A stretch of 53,462 nt of DNA from Chloroflexota bacterium (lineage in GTDB: Bacteria > Chloroflexota > Dehalococcoidia > JACQUO01): contig JACQUO010000001.1 of assembly GCA_016210205.1 (NCBI GenBank), forward strand, positions 1-53,462, written 5' to 3'. Numbering within the stretch: the first letter of the stretch is position 1; every line of letters starts with the position of its first letter. Position numbers and translations under genes: made by a program. Of the stretch, positions 1 to 53,462 are shown one piece after another. The notes beneath the pieces are model-generated. The model worked only from the letters and a program-made list of their open reading frames with translations, was not told the DNA's origin and ran no database searches.

Positions 1-715
<715 letters not shown>

Positions 716-800
716 TCTTAGAGTCTACCCTTCAGTAACCTTCCACTATCCAGTTGTTAAAGTGCCCGCCCCCCCAAAAATCTCCCTCAGGGGGAACCCT

Positions 801-830
801 ATCCTACCATTACCCCTCCCCCACTGTCAA
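801..830 (-). promoter_or_regulatory. Probable 16S rRNA promoter
   Basis: On the minus strand a perfect TTGACA (825-830) is followed after 18 nt by TAGGAT (801-806). The predicted start is near 794, giving a leader of about 80 nt before the 16S 5' end. The leader contains G- and C-tracts that can pair around 760-795. Confidence 0.75.
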
Positions 831-875
831 GAATAAACCCCCTTCCACAAGGTAGAAAAGGGGCCTGAGCCAGCT

Positions 876-1658
876 TCAGGATACGGAGTCGATGCGGTAG
901 CGGACTACTCCCTGCGGGGCTGCCACCTCCACCACCTCCCCCACCCTTCGCCCCAAGAGAGCCTTCCCCAGCGGTGAAGCCAGGGATAGCTTGCCCTTGA
1001 GGAGGCTGGCCTCCTGGGTGGCCACCAGGGTATAGTCGGCGGCCTCCTGGGTCTCCAGCTCCAGGACCACCACGCGGCTCCCCTGGCCAATTTGGGACTC
1101 GGGGGCCTGTCCATCCTCAATGATGACGGCGTGTCGGAGGGTGGCCTCAAGATGGCGGATGCGAGACTCCACCTGGGCCTGGTGCTCCCGGGCTGCGTCC
1201 AGGGGCGCGTTCTCCCGGAAGTCTTTGTCGGCCCGGGCTCGGGCCACCTCCATGGCCAGATAGGGCCGCTGGGCTTTGAGGGTTGCCATCTGGGCATCCA
1301 GCTCCTGATGGCCCTGCCGCGTGAGCTTCACCGCCTCCACGTCTCGCTGGGCGACGCCGCTGGCCCGCCCACCTTTCTTGGGGCGGAGGTGGGGGGCCAG
1401 GCTCACGGAAATCAGCTTCTCTTTCTTGAGGTGGACAAAAAACTTCTTCAGGGGAGACAGCCGTTGCTCCTGGTCCGCTACGGAGATCCCCAGGCCCTCG
1501 GCGTAGCCGGCCACCTGGGGCGCTGTGAGCTCCAGAAGAGGACGGTCCCCCCCGAACCAGTGCAGGAACTTGTTCACCTCCTGTTGGCTGGTCTGTCGCT
1601 GGGAGGGCGGCAGGGCGGCCAGGTAGCGGGCCGCGGCCTCCGCCAGGGTGAGGGACAA
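876..1658 (-). CDS. GreA/GreB-type transcription elongation factor with N-terminal integrase-like SAM domain
   Basis: 260 aa. Residues about 110-260 are a GreA: a coiled coil whose tip reads KDFRENAPLDAARE, keeping the acidic Asp and Glu that position Mg2+ in the RNA polymerase secondary channel, followed by the FKBP-like C-terminal domain. GreA rescues backtracked polymerase by stimulating transcript cleavage. Residues 1-95 are extra: a helical segment resembling the core-binding (SAM-like) domain of tyrosine recombinases, with no catalytic recombinase domain. The start is TTG at 1658, preceded by AAGGAGG at a spacing of about 6 nt. A strong promoter lies at 1691-1719. The gene lies directly upstream of, and parallel to, the 16S gene. 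Normal GreA is about 158 aa, so this is a clear fusion. Confidence 0.88.
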   Translation of the reverse strand: MSLTLAEAAARYLAALPPSQRQTSQQEVNKFLHWFGGDRPLLELTAPQVAGYAEGLGISVADQEQRLSPLKKFFVHLKKEKLISVSLAPHLRPKKGGRASGVAQRDVEAVKLTRQGHQELDAQMATLKAQRPYLAMEVARARADKDFRENAPLDAAREHQAQVESRIRHLEATLRHAVIIEDGQAPESQIGQGSRVVVLELETQEAADYTLVATQEASLLKGKLSLASPLGKALLGRRVGEVVEVAAPQGVVRYRIDSVS

Positions 1659-1690
1659 AGCTTGCCTCCTTGTCCGTAGAGATGAGCTTC

Positions 1691-1719
1691 ATTCTAGCCC
1701 TGGCCTGCGCTGCTGTCAA
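1691..1719 (-). promoter_or_regulatory. Promoter of the greA-like gene
   Basis: Perfect TTGACA (1714-1719 on minus), 17 nt spacer, TAGAAT (1691-1696). Predicted start near 1684, about 25 nt before the TTG start codon. Confidence 0.8.
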
Positions 1720-1746
1720 CGGAAGGCCCCCCGCATAGGTCTGTGA

Positions 1747-1797
1747 TAGAATACGGGCATGAGCCTTTCAGTCTCGCTCCCAGATGAACAGCGCTAG
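1747..1797 (+). other. Possible leaderless leader peptide upstream of the K+ channel gene
   Basis: TAGAAT at 1747-1752 could be a -10 box, although no good -35 is seen. An ATG at 1759, where transcription would begin, opens a 12-codon ORF (MSLSVSLPDEQR) whose TAG overlaps the channel's first codons. The channel ATG at 1784 has no Shine-Dalgarno sequence, so translational coupling from this mini-ORF is conceivable. This is inference. Confidence 0.3.
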
Positions 1798-2794
1798 CAA
1801 CACCAGATGGGGTATTCTGCTCCTGGTTCTCATCCTGGCGGTGGGCACCGCTGGGTATGTGCTCATCGAGGGCTGGCCCATCTTCGATGCCTTTTGGATG
1901 GCCCTGATAACCATCACCACCGTTGGCTACGGGGAGGTGCATCCCCTTTCTCCAGCGGGGCGGCTTTTCAGCGCCTTGCTCATCGTGGGCGGGGTGGGAG
2001 GAGCCTTATACACCCTCAACGGAATTGTGCAGTATGTCGTCGAAGGTCAAATGAAGGGCACCTTCGGGAGGCGTCGCATGCAGGAGCGCATCAACCAGCT
2101 CAAGGACCACTACATCCTCTGTGGCTATGGGCGGGTGGGACAGGAGATTGCTGCCTTGTTCCAGGGCGAGGGGGTTCCCTTCCTGGTGGTGGAGAGCGAT
2201 GAGGGAGCCGTGGCCCTGGCAACCAAGGACGGCCGGCTCTATCTTCAGGGGGATGCTGCCCAGGACGCCGTCCTCCAGGCCGCGGGCATCGAGCGGGCGC
2301 GGTGCCTGGTGGCCGCTGTGGGCGGCGACGCCGACAACACCTTCATCACCCTCACCGCCCGGGGTCTCAACCCCCGCCTCTTCGTCGTGGCCCGGGGCGA
2401 CGGCCCTGGCGCCGAGGGCAAGCTCCGGCGGGCCGGCGCCGACCGGGTCATCCTGCCCCACAGCCTGGGGGGAAGGCGCATGGCCATGCTGGCCCTTCAC
2501 CCCACGGTGGTGGACTTCATCGACACCATCACCATGAGCCTGGGCCAGGAGTGGCGGGTGGAGGACCTGGCGGTGCCAGCATCCTCGCCCCTGGCCGGGC
2601 TCACCCTGGCGGAGGGCCAGAAGGCGCTGGGAGGGGTGATGGTGGTGGCGGTGAAAAAGGGGGAAGGGCAGCTCCTGCCCAACCCGCCCGCCGAGACCAG
2701 GCTGGAGGCAGGAGACAAGCTGGTGATGCTGGGCTCCAAGGAGCAGTTCCGAGCTCTGGAAGCCAGCCTCACGGGCGGGAGGCGCGTCCCCTGA
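1784..2794 (+). CDS. Ligand-gated (RCK) potassium channel, TrkA-N/TrkA-C
   Basis: 336 aa inner-membrane K+ channel subunit. Residues 10-28 form TM1, the pore helix leads to the selectivity filter TVGYG (46-50), and TM2 follows at about 59-78. The cytosolic RCK part begins with a Rossmann glycine motif (GYGRVG, about residue 112) and ends in a TrkA-C ligand domain (about 255-330). This is the MthK/Kch architecture, in which NAD(H) or a nucleotide bound to RCK gates the pore. No Shine-Dalgarno sequence precedes the ATG. The stop overlaps the presumed CTG start of the next gene (CTGA), so the two are likely translationally coupled. Confidence 0.9.
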   Translation: MNSASNTRWGILLLVLILAVGTAGYVLIEGWPIFDAFWMALITITTVGYGEVHPLSPAGRLFSALLIVGGVGGALYTLNGIVQYVVEGQMKGTFGRRRMQERINQLKDHYILCGYGRVGQEIAALFQGEGVPFLVVESDEGAVALATKDGRLYLQGDAAQDAVLQAAGIERARCLVAAVGGDADNTFITLTARGLNPRLFVVARGDGPGAEGKLRRAGADRVILPHSLGGRRMAMLALHPTVVDFIDTITMSLGQEWRVEDLAVPASSPLAGLTLAEGQKALGGVMVVAVKKGEGQLLPNPPAETRLEAGDKLVMLGSKEQFRALEASLTGGRRVP

Positions 2795-3405
2795 CCCGCC
2801 TCTACCTCATCCGCCACGGCCAGACGGCCTGGAATGCCCAGGAGCGCTTCCGGGGCCGGGCCGATTTGCCCCTGACGGGGCTGGGACGCCGCCAGGCCCG
2901 GGCCCTGGCCCGGAGCCTCGCCCCCAGGGGCATCGCCGCCATCTACGCCAGCCCCCTGGGGCGCGCCCAGGAGACGGCAGCCCCCCTGGCGAAGCGTCTG
3001 AGGCTTCCGGTGGTGTCGCTTCCTGGGGTCATCGACATCGACTACGGACGCTGGCAGGGCCTCTCCCCTGATGAAGCCCAGGCCGCCGACCCCGCCCTCT
3101 ATCGCCTCTGGGAGGAGGAGCCGCACCGGGTGGTCTTCCCCGACGGCGAGGGCCTGGCGGCCATGCAGGCGCGGGCCGCCGCCGCGGTGCAGGAGGCGCT
3201 GGCTCGCCACCCTCAGGAGACCGCGGCCGTCGTCTCGCACCGGATGGTGCTCAAGGCCCTCCTCTGCCACCTCCTGGGCCTTAAGCTCTCCCAGTTCTGG
3301 CAAATCGAGCAGGATGTGGCGGCGGTGAACCTCTTCGAGACCCGCGGCGAGGCCCTGGCCGCCCTCCTCATCAACGACACCTGCCACCTGGAGGGCCTCG
3401 CCTGA
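2791..3405 (+). CDS. Histidine phosphatase family protein (cobC/gpmB-like), probable CTG start
   Basis: 204 aa. The N-terminus reads TRLYLIRHGQT, the phosphohistidine RHG signature of the phosphoglycerate mutase/alpha-ribazole phosphatase superfamily. The second catalytic His is in VVSHRM. The family nearly always begins M-T-x-L-Y-L-I-R-H-G. Here the codon at the Met position is CTG (2791), overlapping the previous stop and preceded by GGGAGG (2777-2782) at ideal spacing. No ATG, GTG or TTG lies in frame nearby. The substrate cannot be decided; a phosphosugar or alpha-ribazole phosphate is possible. It is followed without a gap by the endonuclease III gene. Confidence 0.85.
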   Translation: MTRLYLIRHGQTAWNAQERFRGRADLPLTGLGRRQARALARSLAPRGIAAIYASPLGRAQETAAPLAKRLRLPVVSLPGVIDIDYGRWQGLSPDEAQAADPALYRLWEEEPHRVVFPDGEGLAAMQARAAAAVQEALARHPQETAAVVSHRMVLKALLCHLLGLKLSQFWQIEQDVAAVNLFETRGEALAALLINDTCHLEGLA

Positions 3406-4067
3406 TAGCCCCCGCCCTGGTCATCGCGCTGCTCGCCGGGGCCTACGGCCAGCCCATCTGGAGTCCCCGCTACGACCCCCTCTCGGAGCTGCTCTACACC
3501 ATCCTCTCCCAGAACACCGCCGACTACAACTCCCGGCGGGCCTTCGCCGCCCTGCGCGACCGCTTCCCCACCTGGCAGGCGCTGGCCGAGGGGGAGGTGA
3601 AAGACATCGCAGAGGCCATCAAGTCGGGGGGCCTGGGCAATGTCAAAGCGCCCCGGCTCAAGGCCGTGGTGCGGGAGATTTTGGCGCAGCGCGGCGAGTT
3701 GAGCCTGGATTTCCTGGCGGAGCTTCCCTTAGAGGAGGCCAAGGGGTGGCTGCGCTCCCTGCCCGGTGTCGGCCCCAAGACCGCAGCCTGCGTGCTGCTC
3801 TTCTCGTTGGGGCGGCCCGCCCTGCCCGTGGACACCCATGTGGCGCGGGTGGCCCGCCGCCTGGGCCTCATCCCCGAGCGGGCCTCGGCGGAGCACGCCC
3901 ACGGCCTGCTGGAGGCGATGCTATCTCCGGAGCAGGTCTACCCCTTCCATGTGCTGCTGGTGGAGCACGGACGCCGCACCTGCGCCGCCCGCCGCCCCGC
4001 CTGCCCCCGCTGCCCGCTGCTGGCGCACTGCCCCACGGGGCAGAGGGTTGTGGGGGGAGAGGGTTAG
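3402..4067 (+). CDS. nth: Endonuclease III-like DNA glycosylase/AP lyase, probable CTG start
   Basis: 221 aa if started at CTG 3402. A helix-hairpin-helix motif LPGVGPKTA carries the catalytic Lys (K126), and VDTHVARVA carries the catalytic Asp (D144). The [4Fe-4S] ligands C194-x6-C201-x2-C204-x5-C210 match the Nth spacing exactly. The enzyme removes oxidised pyrimidines and nicks the abasic site. An internal GTG at 3597 would delete the conserved LSQNTADYNSRRAF region, so the true start must be upstream. The only RBS-placed candidate is CTG 3402, which overlaps the phosphatase TGA, with GGAGGG seven nt before it. It ends against repeat copy A. Confidence 0.88.
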   Translation: MIAPALVIALLAGAYGQPIWSPRYDPLSELLYTILSQNTADYNSRRAFAALRDRFPTWQALAEGEVKDIAEAIKSGGLGNVKAPRLKAVVREILAQRGELSLDFLAELPLEEAKGWLRSLPGVGPKTAACVLLFSLGRPALPVDTHVARVARRLGLIPERASAEHAHGLLEAMLSPEQVYPFHVLLVEHGRRTCAARRPACPRCPLLAHCPTGQRVVGGEG

Positions 4068-4128
4068 GGGTGCAGGGGCTGTGCCCCTGCCGGGGGTCTG
4101 GGGGTGTCCCCCAGCCCCCTACCCCCTC
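4066..4128. repeat. Palindromic intergenic repeat, copy A
   Basis: Fills the convergent gap between nth and cimA, overlapping both stop codons. It contains GGGGCTGTGCCCC and GGGGGTGTCCCCC hairpins, the two core modules of the repeat family seen throughout the window. It could act as a bidirectional terminator, but no U-tract follows. Confidence 0.7.
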
Positions 4129-5702
4129 CGCCTCAGCAGCCAGAACTCCAGGGCGTCGGCCAGGGCCAGCCAGGAGGCCTCGATGATGTTGGCCGAGGAC
4201 CCCACCGTGCGCCAGGTGGCCGTCCCGTCCGTGGACTCGATGAGCACCCGCACCTGGGCCTCCGTCCCCGCCGTCTCGTCCAGGATGCGCACCTTGTAGT
4301 CCGTCAGCCGCACCGCCGCCAGGGCCGGGTAGAACTGGAGCAGCCCCTTGCGCAGGGCGGCGTCCAGGGCGTTCACCGGGCCGTTGCCCACCCCCGCCGT
4401 GTGGACGACGCTCTCCCCTATCTTCACCTTCACCGTGGCCTCGGAGAGGACCTCCCCGTCCTCCGGCGACAGTGACGGACGCCGCCGCCGCTCCACCAGC
4501 ACCAGGAAGTCCACCAGCTCGAAGGGGGGCGCGTAGCCCGGCTGGGCCCGGCGCACCAGCAGCTCGAAGGAGGCCTCCGCCCCCTCATACTGGAAGCCGC
4601 GGCTCTCCTGCTCCTTGATGTGCTGGAGCACCGCCTGGGTCTGAGGCGAGTCAGGGTCAAGCTCCAGGCCCAGCCCCCGGGCCACATGGACGATGTTGGC
4701 CCGCCCCGAAAGCTCGCTCACCAGCACCCGGGGGCGGTTGCCCACCACCTCCGGCGGGATGTGCTGATAGGAGCGCTCGTCCTTCATCTGGGCCGAGACA
4801 TGGAGTCCGCCCTTGTGGGCGAAGGCGCTGGCCCCCACATAGGGCAGGTGGGGGTCTGGAGCCAGGTTGGCCACCTCGCTGACGAAGTGGGAGACCTCCG
4901 CCAGCAGGGCCAGGCGCTCCGGGGGCAGGCAGGCGTGCCCCAGCTTGAGTTGGAGGGCCGGGATGAGGGAGCAGAGGTTGGCGTTGCCGCAGCGTTCCCC
5001 GTAGCCGTTGATGGTTCCCTGCACCTGGAGCGCGCCGCCGGCCACCGCCGAGAGGGTGTTGGCCACCGCCAGCTCGCCGTCGTTGTGGGTGTGGATGCCC
5101 AGGGGCGTCCCCACCTCCGCTGCCGCCCGCGTCGCCGCCAGCACCTGGGAGGGCAGGGCGCCGCCGTTGGTGTCGCACAGCGCCAGGACTTCGGCCCCGG
5201 CCCCAGCGGCGGCCCGCAGGCAGGCCAGGGCGTAGTCCGGGTTGGCGCGGTAGCCGTCGAAGTAGTGCTCGGCGTCGAAGAAGACCCGCCGTCCCGCGTC
5301 CTTCAGGAAGCGGACGGAGTCGGCTATCATGGCCAGGTTCTCCTCGGGGGCGGTCTCCAGCACCTCCGTCACATGGAGGTCCCAGGTCTTGCCCACGATG
5401 GTGACCACGGGGGTCTCCGCTGACAGCAGGGCGGCCAGGTTGGGGTCGTCCTGGGCGCGGCCCCCGGCGCGGCGGGTGCTGCCGAAGGCGGTCAGGACGG
5501 AGGTGGCGAGCCTCAGGCTGCGGGCGCGGCGGAAGAACTGGGCGTCCTTAGGGTTGGCCCCGGGCCAGCCGCCCTCGATGTAGTGCACGCCCAGCTCGTC
5601 CAGCTTGCGGGCTATCTTGACCTTGTCCTCCACGGAGAAGGAGATGCCCGCCCGCTGGGCCCCGTCCCGCAGGGTGGTGTCATAGAGCTGGATTTGGGTC
5701 AC
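4119..5702 (-). CDS. cimA: Citramalate synthase
   Basis: 527 aa. The HMGL-like TIM barrel begins with LYDTTLRDGAQ and includes the HTHNDGELAVANTLSAV metal-binding motif and NGYGERCGNANL. A LeuA-type allosteric dimer domain fills the C-terminus (about 380-527). It condenses acetyl-CoA with pyruvate to citramalate, the threonine-independent entry to isoleucine. Length and the DGAQ variant fit CimA rather than LeuA or NifV. The start is GTG at 5702, 13 nt after leuB. As the last gene of the leu operon it shares leuB, leuC and leuD, which also process citramalate. No leuA is present in the window. Confidence 0.93.
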   Translation of the reverse strand: MTQIQLYDTTLRDGAQRAGISFSVEDKVKIARKLDELGVHYIEGGWPGANPKDAQFFRRARSLRLATSVLTAFGSTRRAGGRAQDDPNLAALLSAETPVVTIVGKTWDLHVTEVLETAPEENLAMIADSVRFLKDAGRRVFFDAEHYFDGYRANPDYALACLRAAAGAGAEVLALCDTNGGALPSQVLAATRAAAEVGTPLGIHTHNDGELAVANTLSAVAGGALQVQGTINGYGERCGNANLCSLIPALQLKLGHACLPPERLALLAEVSHFVSEVANLAPDPHLPYVGASAFAHKGGLHVSAQMKDERSYQHIPPEVVGNRPRVLVSELSGRANIVHVARGLGLELDPDSPQTQAVLQHIKEQESRGFQYEGAEASFELLVRRAQPGYAPPFELVDFLVLVERRRRPSLSPEDGEVLSEATVKVKIGESVVHTAGVGNGPVNALDAALRKGLLQFYPALAAVRLTDYKVRILDETAGTEAQVRVLIESTDGTATWRTVGSSANIIEASWLALADALEFWLLRRRG

Positions 5703-5715
5703 GTTGGTCCCCTTG

Positions 5716-6804
5716 CTACACCCTCTCCGCCACCAGGTCCCCCATACGCTTCGTCCCCACTTGGGTGCAGCCTGGGGCCATTATATCATAGGTTCTGAAT
5801 CCAGCTTGAAGGGCCCGGTCCACCGCCGCCTCGATGGCCGCCGCCTCCCGCTCCAGCCCCAGGCTGAGGCGCAGCAGCATGGCCGCCGAAAGAATCGTGG
5901 CGATGGGGTTGGCCACATCCTGCCCCGCCCGCCGCGGCGCGCTGCCGTGGATGGGCTCGTAGAGGCCGTAGCGGGGCTTCCCAGCCTGGGGCAGCCCCGC
6001 CAGGCTCGCCGAGGGCAGCAGCCCCATGGAGCCCGCCAGCATGGAGGCCTCGTCGGTGAGGATGTCCCCGAAGGTGTTCTCCGTGACAATCACATCGAAG
6101 TCCACGGGGCGCTGGATGAGGCGCATGGCGCAGGCGTCCACCAACAGGTGCTCCAGGGCCACCTCGGGATAGTGGGGGGCCATCTCGATGGCTATCTCCC
6201 GCCACAGCCGCGACGACTCCAGCACATTGGCCTTGTCCACCGAGGCCAGGCGCTTCCGTCGCATCCGCGCCAACTCGAAGCCCACCCGCAGGATGCGCTC
6301 AATCTCCTGCTCCGAGTAAGCCATGCTGTCCACGGCCCGCCGTCCCCGGCTGGTGCGCCAGCGGCGCTTGGGCTTGCCGAAGTAAAGCCCTCCCGTGAGC
6401 TCCCGCACCACCATCAAGTCCACCCCCTTCACGACCTGGGGCTTGAAATTGGTGGAGTCGGCCAGCAGGGGGTTCACCTTCACCGGGCGCAGGTTGGCGT
6501 AAAGCCCCAGCTTCTGACGCAGGCCCAGCAGGCCGTCCTCGGGGCGGGTGGGGGCCTGGGGGTCGTCCCACTTGGGGCCGCCCACGGCTCCCAGGAGCAC
6601 GGCGCGGCAGCGCTTGCACATGGCCAGGGTGGGTGCGGGGAGGGCACTGCCCCAGTTATCGATGGCCACCCCACCCACATCGCCGTAGGCCAGGAAGAAC
6701 TCGTGGTCGAAGCGTTGGCCCACGGCGTCGAGGGCTTTGGCCGCCTCCGCCACCACCTCCGGTCCGACGCCGTCGCCAGGCAGGACTGCGATATCGAAGT
6801 TCAT
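5716..6804 (-). CDS. leuB: 3-isopropylmalate dehydrogenase
   Basis: 362 aa, usual length. It opens with the isocitrate/isopropylmalate dehydrogenase motif ([13 protein letters not shown]). [10 protein letters not shown] and the substrate arginines (around [13 protein letters not shown] and [10 protein letters not shown]) follow, and the NAD-binding [14 protein letters not shown] loop sits near the C-terminus. It oxidises and decarboxylates 3-isopropylmalate, and probably erythro-beta-methylmalate in the citramalate route. The ATG overlaps the leuD stop by 4 nt. Confidence 0.96.
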
Positions 6805-7307
6805 GTGACCCCCTTAGAGGCAAGTTTATTTCTCGTATACTCCACCAGGCCGCCGGCGGCGATGATGTCCAGCAGGAAGGGAGGGTAGGCCTTGGCCTTA
6901 AACTGGGTCTCCCGGGTCAGGTTGCGGATGACCCCCGTAGTCAGGTCTACTTCGAGGTTGTCCCCGGCCTCGCTCCCCGCCACGGCCTCCGGGCACTCCA
7001 GGATGGGCAGCCCGATGTTGATGGCGTTGCGGTAGAAGATGCGGGCGAAGGAGGCCGCGATGACGCCTCCCACCCCCGCTGCCTTAAGAGCGATGGGGGC
7101 GTGCTCCCGGGAGGAGCCGCAGCCGAAGTTGGCCCCCGCCACAATGAGGTCCCCCCGCTTGACCCTCTTGACGAACTGGGCGTCCAAATCCTCCAGGCAG
7201 TGGGCCGCCAGGGCCGCCGGCTCCGTGAGGTTGAGGTAGCGCGCGGGGATGATGACATCGGTGTCCACATTGGCCCCGTACTTGTGGGCCTGGCCTTTGA
7301 GTTTCAT
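6801..7307 (-). CDS. leuD: 3-isopropylmalate dehydratase small subunit
   Basis: 168 aa swivel-domain subunit of isopropylmalate isomerase. It has [13 protein letters not shown] near the N-terminus and the substrate-recognition loop [21 protein letters not shown]. The short form resembles the archaeal and Dehalococcoides type that pairs with a roughly 420-aa LeuC, which fits the partner at 8296-9588. It is separated from leuC by the epimerase gene, which is unusual, and overlaps leuB by 4 nt. Confidence 0.95.
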
Positions 7308-7351
7308 AGCCTGACTCTCTGTCTACGGTTTTCCTGGCGCCAAGGCCCATC

Positions 7352-8299
7352 TTATGAGGCCTGCCTGCGGGCACGAGCCTTCTCAATTTCCGCCACGGCC
7401 ACGGGGATTCCCTGCTCGTAGGAGACATACCTCGGCTGCCAACCGAGTTTCTCCCTGGCTTTGGTGTTCCTGGCGCGGCAGTTCATGGTGAGGGTTTCGG
7501 CCATGGCCTTTCCCGCCATAAGGCTGCCCAGCCAGGCAGGCATGGATGCTACTGGCGGCTTGCCCATAGCGCGTGCCGCGCAGTTGGCAAAGTCCCTGAA
7601 CTTAACCGGCTGGTCATCCACGATGGCGAAGACCTCGCGAAGGGGCATCTTCTCCACCGCCAGCCGGTATGCCTCCGCCACATCATCCACATAGGCGACG
7701 GAGACGATGTTCTGCCCGCCGCCGAAGGTGCGGAACCAGCCCTTTTGCATCAGGTTATAGACGCCGTTCTCAAACCAGCTGCCCGCGCCATAGACCATCC
7801 CGGGAAACAGTCTTATGATGGGGGCGTTCTTCTCTTCTATCATCTTCTGTATGTATGGCGTCGACCACTGGCCGGCCCTGCCCATGCCTAAGGGGTTTAA
7901 CTTTGACGCTTCGTCATGCCAACCCTCGCCGCTGTCACCCCACAGCAAGGTGCCTTCGGAGACGATAACTGGAAGACCACCGGCCCGTTGGGCTTCATCG
8001 AGGATGTTCCTGGTATATTCCAGATGTTGCTTGCCGATAGCCTGTGCTCGCCCCAAACCTAAACGCCCCTGATAATTGGGAACGGTGGCGTTAATGACGA
8101 TTTGAGCTCCAGCCAGGGCCTTCCGGATATCCTCCGGGTTTCCCACATCGCCGTATTTGACGGCAACGCCCATTTGGGCCAGGGCGGCCCCCCTCTGCTG
8201 GCTGCGGACCATGGCCACCACTTCATGCCCACTTCTTACCAAGCAGCTAACGACCCTGGAGCCGATGAAACCGGCGCCGCCAAACACGCAGACTCTCAT
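7352..8299 (-). CDS. NAD(P)-dependent epimerase/dehydratase (extended SDR)
   Basis: 315 aa. The Rossmann motif GGAGFIGSRVV is at residues 6-16, a DVGNP segment follows beta-3, and a C-terminal substrate domain is present. The extended-SDR catalytic YxxxK appears weak: the expected region reads YIQKM (about residue 155), a possible Tyr/Lys pair. The start is ATG 8299, with AGAGGAG upstream, overlapping the leuC stop (ATGA). The substrate is unknown. Nothing in the leucine pathway needs such an enzyme, so its place between leuC and leuD is probably a later insertion sharing the transcript. Confidence 0.8.
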   Translation of the reverse strand: MRVCVFGGAGFIGSRVVSCLVRSGHEVVAMVRSQQRGAALAQMGVAVKYGDVGNPEDIRKALAGAQIVINATVPNYQGRLGLGRAQAIGKQHLEYTRNILDEAQRAGGLPVIVSEGTLLWGDSGEGWHDEASKLNPLGMGRAGQWSTPYIQKMIEEKNAPIIRLFPGMVYGAGSWFENGVYNLMQKGWFRTFGGGQNIVSVAYVDDVAEAYRLAVEKMPLREVFAIVDDQPVKFRDFANCAARAMGKPPVASMPAWLGSLMAGKAMAETLTMNCRARNTKAREKLGWQPRYVSYEQGIPVAVAEIEKARARRQAS

Positions 8300-9588
8300 T
8301 TTTGCTCTCCTCTCGCCGCCTCCGGCAGGCCCACCACCTCCGCCGGGCTGCCGATGCGCCCCAGCACCGCCGAGGCCGCGGCCACCGCGGGGCTGGCCAG
8401 ATACACCTCCGCCCTTGGGCTGCCCATGCGCCCCACGAAGTTGCGGTTGGTGGTGGAGACGCAGCGCTCCCCCGCCGCCAGCACCCCCATGTGGCCCCCC
8501 AGGCACGGCCCGCAGGTGGGCGTGCTCACCGCCGCCCCTGCCTCCACAAAAGAAGCCAGCAGCCCCTCCTTCAGAGCCCTCAGATAGACCTCCTGGGAGC
8601 CGGGGATGACCAGGCAGCGTACCCGGGGGTGCACCTGCCGCCCCCGCAGCACCTCGTGGGCCGCCCGCAGGTCCTCCATGCGCCCGTTAGTGCAGGAGCC
8701 AATCACCACCTGGTCGATGGGGACATCCCCCACCTGGCTGATGGGCTTGGCGTTGCCCGGCGAGTGGGGGAAGGAGACCTGGGGCTCCAGCTTGGAGGCA
8801 TCGTATTCTTTGATGGCGGCATAGTGGGCGTCCCGGTCCGCCACCGGGATGTCGAACTGGCGGCTGGTGCGCTCCCGCAGGAACTCGAGGGCCTGCCAGT
8901 CCGCCTCGAAGAGGCCGGCCTTGGCCCCTGCCTCGATGGCCATGTTGGCCATGGTGAAGCGCCCGTCCAGCTCCAGGGCGTCGATGGCGTCGCCGGTGAA
9001 CTCCAGGGCGGCGTAGTTGGCCCCGTCCACCCCCAAGTCGCCGATGGTGGCCAGAATCAGGTCTTTGCCCCCCACCCAGGGGGGCAGCGTCCCGTTATAG
9101 ACCAGTTGGATGGTGGGGGGCACCTTCATCCATATCTCGCCGGTGGCCATGGCCACGGCGATGTCGGTGCTGCCCATGCCCGTGGCGAAGGCCCCCAAGG
9201 CCCCGTAGGTGCAGGTGTGGGAGTCGGCCCCCACCACCACATCCCCGGGCGCCACTAGGCCCTGCTCCGGCACCACCACATGCTCAATCCCCATGCGCCC
9301 CACCTCGAAGTAGTGCACCCCCTGCTCCCGGGCGAACTCCCTCATGAGCTTGGCGTTCTCCGCCGAGAGGATGTCCTTGGCGGGCACGAAGTGGTCGGGC
9401 ACCAGCACCACCTTGGCGGGGTCGAAGACTCGGGCCACCCCCAGGCGGCGGAACTCCTGGATGGCCAGGGGCGCGGTGATGTCGTTGGCCAGGGCCAGGT
9501 CCACGCGGACGCTCACGATGTCCCCGGGGTCCAGGGTCTTGCGGCCCGCGTGGGCCGCCAGGATTTTCTCGGCCATGGTCATGCCCAT
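8296..9588 (-). CDS. leuC: 3-isopropylmalate dehydratase large subunit
   Basis: 430 aa aconitase-family enzyme of the short LeuC/HacA type. The [4Fe-4S] cysteines are in GSCTNGR and TCGPCLGGH, and the GADSHTCTYGALGAFATG motif is intact. It isomerises 2- to 3-isopropylmalate, and citramalate to beta-methylmalate, together with LeuD. Of three in-frame ATGs at the start, the first (9588) is best placed after GGAGG. It is the first gene of the leuC-epimerase-leuD-leuB-cimA operon. A TATAAT box at 9631-9636 is the likely -10, although no strong -35 is visible. Confidence 0.95.
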   Translation of the reverse strand: MGMTMAEKILAAHAGRKTLDPGDIVSVRVDLALANDITAPLAIQEFRRLGVARVFDPAKVVLVPDHFVPAKDILSAENAKLMREFAREQGVHYFEVGRMGIEHVVVPEQGLVAPGDVVVGADSHTCTYGALGAFATGMGSTDIAVAMATGEIWMKVPPTIQLVYNGTLPPWVGGKDLILATIGDLGVDGANYAALEFTGDAIDALELDGRFTMANMAIEAGAKAGLFEADWQALEFLRERTSRQFDIPVADRDAHYAAIKEYDASKLEPQVSFPHSPGNAKPISQVGDVPIDQVVIGSCTNGRMEDLRAAHEVLRGRQVHPRVRCLVIPGSQEVYLRALKEGLLASFVEAGAAVSTPTCGPCLGGHMGVLAAGERCVSTTNRNFVGRMGSPRAEVYLASPAVAAASAVLGRIGSPAEVVGLPEAARGEQK

Positions 9589-9630
9589 GAGAAAAGGCCT
9601 CCTGCCGCCAAGGCTTTCGTAATGCCGTTG

Positions 9631-9636
9631 ATTATA
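9631..9636 (-). promoter_or_regulatory. Probable -10 box of the leu/cim operon
   Basis: Perfect TATAAT on the minus strand, 43 nt upstream of the leuC ATG. The -35 region is poor, which may mean an activator is used. No T-box or leader peptide is evident in the short leader. Confidence 0.5.
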
Positions 9637-9660
9637 AGGGATGTCTGGGCTTTAGGGCTA

Positions 9661-9778
9661 TACCTCATCCCCCTGGCCCCCTTCTCCTGCAGGAGAAGGG
9701 GGAAAAGAGGGGCTGGGGGACACCCCTAGGCCCCGGCAGTCCCGAGGTGCACACCTCGAGACTGCACCCCTAACCAAG
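9661..9778. repeat. Palindromic intergenic repeat, copy B
   Basis: Lies between leuC and pncC in minus orientation. It has a CCCTTCTCCTGCAGGAGAAGGG hairpin and a GGGGGACACCCC module. A variant third part (9731-9773) carries a palindrome around GAGGTGCACACCTC. Confidence 0.7.
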
Positions 9779-9785
9779 CGCTAGC

Positions 9786-10265
9786 TTAGGCCCGCCGCTC
9801 CAGGTAGTCCAGCACCATTTGGAAGGCGGCCCGGGCCACGGCGTCCTTGTACTCCTGGCGGCTCCCCGGGAAGCGGTGCTCCTGCACCCGCTCCACCCCG
9901 GCCTCGCTGGCCAGGGCCATGAAGACCCGCCCAATGCCCGGCCGGTCCCCCGGCCCCGCCGCCCCGCTGATGCCCAGGGCGAGGCCTGCCCCGCTCATCG
10001 CCCGCATGTTCAGGGCCATGGCCTCCACCGCCTCGGCGCTCACCCCCCCGTGCTGCTGGAGCAGGTCCGCCGGGATGCCCAAAAGGGCCGTCTTGGAGCG
10101 GCGGCTGTAGGTCACCGTGGAGCTGTCGTAATACTTGGAGCTGCCGGGAATCAGGAGCAGATGGGAGAGATACCCCCCCGTGCAGGACTCCGCCAAAGCG
10201 ATGGTCAGCCCCTTGGCCACCAGGCCTTCCGTCAGCCGGCGCACCAGTTCGTCCATGGTGTCCAC
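9786..10265 (-). CDS. pncC: CinA C-terminal domain protein, nicotinamide-nucleotide amidase
   Basis: 159 aa, a stand-alone CinA_C domain. LAESCTGG carries the presumed catalytic Ser27, followed by PGSSKYY and the conserved TYSRRSKTALLGI and HGGVSAEAVEAM segments. The enzyme deamidates NMN to nicotinate mononucleotide for NAD recycling. The start is GTG 10265, with GGGAGGG about 5 nt upstream; an ATG three codons in is an alternative. It is flanked on both sides by intergenic repeats and so probably stands as its own unit. Confidence 0.9.
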   Translation of the reverse strand: MDTMDELVRRLTEGLVAKGLTIALAESCTGGYLSHLLLIPGSSKYYDSSTVTYSRRSKTALLGIPADLLQQHGGVSAEAVEAMALNMRAMSGAGLALGISGAAGPGDRPGIGRVFMALASEAGVERVQEHRFPGSRQEYKDAVARAAFQMVLDYLERRA

Positions 10266-10314
10266 AGCGCCCTCCCTTCTTCATTAAGTAGCAGGATGCT
10301 GGGGAATCCCTCTG

Positions 10315-10425
10315 ACTGTACCCTCACCCCTTTCCTGTCCAGGAAGGGGGTAGGAGCTGTGTCTGGGGGACACCCCCAGCCCCCTGGCAAAGGGGCTTTG
10401 CCCCTCTGCACTCCCCATGTTCAGC
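10315..10425. repeat. Palindromic intergenic repeat, copy C
   Basis: Sits between thrC and pncC in minus orientation. It has a CCTTTCCTGTCCAGGAAGG hairpin, GGGGGACACCCCC, and GGGGCTTTGCCCC: the three family modules in the reverse order expected for the minus strand. Confidence 0.75.
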
Positions 10426-10431
10426 AGCTTG

Positions 10432-11487
10432 CTAGCGCCAGTCCAGGGCCGCCTCCACCGCCTCCAGGCGTGCCGGCGTGGGCGGCAGCCCCTGGGCAGA
10501 CTTCAGGGCGATGTCCGGGTCTTTGAGCCCCGTGCCCGTGATGACGCAGACGATGCGGCTGCGGCTCAAGTCCGGCAGGCGTCGGGCGTGTTTGACCAGA
10601 CCCGCCACCGAGGCCGCTGAGGCCGGCTCCCCGAAGACGCCCTCTCTGGTGGCCAGGGCCCGGTAGGCGGAGAGTATCTCCTCGTCGCTCACGGCGTCAA
10701 TGACCCCCCCCGACTGGTCCCGGGCCGCCTCCGCCCCCTTCCACGAGGCGGGGTTGCCGATGCGGATGGCCGAGGCCACCGTCTGGGGCTGGGGGACCAC
10801 CCGGCCCAGCACGATGGGCGCGGCCCCCTCGGCCTCGAAGCCCATCATCTTGGGGGTCTGGCGGGAGCGCCCTCGAGCCAGGTATTCGGTGAAGCCCTTC
10901 CAGTAGGCGGTGATGTTGCCGGCGTTGCCCACGGGTATAAAGAGGTAGTCGGGCGCCTCCCCCAGGTCGTCCACCACCTCGAAGGCGGCGGTCTTCTGCC
11001 CCTCCAGGCGGAAGGGGTTGAGGGAGTTGACCAGAGCCACGTCGTGGCGTCGGCACAGGGCCCGCACGATGTCCAGGGCCTCGTCGAAGTTGCCCGCGAT
11101 GGGTATTATCTTGGCCCCGTAGGCGATGGCCTGGGCCAGCTTTCCGGCGGCGATGTTGCCCTGGGGCACCACCACCACGGTGTCCAGACCCAGGTAGGCT
11201 CCGTAGGCCGCCGCCGAGGCGCTGGTGTTGCCCGTGGAGGCGCAGATGATGGCTCGGTTGCCCGCCTCCACCGCTTTGGCCACTGCCAGCACCATGCCCC
11301 GGTCCTTGAAGGAGCCGGTGGGGTTGCAGCCCTCCAGCTTGAAGTAGAGCTCCCGGCAGCCTATCTCCCGCTCGAGTGTTCGGGAGCGCACCAGGGGCGT
11401 GTTCCCCTCCCCCAAGCTGAAGATGGGGGTGGCCGGGGTGATGGGCAGGAACTCCCGGTAGGCCTCCAGCAGGCGGGGACGCATCAT
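10432..11487 (-). CDS. thrC: Threonine synthase
   Basis: 351 aa, PLP fold type II. The PLP lysine is K61 in NPTGSFKDRG, the phosphate cup is STGNTSASAAAYG, and the C-terminal GTGLKDPD is typical of the short ThrC class. It converts O-phosphohomoserine to threonine. Two ATGs are tandem at the start; the second is better spaced from GAGG. A TAGAAT box lies upstream at 11560-11565 (minus) in the divergent thrC/trpS region. Confidence 0.95.
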   Translation of the reverse strand: MMRPRLLEAYREFLPITPATPIFSLGEGNTPLVRSRTLEREIGCRELYFKLEGCNPTGSFKDRGMVLAVAKAVEAGNRAIICASTGNTSASAAAYGAYLGLDTVVVVPQGNIAAGKLAQAIAYGAKIIPIAGNFDEALDIVRALCRRHDVALVNSLNPFRLEGQKTAAFEVVDDLGEAPDYLFIPVGNAGNITAYWKGFTEYLARGRSRQTPKMMGFEAEGAAPIVLGRVVPQPQTVASAIRIGNPASWKGAEAARDQSGGVIDAVSDEEILSAYRALATREGVFGEPASAASVAGLVKHARRLPDLSRSRIVCVITGTGLKDPDIALKSAQGLPPTPARLEAVEAALDWR

Positions 11488-11608
11488 TACCTCACGAAAC
11501 TATGGCTTGAAAAGACGCCGCGCCCCGAACCTCGGCGGGCGCGGGTGACGCTGCTGCCTATTCTATCACAATTTGCTGTCTGGGAAAGGGCGGCCTTATA
11601 CCCCTGGG

Positions 11609-11637
11609 TTGCCCCCGCCTCGCCCCTGTGCTATCCT
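11609..11637 (+). promoter_or_regulatory. Probable trpS promoter
   Basis: TTGCCC (11609-11614), 17 nt, TATCCT (11632-11637). The leader to the ATG at 11715 is about 70 nt. No trpS-type T-box is apparent. Confidence 0.5.
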
Positions 11638-11714
11638 GAGCCTGCTTGCCCTGAACCTGACGGAGGGGTTAGAGGCCCTTTCGCCTGGATTATGCCCACC
11701 GAGGTTTGCGCCGC

Positions 11715-12689
11715 ATGAAGGGACGCGTCTTCTCCGGGGCCCGGCCCACGGGCCGCCAGCATCTGGGCAACTACCTGGGGGCTATCCAGAACTATGTGAA
11801 GCTCCAGGCCGACTACGACTGCATCTACTGCGTGGTGGACATCCACGCCCTCACCACCATCGAGGAGACGGGCAGCATCCAGGGGAACATCCACGAGATG
11901 GTGCTGGACTGGCTGGCCGCGGGCATCGACCCCCAGCGGAGCATCATCTTTGTTCAGTCCCAGGTGCCCCAGGTGCTGGAGCTTCACGCCCTCCTCTCCA
12001 TGGTCACCCCCCTCTCCTGGCTGCTGCGGGTGCCCACCTTCAAGGAGAAGGCCCGCCTCCAGCCCCAGAATGTCAACTACGGCCTGGTGGGCTATCCCGT
12101 CCTCATGACCGCCGACATCATCCTCTACAAGGCGGACACCGTCCCCGTGGGCGAAGACCAGCTCCCCCACCTGGAGCTGGCCCGGGAGATTGTGCGCCGC
12201 TTCAACTCCATCTTCGGCCCCACTTTCCCCGAGCCCAAGGCCTATCTCACCGAGGCCCCCCTGATTCTGGGCACCGACGGCCAGCAGAAGATGAGCAAGA
12301 GCCTCAATAACCACATCGAGCTGGCGGCGAATGAGGCCGAGACCCGCCAGCGCGTCATGTCCATGGTCACCGACCCCCAGCGCCGCTACCGCACCGACCC
12401 GGGCCGCCCCGAGATATGCAATGTGGACCACCTCCACCGCCTCTTCGCTGCCCCCGCCGCGGACGAGGCCGCCCGCCTCTGCCGTGTGGCCGGCATCGGC
12501 TGCGTGGAGCACAAGGCGGAGCTGGCCCGGCTGCTCAACGCCCACCTGGAGCCTTTCCGACAGCGCCGCGCTGAGCTGGCGGCCCGCCCCGGCCTGGTGA
12601 AGGAAGTCCTGGGGGAGGGGGCCCGACGGGTTTCGGGCGTCGCCCAGGAGACCCTGCGCGAGGTCAAGGAGAGGATGGGCCTGCTTTGA
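11715..12689 (+). CDS. trpS: Tryptophanyl-tRNA synthetase
   Basis: 324 aa class I synthetase of usual bacterial length. The HIGH-like motif is TGRQHLGNY (12-20) and the KMSKS loop is QQKMSKS (190-196). It charges tRNA-Trp. ATG 11715 is preferred over the TTG three codons upstream, because GAGG at 11701-11704 is 10 nt from the ATG and only 1 nt from the TTG. The stop overlaps the TTG start of the next gene. Confidence 0.95.
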   Translation: MKGRVFSGARPTGRQHLGNYLGAIQNYVKLQADYDCIYCVVDIHALTTIEETGSIQGNIHEMVLDWLAAGIDPQRSIIFVQSQVPQVLELHALLSMVTPLSWLLRVPTFKEKARLQPQNVNYGLVGYPVLMTADIILYKADTVPVGEDQLPHLELAREIVRRFNSIFGPTFPEPKAYLTEAPLILGTDGQQKMSKSLNNHIELAANEAETRQRVMSMVTDPQRRYRTDPGRPEICNVDHLHRLFAAPAADEAARLCRVAGIGCVEHKAELARLLNAHLEPFRQRRAELAARPGLVKEVLGEGARRVSGVAQETLREVKERMGLL

Positions 12690-13531
12690 GCGGTGAGGCC
12701 GCATCCCCCCACGGCGGGGTGGAGCTGCCCCTGAGCTACGGCGGCCAGTCCGCTCTCGAGGTGGCGGTGGAGGCCGTGCGGGGCGGGGGGCGCATCGCCC
12801 GGGCCCGCCTCATGGAGCAGAAGCACATCGAGTTCAAGGGGCGGGGCAATGTGGTCACCGATGTGGACCTCCAGGTGGAGGAGGCCATCGTCAACCTGCT
12901 GAAACATGAATATCCCGTCTTCAATATCCTCACCGAGGAGTCGGAACGAATCGACAAAGGCTCGGAGTTCACCTGGATTGTGGACCCCCTCGACGGCAGC
13001 CGCAACTACGCCTCCGGGGTGCCTTTCTTCGCCGTCACCATCGCCCTGGCCCGCCAGCAGGAGGTGCTCCTGGGGGTGACCCACGACCCCATCCGCGGGG
13101 AGCTCTTCAGGGCCCAGAAGGGGCGAGGGGCATTCCTGAACGAGACGGCCATCACCCCTTCGGCCAAGAGAGAGCTCAAGGATGGGGTCATTGGCTTCGA
13201 CATGGGCTATGTGGACGACGAGGGCAAGCGGGCCTTGGAGCTGATGCTCTCCCTGTGGCCGAGGATGCAGACCATGCGAGTCATGGGGTCGGCGGCCCTG
13301 GGCCTGGCCTACGCCGCCTGTGGGAGGCTGGACCTCTACTTCCACCACAACCTGGCCCCCTGGGACATCGCCGCCGGGATGCTCCTGGTGCAGGAGGCCG
13401 GGGGCGTCATCACCGACCGCCAGGGCGCGCCCGTGGGCCTGCGCAGCCGGGCCGCTATCGCCTCCAACGAGCGCCTGCATCGGGAGTTCCGTCTCCGCGC
13501 CCGCGGCAGCCGCTGGCTGGAGGGGGAGTAG
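12686..13531 (+). CDS. Inositol monophosphatase family protein
   Basis: 281 aa. Metal-binding motifs of the Li+-sensitive phosphatase family are intact: EE at 84-85, DPLDGSRNY at 100-108 and WDIAAG near residue 228. The fold hydrolyses inositol-1-phosphate, FBP, NADP or PAP. The sequence cannot settle which; the family in this phylum is often annotated IMPase or CysQ/FBPase. The start is probably TTG 12686, overlapping the trpS stop (TTGA), so it is likely co-transcribed with trpS. Confidence 0.85.
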   Translation: MSGEAASPHGGVELPLSYGGQSALEVAVEAVRGGGRIARARLMEQKHIEFKGRGNVVTDVDLQVEEAIVNLLKHEYPVFNILTEESERIDKGSEFTWIVDPLDGSRNYASGVPFFAVTIALARQQEVLLGVTHDPIRGELFRAQKGRGAFLNETAITPSAKRELKDGVIGFDMGYVDDEGKRALELMLSLWPRMQTMRVMGSAALGLAYAACGRLDLYFHHNLAPWDIAAGMLLVQEAGGVITDRQGAPVGLRSRAAIASNERLHREFRLRARGSRWLEGE

Positions 13532-13608
13532 GGCCCAAGTGGCAGTTATACAATAGTAAATCAGGATGTGGGCGGGGGAGTGTTTGGCAAGAAGCTAAAG
13601 GTTCGTAG

Positions 13609-14359
13609 ATGTTTCTCTGTTACTTTGACGAATCAGGGGACGCGGGAGTCCCATCAGCAACAGTTCACTCTCCTACGGACTGGTTTGTCCTCAATTGTGT
13701 TTTAGTGCACGAGTCTGCTTGGCTCGATACGCTCAATTCCCTAGTACATTTACGGGGGATGCTGCGGGATGACTATGGTCTGCCGCCAAGGGACGAGTTG
13801 AAGGGCACTCATTTTCGAAGGGCGGGGAATTGGACGCACTCAGCGGATGGAGATTTACCGTTTCATTATGAATTCTCAGGCCAGTCTCCCCATCAAGACA
13901 TTTTCTATTGCAGTCCAAAAGCAACAGGCTAGCACAAAGGGGTGGGACCCACGGTATTGTGCTTGGACTTTTGCGTTTCAACGATTAGATACGATGTGCC
14001 GCAAACAGAACGACAGATGTATCATATTTCCTGATGAGGGGCATGGTTTCTTTATAAGGCAGCGAATTCGCTCTATGCGGCGTTATCATCAAATTCCTAG
14101 GCATTTTGGCCCAGGTTCTTTTCCGCTTCCAATCGTTCGAATTATTGAAGACCCAAATGATAGGCGTTCAGAAGATTCATACTTTGTGCAGTTGGCCGAT
14201 ATGAACGCCTATGCGAGCCACCGCTCGTTGAACGTGTGCCCGGTTAGGAAAATGCCCAATGATATGTGGGATAGCCTTTCTACGGTTGGTGGTGATGCTA
14301 GACTGCTTGAAGTAAATGCGGTGCGTGGTGGCCCACCTGGTATCGTGAAATATCCATAA
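13609..14359 (+). pseudogene. DUF3800 protein, interrupted by a single-base frameshift
   Basis: Two reading frames together make one 249-aa DUF3800 protein. 13609 to about 13820 gives the N-terminal FLCYFDESGDAG motif and ELKGTHF. From about 13822 the next frame continues RGRGIGRTQRMEIYRFIM, then IKTFSIAVQK and IIFPDEGHG, to 14359. Skipping one base near 13819-13822 (around CGAAGGGCGGGG) restores an uninterrupted protein. DUF3800 is an RNase H-like fold found often in mobile or defence settings; its function is unknown. Base composition is clearly more AT-rich than the flanks, suggesting acquisition. The shift could be real decay, a sequencing or assembly error next to a G-run, or less likely a programmed +1 shift. 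Confidence 0.8.
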
Positions 14360-14427
14360 AAACCCGAACCCCGCTCTCGCGAGGTTCGGCCCGTCCTAGG
14401 CCAGCACAGGCTGGGTTCAGACGGTTC
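14358..14427 (-). ncRNA. Candidate small RNA: two hairpins and a Rho-independent terminator
   Basis: A predicted transcript of about 70 nt starts near 14427, just after a strong promoter. First comes a two-tier hairpin: CCGTC pairs with GACGG, enclosing CCAGC paired with GCTGG. Then comes a continuous stem CCGAACC-U-CGC closed by a GAGA tetraloop and followed by GUUUUUA, a textbook terminator. It contains no ORF. It lies downstream of the GNAT gene, whose transcripts would end at the same terminator. The family is unknown to me. The call rests on the promoter, fold and terminator only. Confidence 0.6.
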
Positions 14428-14433
14428 ATTGAT

Positions 14434-14462
14434 ACTATAGCATCGCAGTTCTATAATGTCAA
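14434..14462 (-). promoter_or_regulatory. Strong promoter of the candidate small RNA
   Basis: Perfect TTGACA (14457-14462 on minus), 17 nt spacer, extended -10 TGC-TATAGT (14434-14439). The only thing downstream before a terminator is the 70-nt structured segment. The extended -10 core GCGATGCTATA is shared with the promoter at 37398-37426. Confidence 0.75.
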
Positions 14463-14516
14463 GTTGATGATAGCACAATTGTTTTAACTGACCATGCAGT
14501 GAACTGTGCCCCTCTC

Positions 14517-15005
14517 TCATAGCTCCTTCCCATAGACCACCGTCTCCTCCTCCACCCGCGGGAAGGGCTCCCGCTCCACCAGCCGGAACCCCCTGGCCTC
14601 GTAGAAGGCCCGGCCCTTGGCGAACAGGGGCAGGGGGCTGGTCCAGACCCAGAGGCGGTGCCCGCCTTTCTCTCGCACCAGCCCCTCTATCTTCTCCAGG
14701 AGGGCGCTGCCGGTGCCCTTCCGCTGGAAAGAAGGGTCGACGGCGAACCACCCCAGCCAGAAGCCGCCCTCCGGGTCGGTGTAGTAGCCCGTGATGCCCA
14801 CCACCCGGCCCTCCGCCTCGGCCACGAAGGAGCGGGCGGAGAAGCCGCTGCGGCGCTCCGGGGCCGGGTTGGGGGCCGCTGCACGGGCCTCGAACATGCG
14901 GCTGAAGGTGCGCCGGGCCCAGACGGCGTCCTCCGGGAGCATGGTGGCGGCCACGATAGCCACCGCGGCCTCCTGGTCTGCTGCTAGCATCTCCCGGATG
15001 CGCAC
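14517..15005 (-). CDS. GNAT family N-acetyltransferase
   Basis: 162 aa. The acetyl-CoA pyrophosphate loop is QRKGTGSALL, with the usual beta-bulge region WLGWFAVDPSF before it and FYEARGF near the end. The acceptor substrate is unknown. The start is GTG 15005, only 4 nt after the coaBC stop, so it is the last gene of the membrane protein-hydrolase-coaBC-GNAT unit. The operon probably ends at the terminator at 14358-14389. Confidence 0.85.
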   Translation of the reverse strand: MRIREMLAADQEAAVAIVAATMLPEDAVWARRTFSRMFEARAAAPNPAPERRSGFSARSFVAEAEGRVVGITGYYTDPEGGFWLGWFAVDPSFQRKGTGSALLEKIEGLVREKGGHRLWVWTSPLPLFAKGRAFYEARGFRLVEREPFPRVEEETVVYGKEL

Positions 15006-15009
15006 CGGC

Positions 15010-16275
15010 CTATTGGGGCCGGGCGACGGGCCGCCGGAGACGAGCCGCGCCCGGGGCGGGCGCCGCTTTGGGCTTCTGGGCCCGCTTCTTCAGCAGGGCC
15101 AGCACCCGGTCCAGGAGCCGCTCCGCCACCTCCTCTTTGGTCAGAAGGGGCCAGGGGTCGGCCTGGCCCTCCCGATCCAAAAGGATGATGCGATTGGTGT
15201 CCACAGCGAAGCCCGCGTCGGCGGCGGTGATGTCGTTGGCGGCCACCAAATCCAGGTTTTTGCTCACCAGCTTCTCCCGGGCGTTGGCGATGAGGTCCTG
15301 GCTCTCGGCGGCGAAGCCCACCTTGACGAAGTTGCCCTGGGTCTCGGCGATGATGTCGGGGTTCTTCACCATCTCGATAGTCAGGCGCTCCCCGCCCTTC
15401 TTGATTTTCTGGGCGGCTATCTTCGAGGGTCGGTAGTCGGATACCGCCGCGGTCATTATCACCGCCTCGGCGCTCTGGGCCGCCCGCAGCACCGCCTCCC
15501 GCATCTGGAGAGCGGTTCTCACCTTGACCATCTCCACCCCCACGGGGTCGGCCAGGGCCACGGGGCCGGTGACCAGGGTGACGCGCGCCCCCCGGTCCCG
15601 GGCCGCCTCGGCCACGGCGTAGCCCATCTTCCCCGATGACGGGTTGGTGATGTGGCGCACCGGGTCGAAGGGCTCCTGGGTGGGGCCCGCGCTCACCAGC
15701 ACCCGGCGCCCCGCGTAGTCCCCCCCGCGGCCCAGGATGAGGCGGATGTGCCCCATAATCGTGGCGGCCTCCGAGAAGCGGCCCAGCCCTATCTCGCCCG
15801 AGGCCAGGCGGCCTTCTTCCGGGCCGACGAAGGCCACCCCCCGCTCTTTGAGCCGGGTGATGTTGTCCTGGGTGGCCCGGTTCTGGTACATGCCGGCGTC
15901 CATGGCCGGGGCCACCAGGATAGGCGCCCGGGTGGCCAGGGCGGTGGCGGTGAGCATCTCGTCGGCGCTGCCCCCGGCCAGCTTGGCCATGGTGTTGGCA
16001 GTGGCCGGGGCGATGACCAGGATATCAGCCCGATGGGCTAGGGCCACATGCTCCACCGCCAGCTCGGAGCCGGGGTCGAACATGTCGTAGACCACGGGCC
16101 GATGGGTGATGGAGCGGAAGGTGAGGGGGGTAACGAACTCCAGGGCCGCCGTCGTCATAATCACATCCACCTTGGCCCCGGCCTGGACGAGCTTGCTGGC
16201 CAAATCCACGGCCTTATAGGCGGCGATGGAGCCGCTGACGCCCAGGACGATGCTCTTTCCCTTCAGGGCTGTCAT
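15010..16275 (-). CDS. coaBC: Bifunctional phosphopantothenoylcysteine decarboxylase/synthetase
   Basis: 421 aa CoA-biosynthesis fusion. The CoaC flavoprotein domain (1-180) begins GVSGSIAAYKAVDL and has the catalytic His76 in VEHVALAHRADI. CoaB (190-400) has SAGPTQEPFDPVRHITNPSSGKMG (split around 205) and the AAVSDYRP segment. At the other two key CoaC positions of E. coli Dfp, Asn125 is Asp126 here (PAMDAGMY) and Cys158 is Ser159 (RLASGEIGLGR). Other phyla also vary here, so activity may persist. A strong AGGAGG precedes the ATG. A basic tail of about 20 aa follows CoaB. coaX lies 3.7 kb away. Confidence 0.93.
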   Translation of the reverse strand: MTALKGKSIVLGVSGSIAAYKAVDLASKLVQAGAKVDVIMTTAALEFVTPLTFRSITHRPVVYDMFDPGSELAVEHVALAHRADILVIAPATANTMAKLAGGSADEMLTATALATRAPILVAPAMDAGMYQNRATQDNITRLKERGVAFVGPEEGRLASGEIGLGRFSEAATIMGHIRLILGRGGDYAGRRVLVSAGPTQEPFDPVRHITNPSSGKMGYAVAEAARDRGARVTLVTGPVALADPVGVEMVKVRTALQMREAVLRAAQSAEAVIMTAAVSDYRPSKIAAQKIKKGGERLTIEMVKNPDIIAETQGNFVKVGFAAESQDLIANAREKLVSKNLDLVAANDITAADAGFAVDTNRIILLDREGQADPWPLLTKEEVAERLLDRVLALLKKRAQKPKAAPAPGAARLRRPVARPQ

Positions 16276-16314
16276 CTTCCCCCTCCTTTCGGGGTCTGGC
16301 GCTGAGTTCCCCCG

Positions 16315-17040
16315 CTATGCCTTGAGGTATCGCTGATAGAAGGCCAGGGTCTGGGCCCAGGCGTCCTGGGTGGCCTGGGGATGGTAGCGCTCCGGGTTGG
16401 TGTCGTTGGCGAAGGCATGCTGGGCGCCGGGGTAAGAGTGTATCTCGAAGGTCTTGCCGTGGCGCGTCAGGGCCTCCCGCAGGCGGGCCACATGCTTCAT
16501 AGGGATGCCGGCGTCGGCCTCGCCGAAGATGCCCAAAAGCGGGCAGGCCAGGCCCGGCACCAGGTCGATGGGGTGCCTGGGCTGCTTGGGGGTGAGCTCC
16601 CGGCCATAGATGCTGCCGTAGTAGACCACCCCCGCCGCCAGGTTCTGGTTCTGGCAGGCCAGGAGCAGGCTCTGGCGTCCCCCCATACAGAAGCCGATGC
16701 ACCCGATGCGCTCCCGCCGCACCTCGGGCCGCCCCCGCAGGTAGTCGATGCCCGCAGAGAGGTCCCGGTAGGCCACAGTGTCGTCGATGCCCCGGGAGAG
16801 GGCCTGGTTCTGCTCCATGGAGCGGCCGATGACGCCGTGGTAGAGGTCTGGGGCCAGGGCCACATATCCCTGGCGGGCCAGCCTCATACAGACCTCCTTG
16901 AGGTGGTCCACAATCCCGTTCCACTCCTGGATGACGATGACCCCCGGATACACCCCCGGGGCGATGGGCTGGGCCAGGAAGCCCGGGACTTCCCCCCCGC
17001 CGCTCTTGAGCTCCACCGTCTCTGAATAGCTGTCTGCCAC
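16315..17040 (-). CDS. Dienelactone hydrolase family protein
   Basis: 241 aa alpha/beta hydrolase. The nucleophile is Cys118 in GFCMGG, the acid is Asp176 in GEADAGIP, and the base is His208 in GAQHAF; Glu39 in QEWNG is also kept. This is the Cys-His-Asp triad of dienelactone hydrolases, though many family members act on other esters. The start is GTG 17040. A diverged copy of its first 15 or so codons and upstream region is found at 17745-17797, so a second gene of this kind once stood next door. Confidence 0.88.
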   Translation of the reverse strand: MADSYSETVELKSGGGEVPGFLAQPIAPGVYPGVIVIQEWNGIVDHLKEVCMRLARQGYVALAPDLYHGVIGRSMEQNQALSRGIDDTVAYRDLSAGIDYLRGRPEVRRERIGCIGFCMGGRQSLLLACQNQNLAAGVVYYGSIYGRELTPKQPRHPIDLVPGLACPLLGIFGEADAGIPMKHVARLREALTRHGKTFEIHSYPGAQHAFANDTNPERYHPQATQDAWAQTLAFYQRYLKA

Positions 17041-17085
17041 CGCTGCACCCCTGCTCTTTCTAGTGTGCGCTTTCGGAACCTGCTG

Positions 17086-17679
17086 TTAGAACCAGCCGAA
17101 GGGGACGGGGACGCGATAGGCCCTCCAGGCGAAGAGGGCGGCCAGGGCCAGGATGGCCAGGAGAACCAGGATGTGCAGGGGGGCCAGGAGCCTGATGCCC
17201 ATGGTCATGGCCGTGAGCACCAGGAAGAGGCACGTGGCCCCCAGCCGGCGCCGCCGCGTCCGCAGCCGCACCAGGGGCGGGCGGTCTTTCTCCGGCAGGG
17301 TCTCCCCTGGCTTCAGGGACGCCAGCAGGGCGTCAATCTGGGGCTGGATGCCCAGGTGAACATAGGTGAGCAGCCCCAGGAGCACCAGCAGCACCGCCCA
17401 CTTGGTCACCAGGACCCAGTCGGTCAGGAGCGCCCCCCAACTCCAGCCCCCGTAGGCTGCCAGGAGCAGCCCCGTTGCCGCCACCGTGGCCAGGAATATG
17501 TAGCAGCGCTGGGGCTGGTTGCGGATGATGGTCTCCATATACCTATCCGTATTGTAGCCGGGCGGGCCGCCGAAGCGGGCCCGTTCGTTGACCACCACCA
17601 GGGCGTAAAGGGGGGCCGCCATGAAGAGAAACCCCGCCACATGCAAGAGCCTGAGGACTGCCAGCACTTCTGGGGACAT
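17086..17679 (-). CDS. Uncharacterised integral membrane protein
   Basis: 197 aa with about four to five hydrophobic segments: roughly 8-28, 60-80, 88-108, 148-166 and 170-188. A polar loop (112-145) is rich in Arg. It loosely resembles small DUF2269/CopD-like membrane proteins, but I do not recognise the family securely. The start is ATG 17679 after CCAGGAGGTG. It leads the operon with dienelactone hydrolase, coaBC and GNAT. Confidence 0.7.
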   Translation of the reverse strand: MSPEVLAVLRLLHVAGFLFMAAPLYALVVVNERARFGGPPGYNTDRYMETIIRNQPQRCYIFLATVAATGLLLAAYGGWSWGALLTDWVLVTKWAVLLVLLGLLTYVHLGIQPQIDALLASLKPGETLPEKDRPPLVRLRTRRRRLGATCLFLVLTAMTMGIRLLAPLHILVLLAILALAALFAWRAYRVPVPFGWF

Positions 17680-17744
17680 CGCCCACCTCCTGGGTCCAAG
17701 GTTGATGCTCCAATTCTACTCTAGGAAGGCAACAGGCCGTCCAT

Positions 17745-17797
17745 GCGCTTTTGAGCTGCTCCACCATCTGGGAAAAGCTGTCCGCCACCGCTGCACC
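17745..17797 (-). pseudogene. Remnant of a duplicated dienelactone hydrolase gene start
   Basis: About 50 nt match the 5' end and RBS region of the hydrolase gene (17000-17049) at roughly 90% identity, with one in-frame 3-nt insertion. Translated from the GTG it reads VADSFSQMVEQLKSA against VADSYSETVELKSGG. Similarity stops after about 15 codons. The scrap abuts the HEPN/DUF262 island and marks its left edge. Confidence 0.75.
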
Positions 17798-17803
17798 TCC
17801 AAC

Positions 17804-18292
17804 TTATTTGGTCAAGAGGATTTGTTCTAAAATCTCAAGGATTGGAATCACGTTAGTGTAATAGTCTTCCATGTCACGAAGAGTTAACTGAAATTTATTT
17901 GTGCCATGAGCTATTTGATTCTTGGTGTTAACTATACTAGTTAATGAAGTGCCTTCCTTGCCATTATGGGGGATCTTTTCCACGAATTTACTTTTGTATT
18001 CGGGACTGAACTGCCCGAGGAGGCCACTAATAGTGCCATGTTCAGGGTTTGAAAACAGTTTATGAACTACCTCACGGACATAATTAACGAGTTCGGCATC
18101 TTGATGTTTTTTGGCCCTTTCCGCGACTAAGTTTTCTACACACTCTTCTACTACCCCCGAAAGCACGACACATAAATAGTTTGCTAAATGAGCACCAAGC
18201 TTATCGTTGCCTTGCGACCAGACTTTTAAGTCGGCCAAAAGAGTATTAATCTCGTTACATCTTCCTGTAACATACGGGTGCTGCGGAGTCAC
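17804..18292 (-). CDS. HEPN-domain protein, putative RNase partner of the DUF262 protein
   Basis: 162 aa, all helical, resembling RiboL-PSP/MAE_28990-type HEPN proteins. The C-terminal motif VNTKNQIAHGTN fits the HEPN signature (R/K-N-x-x-A-H), which forms the RNase active site in dimers; here Lys replaces the usual Arg. The GTG start at 18292 overlaps the DUF262 stop (GTGA), so the two are translated as a pair. HEPN proteins are common toxins and defence nucleases, and the pairing with DUF262 fits that. The region is AT-rich compared with its neighbours and was probably acquired. Targets are unknown. Confidence 0.7.
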   Translation of the reverse strand: MTPQHPYVTGRCNEINTLLADLKVWSQGNDKLGAHLANYLCVVLSGVVEECVENLVAERAKKHQDAELVNYVREVVHKLFSNPEHGTISGLLGQFSPEYKSKFVEKIPHNGKEGTSLTSIVNTKNQIAHGTNKFQLTLRDMEDYYTNVIPILEILEQILLTK

Positions 18293-19320
18293 TTAAAGAG
18301 AACCTCTTGGGCAAGTTTGATTCGGTTCTCTACTTTGTCCTCATCAGTGGTATGCTGACTTATCGCTTCTATATAGCTAGGGTTTTCTTTAAGTGTTTGA
18401 AACCGATCTTGAATATTCGCGGGTATGCTGGGCGAACGCGCAAAAGCAACCATAACAGAGTCCAATACGGCAACGTTGATTCTAGCCCCTATTCGAAACG
18501 GACTGGGGCCGAGGGCTTCAGATACCTTCTCGGTAGTCTCTAGAAATAATTGTTCATATCGGCCTAAATTTGGTTCGTCCCTGTGTTGCCCCATGAACTT
18601 GTTTAAAAACTGCCACATTGGTTTATTGTACTGATTCCCCCCTTCATTCAAAGCCAAGAATCTCACTATCAATTCTATATCGCGCATCCGAATATCAGGT
18701 TTGCTCACTCCCAAAATGCGGCGCCACGCCGAGTCGCTGTTTAATTCAACTACTAAATCATTAAATGGGCCAAGGAATTTACAGTTACGAATCTCCTGAC
18801 GGGTAAGGGGTGTTCCCCCGGTATTCAGCCGCTCAAAAATGAGATATATGCTAGTAGTGTCGTTAGGATCAACTTGCTCGACTGTTATTTGTCTAAGTGT
18901 CGCATCTCGCAAACGTATCCGGTCCCCTTCATCTAGACTTTCGTAAGTCTTTCCTTCCCAGCGCGGGTCTACGCTTTTCAGAAAAAACACCTTGCCGTTT
19001 TCAAATTTTCCATCAAAAAATCCCCAGATCGTTTTTAGCCGTTGCTGGCCGTCTATTACCACTTGTTTTTGTGAAAGGTCTTTATAAACAAAGATGCTTG
19101 GCACTGGTAAGCCTAAAAGGAAAGACTCTATTAATTTGCTTGCCTGCTCGTGTTTCCATACCCATTTGCGCTGAAACTTCGGTATAATAATTTCTTCGCG
19201 AAGGTGTTTTTGATGCAAATTTTCCAGTGTGGGATCTGCTGGATAAGAGACGATATTATATATAGGGACACCAATTAGCGCGTCTTCTTTTTCGGTGTTT
19301 TCGAGTTTTAAGTCGCTCAA
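18289..19320 (-). CDS. DUF262 (GmrSD N-terminal-like) protein
   Basis: 343 aa. The ParB/sulfiredoxin-like DUF262 fold carries IPKFQRKWVWK near residue 46 and the diagnostic VIDGQQRLKTI near residue 88, which is nucleotide-binding or nucleolytic in GmrSD, BrxU and SspE. A helical domain follows (residues about 200-340). There is no DUF1524 HNH domain, so this is the short form, with the separate HEPN gene perhaps supplying nuclease activity. The start is TTG 19320 after AAGGAG. A role in anti-phage defence is inference from family and context. Confidence 0.82.
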   Translation of the reverse strand: MSDLKLENTEKEDALIGVPIYNIVSYPADPTLENLHQKHLREEIIIPKFQRKWVWKHEQASKLIESFLLGLPVPSIFVYKDLSQKQVVIDGQQRLKTIWGFFDGKFENGKVFFLKSVDPRWEGKTYESLDEGDRIRLRDATLRQITVEQVDPNDTTSIYLIFERLNTGGTPLTRQEIRNCKFLGPFNDLVVELNSDSAWRRILGVSKPDIRMRDIELIVRFLALNEGGNQYNKPMWQFLNKFMGQHRDEPNLGRYEQLFLETTEKVSEALGPSPFRIGARINVAVLDSVMVAFARSPSIPANIQDRFQTLKENPSYIEAISQHTTDEDKVENRIKLAQEVLFK

Positions 19321-19371
19321 TTCGCTTCTCCTTAGGCCACTCTTGTTAGCAACTTCTAAGGTCTCAGGTGC

Positions 19372-20037
19372 TTAGTTCGCCTTCCGTCCCGCTACCACCA
19401 CCAGCGCCCCCGTCCCCTCGTCCGCCGCCGCCACCTGCTCCCCCTGGAGGCCCAGGAACCAGCCCTCCTCCACTATCTCGAAGCGCCGGGCCAGGGCCTC
19501 CCGCACCGCCGCCGGCTCCCGGCGCCGGGCCCGAGCGAAGTAGGAGCCGGGGCGCTTGGCGCGCTCCCTGAAATATTCGGAGCGTTGGTTCAGCAACATC
19601 ACCAACACCCGTCCTCCCGGCCCCAGCACCCGCGCCCCCTCGGCCACAGCCCCCTCGATGTCCGCCACGAAGTCCAACGATGTCAAATACAGCAACCCGT
19701 CGCAGGCCCCATCGCGGAAGGGGAGATGGCCCGCATCCCCCCGCACGAAGTCCCTCCCCGCCGCTGCCCGCCGCGCCTCCCGGAGCATCCCCGCATCCCG
19801 GTCCGCCCCTATCAGGTTCAGCTCCGGCAGGGCCGCCGCAAAGGCCCCCGGCCCGCAGCCCACATCCAGGATGCGCCGGCAGCCCGCCATCACCCGCCTG
19901 ATTAGCTTTGCTTCCTGTTCCAGTATGGCTTGACCCAGGGGCGTCCCGTAGAACTCCGCATACCGGGCGGCCTCAGGGGGCGTTGAGCGCGTAGACAATC
20001 TGCAGGCCCTGGAGGGTGAGGTCGGGGTTGACAGCAT
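19372..20037 (-). CDS. Class I SAM-dependent methyltransferase
   Basis: Up to 221 aa. SAM-binding motif I is ILDVGCGPGAFAAAL, motif II lies around LIGADRDAGML, and GDAGHLPFRDGACDGLLYLTSLDFV is the post-II/IV region of a UbiE/Methyltransf_11 type enzyme. The substrate is unknown. The ATG at 20037 would overlap coaX by 65 nt; a TTG at 19998, overlapping by 26 nt, is equally plausible, and conserved sequence begins only after it. It is co-transcribed with coaX. Confidence 0.85.
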   Translation of the reverse strand: MLSTPTSPSRACRLSTRSTPPEAARYAEFYGTPLGQAILEQEAKLIRRVMAGCRRILDVGCGPGAFAAALPELNLIGADRDAGMLREARRAAAGRDFVRGDAGHLPFRDGACDGLLYLTSLDFVADIEGAVAEGARVLGPGGRVLVMLLNQRSEYFRERAKRPGSYFARARRREPAAVREALARRFEIVEEGWFLGLQGEQVAAADEGTGALVVVAGRKAN

Positions 20038-20740
20038 CGAAAATCTTGGTCTCCTTGGCTAGGGTAGTCGCCTGGCCGCCGGTGGCGACGACCTTGGCCT
20101 TGCCCCCCATCTCCTTCTGGAAACGGGCCACTAGGCCCTCGACGAGGCCCACGTAGCCGAAGATGAGGCCCGATTGCATGGCGGCCACGGTGTTCTTGCC
20201 GATGGCGTGGCGGGGGCGTACCAGCTCCACCTTGGGCAGCTTGGCGGTGCGGGAGGAGAGGGCCTCGGCGGCGATGCCCAGGCCGGGGGCGATGGCGCCG
20301 CCTAAATAATCGCCTTCTTCGGATATGGCATCCAGCACCAGGGCGGTGCCCAGATCCACCACGATGACGGGGCCGCCGTAGAGGCGATGGGCCGCCACGG
20401 CGTCCACAACCCGGTCCGCCCCCACATCCCGAGGGCTTTCGTAGAGGATGCGGATGCCGGTCTTGATGCCGGCGCCCACCACCAGGGGTGTAATGTTGAA
20501 ATAGCGTTGGCACAGCTCTTCGAAGGGAGCCAGCAGGGGCGGGACCACCGAGCAGATGATGGCTTTGTTTAGCTGATTGGGGGAGACCTTCTGGAGGTTG
20601 AGGAGCCCGTGGAGGAGCACGGCGTACTCATCAGGCATCTTGTGGACATCCGTGGCGATGCGCCCCGTGGCCTTGAGCTTGGTGCCATCGAAGACCCCCA
20701 GGGTGATGTTGGTGTTGCCGATGTCCACCGCCAGCAGCAT
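19973..20740 (-). CDS. coaX: Type III pantothenate kinase
   Basis: 255 aa from ATG 20740, chosen because GGGAGG sits 6 nt before it; an ATG five codons upstream lacks an RBS. The ASKHA-fold P-loop MLLAVDIGNTNITLGVF, the conserved PRDVGADRVVDA and the DLGTALVLD phosphate-binding segment identify CoaX. It phosphorylates pantothenate, the first committed CoA step, is not inhibited by CoA and needs a monovalent cation. It complements the nearby coaBC. Its promoter is at 20780-20808. Confidence 0.93.
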   Translation of the reverse strand: MLLAVDIGNTNITLGVFDGTKLKATGRIATDVHKMPDEYAVLLHGLLNLQKVSPNQLNKAIICSVVPPLLAPFEELCQRYFNITPLVVGAGIKTGIRILYESPRDVGADRVVDAVAAHRLYGGPVIVVDLGTALVLDAISEEGDYLGGAIAPGLGIAAEALSSRTAKLPKVELVRPRHAIGKNTVAAMQSGLIFGYVGLVEGLVARFQKEMGGKAKVVATGGQATTLAKETKIFDAVNPDLTLQGLQIVYALNAP

Positions 20741-20779
20741 GCCAGCCTCCCTCATCCTTAATGCGAATGCGATGGCCCC

Positions 20780-20808
20780 ATTATAGCCGAGGGGAGCTTG
20801 GGGGACAA
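20780..20808 (-). promoter_or_regulatory. coaX promoter
   Basis: TTGTCC (20803-20808 on minus), 17 nt, perfect TATAAT (20780-20785). Predicted start near 20773. Confidence 0.7.
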
Positions 20809-20840
20809 TGCTAGAGGGGCTCAGTTTCCCTAAGCCGCCA

Positions 20841-21185
20841 GGGGCGGCAAGTGTCCGGTCAGGTTATGGCAACGCCATATGGGGTGCAGGGGGCGAAGCC
20901 CCCGCCGGGGGTCTGGGGCCTGCCCTCGAGCGAAGCGAAGGGGTGTCCCCCGGCTCCCCTATCTGCCCCCTCTCCCGTCTAAAGGGGCGGCAAGTGTCCG
21001 GTCAGGTTATGGCAACGCCATATGGGGTGCAGGGGGCGAAGCCCCCGCCGGGGGTCTGGGGCCTGCCCTCGAGCGAAGCGAAGGGGTGTCCCCCGGCTCC
21101 CCTATCTGCCCCCTCTCCCGCAGGAGAGGGGGACAGGGGGTGAGGTATGCCCCTGGGGAGGACAAGGGTAATGTATCCTCATTTG
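20841..21185. repeat. Palindromic intergenic repeat, copy D: two identical 137-bp units in tandem
   Basis: 20841-20977 and 20984-21120 are identical over 137 nt (period 143), so the duplication is recent. Each unit carries GGGGGCGAAGCCCCC, a CCTCGAGCGAAGCGAAGGGG module and GGGGGTGTCCCCC. After the second unit a GGAGAGGGGG tail continues to GTATCCTCATTTGGGTGACG next to the larC stop. The same end sequence flanks copy L next to another stop codon. This is the 457-nt gap between coaX and larC, and no gene is seen in it. Confidence 0.85.
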
Positions 21186-21197
21186 GGTGACGCAACA

Positions 21198-22400
21198 CTA
21201 GGCCCCCGGCAGGAGCTTGTCCGCAGCCTCGGCGGATACGAGGCGCAGCACCTCCGCCAGGGGCAGACCCAGCCGCTGGGCCAGCTTGCGGCAGGCCTCG
21301 TACTCCGGGGCCAGGCCCCAGGGGGCCTCCCGAGGGCCGCGCAGCTTCACCGGCACCGACCCCAGGCTGGTCTCCACCGCGACGATGTGCCGCTCGGCCT
21401 CATGGCGGCGCACGGTCTGAACTCGCACCCCCAGGGTGGTGGTCTCCCGCAGCAGCACTTGGGCCAGGGCCGCCTCCCGCTCCGGCGGGGCGAGCACGCT
21501 CACCATCACCGCGGGGCGGTCCTTCTTCATCTGGATGGGGGTGAACCACACATCCAGGGCGCCCGCGGCGAAGAGCCGCTCCATGACATAGCCGTAGAGC
21601 TGGGGGTTCATGTCGTCGATGTTGGTCTCGAGCAGTGCCACCTCGGGGCCGCGGGCCTCGGCCGGGGAGTCGCCCAGCCACAGCCGCAGGACATTGGGCG
21701 CATGGGGGAGATGCCGCCGGCCCACCCCGTGCCCCACCCGCTCCAGGCGCAGGGCCGGTCGCTCAAAAGAGCCCAGGGCGGTGAAGAGGGCTGCCGCAGT
21801 GGGGGTGAGCACCTCGCCGTGGGCGGCCTCATCCTCCGGGGCAGGCCGCAACGGCGCCCCCGCCTGGGCCAATAGCTCCAGAGTGGCCGGGGCCGGCACG
21901 GGCAGGACGCCGTGGGCAGACTTCACCCTCCCGCCCCCCAGGGGTAGGGGCGAGACGAAGACCGCCTCCACCCCTAAAAGCTCCAGCCCCAGGACGGCTC
22001 CCAGCACATCCACCAGGGCGTCGGCGGCCCCCACCTCGTGGAAGTGCACCGCCTCCACCGGGAGATTGTGAATCCGGGCCTCGGCCTCCGCCAGGCGGCG
22101 GAAGACCCCCTGGGCCTGGGCCTTGAGCTTGGGGGCCAGGGAAGCGCCCGCGATGAGGCGGTGGATGTCCGCAGAGGAGCGATGCTCCTGAGGGCCCGGC
22201 GGCAGCGTCACCGTGGCCCGGGTGCCCCAGAGGGCACCCCGCTGCGCCCGCCGCGCGCTGAGACGGAAGGGGGGGAGAGGCAGCTTGGCCAGTTCCTCCT
22301 TGAGCTTGGGGAGGGGAAGTCCCGCATCCAGCAGGGCCCCCAAAATCATGTCGCCGCTGGCCCCGGCGAAGCAGTCGAAGTAGGCAAGCCTGGCGCTCAT
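21198..22400 (-). CDS. larC: Nickel-pincer cofactor biosynthesis protein LarC
   Basis: 400 aa. It opens YFDCFAGASGDMILGALLDAG, typical of LarC (former DUF111). HFHEVGAADALVDVLG and the C-terminal ETNIDDMNPQLYGYVMERL and TPIQMKKDRPAVMVSVL segments follow. LarC is a CTP-dependent cyclometallase that inserts nickel into the pincer, giving the cofactor of LarA-type racemases. It is a single unbroken frame, unlike the split larC1/larC2 of Lactobacillus. The ATG overlaps the larE stop by 4 nt. It is the last gene of the larB-MFS-larE-larC operon. Confidence 0.93.
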   Translation of the reverse strand: MSARLAYFDCFAGASGDMILGALLDAGLPLPKLKEELAKLPLPPFRLSARRAQRGALWGTRATVTLPPGPQEHRSSADIHRLIAGASLAPKLKAQAQGVFRRLAEAEARIHNLPVEAVHFHEVGAADALVDVLGAVLGLELLGVEAVFVSPLPLGGGRVKSAHGVLPVPAPATLELLAQAGAPLRPAPEDEAAHGEVLTPTAAALFTALGSFERPALRLERVGHGVGRRHLPHAPNVLRLWLGDSPAEARGPEVALLETNIDDMNPQLYGYVMERLFAAGALDVWFTPIQMKKDRPAVMVSVLAPPEREAALAQVLLRETTTLGVRVQTVRRHEAERHIVAVETSLGSVPVKLRGPREAPWGLAPEYEACRKLAQRLGLPLAEVLRLVSAEAADKLLPGA

Positions 22401-23212
22401 GGGACTAGCTCTTCCAGACTCAATACCTCATTCATGGAGCCCGTCCGGTAGCCCCCCAGGTCCAGGGCCACATAAGTATAGCCCAGGGAGCGGAAGTGTC
22501 TCAATATCCTCTCGCGCACATCTGGTTCCAGGAGGCGGGGCATGTCCTGGGGCTCCACCTCCAGGCGGGCGATGGGATGGTGGTGGCGCACCCGCATTTG
22601 GCGCAGGCCCAGTGAGCGCAGAAAGGCCTCCCCCTGGGCCACCCGGCCCAGGGCCTCGGCGGTGATGGGGCTTCCATAGGGGAAGCGGGAGGCCAGGCAG
22701 GCCTGGGCAGGCTGGTTCCAGGTGGGTAGGCCCAGCTCCCGGGAGAGGGCGCGGATGTCATCCTTGGTGAGGCCAGCCTCGCACAGGGGGCTGCGTACCC
22801 CCAACTCCGCCCCCGCCTGATGGCCGGGGCGATGGTCCCCCAGATCGTCGTGGTTGAAGCCGTCCGCCACCCAGGCCAGGCCCTCCTCCTGGGCGATGCG
22901 GCGCAGCTCCGAGAAGAGCTCGTGCTTGCAATAGTAGCAGCGGTCCGAGGGGTTGGCGGCGAAGCAGGGGTTCTCCAGCTCACGGGTCTCGATGAGGCGG
23001 TGGCGTGCCCCCATGGCCTCGGCCAGGGCCTGGGCCGACGCCGCCTCCTCGGGCGTGTAGGTGGGCGAGAGGGCGGTCACCGCCATCACTCGCTCCCCCA
23101 GGACCTCCCGGGCCACCCGGAGGAGGAAGGTGCTGTCCACCCCGCCGGAGTAGGCCACCACCACCGACCCCATCTCCCGGAGAATTTCTTTGAGATGCTC
23201 CAGTTTTTCCAT
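22397..23212 (-). CDS. larE: Sulfur transferase LarE, nickel-pincer cofactor biosynthesis
   Basis: 271 aa. The PP-loop SGGVDS is at 22-27, followed by NPSDRCYYCKHELF, DGFNHDDLGDHRPG and NQPAQACLASRFPYG. Cys172 in the last motif matches the sacrificial cysteine of Lactobacillus LarE, which donates sulfur to the pyridinium precursor. Additional cysteines (92, 95, 144) leave open a Fe-S variant. The start is ATG 23212 after AGGAG. It follows the MFS gene by 11 nt. Confidence 0.93.
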   Translation of the reverse strand: MEKLEHLKEILREMGSVVVAYSGGVDSTFLLRVAREVLGERVMAVTALSPTYTPEEAASAQALAEAMGARHRLIETRELENPCFAANPSDRCYYCKHELFSELRRIAQEEGLAWVADGFNHDDLGDHRPGHQAGAELGVRSPLCEAGLTKDDIRALSRELGLPTWNQPAQACLASRFPYGSPITAEALGRVAQGEAFLRSLGLRQMRVRHHHPIARLEVEPQDMPRLLEPDVRERILRHFRSLGYTYVALDLGGYRTGSMNEVLSLEELVP

Positions 23213-23223
23213 GGTCTGTGCTC

Positions 23224-24558
23224 CTATGGTGGTGACGAAGCCTCGGGGCGGAGCCCCAGAGCCCTTACCCCCGGCCTTCGGATTTGTCGGGGAGCTGCGA
23301 GCCACATGGCGACTCCGGATAGCGCCGCCACCACGGTGGCGATGATGAAGGCCAGGCTGTAGCTCCCCGTCTGGTCGAAGATGAAGCCCGCCAGCCAGGG
23401 GCCGAGGAAACCCCCCAGGCCGAAGCCCAGGGTGATGAACCCGTAGATGGAGCCATAGTGCTTGCCCTGGAAGATGTCGGCGCAGGCGGCGAAGGTGGCC
23501 GGCCCCCCCAGCCCGGCCATGAGGCCCGTGGTGGCGAAGGCGTAGAGTATCCATACTTGTGAGGGGTCCTGGAGGGAGGGGAGCAGGGCCAGGGAGAGGA
23601 CGACAAAGGCGGTGCCCAGGGTGAAGGCGGGCTCCCGCCCGATGCGGTCTACTATCGTCCCCCCCAGGTTGCCCACCACCTGGGTCAGGCCAAAGAGGCT
23701 GAAGATGAGGGCGGCGAAGATGGGGGTGAAGCCCACATCCACCCAGAACCGCACAGCGTGGGCGCCCACCATGTTGCCCTGCAGGGACATGAGGAAGAAC
23801 ATGAAGAAGAGCGCCCACAGGCGGCGGGTGCGCAGGGCCTTGGCTAAAGTCCACTCGGTGTCCGCCCACTTTTGGTCCACCACCACTAGGCCCGGGGCGC
23901 GGCCTGGGCCGGCGGCGGCCTGGGGCTGGCCCGTCGCGGGGACCGCGTCCAGGCCGTCGGGGAGCTGGCCCACATCCTGGGGCCGGGTGCGCTGGAAGAA
24001 GGCCACCAGGGGCACCACCACCGCCACCGCTGCCAGGCCCAAGGCCAGGTAAGCCCCGCGCCAGCCCACGGTCTGGATGAGGAACTGGGCCACCGCGGCC
24101 ATGACGAAGCCCACCCCGGCCCCCGCCGCCATGAGACCCAGGGCCAGGCCCCGCCGCTTGAAGAACCAGTTCTGCAAGAAGGCGTTGTGGGGCACGAACC
24201 CCAGGGCGTTGATGCCGAAGGCGGTGAGGAGCCCGTAGAAGAGGTTGAACTCCCAGAGGGAGTTCATGCGGCTGGAGAGGACCAGCCCCAGGCCCAGGAC
24301 CACGGCCCCCAGGGGGATGACCCGGCGGGGGCCGAAGCGGTCCACCAGGGCGCCCACCAGGGGCGAGGATAGCCCATAGACCAGCAGGTTCAGGGAGAAG
24401 GCTAGGGCCGTCTCCGCCCGGCTCCATCCGAACTCGTCCAGGATGGCCCCATAGAAGACGGCGAAGGACATGCGGATGCCGTAGGCGAAGGTGACGGTGA
24501 CAGCGGCGATGGCCAGGACCACCCAGCCGTAAAAAAAGGGGCCCCGAGTTTTAACGAT
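23224..24558 (-). CDS. MFS transporter in the lar operon (monocarboxylate/oxalate-formate type), probable ATC start
   Basis: About 444 aa with 12 predicted membrane segments. The loop motif DRFGPRRV after TM2 and DEFGWSRAETALAF match COG2223-like carboxylate transporters. The conserved N-terminus FFYGWVVLA precedes the first GTG (24522), so the true start is upstream. No ATG, GTG or TTG exists there. An ATC at 24558 lies 8 nt after GGAG, which itself overlaps the larB stop. Position in the operon suggests it moves a 2-hydroxyacid such as lactate, the substrate class of LarA enzymes; this is inference. Confidence 0.85.
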   Translation of the reverse strand: MVKTRGPFFYGWVVLAIAAVTVTFAYGIRMSFAVFYGAILDEFGWSRAETALAFSLNLLVYGLSSPLVGALVDRFGPRRVIPLGAVVLGLGLVLSSRMNSLWEFNLFYGLLTAFGINALGFVPHNAFLQNWFFKRRGLALGLMAAGAGVGFVMAAVAQFLIQTVGWRGAYLALGLAAVAVVVPLVAFFQRTRPQDVGQLPDGLDAVPATGQPQAAAGPGRAPGLVVVDQKWADTEWTLAKALRTRRLWALFFMFFLMSLQGNMVGAHAVRFWVDVGFTPIFAALIFSLFGLTQVVGNLGGTIVDRIGREPAFTLGTAFVVLSLALLPSLQDPSQVWILYAFATTGLMAGLGGPATFAACADIFQGKHYGSIYGFITLGFGLGGFLGPWLAGFIFDQTGSYSLAFIIATVVAALSGVAMWLAAPRQIRRPGVRALGLRPEASSPP

Positions 24559-24569
24559 GGGAGGCGCTC

Positions 24570-25319
24570 CTAGTCGGGGCGGCGGTTAATCAGGCCCGCC
24601 AGGTAGCCCGCCCCGAAGCCGTTGTCGATGTTCACCACCGCCACCCCGGCGGCGCAGGAGTTGAGCATGGCCAGCAGCGCCGCCAGCCCCCCGAAGCTGG
24701 CCCCGTAGCCTATCGAAGTGGGCACGGCGATGACCGGGGCCGCCACCAGGCCCCCCACGGCGCTGGGGAGCGCCCCCTCCATCCCCGCCACCGCCACCAG
24801 GGCCCGAGCGGCTCGCAGGGTGGACAGGTGCTCCAGGAGGCGGTGCAGCCCGGCGATGCCCACATCGTAGAGGCGCACCACGGCGCTCCCCAGGAGCTCG
24901 GCGGTCAGGGCTGCCTCCTCCGCCACGGGGATGTCCGCGGTGCCCCCGCACAGCACCACCACCCCGGGCCGCAGCTCTCCAGCGCTGCGGTTCAGGATGA
25001 TGGCCCGGGCGATGGCGTGATAGGTAGCCTCCGGCAGGGCCTCCCGCACCACCTGGTAGCAGGTCGGGTCGGCCCGGGTGACCAGGAGGCGGTCCGAGTG
25101 GGCCGCCAGGCTTTGGGCGATGGCCGCCACCTGCTCCGGGGACTTGCCCTGGGCCAGGATGACCTCGGGGAAGCCCTGGCGCAGGGCCCGGTGGTGGTCC
25201 ACCCTGGCGAAGCCCAGGTCTTGATAAGGAAGATGGCTTAGGGAAGCTAAAGCCTCCTCCACCGACATCTCCCCCGACCTCACCCGTTGGAGCAGGGCTT
25301 CCAGGCGGTCTTTTTCGAT
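24570..25319 (-). CDS. larB: Nickel-pincer cofactor biosynthesis protein LarB, probable ATC start
   Basis: About 249 aa. The N-terminal helical region has VRSGEMSVEEAL and DLGFARVDHHRALRQGFPEVI. The AIR-carboxylase-like C-terminal domain has VVVLCGGTADIPVAEEAALTA (split near the Gly-Gly), AGMEGALPSAVGGL and VPTSIGYGASF. LarB carboxylates and hydrolyses nicotinate adenine dinucleotide, the first pincer step. A GTG at 25283 would remove conserved N-terminal residues. In frame upstream, ATC 25319 lies 7 nt after AAGGAG and gives IEKDRLEALLQRVRSGEM, a typical LarB start. Promoter at 25348-25376. Confidence 0.92.
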   Translation of the reverse strand: MEKDRLEALLQRVRSGEMSVEEALASLSHLPYQDLGFARVDHHRALRQGFPEVILAQGKSPEQVAAIAQSLAAHSDRLLVTRADPTCYQVVREALPEATYHAIARAIILNRSAGELRPGVVVLCGGTADIPVAEEAALTAELLGSAVVRLYDVGIAGLHRLLEHLSTLRAARALVAVAGMEGALPSAVGGLVAAPVIAVPTSIGYGASFGGLAALLAMLNSCAAGVAVVNIDNGFGAGYLAGLINRRPD

Positions 25320-25347
25320 GGCATAGCTCCTTGTTTTACAGGTTCAA

Positions 25348-25376
25348 ATTATAGCATCCTATCCCGCCAGGAGCAA
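25348..25376 (-). promoter_or_regulatory. lar operon promoter
   Basis: TTGCTC (25371-25376 on minus), 17 nt, extended TGC-TATAAT (25348-25353). Start near 25341, leaving a leader of about 20 nt. It overlaps the right arm of the terminator at 25376-25400, so the two units are packed back to back. Confidence 0.75.
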
Positions 25377-25400
25377 AAAGCCCAGGCCACGGCCTGGGCC
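25376..25400 (-). terminator. Rho-independent terminator upstream of larB
   Basis: On minus, GCCCAGGCC-GT-GGCCTGGGC is followed by TTTTTG. It blocks read-through into the lar operon from the bacterioferritin side. Confidence 0.75.
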
Positions 25401-25410
25401 TCTCTTTCTT

Positions 25411-25583
25411 CTAGCATGGTGCTGAAAAAGAGGTGTTCAGAGGGGCGAAGCCCCTTTGACGGGGGTCTGGGGCCTGCCCTTGAGCGAAGCGAAGGGGTGT
25501 CCCCCAGCTCTAAATCCATCCCCGAAGGGGATACCTTGAACCCCCTTGAAGGGGTTGGGGGGTGTTTTTCAGCCGCCTGCTAG
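25411..25583. mobile_element. MITE-like repeat, copy E (173 bp, terminal inverted repeats)
   Basis: The ends form inverted repeats: left CTAGCATGGTGCTGAAAAA (25411-25429), right the complement of CTAGCAGGCGGCTGAAAAA (25565-25583). Inside are GGGGCGAAGCCCC, a CTTGAGCGAAGCGAAGGGG module, GGGGGTGTCCCCC, and CATCCCCGAAGGGGATACC. Copy K (35882-36030) has the same ends and interior. There is no ORF, so it would need a transposase in trans. It lies between two terminators in the bfr-lar gap. Confidence 0.7.
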
Positions 25584-25607
25584 GGGAGGGACTGATTCCC
25601 CAAGTAA

Positions 25608-25640
25608 TTAAGGGGCGGAGTGCTCTCCGCCCCTTAATAA
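25608..25640. terminator. Bidirectional terminator downstream of bacterioferritin
   Basis: A perfect 13-bp stem TTAAGGGGCGGAG (25608-25620) and its complement (25625-25637) close a TGCT loop, flanked by A/T-rich sequence on both sides. It sits 22 nt beyond the bfr stop. Confidence 0.8.
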
Positions 25641-25661
25641 AGCTTGGCCCTAGATTTGGAC

Positions 25662-26126
25662 CTAGACCTGGACGGACAGGAAGTTCTCCAGGCCCATCTG
25701 CCCCAGTTGGGTCTGCTGGGCCTCCAGCTCCAGGAGGTGTACTTCCTCATCCTTCAAGATGCCCTCCAGGATCTCTCGGGTGCCCTCGTCCCCAGCCTTT
25801 ACGGCCACCGCTACGCCCTTGTTGTAGCGAGCGACGGCCCCCACCTCCAGCGCTGTGTCGTTCTTAACCATCAGAGGCACATCCTTGCCGATGGTCATCT
25901 TGAGGGGAGGGTTGACCATGGGTATGCCTTCCAGGTAGATGATGCGCCCGATGAGCTTCTCGGCGTGCTTCATCTCCTGGATGGCCCGGTCCCGGATGAG
26001 CTTGTGCAGCTTTCCGTACTTCCAGTTCTCACACAGCTCCGTATGGACGAAATACTGGCTTATGGCCGTTAGCTCTGCTTGCAAGGCATCGTTGAGGACT
26101 GCTATGACCCTGGGGTCTCCCTTCAT
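25662..26126 (-). CDS. bfr: Bacterioferritin
   Basis: 154 aa four-helix ferritin-like protein. Diiron ligands are recognisable: Glu18 in LQAELTAISQYF, Glu and His in EMKHAEKLI (about 51-54), Glu94 in ALEVGAVARYN, and Glu/His in KDEEVHLLELE (about 127-130). A heme-ligating Met is possible at 52. It stores iron and detoxifies it with peroxide or oxygen as a 24-mer. The ATG follows AAGGAG. It is monocistronic, with its own promoter (26194-26223) and terminator. The leader carries a GGCCAGC-GA-GCTGGCC hairpin (26159-26174). Confidence 0.93.
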   Translation of the reverse strand: MKGDPRVIAVLNDALQAELTAISQYFVHTELCENWKYGKLHKLIRDRAIQEMKHAEKLIGRIIYLEGIPMVNPPLKMTIGKDVPLMVKNDTALEVGAVARYNKGVAVAVKAGDEGTREILEGILKDEEVHLLELEAQQTQLGQMGLENFLSVQV

Positions 26127-26193
26127 ACTGGTCTCCTTCTTCGTTGGGCCAGGCTTGGGGCCAGCTCGCTGGCCTTTCCCGGCATCTTGTCTG

Positions 26194-26223
26194 ATAGTAG
26201 GGGATGAGAGATAGCTTTGTCAA
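26194..26223 (-). promoter_or_regulatory. Bacterioferritin promoter
   Basis: Perfect TTGACA (26218-26223 on minus), 18 nt, TACTAT (26194-26199). Predicted start near 26187, leader about 60 nt. No Fur-box-like palindrome is seen. Confidence 0.75.
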
Positions 26224-26244
26224 TAGAAAGTGGGGAGGGCGTTT

Positions 26245-26360
26245 AGAAATGGGGGTTACCAGGGGGCAGCGCCCCCTTGTCGCGGGTCGGGGGGTGTCCC
26301 CCAGCTTCATTCAATTCCCCCTTCCTGGCCAGGAAGGGGGTCAGAGGGATGGTCGTAAGG
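26245..26360. repeat. Palindromic intergenic repeat, copy F
   Basis: Contains GGGGGCAGCGCCCCC, GGGGGTGTCCCCC and CCCCTTCCTGGCCAGGAAGG, the three family modules in plus order, between bfr and thrS. Confidence 0.75.
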
Positions 26361-26402
26361 CGTTGCTAACCAACCTCAGAGGGCCCGACCCCGTCCTTAT
26401 CC

Positions 26403-26431
26403 TTGCTGTCTGGGCCTGGGTGGTTTAGAAT
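26403..26431 (+). promoter_or_regulatory. thrS promoter
   Basis: TTGCTG (26403-26408), 17 nt, TAGAAT (26426-26431). Predicted start near 26438, about 68 nt before the TTG start codon. Confidence 0.65.
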
Positions 26432-26445
26432 ATCCCCGGTAGGTT

Positions 26446-26490
26446 CCCTGCCAGGAGCGCCCAGGGGACTCCGGAGAGGAGTTCCTTTTT
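26446..26490 (+). terminator. Candidate attenuator in the thrS leader
   Basis: GGACTCC (26466-26472) pairs with GGAGTTCC (26478-26485) and is followed by TTTTT (26486-26490), all between the promoter and the thrS RBS. An upstream hairpin CCCTG/CAGGG (26446-26450 with 26462-26466) overlaps the terminator's left arm and could compete with it. Regulation by attenuation or ThrRS binding is inference. No T-box elements fit in this short leader. Confidence 0.5.
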
Positions 26491-26505
26491 AATGAGGGAG
26501 GAATC

Positions 26506-28233
26506 TTGACCCAGGAGACCGGCCCCGACCTCCAGGCTCTGCGCCACTCGGCCTCCCATATCATGGCCGAGGCGGTCCAGGCCCTTTTTCCTGGGGCCAA
26601 GTTCGGCATCGGCCCCACCATCGAGAGCGGCTTCTACTACGACTTCGATTTGCCCCGCTCCCTGACCCAAGAGGACCTGGCAGCCCTTGAGGCCAAGATG
26701 GCGGCGGCCATCGCCGCCAATCTCCCCTTTGAGCACTGGACTCTTCCCAAAGAGGAGGCGAGGGCCCTCTTCGCCGGCCAACCCTACAAGCTGGAGCTCC
26801 TCGCCGAGCTGCCCGACGAGCGGGTGAGCATCTACCGCCAGGGCGCCTTCACCGACCTCTGCCGCGGCCCCCATGTGGCCTCCACCGGCCAGGTGCGGGC
26901 CTTCAAGCTCCTCTCCGTGGCCGGGGCCTACTGGCGGGGCGACGAGAAGCGGCCCATGCTCCAGCGCATCTACGGCACCGCCTTCCCCACGGGCCAGGAG
27001 CTGGAGGACCACCTGGCGAGGCTGGCGGAGGCGGAGCGCCGCGACCATCGCCGCCTAGGCCAGGAGTTGGAGCTCTTCTCCCTGCACGAGGAGGCGGGGG
27101 CGGGCCTGGTCTTCTGGCACCCCAAGGGCGCCCTCGTCCGCCACCTCATCGAGACCTTCTGGAAGGAGGAGCACCTCAAGCGAGGCTACCAGCTGGTCTA
27201 TATCCCCCACATCTCCCGCGCCGAGCTCTGGCAGAAAAGCGGCCACCTGGAGTTCTACAAAGACAGCATGTACTCCCCCATGGAGGTGGATGGCCAGGAC
27301 TATCTCATCAAGCCCATGAACTGCCCCGGCCACATCCTCATCTATAAGTCCCGCCTGCGCTCCTACCGGGAGCTGCCCCTGCGCTGGGCCGAGCTGGGCA
27401 CCGTCTATCGCTACGAGCGCTCCGGGGTCCTCCACGGCCTGACCCGGGTGCGGGGGTTCACCCAGGACGATGCCCATATCTTCTGCCGCCCCGACCAGCT
27501 GGAGGCCGAGGTGGTGGGGGTCTTGGAGCTGGCCCGCTACATGCTCCAAACCTTCGGCTTCAGCGAATTTCAGGTGCTCCTCTCCACCCGGCCGGAGAAG
27601 TACACCGGCACCCTGGAGGTCTGGGAGACCGCCACCGCCGTCCTGCGCCGCGCCCTGGAGCGCCTGGGCCAGCCTTATGAAGTTGACCCGGGCGAGGGCG
27701 TCTTCTACGGGCCCAAAATCGACATCAAGCTGCAGGATGCCCTGGGCCGCACCTGGCAGGGCCCCACCACCCAGGTGGATTTCAACCTGCCGGAGCGCTT
27801 CGATGTCAACTACATCGGCGAGGACGGGAGGGAGCACCGGGCGGTCATGGTGCACCGCACCGTCCTGGGCAGCCTGGAGCGCTTCATGGGCTGCCTCATC
27901 GAGCACTACGCCGGGGCTTTCCCCCTGTGGCTGGCCCCGGTTCAGGTGGCCCTCATCCCCATCGCCGACCGGCATCTGGACTACGCCCGGGCTCTGGCGG
28001 CTCGGCTGCGGGAGGCGGGCCTGCGGGTGGAGGTGAATGAGGACAAGTCCCGAATGCAGGCCAAGATTCGCGAGGCCCAGAACCAGAAGATACCCTTCAT
28101 GCTCATTCTAGGGGACAGCGAGGTGGCGGCCAGCAGCATCACCGTGCGCCGTCGCAGCGGGGAGAATCTCCCCGGCCTCACCCTGGAGAGCTTCCTGAAG
28201 CTGGCCCAGGAGGATCTGGCGGCCCGGCGGTGA
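26506..28233 (+). CDS. thrS: Threonyl-tRNA synthetase (lacks the TGS domain)
   Basis: 575 aa class II synthetase. The editing/SAD domain is at about 10-200 (RHSASHIMAEAVQALFP and TDLCRGPHVASTGQV). Motif 1 lies near YIPHISRAELWQKSGHL, MNCPGHILIYKSRLRSYRELPLR is in the catalytic core, and the HGxxH-type anticodon-binding domain occupies about 470-570. The usual N-terminal TGS domain (about 60 aa) is absent, as in other compact ThrRS. The start is TTG 26506 after GAGGGAGGAA. It has its own promoter and a possible attenuator. Repeat G separates it from infC, so the classic thrS-infC-rpmI-rplT order is kept but transcription restarts at infC. Confidence 0.95.
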   Translation: MTQETGPDLQALRHSASHIMAEAVQALFPGAKFGIGPTIESGFYYDFDLPRSLTQEDLAALEAKMAAAIAANLPFEHWTLPKEEARALFAGQPYKLELLAELPDERVSIYRQGAFTDLCRGPHVASTGQVRAFKLLSVAGAYWRGDEKRPMLQRIYGTAFPTGQELEDHLARLAEAERRDHRRLGQELELFSLHEEAGAGLVFWHPKGALVRHLIETFWKEEHLKRGYQLVYIPHISRAELWQKSGHLEFYKDSMYSPMEVDGQDYLIKPMNCPGHILIYKSRLRSYRELPLRWAELGTVYRYERSGVLHGLTRVRGFTQDDAHIFCRPDQLEAEVVGVLELARYMLQTFGFSEFQVLLSTRPEKYTGTLEVWETATAVLRRALERLGQPYEVDPGEGVFYGPKIDIKLQDALGRTWQGPTTQVDFNLPERFDVNYIGEDGREHRAVMVHRTVLGSLERFMGCLIEHYAGAFPLWLAPVQVALIPIADRHLDYARALAARLREAGLRVEVNEDKSRMQAKIREAQNQKIPFMLILGDSEVAASSITVRRRSGENLPGLTLESFLKLAQEDLAARR

Positions 28234-28254
28234 CCCAGCGGCCGTTTGTCAACT

Positions 28255-28470
28255 GGGGAGCGCAGAGGGGAGAAGTCCCTTTGCCAGGGGGCTGGGCCCT
28301 CCGTTGGGGGTGCAGGGGGAACGCCCCTTGCCGGGGGCGAGAGGAGGCCGGGGGAGTCCAGAGGGCGCAGCCCTTTGGCGGGGGGGCTGGGGGGTGTACC
28401 CCCAGGTTCTTTCTTTCCCTCTCCTTCCAGGAGGGGGGACGAGGGGTGAGGTGCCCAGAAGACTGGGGGA
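28255..28470. repeat. Palindromic intergenic repeat, copy G (compound)
   Basis: Two partial units follow each other: CCTTTGCCAGGGGGCTGGG, then GGGGGAACGCCCC..., then CAGAGGGCGCAGCCCTTTGG with GGGGGTGTACCCCC, ending in CTCCTTCCAGGAGGGGG. It occupies the thrS-infC gap; no gene is seen in it. Confidence 0.65.
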
Positions 28471-28516
28471 TTTAGGGGGTTGAAAAGCGTCTCTAAGCAA
28501 TTCCTGACCCCTTGGT

Positions 28517-28545
28517 TTGACTTGGGCGGAGCGAAATGTTATATT
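28517..28545 (+). promoter_or_regulatory. infC operon promoter
   Basis: TTGACT (28517-28522), 17 nt, TATATT (28540-28545). Predicted start near 28552, giving a leader of about 45 nt, too short for an L20-binding autoregulatory leader. Confidence 0.75.
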
Positions 28546-28596
28546 AACGCAGCTTTAGCGTTTTATGGCAGATAGCAGAAGGAAGAGGAACAAGGT

Positions 28597-29145
28597 ATAG
28601 ATAAAGAGCTCCGCATCAACGAGCGGATTCGGGCACCGGAGATTCGGGTTATCGACGCCGAAGGGCAGCAGCTCGGCGTTATGACGGTGCCCCAGGCCCT
28701 GACGATTGCCCGGGAGCGAGGGGTGGACCTGGTGGAGGTGGCCCCCACCAATGTTCCGCCTGTTTGCCGTTTGCTGGATTACGGACAATTCAAATACGAG
28801 CAAGCTAGGAAAAAGAAGGAGAGCCGGAAGGGGCAAAAGGAGAGCGCCCTGCGGGAGGTTCGCCTCCGTCCCAAAATCTCCTCCCACGATTTCGAGCTCA
28901 AGACACGAATGGCGCTGAAGCTCCTGGGCCAGGGCGACAAGGTCAAGGTCAGCGTTTTATTCCGGGGGCGAGAGATTTCGCACCCCCAGTTGGGCCTGGC
29001 TCTCCTGCAGAGGCTGGCCAAGGAGTTGGAGTCGGCCAGCAGCATGGAGCGGCCGCCGGCCATGGAGGGCCGCCGGCTCCATATAGTCCTGATGCCCACC
29101 AAGGTGGCCGCCAAAGAAGTCCCTGCTCCCGCCAAGGAGGCGTGA
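28597..29145 (+). CDS. infC: Translation initiation factor IF-3, non-AUG start (ATA)
   Basis: 182 aa. The N-terminal domain reads DKELRINERIRAPEIRVID and then PPVCRLLDYGQFKYEQ; the C-terminal domain has VRLRPKISSHDFELKTRMALKLLGQGDKVKV. IF-3 binds the 30S subunit and discriminates against non-canonical start codons. The frame is closed upstream by TAG (28573), and between it and DKELRIN the only start candidate is ATA 28597, preceded by GAGGA at 7-nt spacing. An ATG at 28681 would delete a third of the N-terminal domain. infC is known in E. coli and many bacteria to use such rejected codons (AUU and similar) for autoregulation by IF-3. Confidence 0.93.
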   Translation: MDKELRINERIRAPEIRVIDAEGQQLGVMTVPQALTIARERGVDLVEVAPTNVPPVCRLLDYGQFKYEQARKKKESRKGQKESALREVRLRPKISSHDFELKTRMALKLLGQGDKVKVSVLFRGREISHPQLGLALLQRLAKELESASSMERPPAMEGRRLHIVLMPTKVAAKEVPAPAKEA

Positions 29146-29348
29146 TGCCTAAACTGAAGACCCACAGAGGCGCTGCCAAGCGCTTCCATATCACCGGCCG
29201 GGGCAAGCTCCTGCGCCTCAAGGGGGCTCGCAGCCACCTGCGGCGGCGCAAGACGGCCAAGGTGAAGCGCCTCTTTGACAACAAGCTGCCCGTGAGCGCC
29301 ACCGTCGTCAAGAGGATGCGACTCATCCTCCCTTACGGCGTAGAATAG
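29145..29348 (+). CDS. rpmI: Ribosomal protein bL35
   Basis: 67 aa basic protein. MPKLKTHRGAAKRFHITGRG and HLRRRKTAKVKRL are diagnostic of bL35 in the 50S subunit. ATG 29145 overlaps the infC stop (TGATG), with AAGGAGG just before it; a GTG one codon upstream is possible. Confidence 0.96.
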   Translation: MPKLKTHRGAAKRFHITGRGKLLRLKGARSHLRRRKTAKVKRLFDNKLPVSATVVKRMRLILPYGVE

Positions 29349-29360
29349 GAGCTAGCACCT

Positions 29361-29714
29361 GTGCCACGCGTGAAAAGGGGCGTCCCCGCCCGAGAGCGCC
29401 ATCGCAAAATCCTCAAGCTTGCTGCCGGACAGAAGAACTCCCGGCATAAGCGCTACCGCATGGCCCACGAGGCCTTCCTGCACTCCCAGGCCTACGCCTA
29501 TCGGGACCGTCGGGACCGCAAGCCCCTGTTTCGCCGCCTGTGGATAATCCGCATCAACGCCGCCGCCCGGCTGGTCGGCCTCTCCTACAGCCGCCTCATC
29601 GCGGGCTTGGGCAAGGCCGGGGTGGCCGTGGACCGCAAGCTGCTGGCGGACCTGGCGGTGCGGGACCCCGCCGCCTTCGCCGAGCTGGCCGAGGCCGCCA
29701 AGAAGAGCCTCTAG
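29361..29714 (+). CDS. rplT: Ribosomal protein bL20
   Basis: 117 aa. [20 protein letters not shown] and [20 protein letters not shown] identify bL20, an early 50S assembly protein that in other bacteria also represses its own operon. The start is GTG 29361 with AGGAG upstream. It is the last gene of infC-rpmI-rplT and is followed by a strong terminator. Confidence 0.96.
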
Positions 29715-29732
29715 CCCTCCCACCGCCCATCT

Positions 29733-29758
29733 AGCCCCTGCTTAAGGCGGGGGCTTTT
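29733..29758 (+). terminator. Rho-independent terminator after rplT
   Basis: The 9-bp stem AGCCCCTGC (29733-29741) pairs with GCGGGGGCT (29747-29755) around a TTAAG loop, followed by TTTT and a second T-run. Confidence 0.85.
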
Positions 29759-29799
29759 CAGTTTTCCTTGCCCCCCTGTTGCCCCCTGGCCCCCCTCGC

Positions 29800-29985
29800 G
29801 CGTGGCCCCCTGGGGCGCCGGGGCACAGTCCCTCTGGCGGGGGTTTGTGGTGTGTCCCCCACAATCACACCTCCCCTCTCGCATCGTGGGTGCAGGGCAG
29901 CGCCCCTGCTAGGGGGTTTGGGGGAATCCCCCCAACCCTTATCTTCCCCCTTCCTGGCCAGGAAGGGGGCTAGGGGGATGGTCGG
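29800..29985. repeat. Palindromic intergenic repeat, copy H (compound)
   Basis: Two units: one around 29815-29870 (GGCGGGGG and GTGTCCCCCAC) and one at 29885-29985 (GGGCAGCGCCC, GGGGGAATCCCCC, CCCTTCCTGGCCAGGAAGGG). Located between rplT and the pheS promoter. Confidence 0.7.
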
Positions 29986-29994
29986 GCATTGTCC

Positions 29995-30023
29995 TTGACC
30001 CTAGCTTGCCCCTGGCCTATAAT
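29995..30023 (+). promoter_or_regulatory. pheS promoter, predicting a leaderless mRNA
   Basis: TTGACC (29995-30000), 17 nt, perfect TATAAT (30018-30023). The expected start at about 30029-30032 coincides with the pheS ATG at 30032, so no room remains for an RBS. Confidence 0.8.
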
Positions 30024-30031
30024 TCCAGGAC

Positions 30032-31072
30032 ATGTTAGCTGAGCTAGATAGCCTCAAGGCCACCGCCCTGGCCGAGCTGGGCCGCCTCCAGGATGCCAAA
30101 GCCCTGGAGGACTGGCGCATCCGCTACCTGGGGCGCAAGGGTACCGTCACCCAGGCGCTGCGGGGCCTGAGCGCCCTTCCCCTAGAGGAGCGCCGCGCCC
30201 TGGGGGTCGCCGCCAACGCCCTCAAGGCCCTCCTGGAGGAGGGCTACGCCCAGCGGCTCCAGGCCCTCCGGAAGGCGGAGCTTTCGGCCCGCCTGCGCCG
30301 CGAGGCCCTGGACCTCACCCTCCCCGGCCGGCCCCCGGCCTTGGGCCGCCTCCACCCCACCACCCAGATGCTGCGCCAGATATGCGGCGTCTTCGCCAGC
30401 ATGGGCTTCCAGGTGGTGGAGGGCCCGGAGGTGGAGTGGGACTACTACAACTTCGAGGCCCTGAACATCCCGGCGGACCATCCCGCCCGGGACATGTGGG
30501 ACACCCTGTGGATTGACGGGGCCGACCCCCAGGGCCAGCGCGCCAGGCTCCTGCGCACCCACACCTCCCCCATGCAGATTCGGGTCATGGAGCAGACCCG
30601 GCCCCCGGTGCGGGTGGTGGTGCCCGGCAAGGTCTATCGCTACGAGGCCACCGACGCCACCCACGAGTCCATGTTCCACCAGGTGGAGGGCCTGGCGGTG
30701 GATGAGGGCATCACCTTCGCCGACCTCAAGGGCACGCTATACGAGTTCGCCAAGGCCCTCTTCGGGGTGGAGCGGAAGGTGCGCTTCCGCTGCGACTACT
30801 TCCCCTTCGTGGAGCCGGGGGTGGAGATGGCCATCGACTGCTTCGCCTGCGCCGGGAAGGGCTGCCGGCTGTGCTCGGGCACGGGCTGGATTGAGATTAT
30901 GGGGGCGGGCATGGTGCACCCCGAGGTGCTGCGGCGGGTGAGCTACGACCCGGAGCGCTACACCGGCTTCGCCTTCGGCCTGGGCCTGGAGCGCATCGCC
31001 ATGCTCAAGTGGGGCATCGACGACATCCGCCTCTTCTACGCCAACGACCTGCGGTTCCTGCGGCAGTTCTAG
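30032..31072 (+). CDS. pheS: Phenylalanyl-tRNA synthetase alpha subunit
   Basis: 346 aa. An N-terminal coiled coil (1-90) is followed by the class II catalytic domain: LHPTTQMLRQICGVFASMGF, the motif 2 region GKVYRYEATDATHESMFHQVEG, and motif 3 GFAFGLGLERIAMLKWGIDDIR. It pairs with PheT to charge tRNA-Phe. Its final codons (YANDLRFLRQF) are partly duplicated at 31245-31271, beyond an inserted repeat. pheT normally follows directly but here is 1.1 kb away. Confidence 0.96.
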   Translation: MLAELDSLKATALAELGRLQDAKALEDWRIRYLGRKGTVTQALRGLSALPLEERRALGVAANALKALLEEGYAQRLQALRKAELSARLRREALDLTLPGRPPALGRLHPTTQMLRQICGVFASMGFQVVEGPEVEWDYYNFEALNIPADHPARDMWDTLWIDGADPQGQRARLLRTHTSPMQIRVMEQTRPPVRVVVPGKVYRYEATDATHESMFHQVEGLAVDEGITFADLKGTLYEFAKALFGVERKVRFRCDYFPFVEPGVEMAIDCFACAGKGCRLCSGTGWIEIMGAGMVHPEVLRRVSYDPERYTGFAFGLGLERIAMLKWGIDDIRLFYANDLRFLRQF

Positions 31073-31094
31073 AGGTGGTTCGGAAATTCACTCC

Positions 31095-31235
31095 TGGGGA
31101 GTGCAGAGGGGGCGGCGCTCCCTCTGCCAGGGGCCTGGGGCCTGCCCTTGAGCGAAGCGAAGGGGTGCCCCCCAAATTCATTATCCTCCCCCTCTCCCTT
31201 GGAAAGGGAGAGGGGACGCAGGGGGTGAGGGTTTT
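31095..31235. repeat. Palindromic intergenic repeat, copy I
   Basis: Contains GCAGAGGGGGCGGCGCTCCC, a CCTTGAGCGAAGCGAAGGGG module, GGGGTGCCCCCC and CTCTCCCTTGGAAAGGGAGAG. It is bounded on both sides by copies of the pheS 3' end. Confidence 0.75.
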
Positions 31236-31244
31236 CCGATATGG

Positions 31245-31271
31245 CAACGACCTGTGGTTCCTGCGGCAGTT
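31245..31271 (+). repeat. 27-bp direct duplication of the pheS 3' end
   Basis: Matches 31042-31068 inside pheS at 26 of 27 positions (NDLRFLRQ becomes NDLWFLRQ). It lies on the far side of repeat copy I, like a target duplication or recombination scar. Confidence 0.8.
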
Positions 31272-31336
31272 GAAGTGAACTCCTAGAAGTGGACAGTATA
31301 GGTTGGAAGGTTAGGCAGGGTCAGTGGAGGTAAGGG

Positions 31337-32182
31337 ATGTCAATCAAGCGAAAAGGCAAGAGGCCTGCTGCGGCGGCAGCAAACAGCAAGAAATGTTTTG
31401 TTATCATGCCCCTGGGAGACGAGCAGGATGATAGAGACCGGTTCGAGAAATATAACAAGGCCTACGAGCACGTGATTGAGCCTGCGGTGCGCGAGAAAGG
31501 ATATACGGTCGAAAGAGGAGGACTTAGCCCACGGCCCGGGGTTATCACGCCTGAGATAGTTAACAAGGTTTATGAAGCCGACCTAGTGGTGGCTGATCTC
31601 ACAGATGGTAACCCCAACGTCTACTACGAAATCGGGATCAGGCATTCCTATAAGAAACCTATCATACACGTATGTCATCGAGAATCCAACCCTACTTTTG
31701 ACATACACTGGCAACGAACGGTTTTTTATGACTTCGACGTACAAGAGGTTAAGAAAGCTGTAAGCGAAATAGGATCCCAAGTTGAGCACTTGGCTAAAAA
31801 TCCTGAAGATTTCGACAACCCCGTTAGCATAGCCTCTGCGACCTTTACCCTTTCCTCTCAAAACAAGGCACTGGGAGTGCTTGTCAGTGAGATAAGTCGC
31901 TTATCTCAGTTAATAAGGGGGAGCGCTGCCTATGGCAGTTTGGGTCGTGTGTTTGCAAGCCCCAGCATATTAAGTGGATTCTCAATGCCGCGAGAAACCG
32001 TTACCGGCAAATATGGCACCGAGTACGGTGTGAACCAAGCAGGACGGCTAGTGCCCGTCGGGGGAATCAGTGCCGCTGCCATTACCCTTGGCGATTACAG
32101 TCTCCCGGCCGAAACTCACATCGGGAAAGACGGCCGCCGGTATGGTACCCTAGAAAACGGCAGATTGGTAGAATTAGTGTAG
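31337..32182 (+). CDS. Nucleoside-deoxyribosyltransferase/TIR-like domain protein with C-terminal repeats
   Basis: 281 aa. Residues 19-112 form a Rossmann-like nucleotide domain: KKCFVIMPLGDEQ, IEPAVREKGYTVERG, EADLVVADLTDGNPNVYYEIG and KKPIIHV. This pattern is shared by nucleoside 2-deoxyribosyltransferase-like and TIR-like proteins, many of which are NAD-cleaving effectors in bacterial defence; Glu98 is at the catalytic position. The C-terminus holds two similar 24-residue units (217-240 and 256-279, consensus P-x-E-T-x-x-G-K-x-G-x-x-Y-G-x-x-x-x-G-R-L-V). It has a good RBS (GGAGGTAAGGG). AT-richer than its neighbours, it splits pheS from pheT. Function is inferred only. Confidence 0.7.
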   Translation: MSIKRKGKRPAAAAANSKKCFVIMPLGDEQDDRDRFEKYNKAYEHVIEPAVREKGYTVERGGLSPRPGVITPEIVNKVYEADLVVADLTDGNPNVYYEIGIRHSYKKPIIHVCHRESNPTFDIHWQRTVFYDFDVQEVKKAVSEIGSQVEHLAKNPEDFDNPVSIASATFTLSSQNKALGVLVSEISRLSQLIRGSAAYGSLGRVFASPSILSGFSMPRETVTGKYGTEYGVNQAGRLVPVGGISAAAITLGDYSLPAETHIGKDGRRYGTLENGRLVELV

Positions 32183-32213
32183 ATCATGCTCTGTCTTCGC
32201 CGAAGTACGTAAT

Positions 32214-34604
32214 ATGAAACTTCCCCTGTCCTGGCTCAAGGAATATGTGGACATAACCCTGCCCCTGCCCGAGCTGGCCCACCGCCTCACCATGGCCGGC
32301 CTAGAGGTGGCCGCCGTCGAGCGGCGCGGCGGGGACTGGGAGCACATCGTCGTGGGCCAGGTGCTCGCCGTGGCCCCCCACCCCAACGCCGACCGCCTGA
32401 AGCTCGCCACCATCGACACCGGGGCCGAGCGCCACACCGTGGTCTGCGGCGCCCCCAACCTCGCCCCCGGCCAGCGGGTGGCCTTCGCCGGCCTGGGCGC
32501 CCGCCTGATTAACCCCCAGACGGGCCAGGCCGAAACCCTCAAGGCCGCCACTATCCGGGGCGTCCGGTCCGCGGGCATGGCCTGCTCCGAGCGGGAGCTG
32601 GGCCTCTCCCAGGAGCATACGGGCATCCTGGTGCTGGCCCCCGATGCCCCCGTGGGCGCGCCCCTGGAGCAGGTGCTGGGGGATGCCATCCTGGACATCA
32701 AGGTCACCCCCAACCGGCCCGACTGCCTCTCCGTCCTGGGCCTCGCCCGCGAGGTGGCCGCCCTCACCGGGCAGGCCGTGCGGGAGCCGGATTTATCGTA
32801 CCCCGAGGAGGGGCCACCCATGGCCGGGCGGGCCGCAGTGGAGATTGAGGACGCGGCCCTCTGCCCCCGCTACTGCGCCAGCCTGGTGGAGGGAGTCATC
32901 GTTGGCCCCTCGCCGGCCTGGATGCAGGAGCGGCTGGCCGCCTGCGGGATGCGTCCCATCAGCAATGTGGTGGACATCACCAACTATGTCATGCTGGAGT
33001 ATGGCCAGCCCCTCCACGCCTTCGACTACGACACCCTCAGGGAGCATCGCATCGTGGTGCGCCGCGCCCGGCCGGGGGAGCGGCTCCAGACCCTGGACGG
33101 CCAGCTCCGCGAGCTTACTCCCGACATGCTCCTCATCGGCCACGGGGCCGGCCCCGTGGCCCTGGCCGGGGTCATGGGCGGCGCCGCCACCGAGGTCTCC
33201 GACGAGACCGCCAACATCCTCCTGGAGTCCGCCAACTTCAGCAACACCAGCATCCGCCGCACCTCCGTGGGCCTGCGCCTGCGCAGCGAGGCCTCCCTCC
33301 GCTTCGACAAGGGCCTCCCCCGGGAGCTGCCCCCCATCGCCCTGCGACGGGCCACCCAGCTGCTGCTCCAGCTGGCCGGGGGCCGCGCCGCCCGGGGCAT
33401 CATCGACGCCTACCCGGGCCGGGAGGAGCGCCGGCCCATCCTGCTCACGGGACGGCGCCTGGCCCAGGTGCTGGGCGTCAGCGTCCCGCGGGAGGAGGTG
33501 GAGCGCACTCTGGAGTCTCTGGGCTTCTCGGTAGCTGCGCAGGGCGAGGCTGACCTCTCGGTCACCGCGCCCTACTGGCGCACCGACATCGCCCTCCCCG
33601 ACGACCTGGTGGAGGAGGTGGCCCGCATCACCGGCTACGACGCCATCCCCACCACCACCCTGGCCGCGGCCCTCCCAGCCGTACAGCCCCAGCCCGGGCT
33701 GGAGCTCAAGGAGCGGCTGCGGGACCTCATGGCGGGGTGCGGGTTGCAGGAAATCGTCACCTACACGCTGGTAGGCCGCGCCCTCATGGAGAGCGCGCGG
33801 GACGGCCTGGGGGTCTCCGCCGCCGTCAGGGTGGCCAACCCCATGAGCCCGGAGCAGGAGTTCCTGCGCCTCACCCTGCGGGGCGGCCTGCTGGCGGCCC
33901 TGGCGGCCAACGCCCGCCACCAGGAGGCGATGCGCCTCTTCGAGGTGGGTCGCGTCTATCTCCCCCAGGCGGGGGACTTGCCCCAGGAGCGGGAGATGCT
34001 GGCCGGTGCCCTGGCCGGCCCCCGGCATCCGCCCTTCTGGAGCCGAGAAGGGGGGAGCCTGGACTTCTTCGACGCCAAGGGCCTGCTGGAGGAGGCCCTC
34101 TGCCGCCTGGGAGTGGAGGCTTCCTTCCAGCCTACCGAAGAGCCTTTCTTCCTCCCCGGCCGGGCCGCTCGCCTCCAGAGCAGCACGGTGAGCCTGGGGG
34201 TGGTGGGCGAGGTGGCCCCCGCCGTGGCCGAGCGCTTCGACATCCCGCTGCGGCCCGTGGTCTGCTTCGAGCTGGACCTGGCGGCCCTGCTGCCCCTGGC
34301 CGCCGCGCCCCGCTACCAGCCCCTGCCGCGCTTCCCCGCCTCCACCCGCGACCTGGCCCTGGTGGTGGACGAGACGGTGCCGGCCCAGCGGGTCTTGGAC
34401 CTCATCCGGGGCTTCTCCCTGGTGGGCCGGGTGGCGCTCTTCGATGTCTATCGCGGGGAGCCGGTGCCGGCGGGCAAGAAGTCTTTGGCCTTCAGCCTGG
34501 CCTACCAGGCCCCGGACCGCACCCTCACCGCCGCGGAGGTGGAGGGGGTGCACCAGCGCCTGGTGCAGAAGCTGGAGACAGACTTGGGGGCAGCCCTGCG
34601 CTAG
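32214..34604 (+). CDS. pheT: Phenylalanyl-tRNA synthetase beta subunit
   Basis: 796 aa, full length. The EMAP-like tRNA-binding domain (about 40-150: VVGQVLAVAPHPNADRLKLA) is followed by the B3/B4 editing domain (about 210-370), B5 (about 400-475), the catalytic-like core and the ferredoxin-fold anticodon-binding domain (about 700-796: PRFPASTRDLALVVDE). ATG 32214 has a weak RBS. With pheS upstream interrupted by an inserted gene, pheT must use read-through or its own promoter; none is obvious in the 31-nt gap. Confidence 0.95.
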   Translation: MKLPLSWLKEYVDITLPLPELAHRLTMAGLEVAAVERRGGDWEHIVVGQVLAVAPHPNADRLKLATIDTGAERHTVVCGAPNLAPGQRVAFAGLGARLINPQTGQAETLKAATIRGVRSAGMACSERELGLSQEHTGILVLAPDAPVGAPLEQVLGDAILDIKVTPNRPDCLSVLGLAREVAALTGQAVREPDLSYPEEGPPMAGRAAVEIEDAALCPRYCASLVEGVIVGPSPAWMQERLAACGMRPISNVVDITNYVMLEYGQPLHAFDYDTLREHRIVVRRARPGERLQTLDGQLRELTPDMLLIGHGAGPVALAGVMGGAATEVSDETANILLESANFSNTSIRRTSVGLRLRSEASLRFDKGLPRELPPIALRRATQLLLQLAGGRAARGIIDAYPGREERRPILLTGRRLAQVLGVSVPREEVERTLESLGFSVAAQGEADLSVTAPYWRTDIALPDDLVEEVARITGYDAIPTTTLAAALPAVQPQPGLELKERLRDLMAGCGLQEIVTYTLVGRALMESARDGLGVSAAVRVANPMSPEQEFLRLTLRGGLLAALAANARHQEAMRLFEVGRVYLPQAGDLPQEREMLAGALAGPRHPPFWSREGGSLDFFDAKGLLEEALCRLGVEASFQPTEEPFFLPGRAARLQSSTVSLGVVGEVAPAVAERFDIPLRPVVCFELDLAALLPLAAAPRYQPLPRFPASTRDLALVVDETVPAQRVLDLIRGFSLVGRVALFDVYRGEPVPAGKKSLAFSLAYQAPDRTLTAAEVEGVHQRLVQKLETDLGAALR

Positions 34605-34611
34605 GGCCTAG

Positions 34612-34850
34612 AGGGACATCCTCATCCCCCTGGCCCCCTTCTCCTGGAAGGAGAAGGGGGAAACGCGAACCTGGGGGTCCCCCGGAGATTCTTCGCTCCG
34701 CTCAGAATGACAGAGCCAGCTTCGCGCTCGAATGGGGAGTTCAGAGGGGCAAAGCCCCTTTGGCGGGGGTCTGGGGGGTGTCCCCCCAGACCTTTTCTTC
34801 CCCCTCTCAAGCAGGAGAGGGGGATATAGGGGGTGAGGTATCTGTCTCAC
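34612..34850. repeat. Palindromic intergenic repeat, copy J (compound)
   Basis: Starts with CCTTCTCCTGGAAGGAGAAGG, then a GATTCTTCGCTCCGCTCAGA segment (34688-34707) resembling an intergenic repeat core common in many genomes. Next come GGGGCAAAGCCCC, GGGGGGTGTCCCCCC and CCCTCTCAAGCAGGAGAGGG. It fills the pheT-MBL gap; no gene is seen in it. Confidence 0.75.
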
Positions 34851-34911
34851 CCCAGGGGATGTATCCATGCCGAATGACGAGAAGAAGCATGGCCTCCAGG
34901 GCCCCCCCAGC

Positions 34912-35736
34912 CTAGCGCCGCGGGGAGAGCTGGTCGTAGAGGCGCTCCACCCCCATGCGGCGCACCCGGGCGGCCATCTCCTCCAGCCCCACATCCATGC
35001 CCATCTGCGGCCACAGGGTGATGGAGCCCGCCGCTTCCTCCTTGCTCATCCCCTTCTGGAGCGCTCCCCGGACCGCCTCTATCGCCTCCTGGAGCACCGC
35101 CGCCATCTGGGGCAGGTAGCCCTTGTCGCAGACCGTCCCGTGGCCGGGCACGACGACCCGGGCGTCCAGTCCCTCCAGCCGCTTCAGGGAGTCCAGCCAG
35201 GCGAAGACATCGGCGGCCTGCAGGAAGGGCATCACCCGGTGGGAGATGTTGTCCCCGGTGAAGACCACCCGCTCCTGGGGGATGAAGACGGCGGTCTGGC
35301 TGGAGGTGTGGCCGGGGAGGTGGAGCAACTCGAAGGTGTGGTCGCCCAAATACAGGGTGAGCCGCTGGCTGAAGGTCAAGGAGGGGGCCTTGATGCGGAA
35401 ACGCCGGGCCTTCTTCAGCCCCTCGGGGTCCGTCTGGGCCAGGCGCTCCTTCATAGCGGCAGGGTCCGAGGCCAGGATGGCCTCCCGGGTGCCCTGATGG
35501 GCCACCACGGGGCCGGGGAAAAGGTAGTCGCTGGTCCAGTGGTCGCCGTGGGGCTCGGTGTTAATCAAATAGCGCACCCGCCCATGTTTCGCTATCTCCT
35601 CCCGCCAGGCCAGGGCGTCGCTGAGACGCTGGGGGGCGTCCACCATCACCACTCCTTCCCGGGTGACCACAAAGCCGGGGTTGCAGCCCCGAAAACCCGT
35701 CTCCGCATAGACATTGCTGGTGATTTGTTGGGCCAT
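34912..35736 (-). CDS. MBL-fold metallohydrolase
   Basis: 274 aa from ATG 35736, chosen because AGGAGGAGG lies just upstream; an ATG eight codons earlier overlaps this RBS. The metal motif reads TEPHGDHW, so the first His of H-x-H-x-D-H is Glu. LPGHTSSQTAVF, FTGDNI and VVPGHGTVCDKGY supply the remaining ligands. Similar Glu variants occur in uncharacterised MBL hydrolases. The substrate is unknown. Promoter at 35773-35802. Confidence 0.85.
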   Translation of the reverse strand: MAQQITSNVYAETGFRGCNPGFVVTREGVVMVDAPQRLSDALAWREEIAKHGRVRYLINTEPHGDHWTSDYLFPGPVVAHQGTREAILASDPAAMKERLAQTDPEGLKKARRFRIKAPSLTFSQRLTLYLGDHTFELLHLPGHTSSQTAVFIPQERVVFTGDNISHRVMPFLQAADVFAWLDSLKRLEGLDARVVVPGHGTVCDKGYLPQMAAVLQEAIEAVRGALQKGMSKEEAAGSITLWPQMGMDVGLEEMAARVRRMGVERLYDQLSPRR

Positions 35737-35772
35737 CTCTCTGCCTCCTCCTGTCCGCATCGTGGGGGATTA

Positions 35773-35802
35773 AGTCTATGGCCCCGCTTGCGTCCCTGTC
35801 AA
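35773..35802 (-). promoter_or_regulatory. Promoter of the MBL hydrolase gene
   Basis: Perfect TTGACA (35797-35802 on minus), 18 nt, TAGACT (35773-35778). Start near 35766. Confidence 0.7.
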
Positions 35803-35881
35803 GTTGGGGCAGATAGCGTGAGGGACGGCTTGGCCCTTGTGGCGGGCGGCCTTTTTCTTTAGAATTGTCTTGTTTTTGAGA

Positions 35882-36030
35882 TTAGCAGTCTGCAGAAAAA
35901 GGGGAGTCCAGAGGGGCGAAGCCCCTTTGGCGGGGGGCTGGGGGTGTCCCCCAGATATAAATCCATCCCCGAAGGGGATACCTTGAACCCCCTTGAGGGG
36001 GTTGGGGGGTGTTCTTCAGCAGCCTGCTAG
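35882..36030. mobile_element. MITE-like repeat, copy K (149 bp, terminal inverted repeats)
   Basis: Left end TTAGCAGTCTGCAGAAAAA (35882-35900) matches the complement of the right end (36012-36030) at 15 of 19 positions. The interior equals copy E but lacks its GAGCGAAGCGAAG module. It lies directly upstream of the glyoxalase-like gene. Confidence 0.7.
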
Positions 36031-36082
36031 AGGAGTGAAACCCCCATGGGGGGCGCACACCGAGAAAGGGAGGCAGAGAGAG

Positions 36083-36475
36083 ATGTCCGTATTCAAGCGC
36101 ATCGACCATGTGGAGATAACCACCGGGGATATGGAGAGGAGCATCGCTTTCTATGTCGATGTGATGGGCTTCAAGGTGCAGCAGCGGCAGAAGATGGAGA
36201 TGCCCAACAGCCCTCTGAAGGAGATTGCCTTTCTGCGGCTCGGTGACACCATGCTGGAACTGCTGGAAGCAGCCCAGCCCGCCCCCGCGGCGTCGGCCCC
36301 GTTTCAAATCGGCTACCGGATGATGGCCCTCGAGGTGGAGGACATGGATAAGGCCCTGGAGTATCTCAAGGGCAAGGGGATTGAGCCTTCCCGCCGGCCG
36401 GCGTCTCTGGGCAAGAGCAAGCGGGGAGAGATAAAGGACCCCAACGGCCTCTCCATCGAGCTGCGACAGTGGTAG
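36083..36475 (+). CDS. VOC/glyoxalase superfamily protein
   Basis: 130 aa with two beta-alpha-beta-beta-beta modules. RIDHVEITTGDMERSIAFYVDVMGF carries the first metal His, GDTMLELLE the Glu, and EIKDPNGLSIELRQW the C-terminal Glu. The set matches lactoylglutathione lyase or methylmalonyl-CoA epimerase-like proteins; the substrate is undecided. The start is ATG 36083 after GGGAGG. Its upstream region is the MITE-like copy K, and no other promoter is obvious. Confidence 0.85.
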   Translation: MSVFKRIDHVEITTGDMERSIAFYVDVMGFKVQQRQKMEMPNSPLKEIAFLRLGDTMLELLEAAQPAPAASAPFQIGYRMMALEVEDMDKALEYLKGKGIEPSRRPASLGKSKRGEIKDPNGLSIELRQW

Positions 36476-36516
36476 ACGCTTCTGGGGCTTTCCCCTTCTA
36501 AGTCTCCAGGCAACAA

Positions 36517-36552
36517 AGGGCCGGCGTCCGCTTGCCTGGGGCGCCGGCCTTG
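36517..36552 (-). terminator. Probable terminator of the small-ORF operon
   Basis: AAGGCCGGCGCC pairs with GGACGCCGGCCCTT around a loop (both strands can form it). On minus a weak CTTTGTT follows, 20 nt after the last small ORF. Confidence 0.5.
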
Positions 36553-36571
36553 GGGGTTAAAGGGGAGTATG

Positions 36572-36811
36572 TTATCTCATATAAGCGAGGCCTAAAATGG
36601 CCTCGGGAATCAGGATGTCGTCCAGGTCTTCTCCGGGGAGGGGGATGTAGCGGTAGCCGCCGAACTCCATCCCCACCTCCCGCAGCCAGTCCAACTCCAT
36701 CTGCAGCTCCGTCTCGTCCAGGTCGAAGAATCCCTCCCCTGGTTCCTCCAGGATATCGAAGTTGCCGCCGGCCTCCTCCAACTCCTCTAGGAAGAGCTCC
36801 TTCTCATACAT
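36572..36811 (-). CDS. Small acidic protein, third gene of an unrecognised operon
   Basis: 79 aa, very acidic (about 20 Glu/Asp in the first 50). The start is ATG 36811, with GAGGAGGG 6 nt upstream; a TTG ten codons earlier is less likely. It overlaps the 56-aa ORF by 8 nt. It looks paralogous to the first gene: MYEKELFLEELEEAGGNFDI resembles NIELYEELGGGWDI, and both have a W-(F/L)-x-(Q/E)-x-x-(A/G)-x-E-x-G-x-x-x-Y segment. No known domain is recognised. Confidence 0.7.
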   Translation of the reverse strand: MYEKELFLEELEEAGGNFDILEEPGEGFFDLDETELQMELDWLREVGMEFGGYRYIPLPGEDLDDILIPEAILGLAYMR

Positions 36812-36974
36812 CGCAACCCTCCTCTTTGTAGCAGCGGGCAATCTCCAGGCAGGCCCGGTGGATAAAGGCGGGGTCGTGGGTGGGGTCGGTGCAGGTGCAG
36901 CTATAGCCGCAGCCCTTCACCCAGGTATCCGCGAAGAAGGCCAACTCGTTGGTGTAGTTCTCAAGGTCGAACAT
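36804..36974 (-). CDS. 56-aa cysteine-rich small protein
   Basis: The ORF starts ATG 36974, with AGGAG 7 nt upstream, and ends TGA at 36804. Cysteines lie at 22, 26, 28, 42, 48 and 54, with CGYSCTC and HDPAFIHRAC segments that could bind a metal or form disulfides. It has no signal peptide. It is encoded between and overlapping the two acidic proteins, so it is probably part of the same complex or peptide system. The family is not recognised. Confidence 0.65.
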   Translation of the reverse strand: MFDLENYTNELAFFADTWVKGCGYSCTCTDPTHDPAFIHRACLEIARCYKEEGCDV

Positions 36975-37016
36975 GGCAGCGCTCCTTTTTTGAAGTTATA
37001 GTGAGGTCAGGCCCTA

Positions 37017-37352
37017 CTACCGGCCGTCGGCCAGGGCCATGCATTCCTTGGACATGATTTCCGCTTCGATTTCGTCGATGTAGCCCACATAGGGGCACCA
37101 GCCGTGCTCCAAGGCCGCCTGCTCGAACCAGGTGGCCTCCTCAAGCTCGTCCTCTTTTAGCTCGAAGGCCCGGCCCAGCTCGCTCAGCTCATCCTCGAAG
37201 AGGGGCAACTCGGTCACCGCCGCCTCGGCCAGGAAGTCCCAGGACCCGCCGGCCCAAATCTCCTCGGCCAGGTCCACCGTCTCTTGGGTCACCATCTCCG
37301 GGGCGATGTCCCAGCCCCCGCCCAACTCCTCGTAGAGCTCTATGTTCTTCAT
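37017..37352 (-). CDS. Small acidic protein, first gene of an unrecognised operon
   Basis: 111 aa, strongly acidic, rich in Trp, Leu and Glu (MKNIELYEELGGGWDI; EEATWFEQAALEHGWC), predicted helical. CAAGGAGGAC gives a strong RBS. Promoter at 37398-37426. It is paralogous in outline to the 79-aa protein two genes on. The function is unknown; a small protein complex, anti-toxin-like or peptide-precursor role are all open. Confidence 0.7.
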   Translation of the reverse strand: MKNIELYEELGGGWDIAPEMVTQETVDLAEEIWAGGSWDFLAEAAVTELPLFEDELSELGRAFELKEDELEEATWFEQAALEHGWCPYVGYIDEIEAEIMSKECMALADGR

Positions 37353-37397
37353 GGTAGTCCTCCTTGGGTTTCACTATCGCTATTCATTCTCACTTGC

Positions 37398-37426
37398 AGT
37401 ATAGCATCGCTAGAGGCCCCTGTCAA
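37398..37426 (-). promoter_or_regulatory. Strong promoter of the small-ORF operon
   Basis: Perfect TTGACA (37421-37426 on minus), 17 nt, extended TGC-TATACT (37398-37403). Confidence 0.8.
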
Positions 37427-37471
37427 GGGGTCAGGCGAGGTTATTCTTTGTAGGTGTGATAACATTGGTCG

Positions 37472-37500
37472 TTGCCCATAAGCGATGTGGGGGTTATTGT
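37472..37500 (+). promoter_or_regulatory. Possible promoter of the MFS exporter gene
   Basis: TTGCCC (37472-37477), 17 nt, TATTGT (37495-37500). Weak but well spaced, 64 nt before the ATG. Confidence 0.4.
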
Positions 37501-37563
37501 GTCCCTTTGGCGCATCTGGGTTGCTGCGGCTAAAAGGGCTTGGTGGTGTTCGCTGAGGTGGCG

Positions 37564-38814
37564 ATGAAACGGTTTTTGACCCCGTTCATTATGCTATGTT
37601 TGGTGGGTTTTTCTGCCCGGTTGGGGTACCAAATGGCGCGTCCTCCGGTGCTTTCTCTGTTCGCGGCGGAGTTAGGATCTCAGACTTGGCTTATCGGGCT
37701 TATTATAGGGGCTTCTACGATAACTGGCATATTCATCAAATTTCCCGCGGGAATCCTTTCCGATATCGTTGGTCGCCGGCGCATGCTCCTTCTGGGTTCG
37801 GTCTTTTTTGCCTTCCCGCCTTTCCTTTATCTGCTTGTAGTAGAGCCTTACACCCTTTTATGTATTCGCTTTCTGCATGGCTTCGCCACAGCCATATTCA
37901 GCCCGGTAGCGGCAGCATATGTGGCCGATTTGTTCCAGAAGGAACGAGGTGAAAGGCTGGGATGGTTCGCATCGGCGAATGAAACGGGCAGTGCTTTTGG
38001 CCCCTTGCTCGGAGGGGTGGGACTGGCAGCGATGGGTGGGGAAGGATTGTCCAAGTTTTACTTCACCTACTTGATTGTGGGGGGCTTAGGTGTAATGACC
38101 TTTCTGCTGGCGTGGCGCTTGCCTGTTGGGCTTGGTGAGCGCGCTGCTAATCCAAAAACGGTGTCAGAAAGCCAAAAGACTAGCAACTGGAGGCTTTTTC
38201 AAAAGGGCATGCGGGAGGGTGTCAGTAGTCATGCCATTCTCATTGCCAGTAGCGTAGAAGCGGCGATGTTCTTGGGGGTAGGGGCATTACTGGGATTTCT
38301 ACCCCTTTACGCCATGAATATCGTCAAGTTGAACGACGCCTACTTGGGTATTTTGATATGGGTGCCGCTGGTGATGGCTATGGCAGGCAAACCGCTGACG
38401 GGGCGTATCTCGGACCGAATGGGGCGGAAACCTGTGATAATAGCAGGGTTGGTGCTTTGCATAGCGATGTTGCCCTTGGTGCCCCTCACCGCAAACTTTG
38501 CTGGGCTGCTTCTCGAAGGGGCCATATTCGGATTGGGTATGGCCATTGTGACACCCTCTACTACGGCACTGGTGGCCGACCTGTGTAAAACTCGTAACTA
38601 TGGGGCAGCGCTGGGGGCCTTTGGGACCATCTGGGATGTGGGTGAAGCCTCAGGCCCAGTATTGGCCGGTGCCATTATTGCCAACTTTGGCGGCCTTGAG
38701 ACCCCCTCGGCTTATTTTGCCGCCTTCAGTATAGTGGCCATACTTCTTTTGGTAGTAGCGTTGGTCTTTGGCTTTACGGCTATCGAGGGCAAAGCAACTT
38801 CACAGGATGTGTAG
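37564..38814 (+). CDS. MFS transporter, DHA1-like
   Basis: 416 aa with 12 predicted membrane helices. The loop motif GILSDIVGRRRMLLLG after TM2 and its half-repeat ISDRMGRKPVIIAG mark a drug:H+ antiporter-like MFS protein. The start is ATG 37564 with GAGGTG upstream, in preference to a TTG eight codons earlier. GC content and codon use are lower than in the housekeeping genes here, hinting at transfer. The substrate is unknown, and it is unrelated to the lar-operon MFS. Confidence 0.88.
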   Translation: MKRFLTPFIMLCLVGFSARLGYQMARPPVLSLFAAELGSQTWLIGLIIGASTITGIFIKFPAGILSDIVGRRRMLLLGSVFFAFPPFLYLLVVEPYTLLCIRFLHGFATAIFSPVAAAYVADLFQKERGERLGWFASANETGSAFGPLLGGVGLAAMGGEGLSKFYFTYLIVGGLGVMTFLLAWRLPVGLGERAANPKTVSESQKTSNWRLFQKGMREGVSSHAILIASSVEAAMFLGVGALLGFLPLYAMNIVKLNDAYLGILIWVPLVMAMAGKPLTGRISDRMGRKPVIIAGLVLCIAMLPLVPLTANFAGLLLEGAIFGLGMAIVTPSTTALVADLCKTRNYGAALGAFGTIWDVGEASGPVLAGAIIANFGGLETPSAYFAAFSIVAILLLVVALVFGFTAIEGKATSQDV

Positions 38815-38951
38815 GTTAACCCCTTTCAGCTTTTAATCAGGGAAAAGTCTTCTAAAGAAGGGTTATCTCTCGGATTGTGGCTTGGCAAGACAAAAATCAG
38901 GGGCACATTTCCCGGCGGCACTCAGGCGGAGGCTGACTCGCGAGGAGTGGC

Positions 38952-39275
38952 TCAGGCGTAGGGCCCCAGATAGGTCCCCCCGATGACATGGACATGGCCA
39001 TGGTACTGGCTCTGCATGGCGTCCCGCCCGAAGTTGGCCAGGATGCGGAAGCCGTTGGGGCAGAGCTGCTCCCCCAGCTGCACCGCCACCTCCCCCACCT
39101 TGCCCAGGTTAGCCCAGGTCTCCGGCTGGCTCAGGTGGGCCTTGCGCATGACCAGGAGCATCACGGGCACCCAGCGCAGGCGGTTATCGAAGGCGATGAC
39201 CTCATCGTCCTCATAGCGGATGGTGGCGGGCTCCTTCCGGGCGACGATGTCACAGAAGACGCAGGGCCAGGGCAT
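38952..39275 (-). CDS. HIT family protein
   Basis: 107 aa. The histidine triad is HGHVHV near residue 92, with an N-terminal CVFCDIV (a zinc CxxC) and DDEVIAFDNRLR. Members hydrolyse nucleoside phosphoramidates or dinucleoside polyphosphates. The start is ATG 39275 after GAGGAG. Confidence 0.92.
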   Translation of the reverse strand: MPWPCVFCDIVARKEPATIRYEDDEVIAFDNRLRWVPVMLLVMRKAHLSQPETWANLGKVGEVAVQLGEQLCPNGFRILANFGRDAMQSQYHGHVHVIGGTYLGPYA

Positions 39276-39352
39276 ATCAGCTCCTCGGGTGAATTTGGGA
39301 GAAATTGTATCATGGAAGGGCGATAAAGGGAACCGAGCTACAATTTAGAGAC

Positions 39353-39377
39353 AAAAAAAGCCGGGCCCAAGCCCGGC
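39353..39377 (-). terminator. Rho-independent terminator of the 8-Cys protein gene
   Basis: On minus, GCCGGGC-TTGG-GCCCGGC is followed by seven T residues. It stops transcription before the HIT gene. Confidence 0.9.
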
Positions 39378-39397
39378 GCTCTTTATAAAATAGGGCC

Positions 39398-39673
39398 TTA
39401 CTGCTTCAGCTTTTTAAGGTGGGCCTCCGCCTCCTCCTTCTCCTCCTGCCACTTGCGATAGACGGTCTCCCCAATGCACTCCTTGGCATAGCTGCACCAG
39501 GAGATGCAGCCCGGGGTCTTCTCCCGGTAGGCTATCTCCCCACACGAGTCGCACTTGCCCTTGTACTCATGGGTCCAGATTTCCACCTCCGCGCCGCACT
39601 TGGCGCACTTGAAGGTCTCGGGGGTGGGGCTTTTGAAGGTCATACTGCCGGGGCAATTGGAGGGTATGGCCAT
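39398..39673 (-). CDS. Eight-cysteine metal-binding protein of unknown function
   Basis: 91 aa. CxxC pairs at 23/26 and 41/44 form a zinc ribbon (FKCAKCGAEVEIWTHE...CDSCG). A second group reads PGC(56)ISWC(60)SYAKEC(66)IG, with C7 near the N-terminus as a possible fourth ligand. A charged helix (EEKEEAEAHLKKLKQ) ends the protein. I do not recognise a characterised family. It is monocistronic, with a strong promoter and terminator, so it is probably well expressed. Confidence 0.75.
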   Translation of the reverse strand: MAIPSNCPGSMTFKSPTPETFKCAKCGAEVEIWTHEYKGKCDSCGEIAYREKTPGCISWCSYAKECIGETVYRKWQEEKEEAEAHLKKLKQ

Positions 39674-39724
39674 GGTCGTCTCCCTTGCGGCTGCTCCTGC
39701 CAGGGTTTCAACAATTTCGTGCTC

Positions 39725-39754
39725 ATTATACTGTTAAACCCCCATCTTTGTCAA
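39725..39754 (-). promoter_or_regulatory. Promoter of the 8-Cys protein gene
   Basis: Perfect TTGACA (39749-39754 on minus), 18 nt, perfect TATAAT (39725-39730). Confidence 0.85.
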
Positions 39755-39807
39755 AGGGGGCGGTGAGGGGCAGGCCTACAGGCTGGCTGCGGGGAAGCTA
39801 AACAACT

Positions 39808-40764
39808 TCAGATATAGAGGGTGGCGGGGCGGCTGGCCCGCAGGGCGCTGACATACCGCTCTGCCATGATGGCCGCGGTGGCCCCGTCGCCGGCGGCGGT
39901 GATGGCTTGGCGCCCGGAGTTGAGACGGATGTCCCCGGCAGCGAAGATGCCGGGGACATCCGTCTCCATGACCTCGTTGGTGATGATATGGCCGTTGGGG
40001 TCTAGCTTGAGGACTCCCCGCAGAAAGCCGGAGTTGGGGCGGAATCCGATGGAGACGAAGACCCCCGCCACCTCCAGCACGGACTCCTCATGGGTCTTCA
40101 CATGGTGGAGGTGCAGGGCTTTCACCTCCTCGTCCCCCTCGATGGCCGTGACCAGGGTGTCCCAGATGACCTCGATGCAGGGATCCGCGAAAACCCGCTC
40201 TTGGTTGATTTGCTGGGCCCGGAGCTGGTCGCGGCGGTGGATGAGGTAGACCTTGGTGGCGAAGTGGGTCAGGAAGCCAGCCTCGGTGACCGCGGCGTCT
40301 CCCCCTCCCACCACCGCCACCCGCTGCTCCCGGAAGAAGGGGCCGTCGCAGGTGGCGCAGTAGGAGACCCCTTTGCCCGCCAGCTCCCGCTCCCCGGGGA
40401 CCCCCAGGTGCTGGTGGGCGGCCCCGCTGGCGATGATGACGGCCCGGGCGGTGTGCTCCCCGGCGGTGGTGCGGAGCACCTTGGTGAACTCCCCGGGGAC
40501 AAGGCCGCTGACCTCGGCGGCCAGGGTCTCCATGCCATATTTCACCGCCTGCCGCCGCATGGCCTGGGTGAGGTCGTAGCCCGTGATGCCTTCGGGGAAG
40601 CCAGGGTAGTTCTCCACATGGTTGGTGGTGACGATTTGCCCTCCCACCCCCACCTCCTTCTCGATGAGAAGGGTGCGGAGGCGGGCCCGGCTGGTGTAGA
40701 TGGCGGCGGCCAGGCCGGCGCAGCCCCCGCCCACGATGATGATGTCGTAGTCCCTAGCGCCCAC
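39808..40764 (-). CDS. trxB: Thioredoxin reductase
   Basis: 318 aa flavoprotein. The FAD-binding motif is VGGGCAGLAAA (11-21), the redox disulfide C136-A-T-C139, the NADPH-binding motif GGGDAAVTEA and the C-terminal FAD motif GIFAAGDI. It reduces thioredoxin with NADPH. The start is GTG 40764, with AGGAG upstream inside the previous gene; the overlap is 11 nt. It is the last gene of the trxA-Trx-like-trxB unit. Confidence 0.95.
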   Translation of the reverse strand: MGARDYDIIIVGGGCAGLAAAIYTSRARLRTLLIEKEVGVGGQIVTTNHVENYPGFPEGITGYDLTQAMRRQAVKYGMETLAAEVSGLVPGEFTKVLRTTAGEHTARAVIIASGAAHQHLGVPGERELAGKGVSYCATCDGPFFREQRVAVVGGGDAAVTEAGFLTHFATKVYLIHRRDQLRAQQINQERVFADPCIEVIWDTLVTAIEGDEEVKALHLHHVKTHEESVLEVAGVFVSIGFRPNSGFLRGVLKLDPNGHIITNEVMETDVPGIFAAGDIRLNSGRQAITAAGDGATAAIMAERYVSALRASRPATLYI

Positions 40765-41095
40765 GCTCTAGCTCCTGCTGGGCCTCGATGGCCTCGGCCA
40801 GGGTGCGGTAGTCCACATTCCCGGAGAGGCGGAGGACGCCGTTGATGGCGATGGCTGGTAGCATCAGGCCGCGGGCCTGGATTTGGGAGACCAGCTTGCC
40901 CTCGCGCTCGCTGGTGGCGGGCTGGGAGAGGTCCAGGCACTCCAGCGCCACGCGGTCGCCGTAGGCCTCCTGGAGCTGCTCCTGGAAGAAGGCCGCCAAC
41001 TGGTCCGGAGCCCCGCCCGCCCCACAGTGGGTGGAGCAATCCCGCCCGCTGGAATCCTGGAACATGGTTATCTTTATCGGCGCTGTCTTGGACAT
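40754..41095 (-). CDS. Thioredoxin-fold protein (YuzD-like)
   Basis: 113 aa. A CSTHC pair near residue 20 is followed by an alpha/beta pattern with a cis-Pro-like LPAIAINGVLRLSGNVDYRTL. This fits a small thioredoxin/glutaredoxin-like fold similar to YuzD/DUF1462. The position between trxA and trxB supports a redox role. The start is ATG 41095. Confidence 0.7.
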   Translation of the reverse strand: MSKTAPIKITMFQDSSGRDCSTHCGAGGAPDQLAAFFQEQLQEAYGDRVALECLDLSQPATSEREGKLVSQIQARGLMLPAIAINGVLRLSGNVDYRTLAEAIEAQQELERGR

Positions 41096-41120
41096 GGATG
41101 CCTGGATTGGGGTCGCAGGC

Positions 41121-41453
41121 TTATGAGGCCAGGACGGTGTTGAGGCGGCTGCGGAACTCCCCCTCCAGCCGGGCCCCCACCACCTGGTCCACCGGCTTGC
41201 CTCCCTTGAAGATGATGACGGTGGGGATGCTGCGGATGCCGTACCTGGCGGCCACCTTGGGGTTTTCATCCACATTGAGCTTGGCCACGGTGATCCGCCC
41301 GTCGAACTCCTTGGCCAGCTTCTCCACCACCGGGGCCACCATGCGGCATGGGGCGCACCAGGCGGCCCAGAAGTCCACCATGACCGGCTTGGCGGCCTTT
41401 ACCACCTGGTCCTCGAAATTGGTCTCGTTCACCATCAGCGGACTGCCACTCAT
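41121..41453 (-). CDS. trxA: Thioredoxin
   Basis: 110 aa. The active site is W32-C-A-P-C36 (WCAPC instead of the common WCGPC) and the cis-Pro is in [12 protein letters not shown]. It is a general disulfide reductase served by the downstream trxB. Promoter at 41483-41511. Confidence 0.95.
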
Positions 41454-41482
41454 CGGGCCCCCCTATCGATTAAGCTAGAGAT

Positions 41483-41511
41483 ATTATAGCCTTTCTAAGG
41501 GCCTCTGTCAT
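41483..41511 (-). promoter_or_regulatory. trxA operon promoter
   Basis: ATGACA (41506-41511 on minus), 17 nt, perfect TATAAT (41483-41488). The -35 box touches the plsX stop codon. Confidence 0.7.
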
Positions 41512-42503
41512 TAGCTTTTTGGAGGAACTGGAATGGCGGCCCAGGCCCCTCGCTGCTCCCCCACGGCGGAGCGCTTGGCCATGCCCAGGGCGGAGGCGAT
41601 GGCCTTGGCGTTGCTGCGCCCGTGGGCCACGATGACATTGCCCTTGACCCCCAGGAGCATGCCGCCGCCGTACTCGGTGTAGTCCAGACGCTTGAAGAAG
41701 GGCTCCAGGGCGGGCCGGAGCAGGCCCGCGGCCACCTGCAGGTGGAGCCAGCCCCCGGTGGCCTGCTTGATGGTGTCGTAGAGCATTTCCCCTACCCCTT
41801 CGCCCACCTTCATGATGATGTTGCCCGTGAATCCGTCCGTCACCACCACATCGGCTCTGCCCCTGGAGACCTCTTGGCCCTCCACATTGCCGATGAAGTT
41901 GAGGTCGCTCTCGGCCAGGAGCTGGTGGGCGCGGCGAACCAGGCTGTTGCCCTTGGCGGGCTCGGCCCCGTTGCTGAGGAGGCCCACCCTGGGGTTGGCG
42001 ATGCCGTAGGCCTGCTTGAGGTAATGGCGGCCCAAGTAGGCGAACTGGAGCAGGTTCTGGGGCTTGCAGTCGGGGGTGGCCCCCACGTCCAAGAGGAGGG
42101 CCGGCCCCGTAGGGAGGGGGAAGACCGTGCCGATGGCGGGGCGGTCCACACCCTCCAGCTTGCCCAGAACCATGAGAGCCGCGGCCACCACCGCCCCGCT
42201 GTGGCCCGCGGACACAAAGCCGTCCACTCGGCCGTCACGAAGGAGCTCCAGCCCCACCTGGATGGAGGTGTCCCCCTTTTTCAGGGCCACCAGGGGCGGC
42301 TCGTCCATGGCCACCGCCTGGCTGGCCGGGGCGATGGCGATGCCGGGAAGGGTGTGGTTGTAGCGGGCCAGCTCCGGCTCAAGCAGAGCTTGGGGGCCCA
42401 CCAGGACCACCTCCACCCCGTGCGTGAGGGCCCCCTCGACGGCCCCGCGGATTATCTCGCCGGGGACCTTGTCGCCCCCCATGGCGTCCAGAGCGATTTT
42501 CAT
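41511..42503 (-). CDS. plsX: Phosphate acyltransferase
   Basis: 330 aa. It opens MKIALDAMGGDKVPGEIIRGA and keeps GHSGAVVAAALMVLG, LLDVGATPDCKP and VTDGFTGNIIMKVGEG, all typical of PlsX. It makes acyl-phosphate from acyl-ACP for phospholipid synthesis. The start is ATG 42503, overlapping the preceding activase gene by 4 nt. It is the last gene of the DUF2229-DUF2229-activase-plsX operon, an unusual partner set. Confidence 0.93.
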   Translation of the reverse strand: MKIALDAMGGDKVPGEIIRGAVEGALTHGVEVVLVGPQALLEPELARYNHTLPGIAIAPASQAVAMDEPPLVALKKGDTSIQVGLELLRDGRVDGFVSAGHSGAVVAAALMVLGKLEGVDRPAIGTVFPLPTGPALLLDVGATPDCKPQNLLQFAYLGRHYLKQAYGIANPRVGLLSNGAEPAKGNSLVRRAHQLLAESDLNFIGNVEGQEVSRGRADVVVTDGFTGNIIMKVGEGVGEMLYDTIKQATGGWLHLQVAAGLLRPALEPFFKRLDYTEYGGGMLLGVKGNVIVAHGRSNAKAIASALGMAKRSAVGEQRGAWAAIPVPPKS

Positions 42504-43486
42504 GTCGGCGCGCCCTCGCGCTTCTTCTCGGCGGCCCGCTCCCACATGTCGCAGCGTCCGCCCCAGCGGGCCAGCACCTGGCCGTCGGCCTTGATGGTGG
42601 CAATCTCGCAGATGTTGGCGCAGGCCTTGCAGTCGAAGGAGGTGGTCTCGTAGAGGGACTCGCTCACCCCCAAACCCTTGAATTTAGTGGCCTTATGGGC
42701 ATCCTCCATCTCCTCCTGGGCCAGCAGGGCGGCTCCGATGGCCCCCATAAGCTCGTGATGAGGCGGGATGATGAGCTTGGTGCCCAACTCCTTCTCGAAG
42801 GCGCGGACAATCCCCTGGTTGAAGGCCACCCCACCCTGGAAAACCACGGGGGGCAGGATTTCCTTGCCCATGCCGATGTTGTTGATGTAGTTGCGCACCA
42901 TAGCCTCGCAGAGGCCGTAGAGGATGTCCTCCAGCCCGTGCCCCATCTGCTGCTTGTGAACCATGTCCGACTCGGCGAAGACGGTGCAGCGGCCGGCGAT
43001 GCGCACCGGGGTGTGGCTCTTTAGGGCCGTAGGCCCAAAGTCCTCAATCTTGATGCCCAGGCGCGAGGCTTGCTGGTCCAGGAAGCTCCCGGTGCCGGCG
43101 GCGCAGACCGTGTTCATGGCGAAGTCCACCGCCACCCCCTCCCGGAGGATGATGATTTTAGAGTCCTGCCCTCCAATCTCCATCACCGTCTGGACCTGGG
43201 GCACATAGTGCAGGGCGGCCACGGCGTGGGCGGTGATTTCGTTCTTCACCACATCGGCCCCGGTTATCACCCCGGCCAGGTAGCGGGCGCTTCCCGTGGT
43301 TCCCACCCCAGCGATGCGGGAGTCCGGCGGCAGGCGTTGGGCCATGTCTTTGAGGCCGGCCTGAACCATGAGGACGGGCTTGCCCTGGGTCCGGATATAG
43401 AGGCTGGCCACCAGATTGGCCTCCCGGTCCAGGGCGGCGAGTTTGGTGGTAACGGAGCCTACATCGATGCCAAGATAGATGTCCAT
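42500..43486 (-). CDS. BadF/BadG/HgdC-type acyl-CoA dehydratase activase
   Basis: 328 aa ASKHA ATPase. The phosphate loop is GIDVGSVTTK, with VGTTGSARYL, EIGGQDSK and NTVCAAGTGSFLD. Cys128 and Cys167 (AGRCTVFAESDM) are the inter-subunit [4Fe-4S] ligands of HgdC. An extra C-terminal CKACANIC cluster is present. Activases inject an electron into 2-hydroxyacyl-CoA dehydratases or benzoyl-CoA reductases using ATP. No dehydratase subunits are nearby; the partners are the two DUF2229 proteins upstream. Confidence 0.9.
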   Translation of the reverse strand: MDIYLGIDVGSVTTKLAALDREANLVASLYIRTQGKPVLMVQAGLKDMAQRLPPDSRIAGVGTTGSARYLAGVITGADVVKNEITAHAVAALHYVPQVQTVMEIGGQDSKIIILREGVAVDFAMNTVCAAGTGSFLDQQASRLGIKIEDFGPTALKSHTPVRIAGRCTVFAESDMVHKQQMGHGLEDILYGLCEAMVRNYINNIGMGKEILPPVVFQGGVAFNQGIVRAFEKELGTKLIIPPHHELMGAIGAALLAQEEMEDAHKATKFKGLGVSESLYETTSFDCKACANICEIATIKADGQVLARWGGRCDMWERAAEKKREGAPT

Positions 43487-43510
43487 ATCGCGTAAACCTC
43501 CGGGCTTCTT

Positions 43511-44617
43511 TTAGGAGTGGCTGGCTCCGCTGGGAGCCAAGGCGCGGCCGCGGCTCCTGCGGCGGCGTAGCAGGTCCACGAAGGCCTCCAGGCGGGTGGC
43601 CAGGCCGGCCCGGCCCATCTGCTCATCGCAGACGATGGTGAGGACGGGGATGTCCGTATTCACTGCGGGCATGATGTTCTGGGCGATAATCTCCGGCATG
43701 CAGGTGAAGGGGGCCAGGTGCACCAGGCCGTCGTAGTGGGCGGCGTGGAGCACCTTCTCCCCCACGGACTCCCAGCCATCGCCGCCCACATCCCGGGACA
43801 GGTAGGGGCGCGCGGCCCGGTGGAGCCTTTCCTTCTCGGTGATGCCGAAGGCGTTAAGGAAGAGGCTGAACTTGGTCCAGTGGGAGACGAAGAGGCTGCG
43901 GCGCACCTCCACCCCTAGCTTGCCCAACTCTATCTCCACCTCCATGTTAGAGAAAGGCTCCAGGACCACATAGAACTCCCCCATAATCCCCACCAAGAGG
44001 GGAGCGGAGGCCGCATCCCCGGGGATGGCCCGCAACCGCTCCGAGTATGTCCGGAAGGCCTCCTTCAGGCTGACGGGGTCGGGGGCGGCCTCCACCGCGC
44101 TGATGGCCTCCTTGAAGGCTGCGGTGGCGGCCCCCTTCTCCAGCTCCCGGGCCCGCACCCGCTGCACCTCTCGCTCCAGCTCGTCCAGGAGGGCCAGCTT
44201 GGCCAGGCCGAAGCGGATGGCGGCGATGACCTGAAGGAGAGGCGCATCCCCCGCCAGTTGCTTGATGAGCCGGGCCACCCCCAGGATTTTGCTCCCGAAG
44301 AGGTCGGTGCGCACCATCTGGAACTTAAAGCCCAGGTCCGTCAGGATTTGCTCTTGGACCCGGGCGTAGTAGCCAAAGCGGCAGAGGTTGGCCCCCGTTG
44401 GCATTATCAGGGTATCGGCACCTTGCTCCAGGCATTCTATCAGGTTGCCCAGGGTGAGCTTGAAGGGGAGGCAGATGGACTCCGGGGAGTGCTTGGCCCC
44501 CAGGGAGAGGGTGCGCTTGCTGGTGGGCGGCGGGGGCACCACGGGGATGCCCAGGGCCCGAAAGGCCGTGGTCAGGGGCACATGCACCTGACCCATGTGG
44601 GGAAAACCTATACGCAT
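43511..44617 (-). CDS. DUF2229/acyl-CoA dehydratase activase-related protein (first of two)
   Basis: 368 aa. It begins MRIGFPHMGQVHVPL and has conserved cysteines in ESICLPFKLTLGN, GANLCRFGYYARVQEQIL and LAPFTCMPEIIAQNIMP, a pattern shared with the dehydratase-like part of large HgdC-DUF2229 proteins. It probably binds a Fe-S cluster. The end AGLATRLEAFVDLLRRRR closely resembles the end of its neighbour. It overlaps the upstream DUF2229 gene by 10 nt. Confidence 0.82.
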   Translation of the reverse strand: MRIGFPHMGQVHVPLTTAFRALGIPVVPPPPTSKRTLSLGAKHSPESICLPFKLTLGNLIECLEQGADTLIMPTGANLCRFGYYARVQEQILTDLGFKFQMVRTDLFGSKILGVARLIKQLAGDAPLLQVIAAIRFGLAKLALLDELEREVQRVRARELEKGAATAAFKEAISAVEAAPDPVSLKEAFRTYSERLRAIPGDAASAPLLVGIMGEFYVVLEPFSNMEVEIELGKLGVEVRRSLFVSHWTKFSLFLNAFGITEKERLHRAARPYLSRDVGGDGWESVGEKVLHAAHYDGLVHLAPFTCMPEIIAQNIMPAVNTDIPVLTIVCDEQMGRAGLATRLEAFVDLLRRRRSRGRALAPSGASHS

Positions 44618-45603
44618 GATGCTAGCCGCTTCCGTCGCTTCACCATGTCCAGGAAGGCCTCCAGGCGGGTCACCAGGCCCGCCTCCCCGGTATGCTCGTC
44701 GATGGTGAGGGCCATGTAGGGGTGGGTGGGGTGGCGCTTCACATAGCGCTGCACCACCTCCAGCATCACCGAGTCGGGCCCGCAGCCGAAGGCCACCACG
44801 CTCACCACCCCATCCACCGCGGAGTTGAGGTAATGTCCGCCGGCCCCCACCACCTCGTCCTCGAAGGTCCAGTAGGGCCGCCCAATCAGGCGCTCCACCC
44901 CCAGGCCCAGCTCGGTGTTGGAGGCCATCTCCGGGGTCGCCACCCGCACCCCCAGGTCCAAAAGCCGCTGGAGGATGCGATGGGTGATGTACTCGTCATA
45001 GAGGACATAGGGGTGCCCGATGACGGCCACCGTGGAGCCTCGGCTCGGGACGGATGGGGCGCTGGGCCCCGGCTCCCCCTCCCCGTAGAGGCGCGCAATG
45101 GCCTGGATGGGGGTGAGGCTCTGCTCGTGCATCATGGTGCGATAGCGGCTATGGGCCTCCAGGGCCTCCAGGGCGGCCCGGCGCACCTTCACGGGGTTCC
45201 AGGTGAGCTTGCGCCCCACCTGGTAAATGGCCTGGTAGAGGGGCCGCTGGCCCTTGTTGATGTCGATGTCCACATCGATGACGGGGGGGCAGTGGGGCAC
45301 CACGGCCCGGATGACATCGGGCAGGCCCAGGAACTTGGAGCAGTTGTAAACATTCGCCTCGATGCTCTTGACGCTGGGGACGAAGAGGTAGTCGCACTGG
45401 CCCACCAGGGAGAGCACATGGCCGCAGTAGACCTTGGTGGGCAGGCAGGTGTCTGACACCAGGCGAGCGGCGCCCTGCGCCACCATAGCGCGGGAGGTGG
45501 GCTCGGAGATGACGACCTGCCCCCCCAGGGCCGTAAAGAAGGTCCGCCACATGGGGTAGTAATGGTAATAGAGCAGGGCACGGGGGATACCGATGGTTAT
45601 CAT
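44608..45603 (-). CDS. DUF2229/acyl-CoA dehydratase activase-related protein (second of two)
   Basis: 331 aa. MITIGIPRALLYYHYYPMWRTFF, SDTCLPTKVYCGHVLSL, YNCSKFLGLPD and FGCGPDSVMLEVV give conserved cysteines for a likely Fe-S site. The C-terminus (DEHTGEAGLVTRLEAFLDMVKRR) parallels the other DUF2229 protein. It is first in the operon and follows a near-ideal promoter. The ATG has a poor RBS. A separate-subunit form of the big fused proteins seen in Firmicutes is the best reading; the reaction is unknown. Confidence 0.82.
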   Translation of the reverse strand: MITIGIPRALLYYHYYPMWRTFFTALGGQVVISEPTSRAMVAQGAARLVSDTCLPTKVYCGHVLSLVGQCDYLFVPSVKSIEANVYNCSKFLGLPDVIRAVVPHCPPVIDVDIDINKGQRPLYQAIYQVGRKLTWNPVKVRRAALEALEAHSRYRTMMHEQSLTPIQAIARLYGEGEPGPSAPSVPSRGSTVAVIGHPYVLYDEYITHRILQRLLDLGVRVATPEMASNTELGLGVERLIGRPYWTFEDEVVGAGGHYLNSAVDGVVSVVAFGCGPDSVMLEVVQRYVKRHPTHPYMALTIDEHTGEAGLVTRLEAFLDMVKRRKRLASCV

Positions 45604-45657
45604 AGCTTATGAGGAGAATATTACCAGGCTGGCCCGCCTGCCGCAACCGCGCTTGAA

Positions 45658-45686
45658 ATTATACGAGCCTTAGCTAGGCTTGGCAA
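45658..45686 (-). promoter_or_regulatory. Promoter of the DUF2229-activase-plsX operon
   Basis: TTGCCA (45681-45686 on minus), 17 nt, perfect TATAAT (45658-45663). Start near 45651, leader about 48 nt. Confidence 0.75.
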
Positions 45687-45701
45687 GAGGTTTGAGAGGG
45701 G

Positions 45702-46274
45702 TTAGAGCCAAGAGGCCAGAGCCATAGCCAGGCCGCTGGCCAGGGGGACGGCCAAGTTGTCATCTATCCCATGGGGCAGCAGCTCTGCCAGGGTAGCCAC
45801 CACGGCCCCCAGGAGGGCCGGGAGCAGGCCCAGCCCCAGGCGCCCCCAGGCCAGAAGAGCCACGGCTGTCGCCACCAGCAGAAAGGCCAGGCTGCCTTCG
45901 AGGGTCTTGCTGAAGGCCCGCCGCCGGCCCCAGCGCTGTCCCACCGCCGCGGCCGCGGGGTCCGCCACGGCGGCGAAGAGCAGGGCAGGGATGGCCACCG
46001 CGGTGGGGAAGATGAACAGGGTGAGGAAGCCGCTGGCCACGAAGTAGGTGGAGCCGGTGACGGCGGCTGCCTCCTTCTCTTTCACCACGAAAGAAAAGGA
46101 GGCCATGAGCCAGCGGTTGAGGCCCGGGACCAGAAAGCGCAGGGCCTCGCCCCCCAGAAAGAGCGCGGTGAGCGCCCCCATCACGGTGAGGGTAAAGGGA
46201 AGGGGCAGGAAGAGGGCCATGAGGGGCGGGACCAATCCCGCCAGGAGATGCCAGAGGTTGCGGACCAGCCCCAT
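45702..46274 (-). CDS. Diacylglycerol/polyprenol kinase-like membrane protein (SEC59 family)
   Basis: 190 aa with about six hydrophobic helices. The CTP-dependent kinase/cytidylyltransferase signature appears as VADPAAAAVGQRWGRRRAFSKTLEGSLAF and ends IDDNLAVPLASG. Such proteins phosphorylate dolichol, phytol or diacylglycerol. ATG 46274 lies at the edge of repeat copy L, which supplies the AGGA of its RBS. It runs toward the DUF2229 operon but is separated from it by that operon's promoter. Confidence 0.78.
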   Translation of the reverse strand: MGLVRNLWHLLAGLVPPLMALFLPLPFTLTVMGALTALFLGGEALRFLVPGLNRWLMASFSFVVKEKEAAAVTGSTYFVASGFLTLFIFPTAVAIPALLFAAVADPAAAAVGQRWGRRRAFSKTLEGSLAFLLVATAVALLAWGRLGLGLLPALLGAVVATLAELLPHGIDDNLAVPLASGLAMALASWL

Positions 46275-46281
46275 GCTAATG

Positions 46282-46508
46282 TCCTGTCAGGTTATTGTGA
46301 TGCCATATGGGGGTGCAGGGGGCGCAGTCCCCGCCGAGGGTATGGGGGTGCCTGGTTGCGCCGCCATCGCCAGCTGCACGAGAAGGGGAGTCCAGAGGGC
46401 ACAGCCCTTTGGCGGGGGACTGGGGGTGTCCCCCAGGCTCTTTCTCTCTCCCCCTCTCCTGCAGGAGAGGGGGCTGGGGGGTTAGGTATCCTCATGTGGG
46501 TGACGCAA
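46282..46508. repeat. Palindromic intergenic repeat, copy L (compound)
   Basis: Starts CTGTCAGGTTAT...GCCATATGGGGGTGCAGG like copy D and contains GGGGGCGCAGTCCCC. A second unit follows with GAGGGCACAGCCCTTT, GGGGGTGTCCCCC and CCTCTCCTGCAGGAGAGG, ending GTATCCTCATGTGGGTGACG at the M20 gene stop. The right end is the same as copy D's, which also abuts a stop codon. Confidence 0.8.
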
Positions 46509-46510
46509 CT

Positions 46511-47698
46511 CTAGCCCTGGGGAGCTTCTTTGGCCCGGAGAAACTCCGCCCGGGCCTTGGCCAGGGTCCGCGGGTTGCCGAGGAGGTCTATGGCGGTCAG
46601 GGCCAGGGCCTTGGCCCCATCCAGGAGGCCCAGATGGCCTGCCTCGCTGGCTGCCGCCTGGGCGAACTCCAGGGAGTGGCTGGCCACTTCGGTGGGGGCG
46701 ATGGCGATGGTGGGGTGGATGGCGGGCACCAGCTGGCTCACATTGCCCATGTCCGTGCTGCCCAGCCCGGCCTCCGAGTTCAGGGGCCGCACCGAGCGCC
46801 CCAGGGTCTCCAGGTTCTGGCGGAAGAGGTCGGCCATGGTCTCGTTGGTGAGGAAGGCCTCGTACTGGACTTCCGCCCAGCGATAGGCCAGCCTGGCGCC
46901 CGTGGCTTGGGCCGCCGCCTGGAAGCAGGCCAGCGCCCGGGGGCGGAGCTCCTCCAGGTAGGCGGCGTCCACCGCCCGCACCAAGAAGCTCCCGGCGGCG
47001 TGGGCGGGCACGATGTTGGGGGCCTCGCCGCCATCGGTGATGATGCCGTGGATGCGGGCCCGTTCCCTGATGTGCTGGCGCAGGGAGTTGATGTTGCCAT
47101 AGGCCAGGATGAGGGCCTCTAGGGCGTTGATGCCCTCGTGAGGGCGGGCCGCGGCGTGGGCGGCCTTGCCGAAGAACTCTACCTCCAAGCCGATGCAGGC
47201 CAAGGCCCGGGCCTGGGGGGTGTTGCGCACCCCGGGGTGAATCATCATGGCGGCATCCAGGTCAGAAAAGGCCCCCCGCTGGGCCATAATGGCCTTGCCC
47301 CCATAGACCTCCTCCGCGGGGGAGCCGATGACCTGGACCTGACCCCTGAGGCGGGCCAGGGCTTCCTTCACCGCCACCCCCGCCCCCACCGCCGCGGTGG
47401 CGATGATGTTGTGGCCGCAGGCATGGCCCAGCTTCGCTAGGGCGTCGTACTCCGCCAGGAAGGCCAGGGCCGGCCGCCCCGAGCCGTAGGTGGCCCGGAA
47501 GGCCGTGGGCAACCCGCAGAACCCCCGCTCTACGGCGAACCCCTGGGCCTCCAGGTAGTCCGTGAGCCAGCGGGCGGCCTTCTCCTCCTTGAAGCCCAGT
47601 TCCGGGTGACTGTGGATGCGTAGGCTCAGCTCTATCAGGTCGGGGCGTTGCCGCTCCACCTGGGCCAGGGCCTGGGACTTGAGGTTAGGGGTGGTCAT
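46511..47698 (-). CDS. M20 family amidohydrolase (AbgB/PM20D2-like)
   Basis: 395 aa. Metal ligands are in HSHPELG, LAEYDALAKLGHACGHN, SPAEEVYGGKA and near the C-terminus in ASHSLEF. The dimerisation domain lies between (about 175-290). Resemblance is to aminobenzoyl-glutamate hydrolase and PM20D2 dipeptidases rather than carboxypeptidase G2. The start is ATG 47698 after TGGAG. A TATAAT-like box is visible at 47751-47756 (minus). Confidence 0.88.
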   Translation of the reverse strand: MTTPNLKSQALAQVERQRPDLIELSLRIHSHPELGFKEEKAARWLTDYLEAQGFAVERGFCGLPTAFRATYGSGRPALAFLAEYDALAKLGHACGHNIIATAAVGAGVAVKEALARLRGQVQVIGSPAEEVYGGKAIMAQRGAFSDLDAAMMIHPGVRNTPQARALACIGLEVEFFGKAAHAAARPHEGINALEALILAYGNINSLRQHIRERARIHGIITDGGEAPNIVPAHAAGSFLVRAVDAAYLEELRPRALACFQAAAQATGARLAYRWAEVQYEAFLTNETMADLFRQNLETLGRSVRPLNSEAGLGSTDMGNVSQLVPAIHPTIAIAPTEVASHSLEFAQAAASEAGHLGLLDGAKALALTAIDLLGNPRTLAKARAEFLRAKEAPQG

Positions 47699-47798
47699 CG
47701 GGCGGCTCCATTCTCGTGGGGTCTCGTGGTGGCATGGTCAGGGCGGCTTGATTATATCGCACCAGGGTTGGCCTTTGCGAGCAGGCCCTGCCTTCGGC

Positions 47799-47827
47799 TT
47801 GACGGCCCCAGCGCTGGGGCCTACAAT
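47799..47827 (+). promoter_or_regulatory. fmdB-like gene promoter with an 18-bp perfect palindrome in its spacer
   Basis: TTGACG (47799-47804), 17 nt, TACAAT (47822-47827). The whole spacer plus one base is the perfect palindrome GGCCCCAGCGCTGGGGCC (47804-47821), placed where MerR-like activators or a dimeric repressor would bind. Confidence 0.65.
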
Positions 47828-47864
47828 AGGAGCCATACGGATTGCCGGGAAGGAGACCGCGGCC

Positions 47865-48101
47865 ATGCCCATCTACGAGTACCATTGCCCCAGCTGCGAC
47901 CACAAGTTTGAGCTCCGCCGCCCCATGAGCGAAGCCACCGCGCCCGCCTCCTGCCCCCAGTGCCACAACGGGGCCCGGCGCACGCTATCTATCTTTGCCT
48001 CCATCTCCAGGGGCTCGTCCCCGGCCCTGGTCCCCGCCACCGGCCCGGCCTGCGGCTCCTGCGCCGCCTTTAACCAGGGCTACTGCTCCAGCCCCAATTA
48101 G
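47865..48101 (+). CDS. FmdB-type zinc-ribbon protein, copy 1
   Basis: 78 aa. MPIYEYHCPSCDHKFELRRPM and CPQC form the FmdB regulatory-protein zinc ribbon. A C-terminal GPACGSCAAFNQGYC adds three more cysteines that are not in copy 2. It has an AAGGAG RBS. Its stop overlaps the DUF1461 stop by 4 nt (TTAG), and its terminator lies within that gene. Role unknown; family members are linked to amidase or formamidase regulation. Confidence 0.88.
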   Translation: MPIYEYHCPSCDHKFELRRPMSEATAPASCPQCHNGARRTLSIFASISRGSSPALVPATGPACGSCAAFNQGYCSSPN

Positions 48102-48856
48102 CGGGATGAACGCCAAGCCCCAGGCATTCCCTGGGGCTCTTTTTTTGCCCCGAGCCTACCCCTCCGGAGGTAAAGCCAGGAGCCGGCCCCCAGGAGCGCG
48201 GCGCCGGCCAGGGTGGCTCCGAAGACCATGAGGGTGGCGTCGTAGAAAAAGCCCTGGGGGAAGAGACGGATTAGGTAGTCCTGGGCAGGGTCCAGCTGCC
48301 AGAAAAGGTTGCTGAAGCCCAGCACATGGAACTGGTAAAATAGCCAGTTGAAGGCCACCAGGGAACCCAGGCCCAAAGCCAGGAAGAGGGCCAGGGTGAG
48401 GACGCTCCCCCGGAGGGCCGCGCGGGCCAGGGTGGCCGCGGCCGTGCCCCGTTGTCTTCCCAGGCTGAAGGCCACATAAACGATGAGGATGGCCAGGCTG
48501 GCCTCGTTGGCACGGGCCACCCCCTGGATGAGGCCTTTGACATCTTTGAGGTGGATGACCTCTCGCTGGTTGAAGAGGGGCCGGCGCTGGCCGAAGGAGA
48601 CCACCTCGGTCTGGTAAAATTCCTCTCGGGAGTTGAAATAGGCTATCATCTCCCGGGCCACCCGAGAGAGCTCGGCGCGCTCCATCCCCACATAGAGGCC
48701 GACCTGGTATTTGTCGAAGCCGTATTCGTAAAGGGCCTGGGAGTTGGTGGCGAATCTCAGGGAGGCGCTGGTCAGGGCAGTGGGGACGGCCAGGATGGCC
48801 AGCAGGGATATCAGGGCCCCCAGGGGGTTCAGCATCCAGCGTCGTTTGAAGCTCAA
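48098..48856 (-). CDS. DUF1461 (TIGR01906-like) integral membrane protein
   Basis: 252 aa with about four membrane helices and a large extracytoplasmic loop after TM1 containing REEFYQTEV and NQREVIHLKDVKGLI. The start is TTG 48856, 6 nt after AAGGAG. An ATG eight codons upstream overlaps the -10 box TACCAT (48879-48884) of a TTGACA promoter (48902-48907), so it cannot be in the transcript. The last 15 or so residues are encoded by the fmdB terminator hairpin. Function unknown. Confidence 0.78.
   Translation of the reverse strand: MSFKRRWMLNPLGALISLLAILAVPTALTSASLRFATNSQALYEYGFDKYQVGLYVGMERAELSRVAREMIAYFNSREEFYQTEVVSFGQRRPLFNQREVIHLKDVKGLIQGVARANEASLAILIVYVAFSLGRQRGTAAATLARAALRGSVLTLALFLALGLGSLVAFNWLFYQFHVLGFSNLFWQLDPAQDYLIRLFPQGFFYDATLMVFGATLAGAALLGAGSWLYLRRGRLGAKKEPQGMPGAWRSSR
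48116..48146 (+). terminator. Terminator of fmdB copy 1
   Basis: AGCCCCAGG pairs with CCTGGGGCT (48116-48124 with 48130-48138), followed by TCTTTTTTT. It lies inside the 3' coding end of the convergent DUF1461 gene. Confidence 0.88.
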
Positions 48857-48878
48857 TACACGCTCCTTGTCCGAAGCC

Positions 48879-48907
48879 ATGGTAGGTGGGCCTGGGGGCG
48901 CTGTCAA
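48879..48907 (-). promoter_or_regulatory. Promoter of the DUF1461 gene
   Basis: Perfect TTGACA (48902-48907 on minus), 17 nt, TACCAT (48879-48884). Start near 48872, which fixes the downstream TTG as the start codon. Confidence 0.65.
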
Positions 48908-48938
48908 GTTGCCGCGAGGATAGCAGGGGGAGGACCGC

Positions 48939-50327
48939 ATGGCGCTCACCATCGTGGGCCTGGGGCCTGGCCCCATAGAACAGATTACCCCGGAGGCCCG
49001 CCAGGCCCTGGAGGGCGCAGCAGAAGTCTGGGTGCGGGGCCGCCGGCCCGCGGCCCTGGCCTCTCTGCTCCCCAGCCTGCGCCTCCATAGCCTGGGTCGG
49101 GGGCGCCTGGGCCGCGGCCTGGCCCAAGAATCCCTGGCGCGGCGGCTCCTGGCCCGCGCTCGTGGGCGAGAGGTCGCTTACGCCGTCCCCGGCCATCCTT
49201 TAGAAGGGGAGGCGGTGGTGGCGGCCCTCCTGGCCCGGAGCGCTAAGGAGCGCCATCCCCGCGTTGTCCCCGGCCTCAGCCTGAGTTTGGCTCCAGGTCT
49301 GGCGACCCTGCCGCCCCAGGTTCAGCTCGTGGACGCCCTGGCCCCGGCCCTCGACCCCTCCCGCCCCGCCCTCGTGCTGAACTTGCCCCGGGATTTGTCC
49401 TCCCTGACCGATAAGCTCCGTCAGCTCTACCCTTCCCAGCACCCGGCGGCGCTCCTCGGCCCTTCTGGCAGGAAGCGGCCCTTCGCCCTGGCCGACCTGC
49501 CGAGGCAGGCCCCCCGCTCCGCCGCCTATCTCTATCTGCCCCCGGCGCCGGCCCCAACGGCCGCGGGGGCCTTCGCGGAGCTGGATGCCATCATCGCCCG
49601 CCTGCGGGGGCCGGATGGCTGCCCCTGGGATCGGGAGCAGACCCACGCTTCCCTCAAGCCCTTCCTACTCGAAGAGGCCTACGAGGCCCTGGAGGCCCTG
49701 GACTTGGGGGACGCTGCCCGCCTGCGGGAGGAGCTGGGGGATGTGCTCCTCCAGATTATGCTCCACGCCCAAATCGCCGTCGAGGCCGGGGAGTTCACCA
49801 TCGCCCAGGTCATCGACGGCCTCACCCACAAGCTCATCCACCGCCATCCCCATGTCTTCGGGTCGGAGCGCCTGGACACCGCGGCCGCGGTGTCGGCCCA
49901 CTGGGACGCGCTCAAGCAGGAGGAGAAGGGGGATAGGGGCCTCCTGGAGGGCATCCCCCAGGCCCTCCCGGCCCTGGCCTACAGCCAGGAGGTGCAGGGC
50001 CGGGCGGCCCGGGCCGGATTCGACTGGCCCGACTACCAGGGCATCTTGGAGAAGCTGGCCGAGGAGGTGGGAGAGCTGCGGCGTGCCCAAAGCCAGCGGG
50101 AGAAGGTGCACGAGTTGGGGGATGTCCTCTTCGCCCTAGCCGACGCCGCCCGCGGGCTGGGGGTGGACCCGGAGGAGGCCCTGCGGCTGGCCAACAGGCG
50201 CTTCTCCCGGCGCTTCGCCCACATGGAGGCGGCCTGCCGTCGCCGCAGGGTGTCCCTGGGGGAGCTCTCCTTCGACCAGCAAAACGCCCTGTGGGACGAG
50301 GCCAAGGCCGCCCTCAACGACCGCTAG
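48939..50327 (+). CDS. mazG: YabN-type fusion: tetrapyrrole-methylase-like domain plus MazG NTP pyrophosphohydrolase
   Basis: 462 aa. Residues 1-205 resemble a tetrapyrrole (SAM) methylase (LTIVGLGPGPIEQIT, VAYAVPGHPLEGEAVV), as in Bacillus YabN. Residues 215-462 are MazG with two repeats: the first has GCPWDREQTHASLKPFLLEEAYEALEA and ELGDVLLQIMLHAQIA, the second KLAEEVGELRRA and ELGDVLFALADAAR. The EExxE...ExxD sites bind Mg2+ and cleave NTPs to NMP and pyrophosphate. The ATG follows GGGGGAGG. It is divergent from DUF1461. Confidence 0.9.
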   Translation: MALTIVGLGPGPIEQITPEARQALEGAAEVWVRGRRPAALASLLPSLRLHSLGRGRLGRGLAQESLARRLLARARGREVAYAVPGHPLEGEAVVAALLARSAKERHPRVVPGLSLSLAPGLATLPPQVQLVDALAPALDPSRPALVLNLPRDLSSLTDKLRQLYPSQHPAALLGPSGRKRPFALADLPRQAPRSAAYLYLPPAPAPTAAGAFAELDAIIARLRGPDGCPWDREQTHASLKPFLLEEAYEALEALDLGDAARLREELGDVLLQIMLHAQIAVEAGEFTIAQVIDGLTHKLIHRHPHVFGSERLDTAAAVSAHWDALKQEEKGDRGLLEGIPQALPALAYSQEVQGRAARAGFDWPDYQGILEKLAEEVGELRRAQSQREKVHELGDVLFALADAARGLGVDPEEALRLANRRFSRRFAHMEAACRRRRVSLGELSFDQQNALWDEAKAALNDR

Positions 50328-50375
50328 GTCTGGCCCCATCCCTTTGGCGCTCCTGTGAAGTCAGGGAGATGAAAT

Positions 50376-50451
50376 TGGAGCGGGTGAGGGGACTCGAACC
50401 CCTGACAACCTGCTTGGGAAGCAGGAACTCTACCAACTGAGTTACACCCGC
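50376..50451 (-). tRNA. tRNA-Gly (anticodon CCC)
   Basis: 76 nt including an encoded CCA. The acceptor stem GCGGGTG/CACCCGC, a D-arm with AGTTGGTA, the anticodon stem CCTGC/GCAGG with loop TTCCCAA, and the T-arm AGGGG-TTCGAGT-CCCCT all pair perfectly. Confidence 0.97.
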
Positions 50452-50476
50452 CCGGCGCTAAGCCTTGCGCCCCTAG

Positions 50477-50505
50477 AGTATAGCCTCGGGGGGGAGGCAA
50501 ATCAA
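50477..50505 (-). promoter_or_regulatory. tRNA-Gly promoter
   Basis: TTGATT (50500-50505 on minus), 17 nt, TATACT (50477-50482). Start near 50470. Confidence 0.7.
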
Positions 50506-50539
50506 GGGCTGGCCCCCTCGGCGACTGTCGCCGCCACGG

Positions 50540-50752
50540 CTACGGCGCAGGGGGCGGGGTCGGCTCCGGGCCGCGGAAGGGCTTCTTAGTGGGACGGTAG
50601 TAGAAGTCCACCTTGGAGGAGGCCGAGGTCACCAGCTTCCGCGTGTCCCCGCCGCAGTGGGGGCAGCGGGCCGGCGCCTCCGCCTGGGCGAAGGAGCGCC
50701 GCTCCTCGAACTCATGGCCGCACTTGAGACAGCGATATTCATATATGGGCAT
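50540..50752 (-). CDS. FmdB-type zinc-ribbon protein, copy 2
   Basis: 70 aa. MPIYEYRCLKCGHEFEERRSF and CPHCGG form the zinc ribbon. The tail is Pro-rich (RGPEPTPPPAP) and lacks the extra cysteines of copy 1. The ATG at 50752 has AAGGGT before it. A TATAAT box lies upstream (about 50802-50807, minus) with a weak TTTAAA -35. Confidence 0.88.
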   Translation of the reverse strand: MPIYEYRCLKCGHEFEERRSFAQAEAPARCPHCGGDTRKLVTSASSKVDFYYRPTKKPFRGPEPTPPPAP

Positions 50753-50925
50753 ACCCTTGCCTCCCGAGCCTTGACGGTGTTTTCCGTCTGCTTTGGGATA
50801 GATTATAGCCTAGCCCTGGGGTGTTTTAAAGGCTTGGGCCGGAGGGGGCCATAAGGCGAGGGGAGGGAGCGTTCGCCCCGCCTCCTTTAGGCCCGAAAGG
50901 CTGCTTCTGCCCAATTTCGCGCTCC

Positions 50926-50954
50926 TTGACAGGCCTGGGCAAATGGGGTAGACT
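50926..50954 (+). promoter_or_regulatory. Promoter of the MaoC dehydratase cluster, with a long leader
   Basis: Perfect TTGACA (50926-50931), 17 nt, TAGACT (50949-50954). Start near 50961, so the untranslated leader to the ATG at 51209 is about 248 nt. The leader holds a GAGAG/CTCTC hairpin near 51070-51100 with a T-rich loop. No known riboswitch class is recognised, and no gene is seen from 50753 to 51208. Confidence 0.65.
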
Positions 50955-51208
50955 ATCGCCGCGTTTGCCCCTTTTTTACTCAGGGTTCTGGGTAACCTGT
51001 TTCGGGAGTATCCGACCAGATGGGCCCGGCCAGGGCTCCTAGCAGGGAGAAAATCCAGGGATTCCGTGGAAGAGAGGTAGCGCTTTTTTCTTGCTCTCTT
51101 TCGCCCTCAGTCCTCCCTGCAACCCCAGGAGCCAGATCCTCGTCCAGAAGCGCCGCACCCGCGCGTCGGCCCCGGGTAAATAAGAAAACGACAAGGAGGG
51201 AAGCCAGT

Positions 51209-51673
51209 ATGGCCCAACAGCAGTCCTTGGTTACCGCTGAGATGAAAGCCGTCATAGGCAAAAAAGGCAAGTCTGTTGTCGTCGATGTGGAAAAAGGGTG
51301 GGTCAAGCGGTTTTGCACCTCCGTGGGTGAGACCAACCCTCTCTACCTGAACGAGAAGGTGGCCAAAAAGAGCAAATACGGTGGACTCATTGCCCCGCCC
51401 GGCCTTCTCATGGGCCTCTACCTCGTCCCCGAGCTGCCTCGGGCTCCGGAACCGCCGGTGCGGCTACCCCGGGGGGTGGATGGCGGCGGCACCTGGACCT
51501 TCATCAGACCCATCATGGTCGGGGATACCCTGACGGGCACAGGGAAGATAAAGGACATATATCAGCGAGACGGGCGTGCCGGCCCCATGCTCTTCTCTGA
51601 GACCGAGGTGACCTGGCGGAACCAGAAACGCCAGGTGGTGGCGCGTATGGTTGGCCGCACCATTCGCTATTAA
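51209..51673 (+). CDS. MaoC-like dehydratase N-terminal-type subunit, pair 1 (HadA-like)
   Basis: 154 aa hot-dog-fold protein of the MaoC_dehydrat_N type. VEKGWVKRFCTSVGETNPLYLNE and KYGGLIAPPGLLM match the non-catalytic half of split (R)-hydratases such as mycobacterial HadA. Its catalytic partner follows 12 nt downstream. The start is ATG 51209 after AAGGAGGG. It is 50% or more similar by eye to the third gene of the cluster. Confidence 0.85.
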   Translation: MAQQQSLVTAEMKAVIGKKGKSVVVDVEKGWVKRFCTSVGETNPLYLNEKVAKKSKYGGLIAPPGLLMGLYLVPELPRAPEPPVRLPRGVDGGGTWTFIRPIMVGDTLTGTGKIKDIYQRDGRAGPMLFSETEVTWRNQKRQVVARMVGRTIRY

Positions 51674-51685
51674 AGAGGAGGCATC

Positions 51686-52114
51686 ATGGCGCAGATATAT
51701 TTCAACCATGTCAAGGAAGGGATGGAGCTCCCCGTCCTGGAGAAAAAGACCACCACCCGCCAGTTGGTCCAGTGGGCGGGCGCCTCGGGCGACTTCAACG
51801 AAATCCACTACGACAAACCCTGGGCCGAGAAGACCGGGCTCCCTGGCCTCATCATCCACGGCCGCCTCAAGGCCGCTTTCCTGGGGCAGCTGGTCACCGA
51901 CTGGATGGGGCCGGCGGGAACCCTCAAGAAAATCGATGTCGCCTACCGTGGCATGGACTTCCCAGGGGATACGGTGAAGTGCAAGGGCAAGGTGGTGAAG
52001 AAGTACACCCGGGGCCGAGAGCGCCTGGTGGATGTGGAGGTCTGGACCGAGAACGCCAAAGGAGAGAAGACCACGCCAGGGACCGCCACCGTGGCGCTCC
52101 CAGCCAGGAGGTAA
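51686..52114 (+). CDS. MaoC-like (R)-specific enoyl-CoA hydratase subunit, pair 1 (HadB-like)
   Basis: 142 aa hot-dog protein with the hydratase 2 motif: ASGDFNEIHYDKPWAEKTGLPGLIIHG, giving catalytic Asp and His. It likely dehydrates or hydrates a 3-hydroxyacyl thioester as a heterodimer with the preceding subunit. It has the AAAGAGGAGG RBS. A 124-nt gap, with weak hairpin sequence after its stop, separates it from pair 2. Confidence 0.87.
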   Translation: MAQIYFNHVKEGMELPVLEKKTTTRQLVQWAGASGDFNEIHYDKPWAEKTGLPGLIIHGRLKAAFLGQLVTDWMGPAGTLKKIDVAYRGMDFPGDTVKCKGKVVKKYTRGRERLVDVEVWTENAKGEKTTPGTATVALPARR

Positions 52115-52238
52115 AGATAAAGGCCTCAGAGAGCCTCTGGGGCCTTCTTGCTTGTTAGAAGGGGGCCGGGGCGCCACCAGAGTGCCCCACCACCAGCCCT
52201 CTCTTCGAGGGAGATGGTTTAAGGCAAAGGAGGAAGCT

Positions 52239-52706
52239 ATGGCGCAGCAGCAGAAAGAATCGGTCATCACCCCCGAGATGAAAAAGTGGATTGGCGTGGA
52301 GGGCCCGCCTACCATATACGAGGTAGAGAAGGGCGCCATCCGCAAGTTCTGCATCGCGGTGGGGGACACCAACCCCCTCTACCTGGATGAGGAATACGCT
52401 AAGAAAACCAAGTATGGCGGCATCATCGCCCCCTTGGGCTTCTTCGGCACGCCCGTCTCCTCGGGCGCGTTCGGACAGCAGCCCTACGAGGTCTCCCTGA
52501 AGCGGGTGCTCAACGGCGGCACCGAGTACGAGTACATCAAGCCCGTGCGCCCCGGAGACACCATCATCTCCACCCGGAAGATAACCGACTTCCAGGAGCG
52601 GGACGGCCGCCTGGGGAGGACGCTCTACACCAGCTCCGAGACCATCTATCGCAACCAGCGGGGCGAGGTGGTGGCCATCGGACGGGGCACCACCATCAAC
52701 TACTAG
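52239..52706 (+). CDS. MaoC-like dehydratase N-terminal-type subunit, pair 2 (HadA-like)
   Basis: 155 aa, paralogous to the 51209 gene: the same MAQQQ start, VEKGAIRKFCIAVGDTNPLYLDEEYAKKTKYGGIIAP, and a closing RNQRGEVVAIGRGTTINY. It differs in the substrate-facing middle (FGTPVSSGAFGQQPYEV against LYLVPELPRAPEPPV), suggesting different acyl groups. The RBS is AAAGGAGG. Confidence 0.86.
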   Translation: MAQQQKESVITPEMKKWIGVEGPPTIYEVEKGAIRKFCIAVGDTNPLYLDEEYAKKTKYGGIIAPLGFFGTPVSSGAFGQQPYEVSLKRVLNGGTEYEYIKPVRPGDTIISTRKITDFQERDGRLGRTLYTSSETIYRNQRGEVVAIGRGTTINY

Positions 52707-52729
52707 AGACCCAAGGAAAGGAGCTAAGG

Positions 52730-53170
52730 ATGGCCAAGCAGGTCTACTACGAGGATGTGACCGAGGGGATGGAGCTCCCCCAACTGGTGAAACACCCCAT
52801 GCCGCGGCAGCTGGTGCAGTGGGCCGGGGCCACGGGGGACTACAACGAGTTCCACTACAACGAGACCTTCGCCAAAGTGCGCTCCAATCTCCCCGGCATC
52901 ATCGTCCACGGGGCCTTGGTGTGCCAGTTCGTGCGCCAGATGGTCAGCGACTGGGTGGGGGACGAGGGCACCCTGAAGAAACTTAACGTGAGCTACCGGG
53001 GCATGAATTTCCCGGAGCAGGACTGCATCTGCAAGGGCAAGGTGGTCAAGAAGCAGGTCCAGGGGGACGACCATCTGGTGGAGCTGGAGGTCTGGTCGGA
53101 GAACCCCAAGGGCGAGAAGACCACCCCGGGCACCGCCGTAGCCATTCTCCCCTCCCGGGCCAAGAAATAG
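52730..53170 (+). CDS. MaoC-like (R)-specific enoyl-CoA hydratase subunit, pair 2 (HadB-like)
   Basis: 146 aa, paralogous to the 51686 gene, with catalytic ATGDYNEFHYNETFA and GIIVHGALVCQF. The two pairs are a tandem duplication of a two-gene unit. It is followed 49 nt later by an SDR dehydrogenase, the next expected beta-oxidation or reverse step. Confidence 0.87.
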   Translation: MAKQVYYEDVTEGMELPQLVKHPMPRQLVQWAGATGDYNEFHYNETFAKVRSNLPGIIVHGALVCQFVRQMVSDWVGDEGTLKKLNVSYRGMNFPEQDCICKGKVVKKQVQGDDHLVELEVWSENPKGEKTTPGTAVAILPSRAKK

Positions 53171-53219
53171 CCCCGGGACAGGGTGAGCAACGTTCAAGAA
53201 GATTTCTAAGGAGGAAAGG

Positions 53220-53462
53220 ATGGGCAACAGATTAGCGGGAAAGGTGGCGGCAGTCACCGGCTCCGGCCGAGGCATCGGTCGGGGCTATGCCCTGGCTCTG
53301 GCCGCGGAGGGCGCCGCGGTAGTGGTCAACGACGCCGGGGTGGCCCTGGATGGCTCGGGCTCCGACCAGCGCCCCGCTGACCAGGTGGTGGCGGAAATCA
53401 AGAAGGCAGGCGGCAAGGCCGCGGCCAACCACGCCAATGTCACCACCATGGCCGGCGGCGAG
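53220..53462 (+). CDS. Short-chain dehydrogenase/reductase, N-terminal part (truncated by window end)
   Basis: The first 81 aa are visible. [30 protein letters not shown] is the NAD(P)-binding TGxxxGxG Rossmann motif, and the long [14 protein letters not shown] insertion resembles peroxisomal multifunctional enzyme-type (R)-3-hydroxyacyl-CoA dehydrogenases. That would match the preceding (R)-hydratases. The start is ATG 53220 after AAGGAGG. Confidence 0.85.

Follow-up and report, generated by a model that had tools for sequence, protein, structure and literature searches.

Gre factors are, to our knowledge, composed of a coiled coil and a globular domain and have no DNA-binding domain of their own. 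Phage integrases grip DNA with the core-binding domain, whose second and last long helices face the DNA in recombinases. MrpR is presumably a regulator built on the recombinase fold, and we know of no MrpR or YopR protein that is joined to a polymerase-channel factor. The role of the acid pair D41/E44 at the tip of the GreA coiled coil has been described (PMC7527559), and HelD is reported to pair a secondary-channel coiled coil resembling that of Gre with another arm, placed in the main channel, which helps to dislodge DNA (PMC7749165). In the open-licence literature searched, no publication was recognised on the fusion of a recombinase-type domain with GreA described here or on its front domain.

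The window, that is, the whole analysed stretch of 53,462 nucleotides from a Chloroflexota genome of the class Dehalococcoidia, carries on its minus strand at 876..1658 a GreA fusion gene predicted from the open reading frame listing to encode 260 amino acids plus a stop, an assignment that also draws on Pfam and on relatives with identical architecture. The start codon is TTG (1656-1658, minus), and an AAGGAGG resembling a ribosome-binding site was read off the sequence 6 bases 5' of it (1665..1671, minus). The protein has about 95 additional residues at its N-terminus, ahead of a complete GreA. A chance fusion or a mis-called start was considered and rejected, as the matches to relatives cover this N-terminal domain as well and the site before the TTG is a good candidate for ribosome binding.

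The front domain comprises residues 1-95 (1374..1658, minus), delimited by models, PDB comparison, hhalign and profile search, and has modelled helices at residues 5-15, 18-35, 46-54, and 60-79. It is followed by a linker of residues 96-110 (1329..1373, minus) that is of low confidence by pLDDT and poorly conserved by identity, and then by the Gre coiled-coil domain, residues 111-180 (1119..1328, minus), with modelled helices at 114-129, 131-143, and 151-175, and the Gre C-terminal domain, residues 181-260 (879..1118, minus). Pfam places GreA_GreB_N (PF03449) on residues 111-179 with 61.9 bits against a cut-off of 24.5 and GreA_GreB (PF01272) on residues 186-259 with 71.9 bits against a cut-off of 26.9. 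The Gre part aligned to E. coli GreA (1grj) over residues 108-257 in Foldseek (TMt 0.83). The tip acids D146 (1221..1223, minus) and E149 (1212..1214, minus) align with E. coli D41 and E44, respectively, in the alignment to 1grj, and all 81 fused proteins read keep both. The original prediction had described an otherwise normal GreA with intact tip acids; the acids are borne out throughout, and the normality nearly so, except that the protein misses the NCBIfam GreA cut-offs (NF001263, 134.5 bits against 145; TIGR01462, 129.4 against 139) and is by those models a divergent GreA member. The full-protein model reached a pTM of only 0.48, with pLDDT below 50 at residues 97-107, so the placement of the front domain relative to Gre is not fixed by the model.

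Next in line on the same strand of the window lies the 5' part of a 16S rRNA gene (1..716, minus; Rfam RF00177), which is cut by the contig edge. That the fusion gene sits beside the 16S gene thus holds for the window, but it does not hold as a conserved feature: blastn of window positions 1-716 against 80 fusion loci, many of them short and ended by contig edges, gave one match (L050), over positions 1-531 of that locus and about 5.5 kb from the fused gene rather than adjacent to it. The 16S linkage was accordingly dropped as a feature, and the neighbour is incidental. No conserved gene partner was found across the 80 loci, the commonest neighbour cluster being an FAD-dependent reductase-like family (named from sequence) that lies upstream on the same strand in 23 of 80. 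The divergent neighbour in the window (1784-2794) reads by eye as a potassium-channel/TrkA-type protein, and there are genes further on that read by eye as leucine-pathway-like.

The front domain is, by homology and predicted fold, a tyrosine-recombinase core-binding (SAM-like) domain. Its structure was modelled from 38 relatives (pLDDT 86.8, pTM 0.78), and the first 11 Foldseek rows obtained with this model were recombinase or integrase domains at a probability of 0.99-1.00, with a weak best E-value of 0.012. Structural re-alignment against 192 chains gave, among the best 50, integrases and recombinases plus YopR and MrpR in rows 1-42 (Z 11.9 to 5.2), after which Z fell from 5.2 to 4.2 at row 43. 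YopR and MrpR are taken here to have the recombinase fold, and 2kob, whose title names no function, and a few Cre entries in the same list were likewise assumed to be of recombinase type. Among these rows, Z was 11.9 for 3nrw (rmsd 2.3 over 94), 11.4 for lambda Int 1z1b (rmsd 4.0 over 99), and 10.4 for XerD 1a0p (rmsd 2.2 over 83). At the level of profiles, 81 front domains were compared in hhalign with the core-binding domains of 24 recombinases, which were those with a readable catalytic motif from 30 integrase loci in 21 genomes; the probability was 96.5 and the score 54 over 96 columns. None of 100 column shuffles scored above 17.3, and the other comparisons gave 9.2 (profile reversed), 9.9 (Gre coiled coil), and 20.8 (catalytic part of the recombinases taken as target).

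The least biased identity test was a profile of the front domain only (38 rows) searched across 151 phylum genomes. All 37 places with E below 1e-14 were known fused-Gre places, and 22 weaker matches (E 5e-8 to 1e-3) followed, of which one is itself a fusion (G176) and one (G014:C3) was also found by the integrase search. The remaining 20 were scanned, and 19 carry Phage_integrase while one (L294) carries Phage_int_SAM_1 and MerR; with 19 recombinases and one recombinase-like protein among the 20, the front domain is homologous to recombinase core-binding domains. An unrelated helical bundle is thereby rejected by Foldseek, structural re-alignment, hhalign, and the profile search alike, and the recombinase-like SAM domain of about 95 residues proposed in the original prediction is upheld by the structure model, the profile-profile score, and the profile-search matches.

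The Pfam scan of the window protein assigned no family within residues 1-107 alone, a sub-threshold LTXXQ match beginning at 108, and at E up to 1 it matched neither a SAM model nor Phage_integrase. At the same limit, Phage_int_SAM_4 was matched in six and SAM_5 in one of 30 class relatives (best 0.0058), and sub-threshold SAM matches were obtained in four of 10 further members; no Pfam SAM model reached its gathering score in any of the members scanned. A PDB search with the front-domain profile alone was also weak, with the recombinase-like 2kd1 second at E 0.3 and an unrelated chain first at 0.14. Machine annotation of the domain may exist in SUPERFAMILY or InterPro. The recombinase catalytic domain is absent from the fused protein, and Gre follows the front domain. 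The L294 protein (L294:435-1538, G161) has Phage_int_SAM_1 at its front and a MerR helix-turn-helix at 243-306, does not match Phage_integrase at E up to 0.001, and is likely another reuse of the core-binding domain in regulation.

The domain search across Chloroflexota found the fusion conserved and not confined to the genome of the window. It is present in 38 of 41 class genomes, the window's own included, and absent from G004, G006, and G009; in 37 of the 40 others, matches span the front domain into Gre at 34-49% identity, one of them part-length (G035, stopping at residue 191). In a 400-genome draw from the phylum, where a fusion was called from a match running from the front domain into Gre (G272 being part-length and G260 a further case), it was found in 52 of 54 class genomes, being absent from G211 and G242, and in at least 40 of 346 genomes of other classes. 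The five class genomes without the fusion indicate that members of the class can live without it, unless their assemblies are incomplete. In one lineage (G176, G206, G260, G330, and G358, with G283 similar), the end of the front domain is more recombinase-like, as in 'DPM..VRLPR', and these six are nevertheless matched by the front-domain profile at 1e-11 to 2.5e-4. A scan of genome contigs gave 475 relatives, not all of them known to carry the fusion; the 80 listed bear titles of Chloroflexi/Chloroflexota or Dehalococcoidia/-ales/-aceae/Dehalococcoides. A tblastn search of 50,697 phage records matched nine, none covering 80% of the query, and the eight matches listed begin at residue 105 or later, which is the Gre part. 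A phage origin of the whole fusion was rejected on these phage records, as the matches listed fall in the Gre part.

In a tree built from 106 Gre domains, of which 38 are fused and 68 short, the fused label needs two changes against about 31 in shuffles, and it still needs two when the tip columns and two long-branch rows (G226 and G256) are dropped, leaving 104 rows. A single origin of the fusion is allowed by the tree, not proved. Most short copies with a changed tip fall together in one group (39 rows, SH-aLRT 95) separate from the fused ones. Mean pairwise identity among 81 fused proteins is 47% in the front domain, 48% in the Gre C-terminal domain, 58% in the coiled coil, and 28% at residues 89-110. 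Within the front domain, W34 (79/81), G36 (81/81), and K/R71 (81/81) are nearly invariant, and R21, K30, R33, and R39 are also conserved in the fused family. The clustering of fused proteins on the Gre tree implies that the front domain has been kept through deep divergence.

The fused and the short Gre proteins of these genomes differ at the coiled-coil tip. The acid pair is missing from every unfused Gre copy read in 36 of the 38 genomes that bear a fusion. Within the class, where one short copy was read for each of 19 such genomes, none keeps D/E; 17 have no acid at either position, usually G or S and N, and the exceptions are D/D in G007 and S/D in G025. Beyond the copies read, G007 has two more, G141 one more, and G149 one weak one. 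In other classes, 17 of 19 fusion-bearing genomes have no read short copy that combines an acid at the first position with E at the second, the read copies being all D/D in 12 and otherwise A/E, S/E, or D/G with E/D. The D/D copies of these 12 could retain some cleavage activity. The pattern is broken by G226 and G256, in each of which one short Gre carries D at the first and E at the second tip position; these two copies sit on long branches of the tree. All 16 fusion-free genomes of other classes, picked from the best-scoring short matches plus a further genome set and not at random, have at least one unfused Gre in which E at the second tip position is combined with D or E at the first, including a D/E copy in 12 and E/E only in four. 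Among class genomes without the fusion, G006 has D/D, D/D, and G/E copies, G004 has D/D, and G211 has a D/E coiled coil. A scan of 20 class genomes for PF03449 found nothing but the fusion in 17 and two matches each in G000, G019, and G203; the 17 include three Dehalococcoides-like genomes, each a single contig (1.36-1.52 Mb) and each with 19-28 dehalogenase matches, of which some are pieces of one gene. The short Gre nearly always lacks the acid pair while the fusion keeps it, which makes the fused protein the probable cleavage-competent Gre in these lineages; this added finding, drawn from comparison of tip residues, would make the case more than a domain fusion.

Several other Gre forms were encountered on the way. 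The class short Gre proteins (L185, at G000:C21:10497-10940, and L186-L203) have lost the acid pair in 19 of 19, with KEMGGTENNAEYEDAK as the typical sequence, and would be Gfh-like, possibly inhibitory factors. L250, a 138-aa frame in G211:C21, has a Gre coiled coil with intact tip acids and a cysteine-containing front ('CPGC...C'), and no Gre C-terminal domain is visible in that frame. One genome among the 17 with a single PF03449 match (G112) has an extra match to the Gre C-terminal domain only, at G112:C1:1647703-1647930 inside a 1604-residue frame, which is perhaps like the TPR-GreA/B-C conflict proteins described in PMC8195603. A Gre match at G062:C1:2199663-2199872 lies in a 960-aa open frame with tip E/E, and the frame may be a mere stop-free stretch. 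Several genomes of family f76 (such as G288, at G288:C23:21858-22355 in a frame of 447 aa, and G220, G088, G335, and G422) have Gre matches in frames of 437-468 aa, perhaps with another long N-terminal extension.

The charge of the front domain was compared with that of the 24 recombinase domains. Residues 1-95 have a mean net charge of +4.2 against +3.8 in the recombinases, where the range of -5 to +12 means that charge alone says little on DNA binding. The helical body (residues 1-88) contributes a mean of only +1.4, the rest of the +4.2 coming from the tail residues 92, 94, and 95, and the linker region at residues 89-110 has a mean net charge of +5.3. In the profile alignment, whose register was verified against the hydrophobic pattern (correlation 0.68 at shift 0 and at most 0.28 at others), basic positions 65, 66, 71, and 95 are common to the fused front domains and the recombinases, the window protein itself having Q at 65 and its conserved basic residues at 66, 71, 79, 92, 94, and 95, and K/R frequency per column correlates at r = 0.46 over 96 columns. 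By the same alignment, the recombinase polar positions T/S20, Y24, and T/S62 are replaced in the fused domain, so specific DNA recognition of the recombinase kind is unlikely. Non-specific binding of duplex DNA appears the most likely role of the front domain, with docking to a protein as the main rival, and DNA anchoring is plausible as judged from residue patterns, although the basic domain could instead bind RNA or the polymerase.

We consider it moderately probable that the protein is a lineage-specific GreA in which a recombinase domain, a flexible basic linker, and a complete GreA are combined into a cleavage factor whose front domain holds DNA. By known Gre biology, the coiled coil would reach into a backtracked RNA polymerase through the secondary channel and the pair of tip acids would trigger RNA cleavage, which would make the fused protein the transcript-cleavage factor of the cell. 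The front domain would, by known Gre structure, be attached at the coiled-coil base and lie outside the channel. With less certainty, it may grip duplex DNA close to the polymerase in a sequence-independent manner, using basic residues in its tail and last long helix, and such holding may keep the factor near transcribing complexes or select them. A wider reading, offered tentatively, is that two paralogues have divided the work, a DNA-tethered cleaving GreA on one side and on the other a tip-less short Gre acting as a non-cleaving, Gfh1-like competitor for the secondary channel, with the Dehalococcoides-like genomes having kept only the tethered one.

The domain may also have kept the recombinase fold in order to bind a protein, docking on RNA polymerase or another factor and so raising the affinity or specificity of Gre. 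We regard this as rather unlikely, although the loss of T20, Y24, and T62 alongside the conservation of R21, K30, R33, W34, G36, and R39 in the fused family speaks for it, as do the protein contacts that recombinase core-binding domains also make in synapses; the conserved basic positions 65, 66, 71, and 95 match the DNA-binding recombinases, and the linker is basic too, which argues for DNA instead. It is improbable that the domain is a regulator in cis that dimerises or folds back to block the coiled coil until DNA or another signal frees it: the flexible linker and the low inter-domain confidence would permit such an arrangement, but no predicted contact supports it. Lysine acetylation at K17 of the D. 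mccartyi GreA cbdbA743 in stationary phase, reported in PMC7918482, would favour control in cis if it fell on the front domain. The corresponding residue, counted from the Met nearest the front domain, is N, N, and S in the Dehalococcoides-like G013, G059, and G087, so the acetylation site is not placeable on the front domain and was set aside as evidence on it. That the domain is a functionless remnant of a chance fusion is very improbable; its failure to reach the Pfam cut-offs speaks for this, but its identity equals that of the Gre C-terminal domain, W34, G36, and K/R71 hardly vary, and the fused proteins cluster on the Gre tree at two label changes against about 31 in shuffles.

With a deeply conserved Gre that carries the DNA-gripping domain of recombinases and has kept the cleavage acids, which its unfused relative has nearly always lost as a pair, a coupling of transcript cleavage to DNA holding near the polymerase would become directly testable. 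If the division between two paralogues is true, the cleavage factor would sense or hold DNA while working on the RNA end. For annotation, the short, ordinary-looking GreA of these genomes is probably not the cleavage factor, and the longer one probably is. The fusion would also add to the cases in which the transcription machinery has taken over a recombinase domain.

Compared with known systems, the fusion resembles E. coli GreA (1grj) in its coiled coil with the D41/E44 pair and in its Gre C-terminal domain, while the E. coli protein has no front domain and reads 'HGDLKENAEY' at the tip where the window protein reads 'DKDFRENAPL'. The core-binding domains of XerD and lambda Int (Phage_int_SAM_1/4/5) share with it the fold, the helix order, the basic pattern of the last long helix, and a similar end of the domain, 'NL..H(L/I)(K/R).KK'-like in the fusion and 'NP...i..PK' in recombinases, but the fusion has no catalytic domain and has not kept T/S, Y, and T/S at 20, 24, and 62. 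MrpR and YopR of SPbeta are matched by the front domain at Z of about 8, the 8a0a entry titling MrpR a 'master regulator'. Longer proteins with Gre parts are also represented by the NCBI models PRK06330 and PRK14720 and by the TPR-GreA/B-C-PIN conflict proteins, which likewise hold a Gre C-terminal domain; the partners named in the available part of that source are TPR, PIN, and effector domains, with no recombinase domain or coiled coil mentioned there (PMC8195603).

The short companion Gre has possible parallels in Gfh1, reported to be a Gre paralogue that inhibits cleavage, and in the archaeal TFS4, reported to be a cleavage-factor paralogue turned inhibitor; the companion is likewise a paralogue, and its tip is changed. 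HelD of Bacillus and Mycobacterium, like the fusion as proposed here, joins a Gre-like coiled coil and a second DNA-acting element in one protein. HelD is an NTPase that dismantles complexes, whereas the fusion is a small Gre with intact cleavage acids and would be a far simpler case.

Follow-up and report, generated by a model that had tools for sequence, protein, structure and literature searches.

What is a near-consensus promoter doing in front of some 70 nt of structured RNA that stops where a neighbouring protein gene ends? The locus lies in a stretch of 53,462 nt from a Chloroflexota bacterium (hereafter the window) and is read on the minus strand, toward the 3′ end of a plus-strand DUF3800 gene. 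Promoter scoring places a −35 box, TTGACA, at 14457–14462 and, after a 17-nt spacer, a −10 box, TATAGT, with a TGC extension at 14434–14439; the promoter as a whole (14462–14434) scores 11/12 and has the extended TG. The RNA is predicted to start at 14427, which is 7 nt downstream of the −10 box and at the base of its first stem (P1), and the structured segment covers 14358–14427, as judged from its fold, its z rank and homologs with compensatory stems. It ends in a U-run, GUUUUUA (14357–14363), that shares 2–3 nt with the DUF3800 stop codon (TAA, 14357–14359). The segment holds no credible ORF, since the ATG at 14429 precedes the predicted start by about 2 nt and its frame passes through the terminator; a leaderless ORF from this ATG, which would have a 4-nt discriminator, was rejected.

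Promoters scoring at least 11/12 with the TG occur twice in the window: at the RNA and at 37426–37398, where TTGACA/TATACT with the same GATGCTATA extended −10 precedes an ORF at 37352. Another ORF, between 39725 and 39360, is framed by a perfect TTGACA-18-TATAAT and a 7-bp stem with a T-run. Given these two cases, the host plausibly uses promoters and terminators of the type seen at the RNA gene. The surrounding DNA has further features of its own. A weaker promoter-like site with TG, TGGTCA-16-TATCAT (14467–14494, minus strand; 9/12, putative), lies upstream of the RNA promoter, and a putative plus-strand site, TTGATA-17-TATAAT (14429–14457; 11/12), overlaps it, so that two sigma-70 promoters, both near consensus, face each other within 14429–14462 and make up an imperfect inverted repeat of 34 bp. 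The plus-strand member would transcribe antisense into the adjacent GNAT gene and is not obvious in the flanks of homologous loci. Between the GNAT stop codon and the RNA promoters, a second inverted repeat, GCACAGTT...AATTGTGC (14474–14512), is a possible operator.

The RNA itself is predicted to fold into two hairpins. In the first, which forms the conserved core (14391–14424), P1 (CCGUCU/GGACGG, 14424–14419 with 14396–14391) encloses P2 (CCAGC/GCUGG, 14414–14410 with 14405–14401) across a 4×4 internal loop, GAAC/CCUA. The second is the terminator stem-loop of 11 bp with a GAGA loop (14364–14389). The predicted free energy is −40.1 kcal/mol (z = −5.3; no shuffled sequence was equally stable), and the RNA ranks third by z in a sliding scan of 4,451 stretches of 73 nt. 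Nearly all of it is paired: apart from the tail, the longest unpaired run is about 4–5 nt. The initial annotation, made from the letters of the window, had proposed this strong extended promoter, a transcript of about 70 nt with two hairpins and a terminator, and the lack of an ORF, and it stands on each of these points; the internal loop and the overlap of the U-run with the DUF3800 stop codon are additions to it. Elsewhere in the window, a very stable hairpin with a comparable z lies directly 3′ of an ORF ending at 25662 (25574–25646, minus strand).

Searches that started from the RNA alone returned no relatives. Against Rfam there was no match at the gathering threshold, and at E ≤ 10 there were weak terminator-like matches and no DUF3800 family, which agrees with the initial annotation in calling the RNA undescribed. 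A DNA search of 197 class relatives, the genome itself, phages and plasmids gave short chance matches only. With a single-sequence covariance model, the matches in 294 class genomes were unrelated terminators or coding sequence, and a second match in the genome itself also looks like coding sequence; an exact RNA pattern had one match in viral contigs, a chance one inside a phage coding region. Gene order was of equally little help. Of 80 collected loci around coaBC, the gene that forms an operon with GNAT upstream of the RNA, 53 were searched and the RNA was in none; a search for GNAT homologs found none. The CoaBC relatives are mostly Dehalococcoidia records and at most about 63% identical, and the nearest relatives compared belong to the same class; with relatives at that distance and the searched coaBC loci free of the RNA, ordinary synteny is unusable as a conservation test.

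The gene that the RNA runs into is a different kind of guide. It is AT-rich within a GC-rich genome and was assigned to DUF3800 (13609–14359, plus strand) by PF12686 (5e-08), homolog alignment and its reading frames. Those frames (13609–13932 and 13847–14359) are broken by one indel near 13850–13880, next to an intact RNA; the frameshift may be real or an assembly error, and unless it is an assembly error the pair may be decaying at this locus. Relatives of the protein are encoded by Rhodococcus opacus plasmids, Rhodococcus phage Sleepyhead, Gordonia Beenievirus phages, a few viral contigs and two other Chloroflexota genomes (G463 and G651). In the Gordonia phages the gene adjoins the immunity repressor, with an integrase nearby. 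Such a spot is a usual place for prophage-encoded protective genes. The family alignment has an invariant YxDExGD along with other acidic residues. An AlphaFold2 model of a viral-contig DUF3800 (L242), built on an alignment of five viral-contig proteins, reached a pLDDT of 77.5 and a pTM of 0.82, and its best PDB neighbours in Foldseek are RNase HIII/HII (probability 0.85–0.99, TM about 0.4–0.5, with weak E-values of 0.04–0.13). DUF3800 is regarded as an RNase-H-fold nuclease, and its association with noncoding RNAs has been noted earlier (PMC10910872; PMC12669027).

At the 3′ flanks of these DUF3800 genes the same RNA architecture recurs, convergent with the gene, in the two Chloroflexota genomes (L128 in G463, L250 in G651), on the R. 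opacus plasmids (L234 and L235), in phage Sleepyhead (L236), in the Gordonia phages (L237) and in viral contigs (L240–L243). It can be written P1-[SAN]-P2-[SUA]-GG-P1′, usually followed by a separate terminator at the DUF3800 stop. The innermost pairs of P1 are nearly always U-G and C-G; the 5′ strand of the internal loop is SAN (mostly GAA), and the 3′ strand ends in SUA before the GG of P1′. The P2 loop has 4–5 nt and usually ends in AU, from which the CUGU of the window RNA departs. None of the ten relatives matched an Rfam family. No such RNA was seen at the DUF3800 flank inspected in a further genome (L251 in G344), and two other sequences (L244 and L245) end before that flank.

Across ten loci the stems are rewritten and the pairing is kept. 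In a structural alignment made by hand around the loop motif, with some members close to each other, all 60 P1 cells are paired, with three to five kinds of pair at positions 3–6, and so are all 30 cells of the inner three pairs of P2; among 20,000 reshuffles of the 3′ arms, none paired P1 equally well. The alignment was built by structure because MAFFT alone misaligned the short cores. One alignment (A9) was left out because it contains chance matches, and a covariance model from three close members (R2), which missed distant members including the window RNA, was dropped as a class finder because it was too narrow. Where a promoter can be recognised, its −10 box mostly ends 7–9 nt ahead of P1, which puts the expected transcript start at P1 or close to it; the Rhodococcus loci and L172 (described below) have no clear sigma-70 consensus. 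The initial annotation had considered that homologous loci might keep the terminator and lose the promoter and first hairpin. The reverse was found, with the first hairpin kept, the promoter mostly kept, and two viral-contig homologs (L242 and L243) that have no separate terminator, P1 itself preceding the T-run.

A motif descriptor of this architecture, run over 1.26 Mb, gave 20 matches, of which 18 are at DUF3800 3′ ends (several of them repeat one place, being near-identical phages or window copies that overlap) and 2 elsewhere, the latter equal to the 2 matches in a Markov background. The descriptor also predicted a new member, L172 (in G542), which had not been used in writing it. There the RNA lies 32 nt beyond the DUF3800 stop in the correct orientation, with a terminator hairpin next; no good sigma-70 match was found upstream of it.

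The placement of the RNA turns out to extend beyond this class. Among 106 DUF3800 loci gathered from class and phylum relatives, the Rfam families DUF3800-IX (L138, L140, L164, L165, L168 and L173), DUF3800-VII (L144 and L146) and DUF3800-III (L208) all run convergent to DUF3800 and finish at its stop or close to it; most have a promoter of the TTGACA type. At one gene (L164, minus strand) DUF3800-IX occurs twice in tandem, at 2130–2195 and 2269–2338. DUF3800-VI (L149, 2114–2166, minus strand) is the exception, lying upstream of its DUF3800 on the same strand, and is of the cis-reg type in Rfam. A convergent promoter was counted when it was aimed at the 3′ end of the gene with its −10 box 45–130 nt from the stop, and 359 other long ORFs of the DUF3800 and coaBC loci served as control genes. 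Promoters of at least 10/12 were found at 30 of 105 DUF3800 genes versus 4 of 359 controls (Fisher p = 2.6e-17), and promoters of at least 11/12 at 16 of 105 versus 0 of 359 (Fisher p = 1.8e-11); on the sense strand of the same DUF3800 flanks the counts were 4/105 and 0/105. The rule does not hold everywhere, as a strong convergent promoter is missing from about 70% of the surveyed loci. Many of the promoter-predicted convergent RNAs fall outside the Rfam families (examples are L154, L166, L175, L177, L204, L217 and L224). Structured RNAs without an Rfam match, most of them with a strong promoter and convergent to DUF3800, are present at these loci and at L196, L197, L200, L212 and L230, and the set (L154 to L230) probably comprises several further RNA classes.

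Rfam already holds RNA families named after DUF3800 (DUF3800-I, -IX and others), and by its features the window RNA is best explained as a new class of these known DUF3800-associated RNAs, in no Rfam family: it is a structured RNA adjoining DUF3800, convergent, with its own promoter and an end at the stop, and it shows compensatory changes across loci in the hand-made structural alignment. The closest parallel is DUF3800-IX (RF02968; 67 nt), which is likewise convergent at the DUF3800 3′ end, with its own TTGACA promoter and a U-run at the stop, and in which the closing stem is also followed by GAA ... UA and then GG. DUF3800-IX differs in forming a three-way junction with two inner hairpins, its closing stem doubling as terminator, whereas in the window RNA there is a single inner hairpin and the terminator is a stem of its own; even a search at E ≤ 10 gave no match of the window RNA to RF02968. 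The GAA ... UA-GG junction common to both hints at kinship, as a lead rather than a demonstrated homology. DUF3800-VII (RF02967; 90 nt) and DUF3800-III (RF02962; 108 nt) have the same position and orientation to DUF3800 but are larger, with another fold and other conserved sequence.

The reading that we favour, with a probability of about 0.8, is that the window RNA is the RNA gene of a two-part DUF3800–RNA module, and that as the cognate ligand it would keep the nuclease inactive or direct it. The initial annotation had instead seen a free-standing trans-acting sRNA, in which a short RNA from a strong promoter pairs with distant mRNAs. Its own promoter and terminator and the lack of an ORF would suit such an RNA, but hardly any unpaired stretch could serve as a seed (the longest internal run is about 4–5 nt), Hfq was not found in the genome (87.5% complete, so its absence is not final), and the relatives adjoin DUF3800 genes across phyla and on plasmids and phages. 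We therefore regard this part of the annotation as quite improbable; its remark that the RNA sits at the edge of a DUF3800 gene proved to be the key to the RNA and not a coincidence, the relatives being convergent to DUF3800 as well. An RNA so placed might act in cis as an antisense RNA, setting DUF3800 expression through converging transcription or pairing with the 3′ UTR. The strong promoter facing the gene and the 2–3 nt over its stop codon fit this idea; against it, there is almost no overlap with the coding region, and mere antisense action would not need a conserved internal loop within rewritten stems. It is improbable, if the least so of the alternatives.

Two further explanations dispense with a functional RNA gene, and both are very unlikely. 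The segment follows the GNAT stop on the strand that encodes GNAT, and its terminator is a good one, so it could be no more than the terminator and 3′ UTR of the coaBC-GNAT operon, its promoter having arisen by chance; yet it is hairpin 1, not the terminator, that recurs with compensatory changes, the neighbours differ at homologous loci, and no control gene among the 359 has an 11/12 promoter toward its 3′ end. The AT-rich gene in a GC-rich genome and the homologs on phages and plasmids would also be compatible with the end of a mobile element, its hairpins recognised as DNA, but the promoter is set for transcription to start at P1 (in most promoter-bearing loci), U-run terminators are present, and a search for a matching element at the other end found none.

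How the two-part module might work can be sketched from the pattern of conservation. The constant internal loop (5′ CU-GAA / UA-GG 3′) would be the site that the DUF3800 protein recognises, and the freely changing stems would merely hold it; the RNA would bind the nuclease as its ligand and alter its activity, and the pair may act in defence or as a toxin–antitoxin system. The working analogy is with type III (ToxIN-like) toxin–antitoxin systems, in which a small RNA encoded beside a nuclease is its partner. In those systems the antitoxin RNA consists of tandem repeats and is encoded ahead of the toxin, on the toxin's own strand. The window RNA, by contrast, is single, convergent, on the opposite strand and has its own promoter, and the protein looks RNase-H-like, not ToxN-like. 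DUF3800 proteins linked to Cas12a2 and Cas13 (TPR-DUF3800) are a further parallel, DUF3800 being described there as an RNase-H-fold nuclease linked to RNA (PMC10910872; PMC12669027), but the window DUF3800 stands alone, and no CRISPR genes were seen beside DUF3800. An antitoxin-like role may be entertained at somewhat less than even odds; a role as activating cofactor or guide is on the unlikely side, and so is a role of some other kind. The antitoxin is slightly favoured over the cofactor on two grounds: a strong promoter dedicated to the RNA, and an intact RNA beside a broken protein frame, as if the toxic half had been lost first; the frameshift carries less weight here in that an assembly error could account for it. 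The window also holds, some 3.5 kb away from the RNA, a GmrSD-N (DUF262) protein gene (17804–19320, minus strand; strong PADLOC match to NsnA, 3e-66, and also to PD-T4-2_A) adjoining a gene for a HEPN-domain protein, likely a two-gene defence pair.

DUF3800-linked RNAs have so far been catalogued as several separate motifs without known function. Most of the known ones encountered here follow a single positional rule (convergent, with their own promoter and an end at the DUF3800 stop), which also points to many more, and the internal-loop motif links the new class to DUF3800-IX. With relatives in phages and plasmids of the cultivable genera Gordonia and Rhodococcus, the function of a DUF3800 RNA becomes testable in the laboratory. 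Tentatively, and a little short of an even chance, DUF3800 with a convergent RNA may be a widespread RNA-gated nuclease, immune or toxin–antitoxin, of bacteria, plasmids and temperate phages, in which the loop would be recognised and the stems and classes would turn over fast, with many still uncatalogued.
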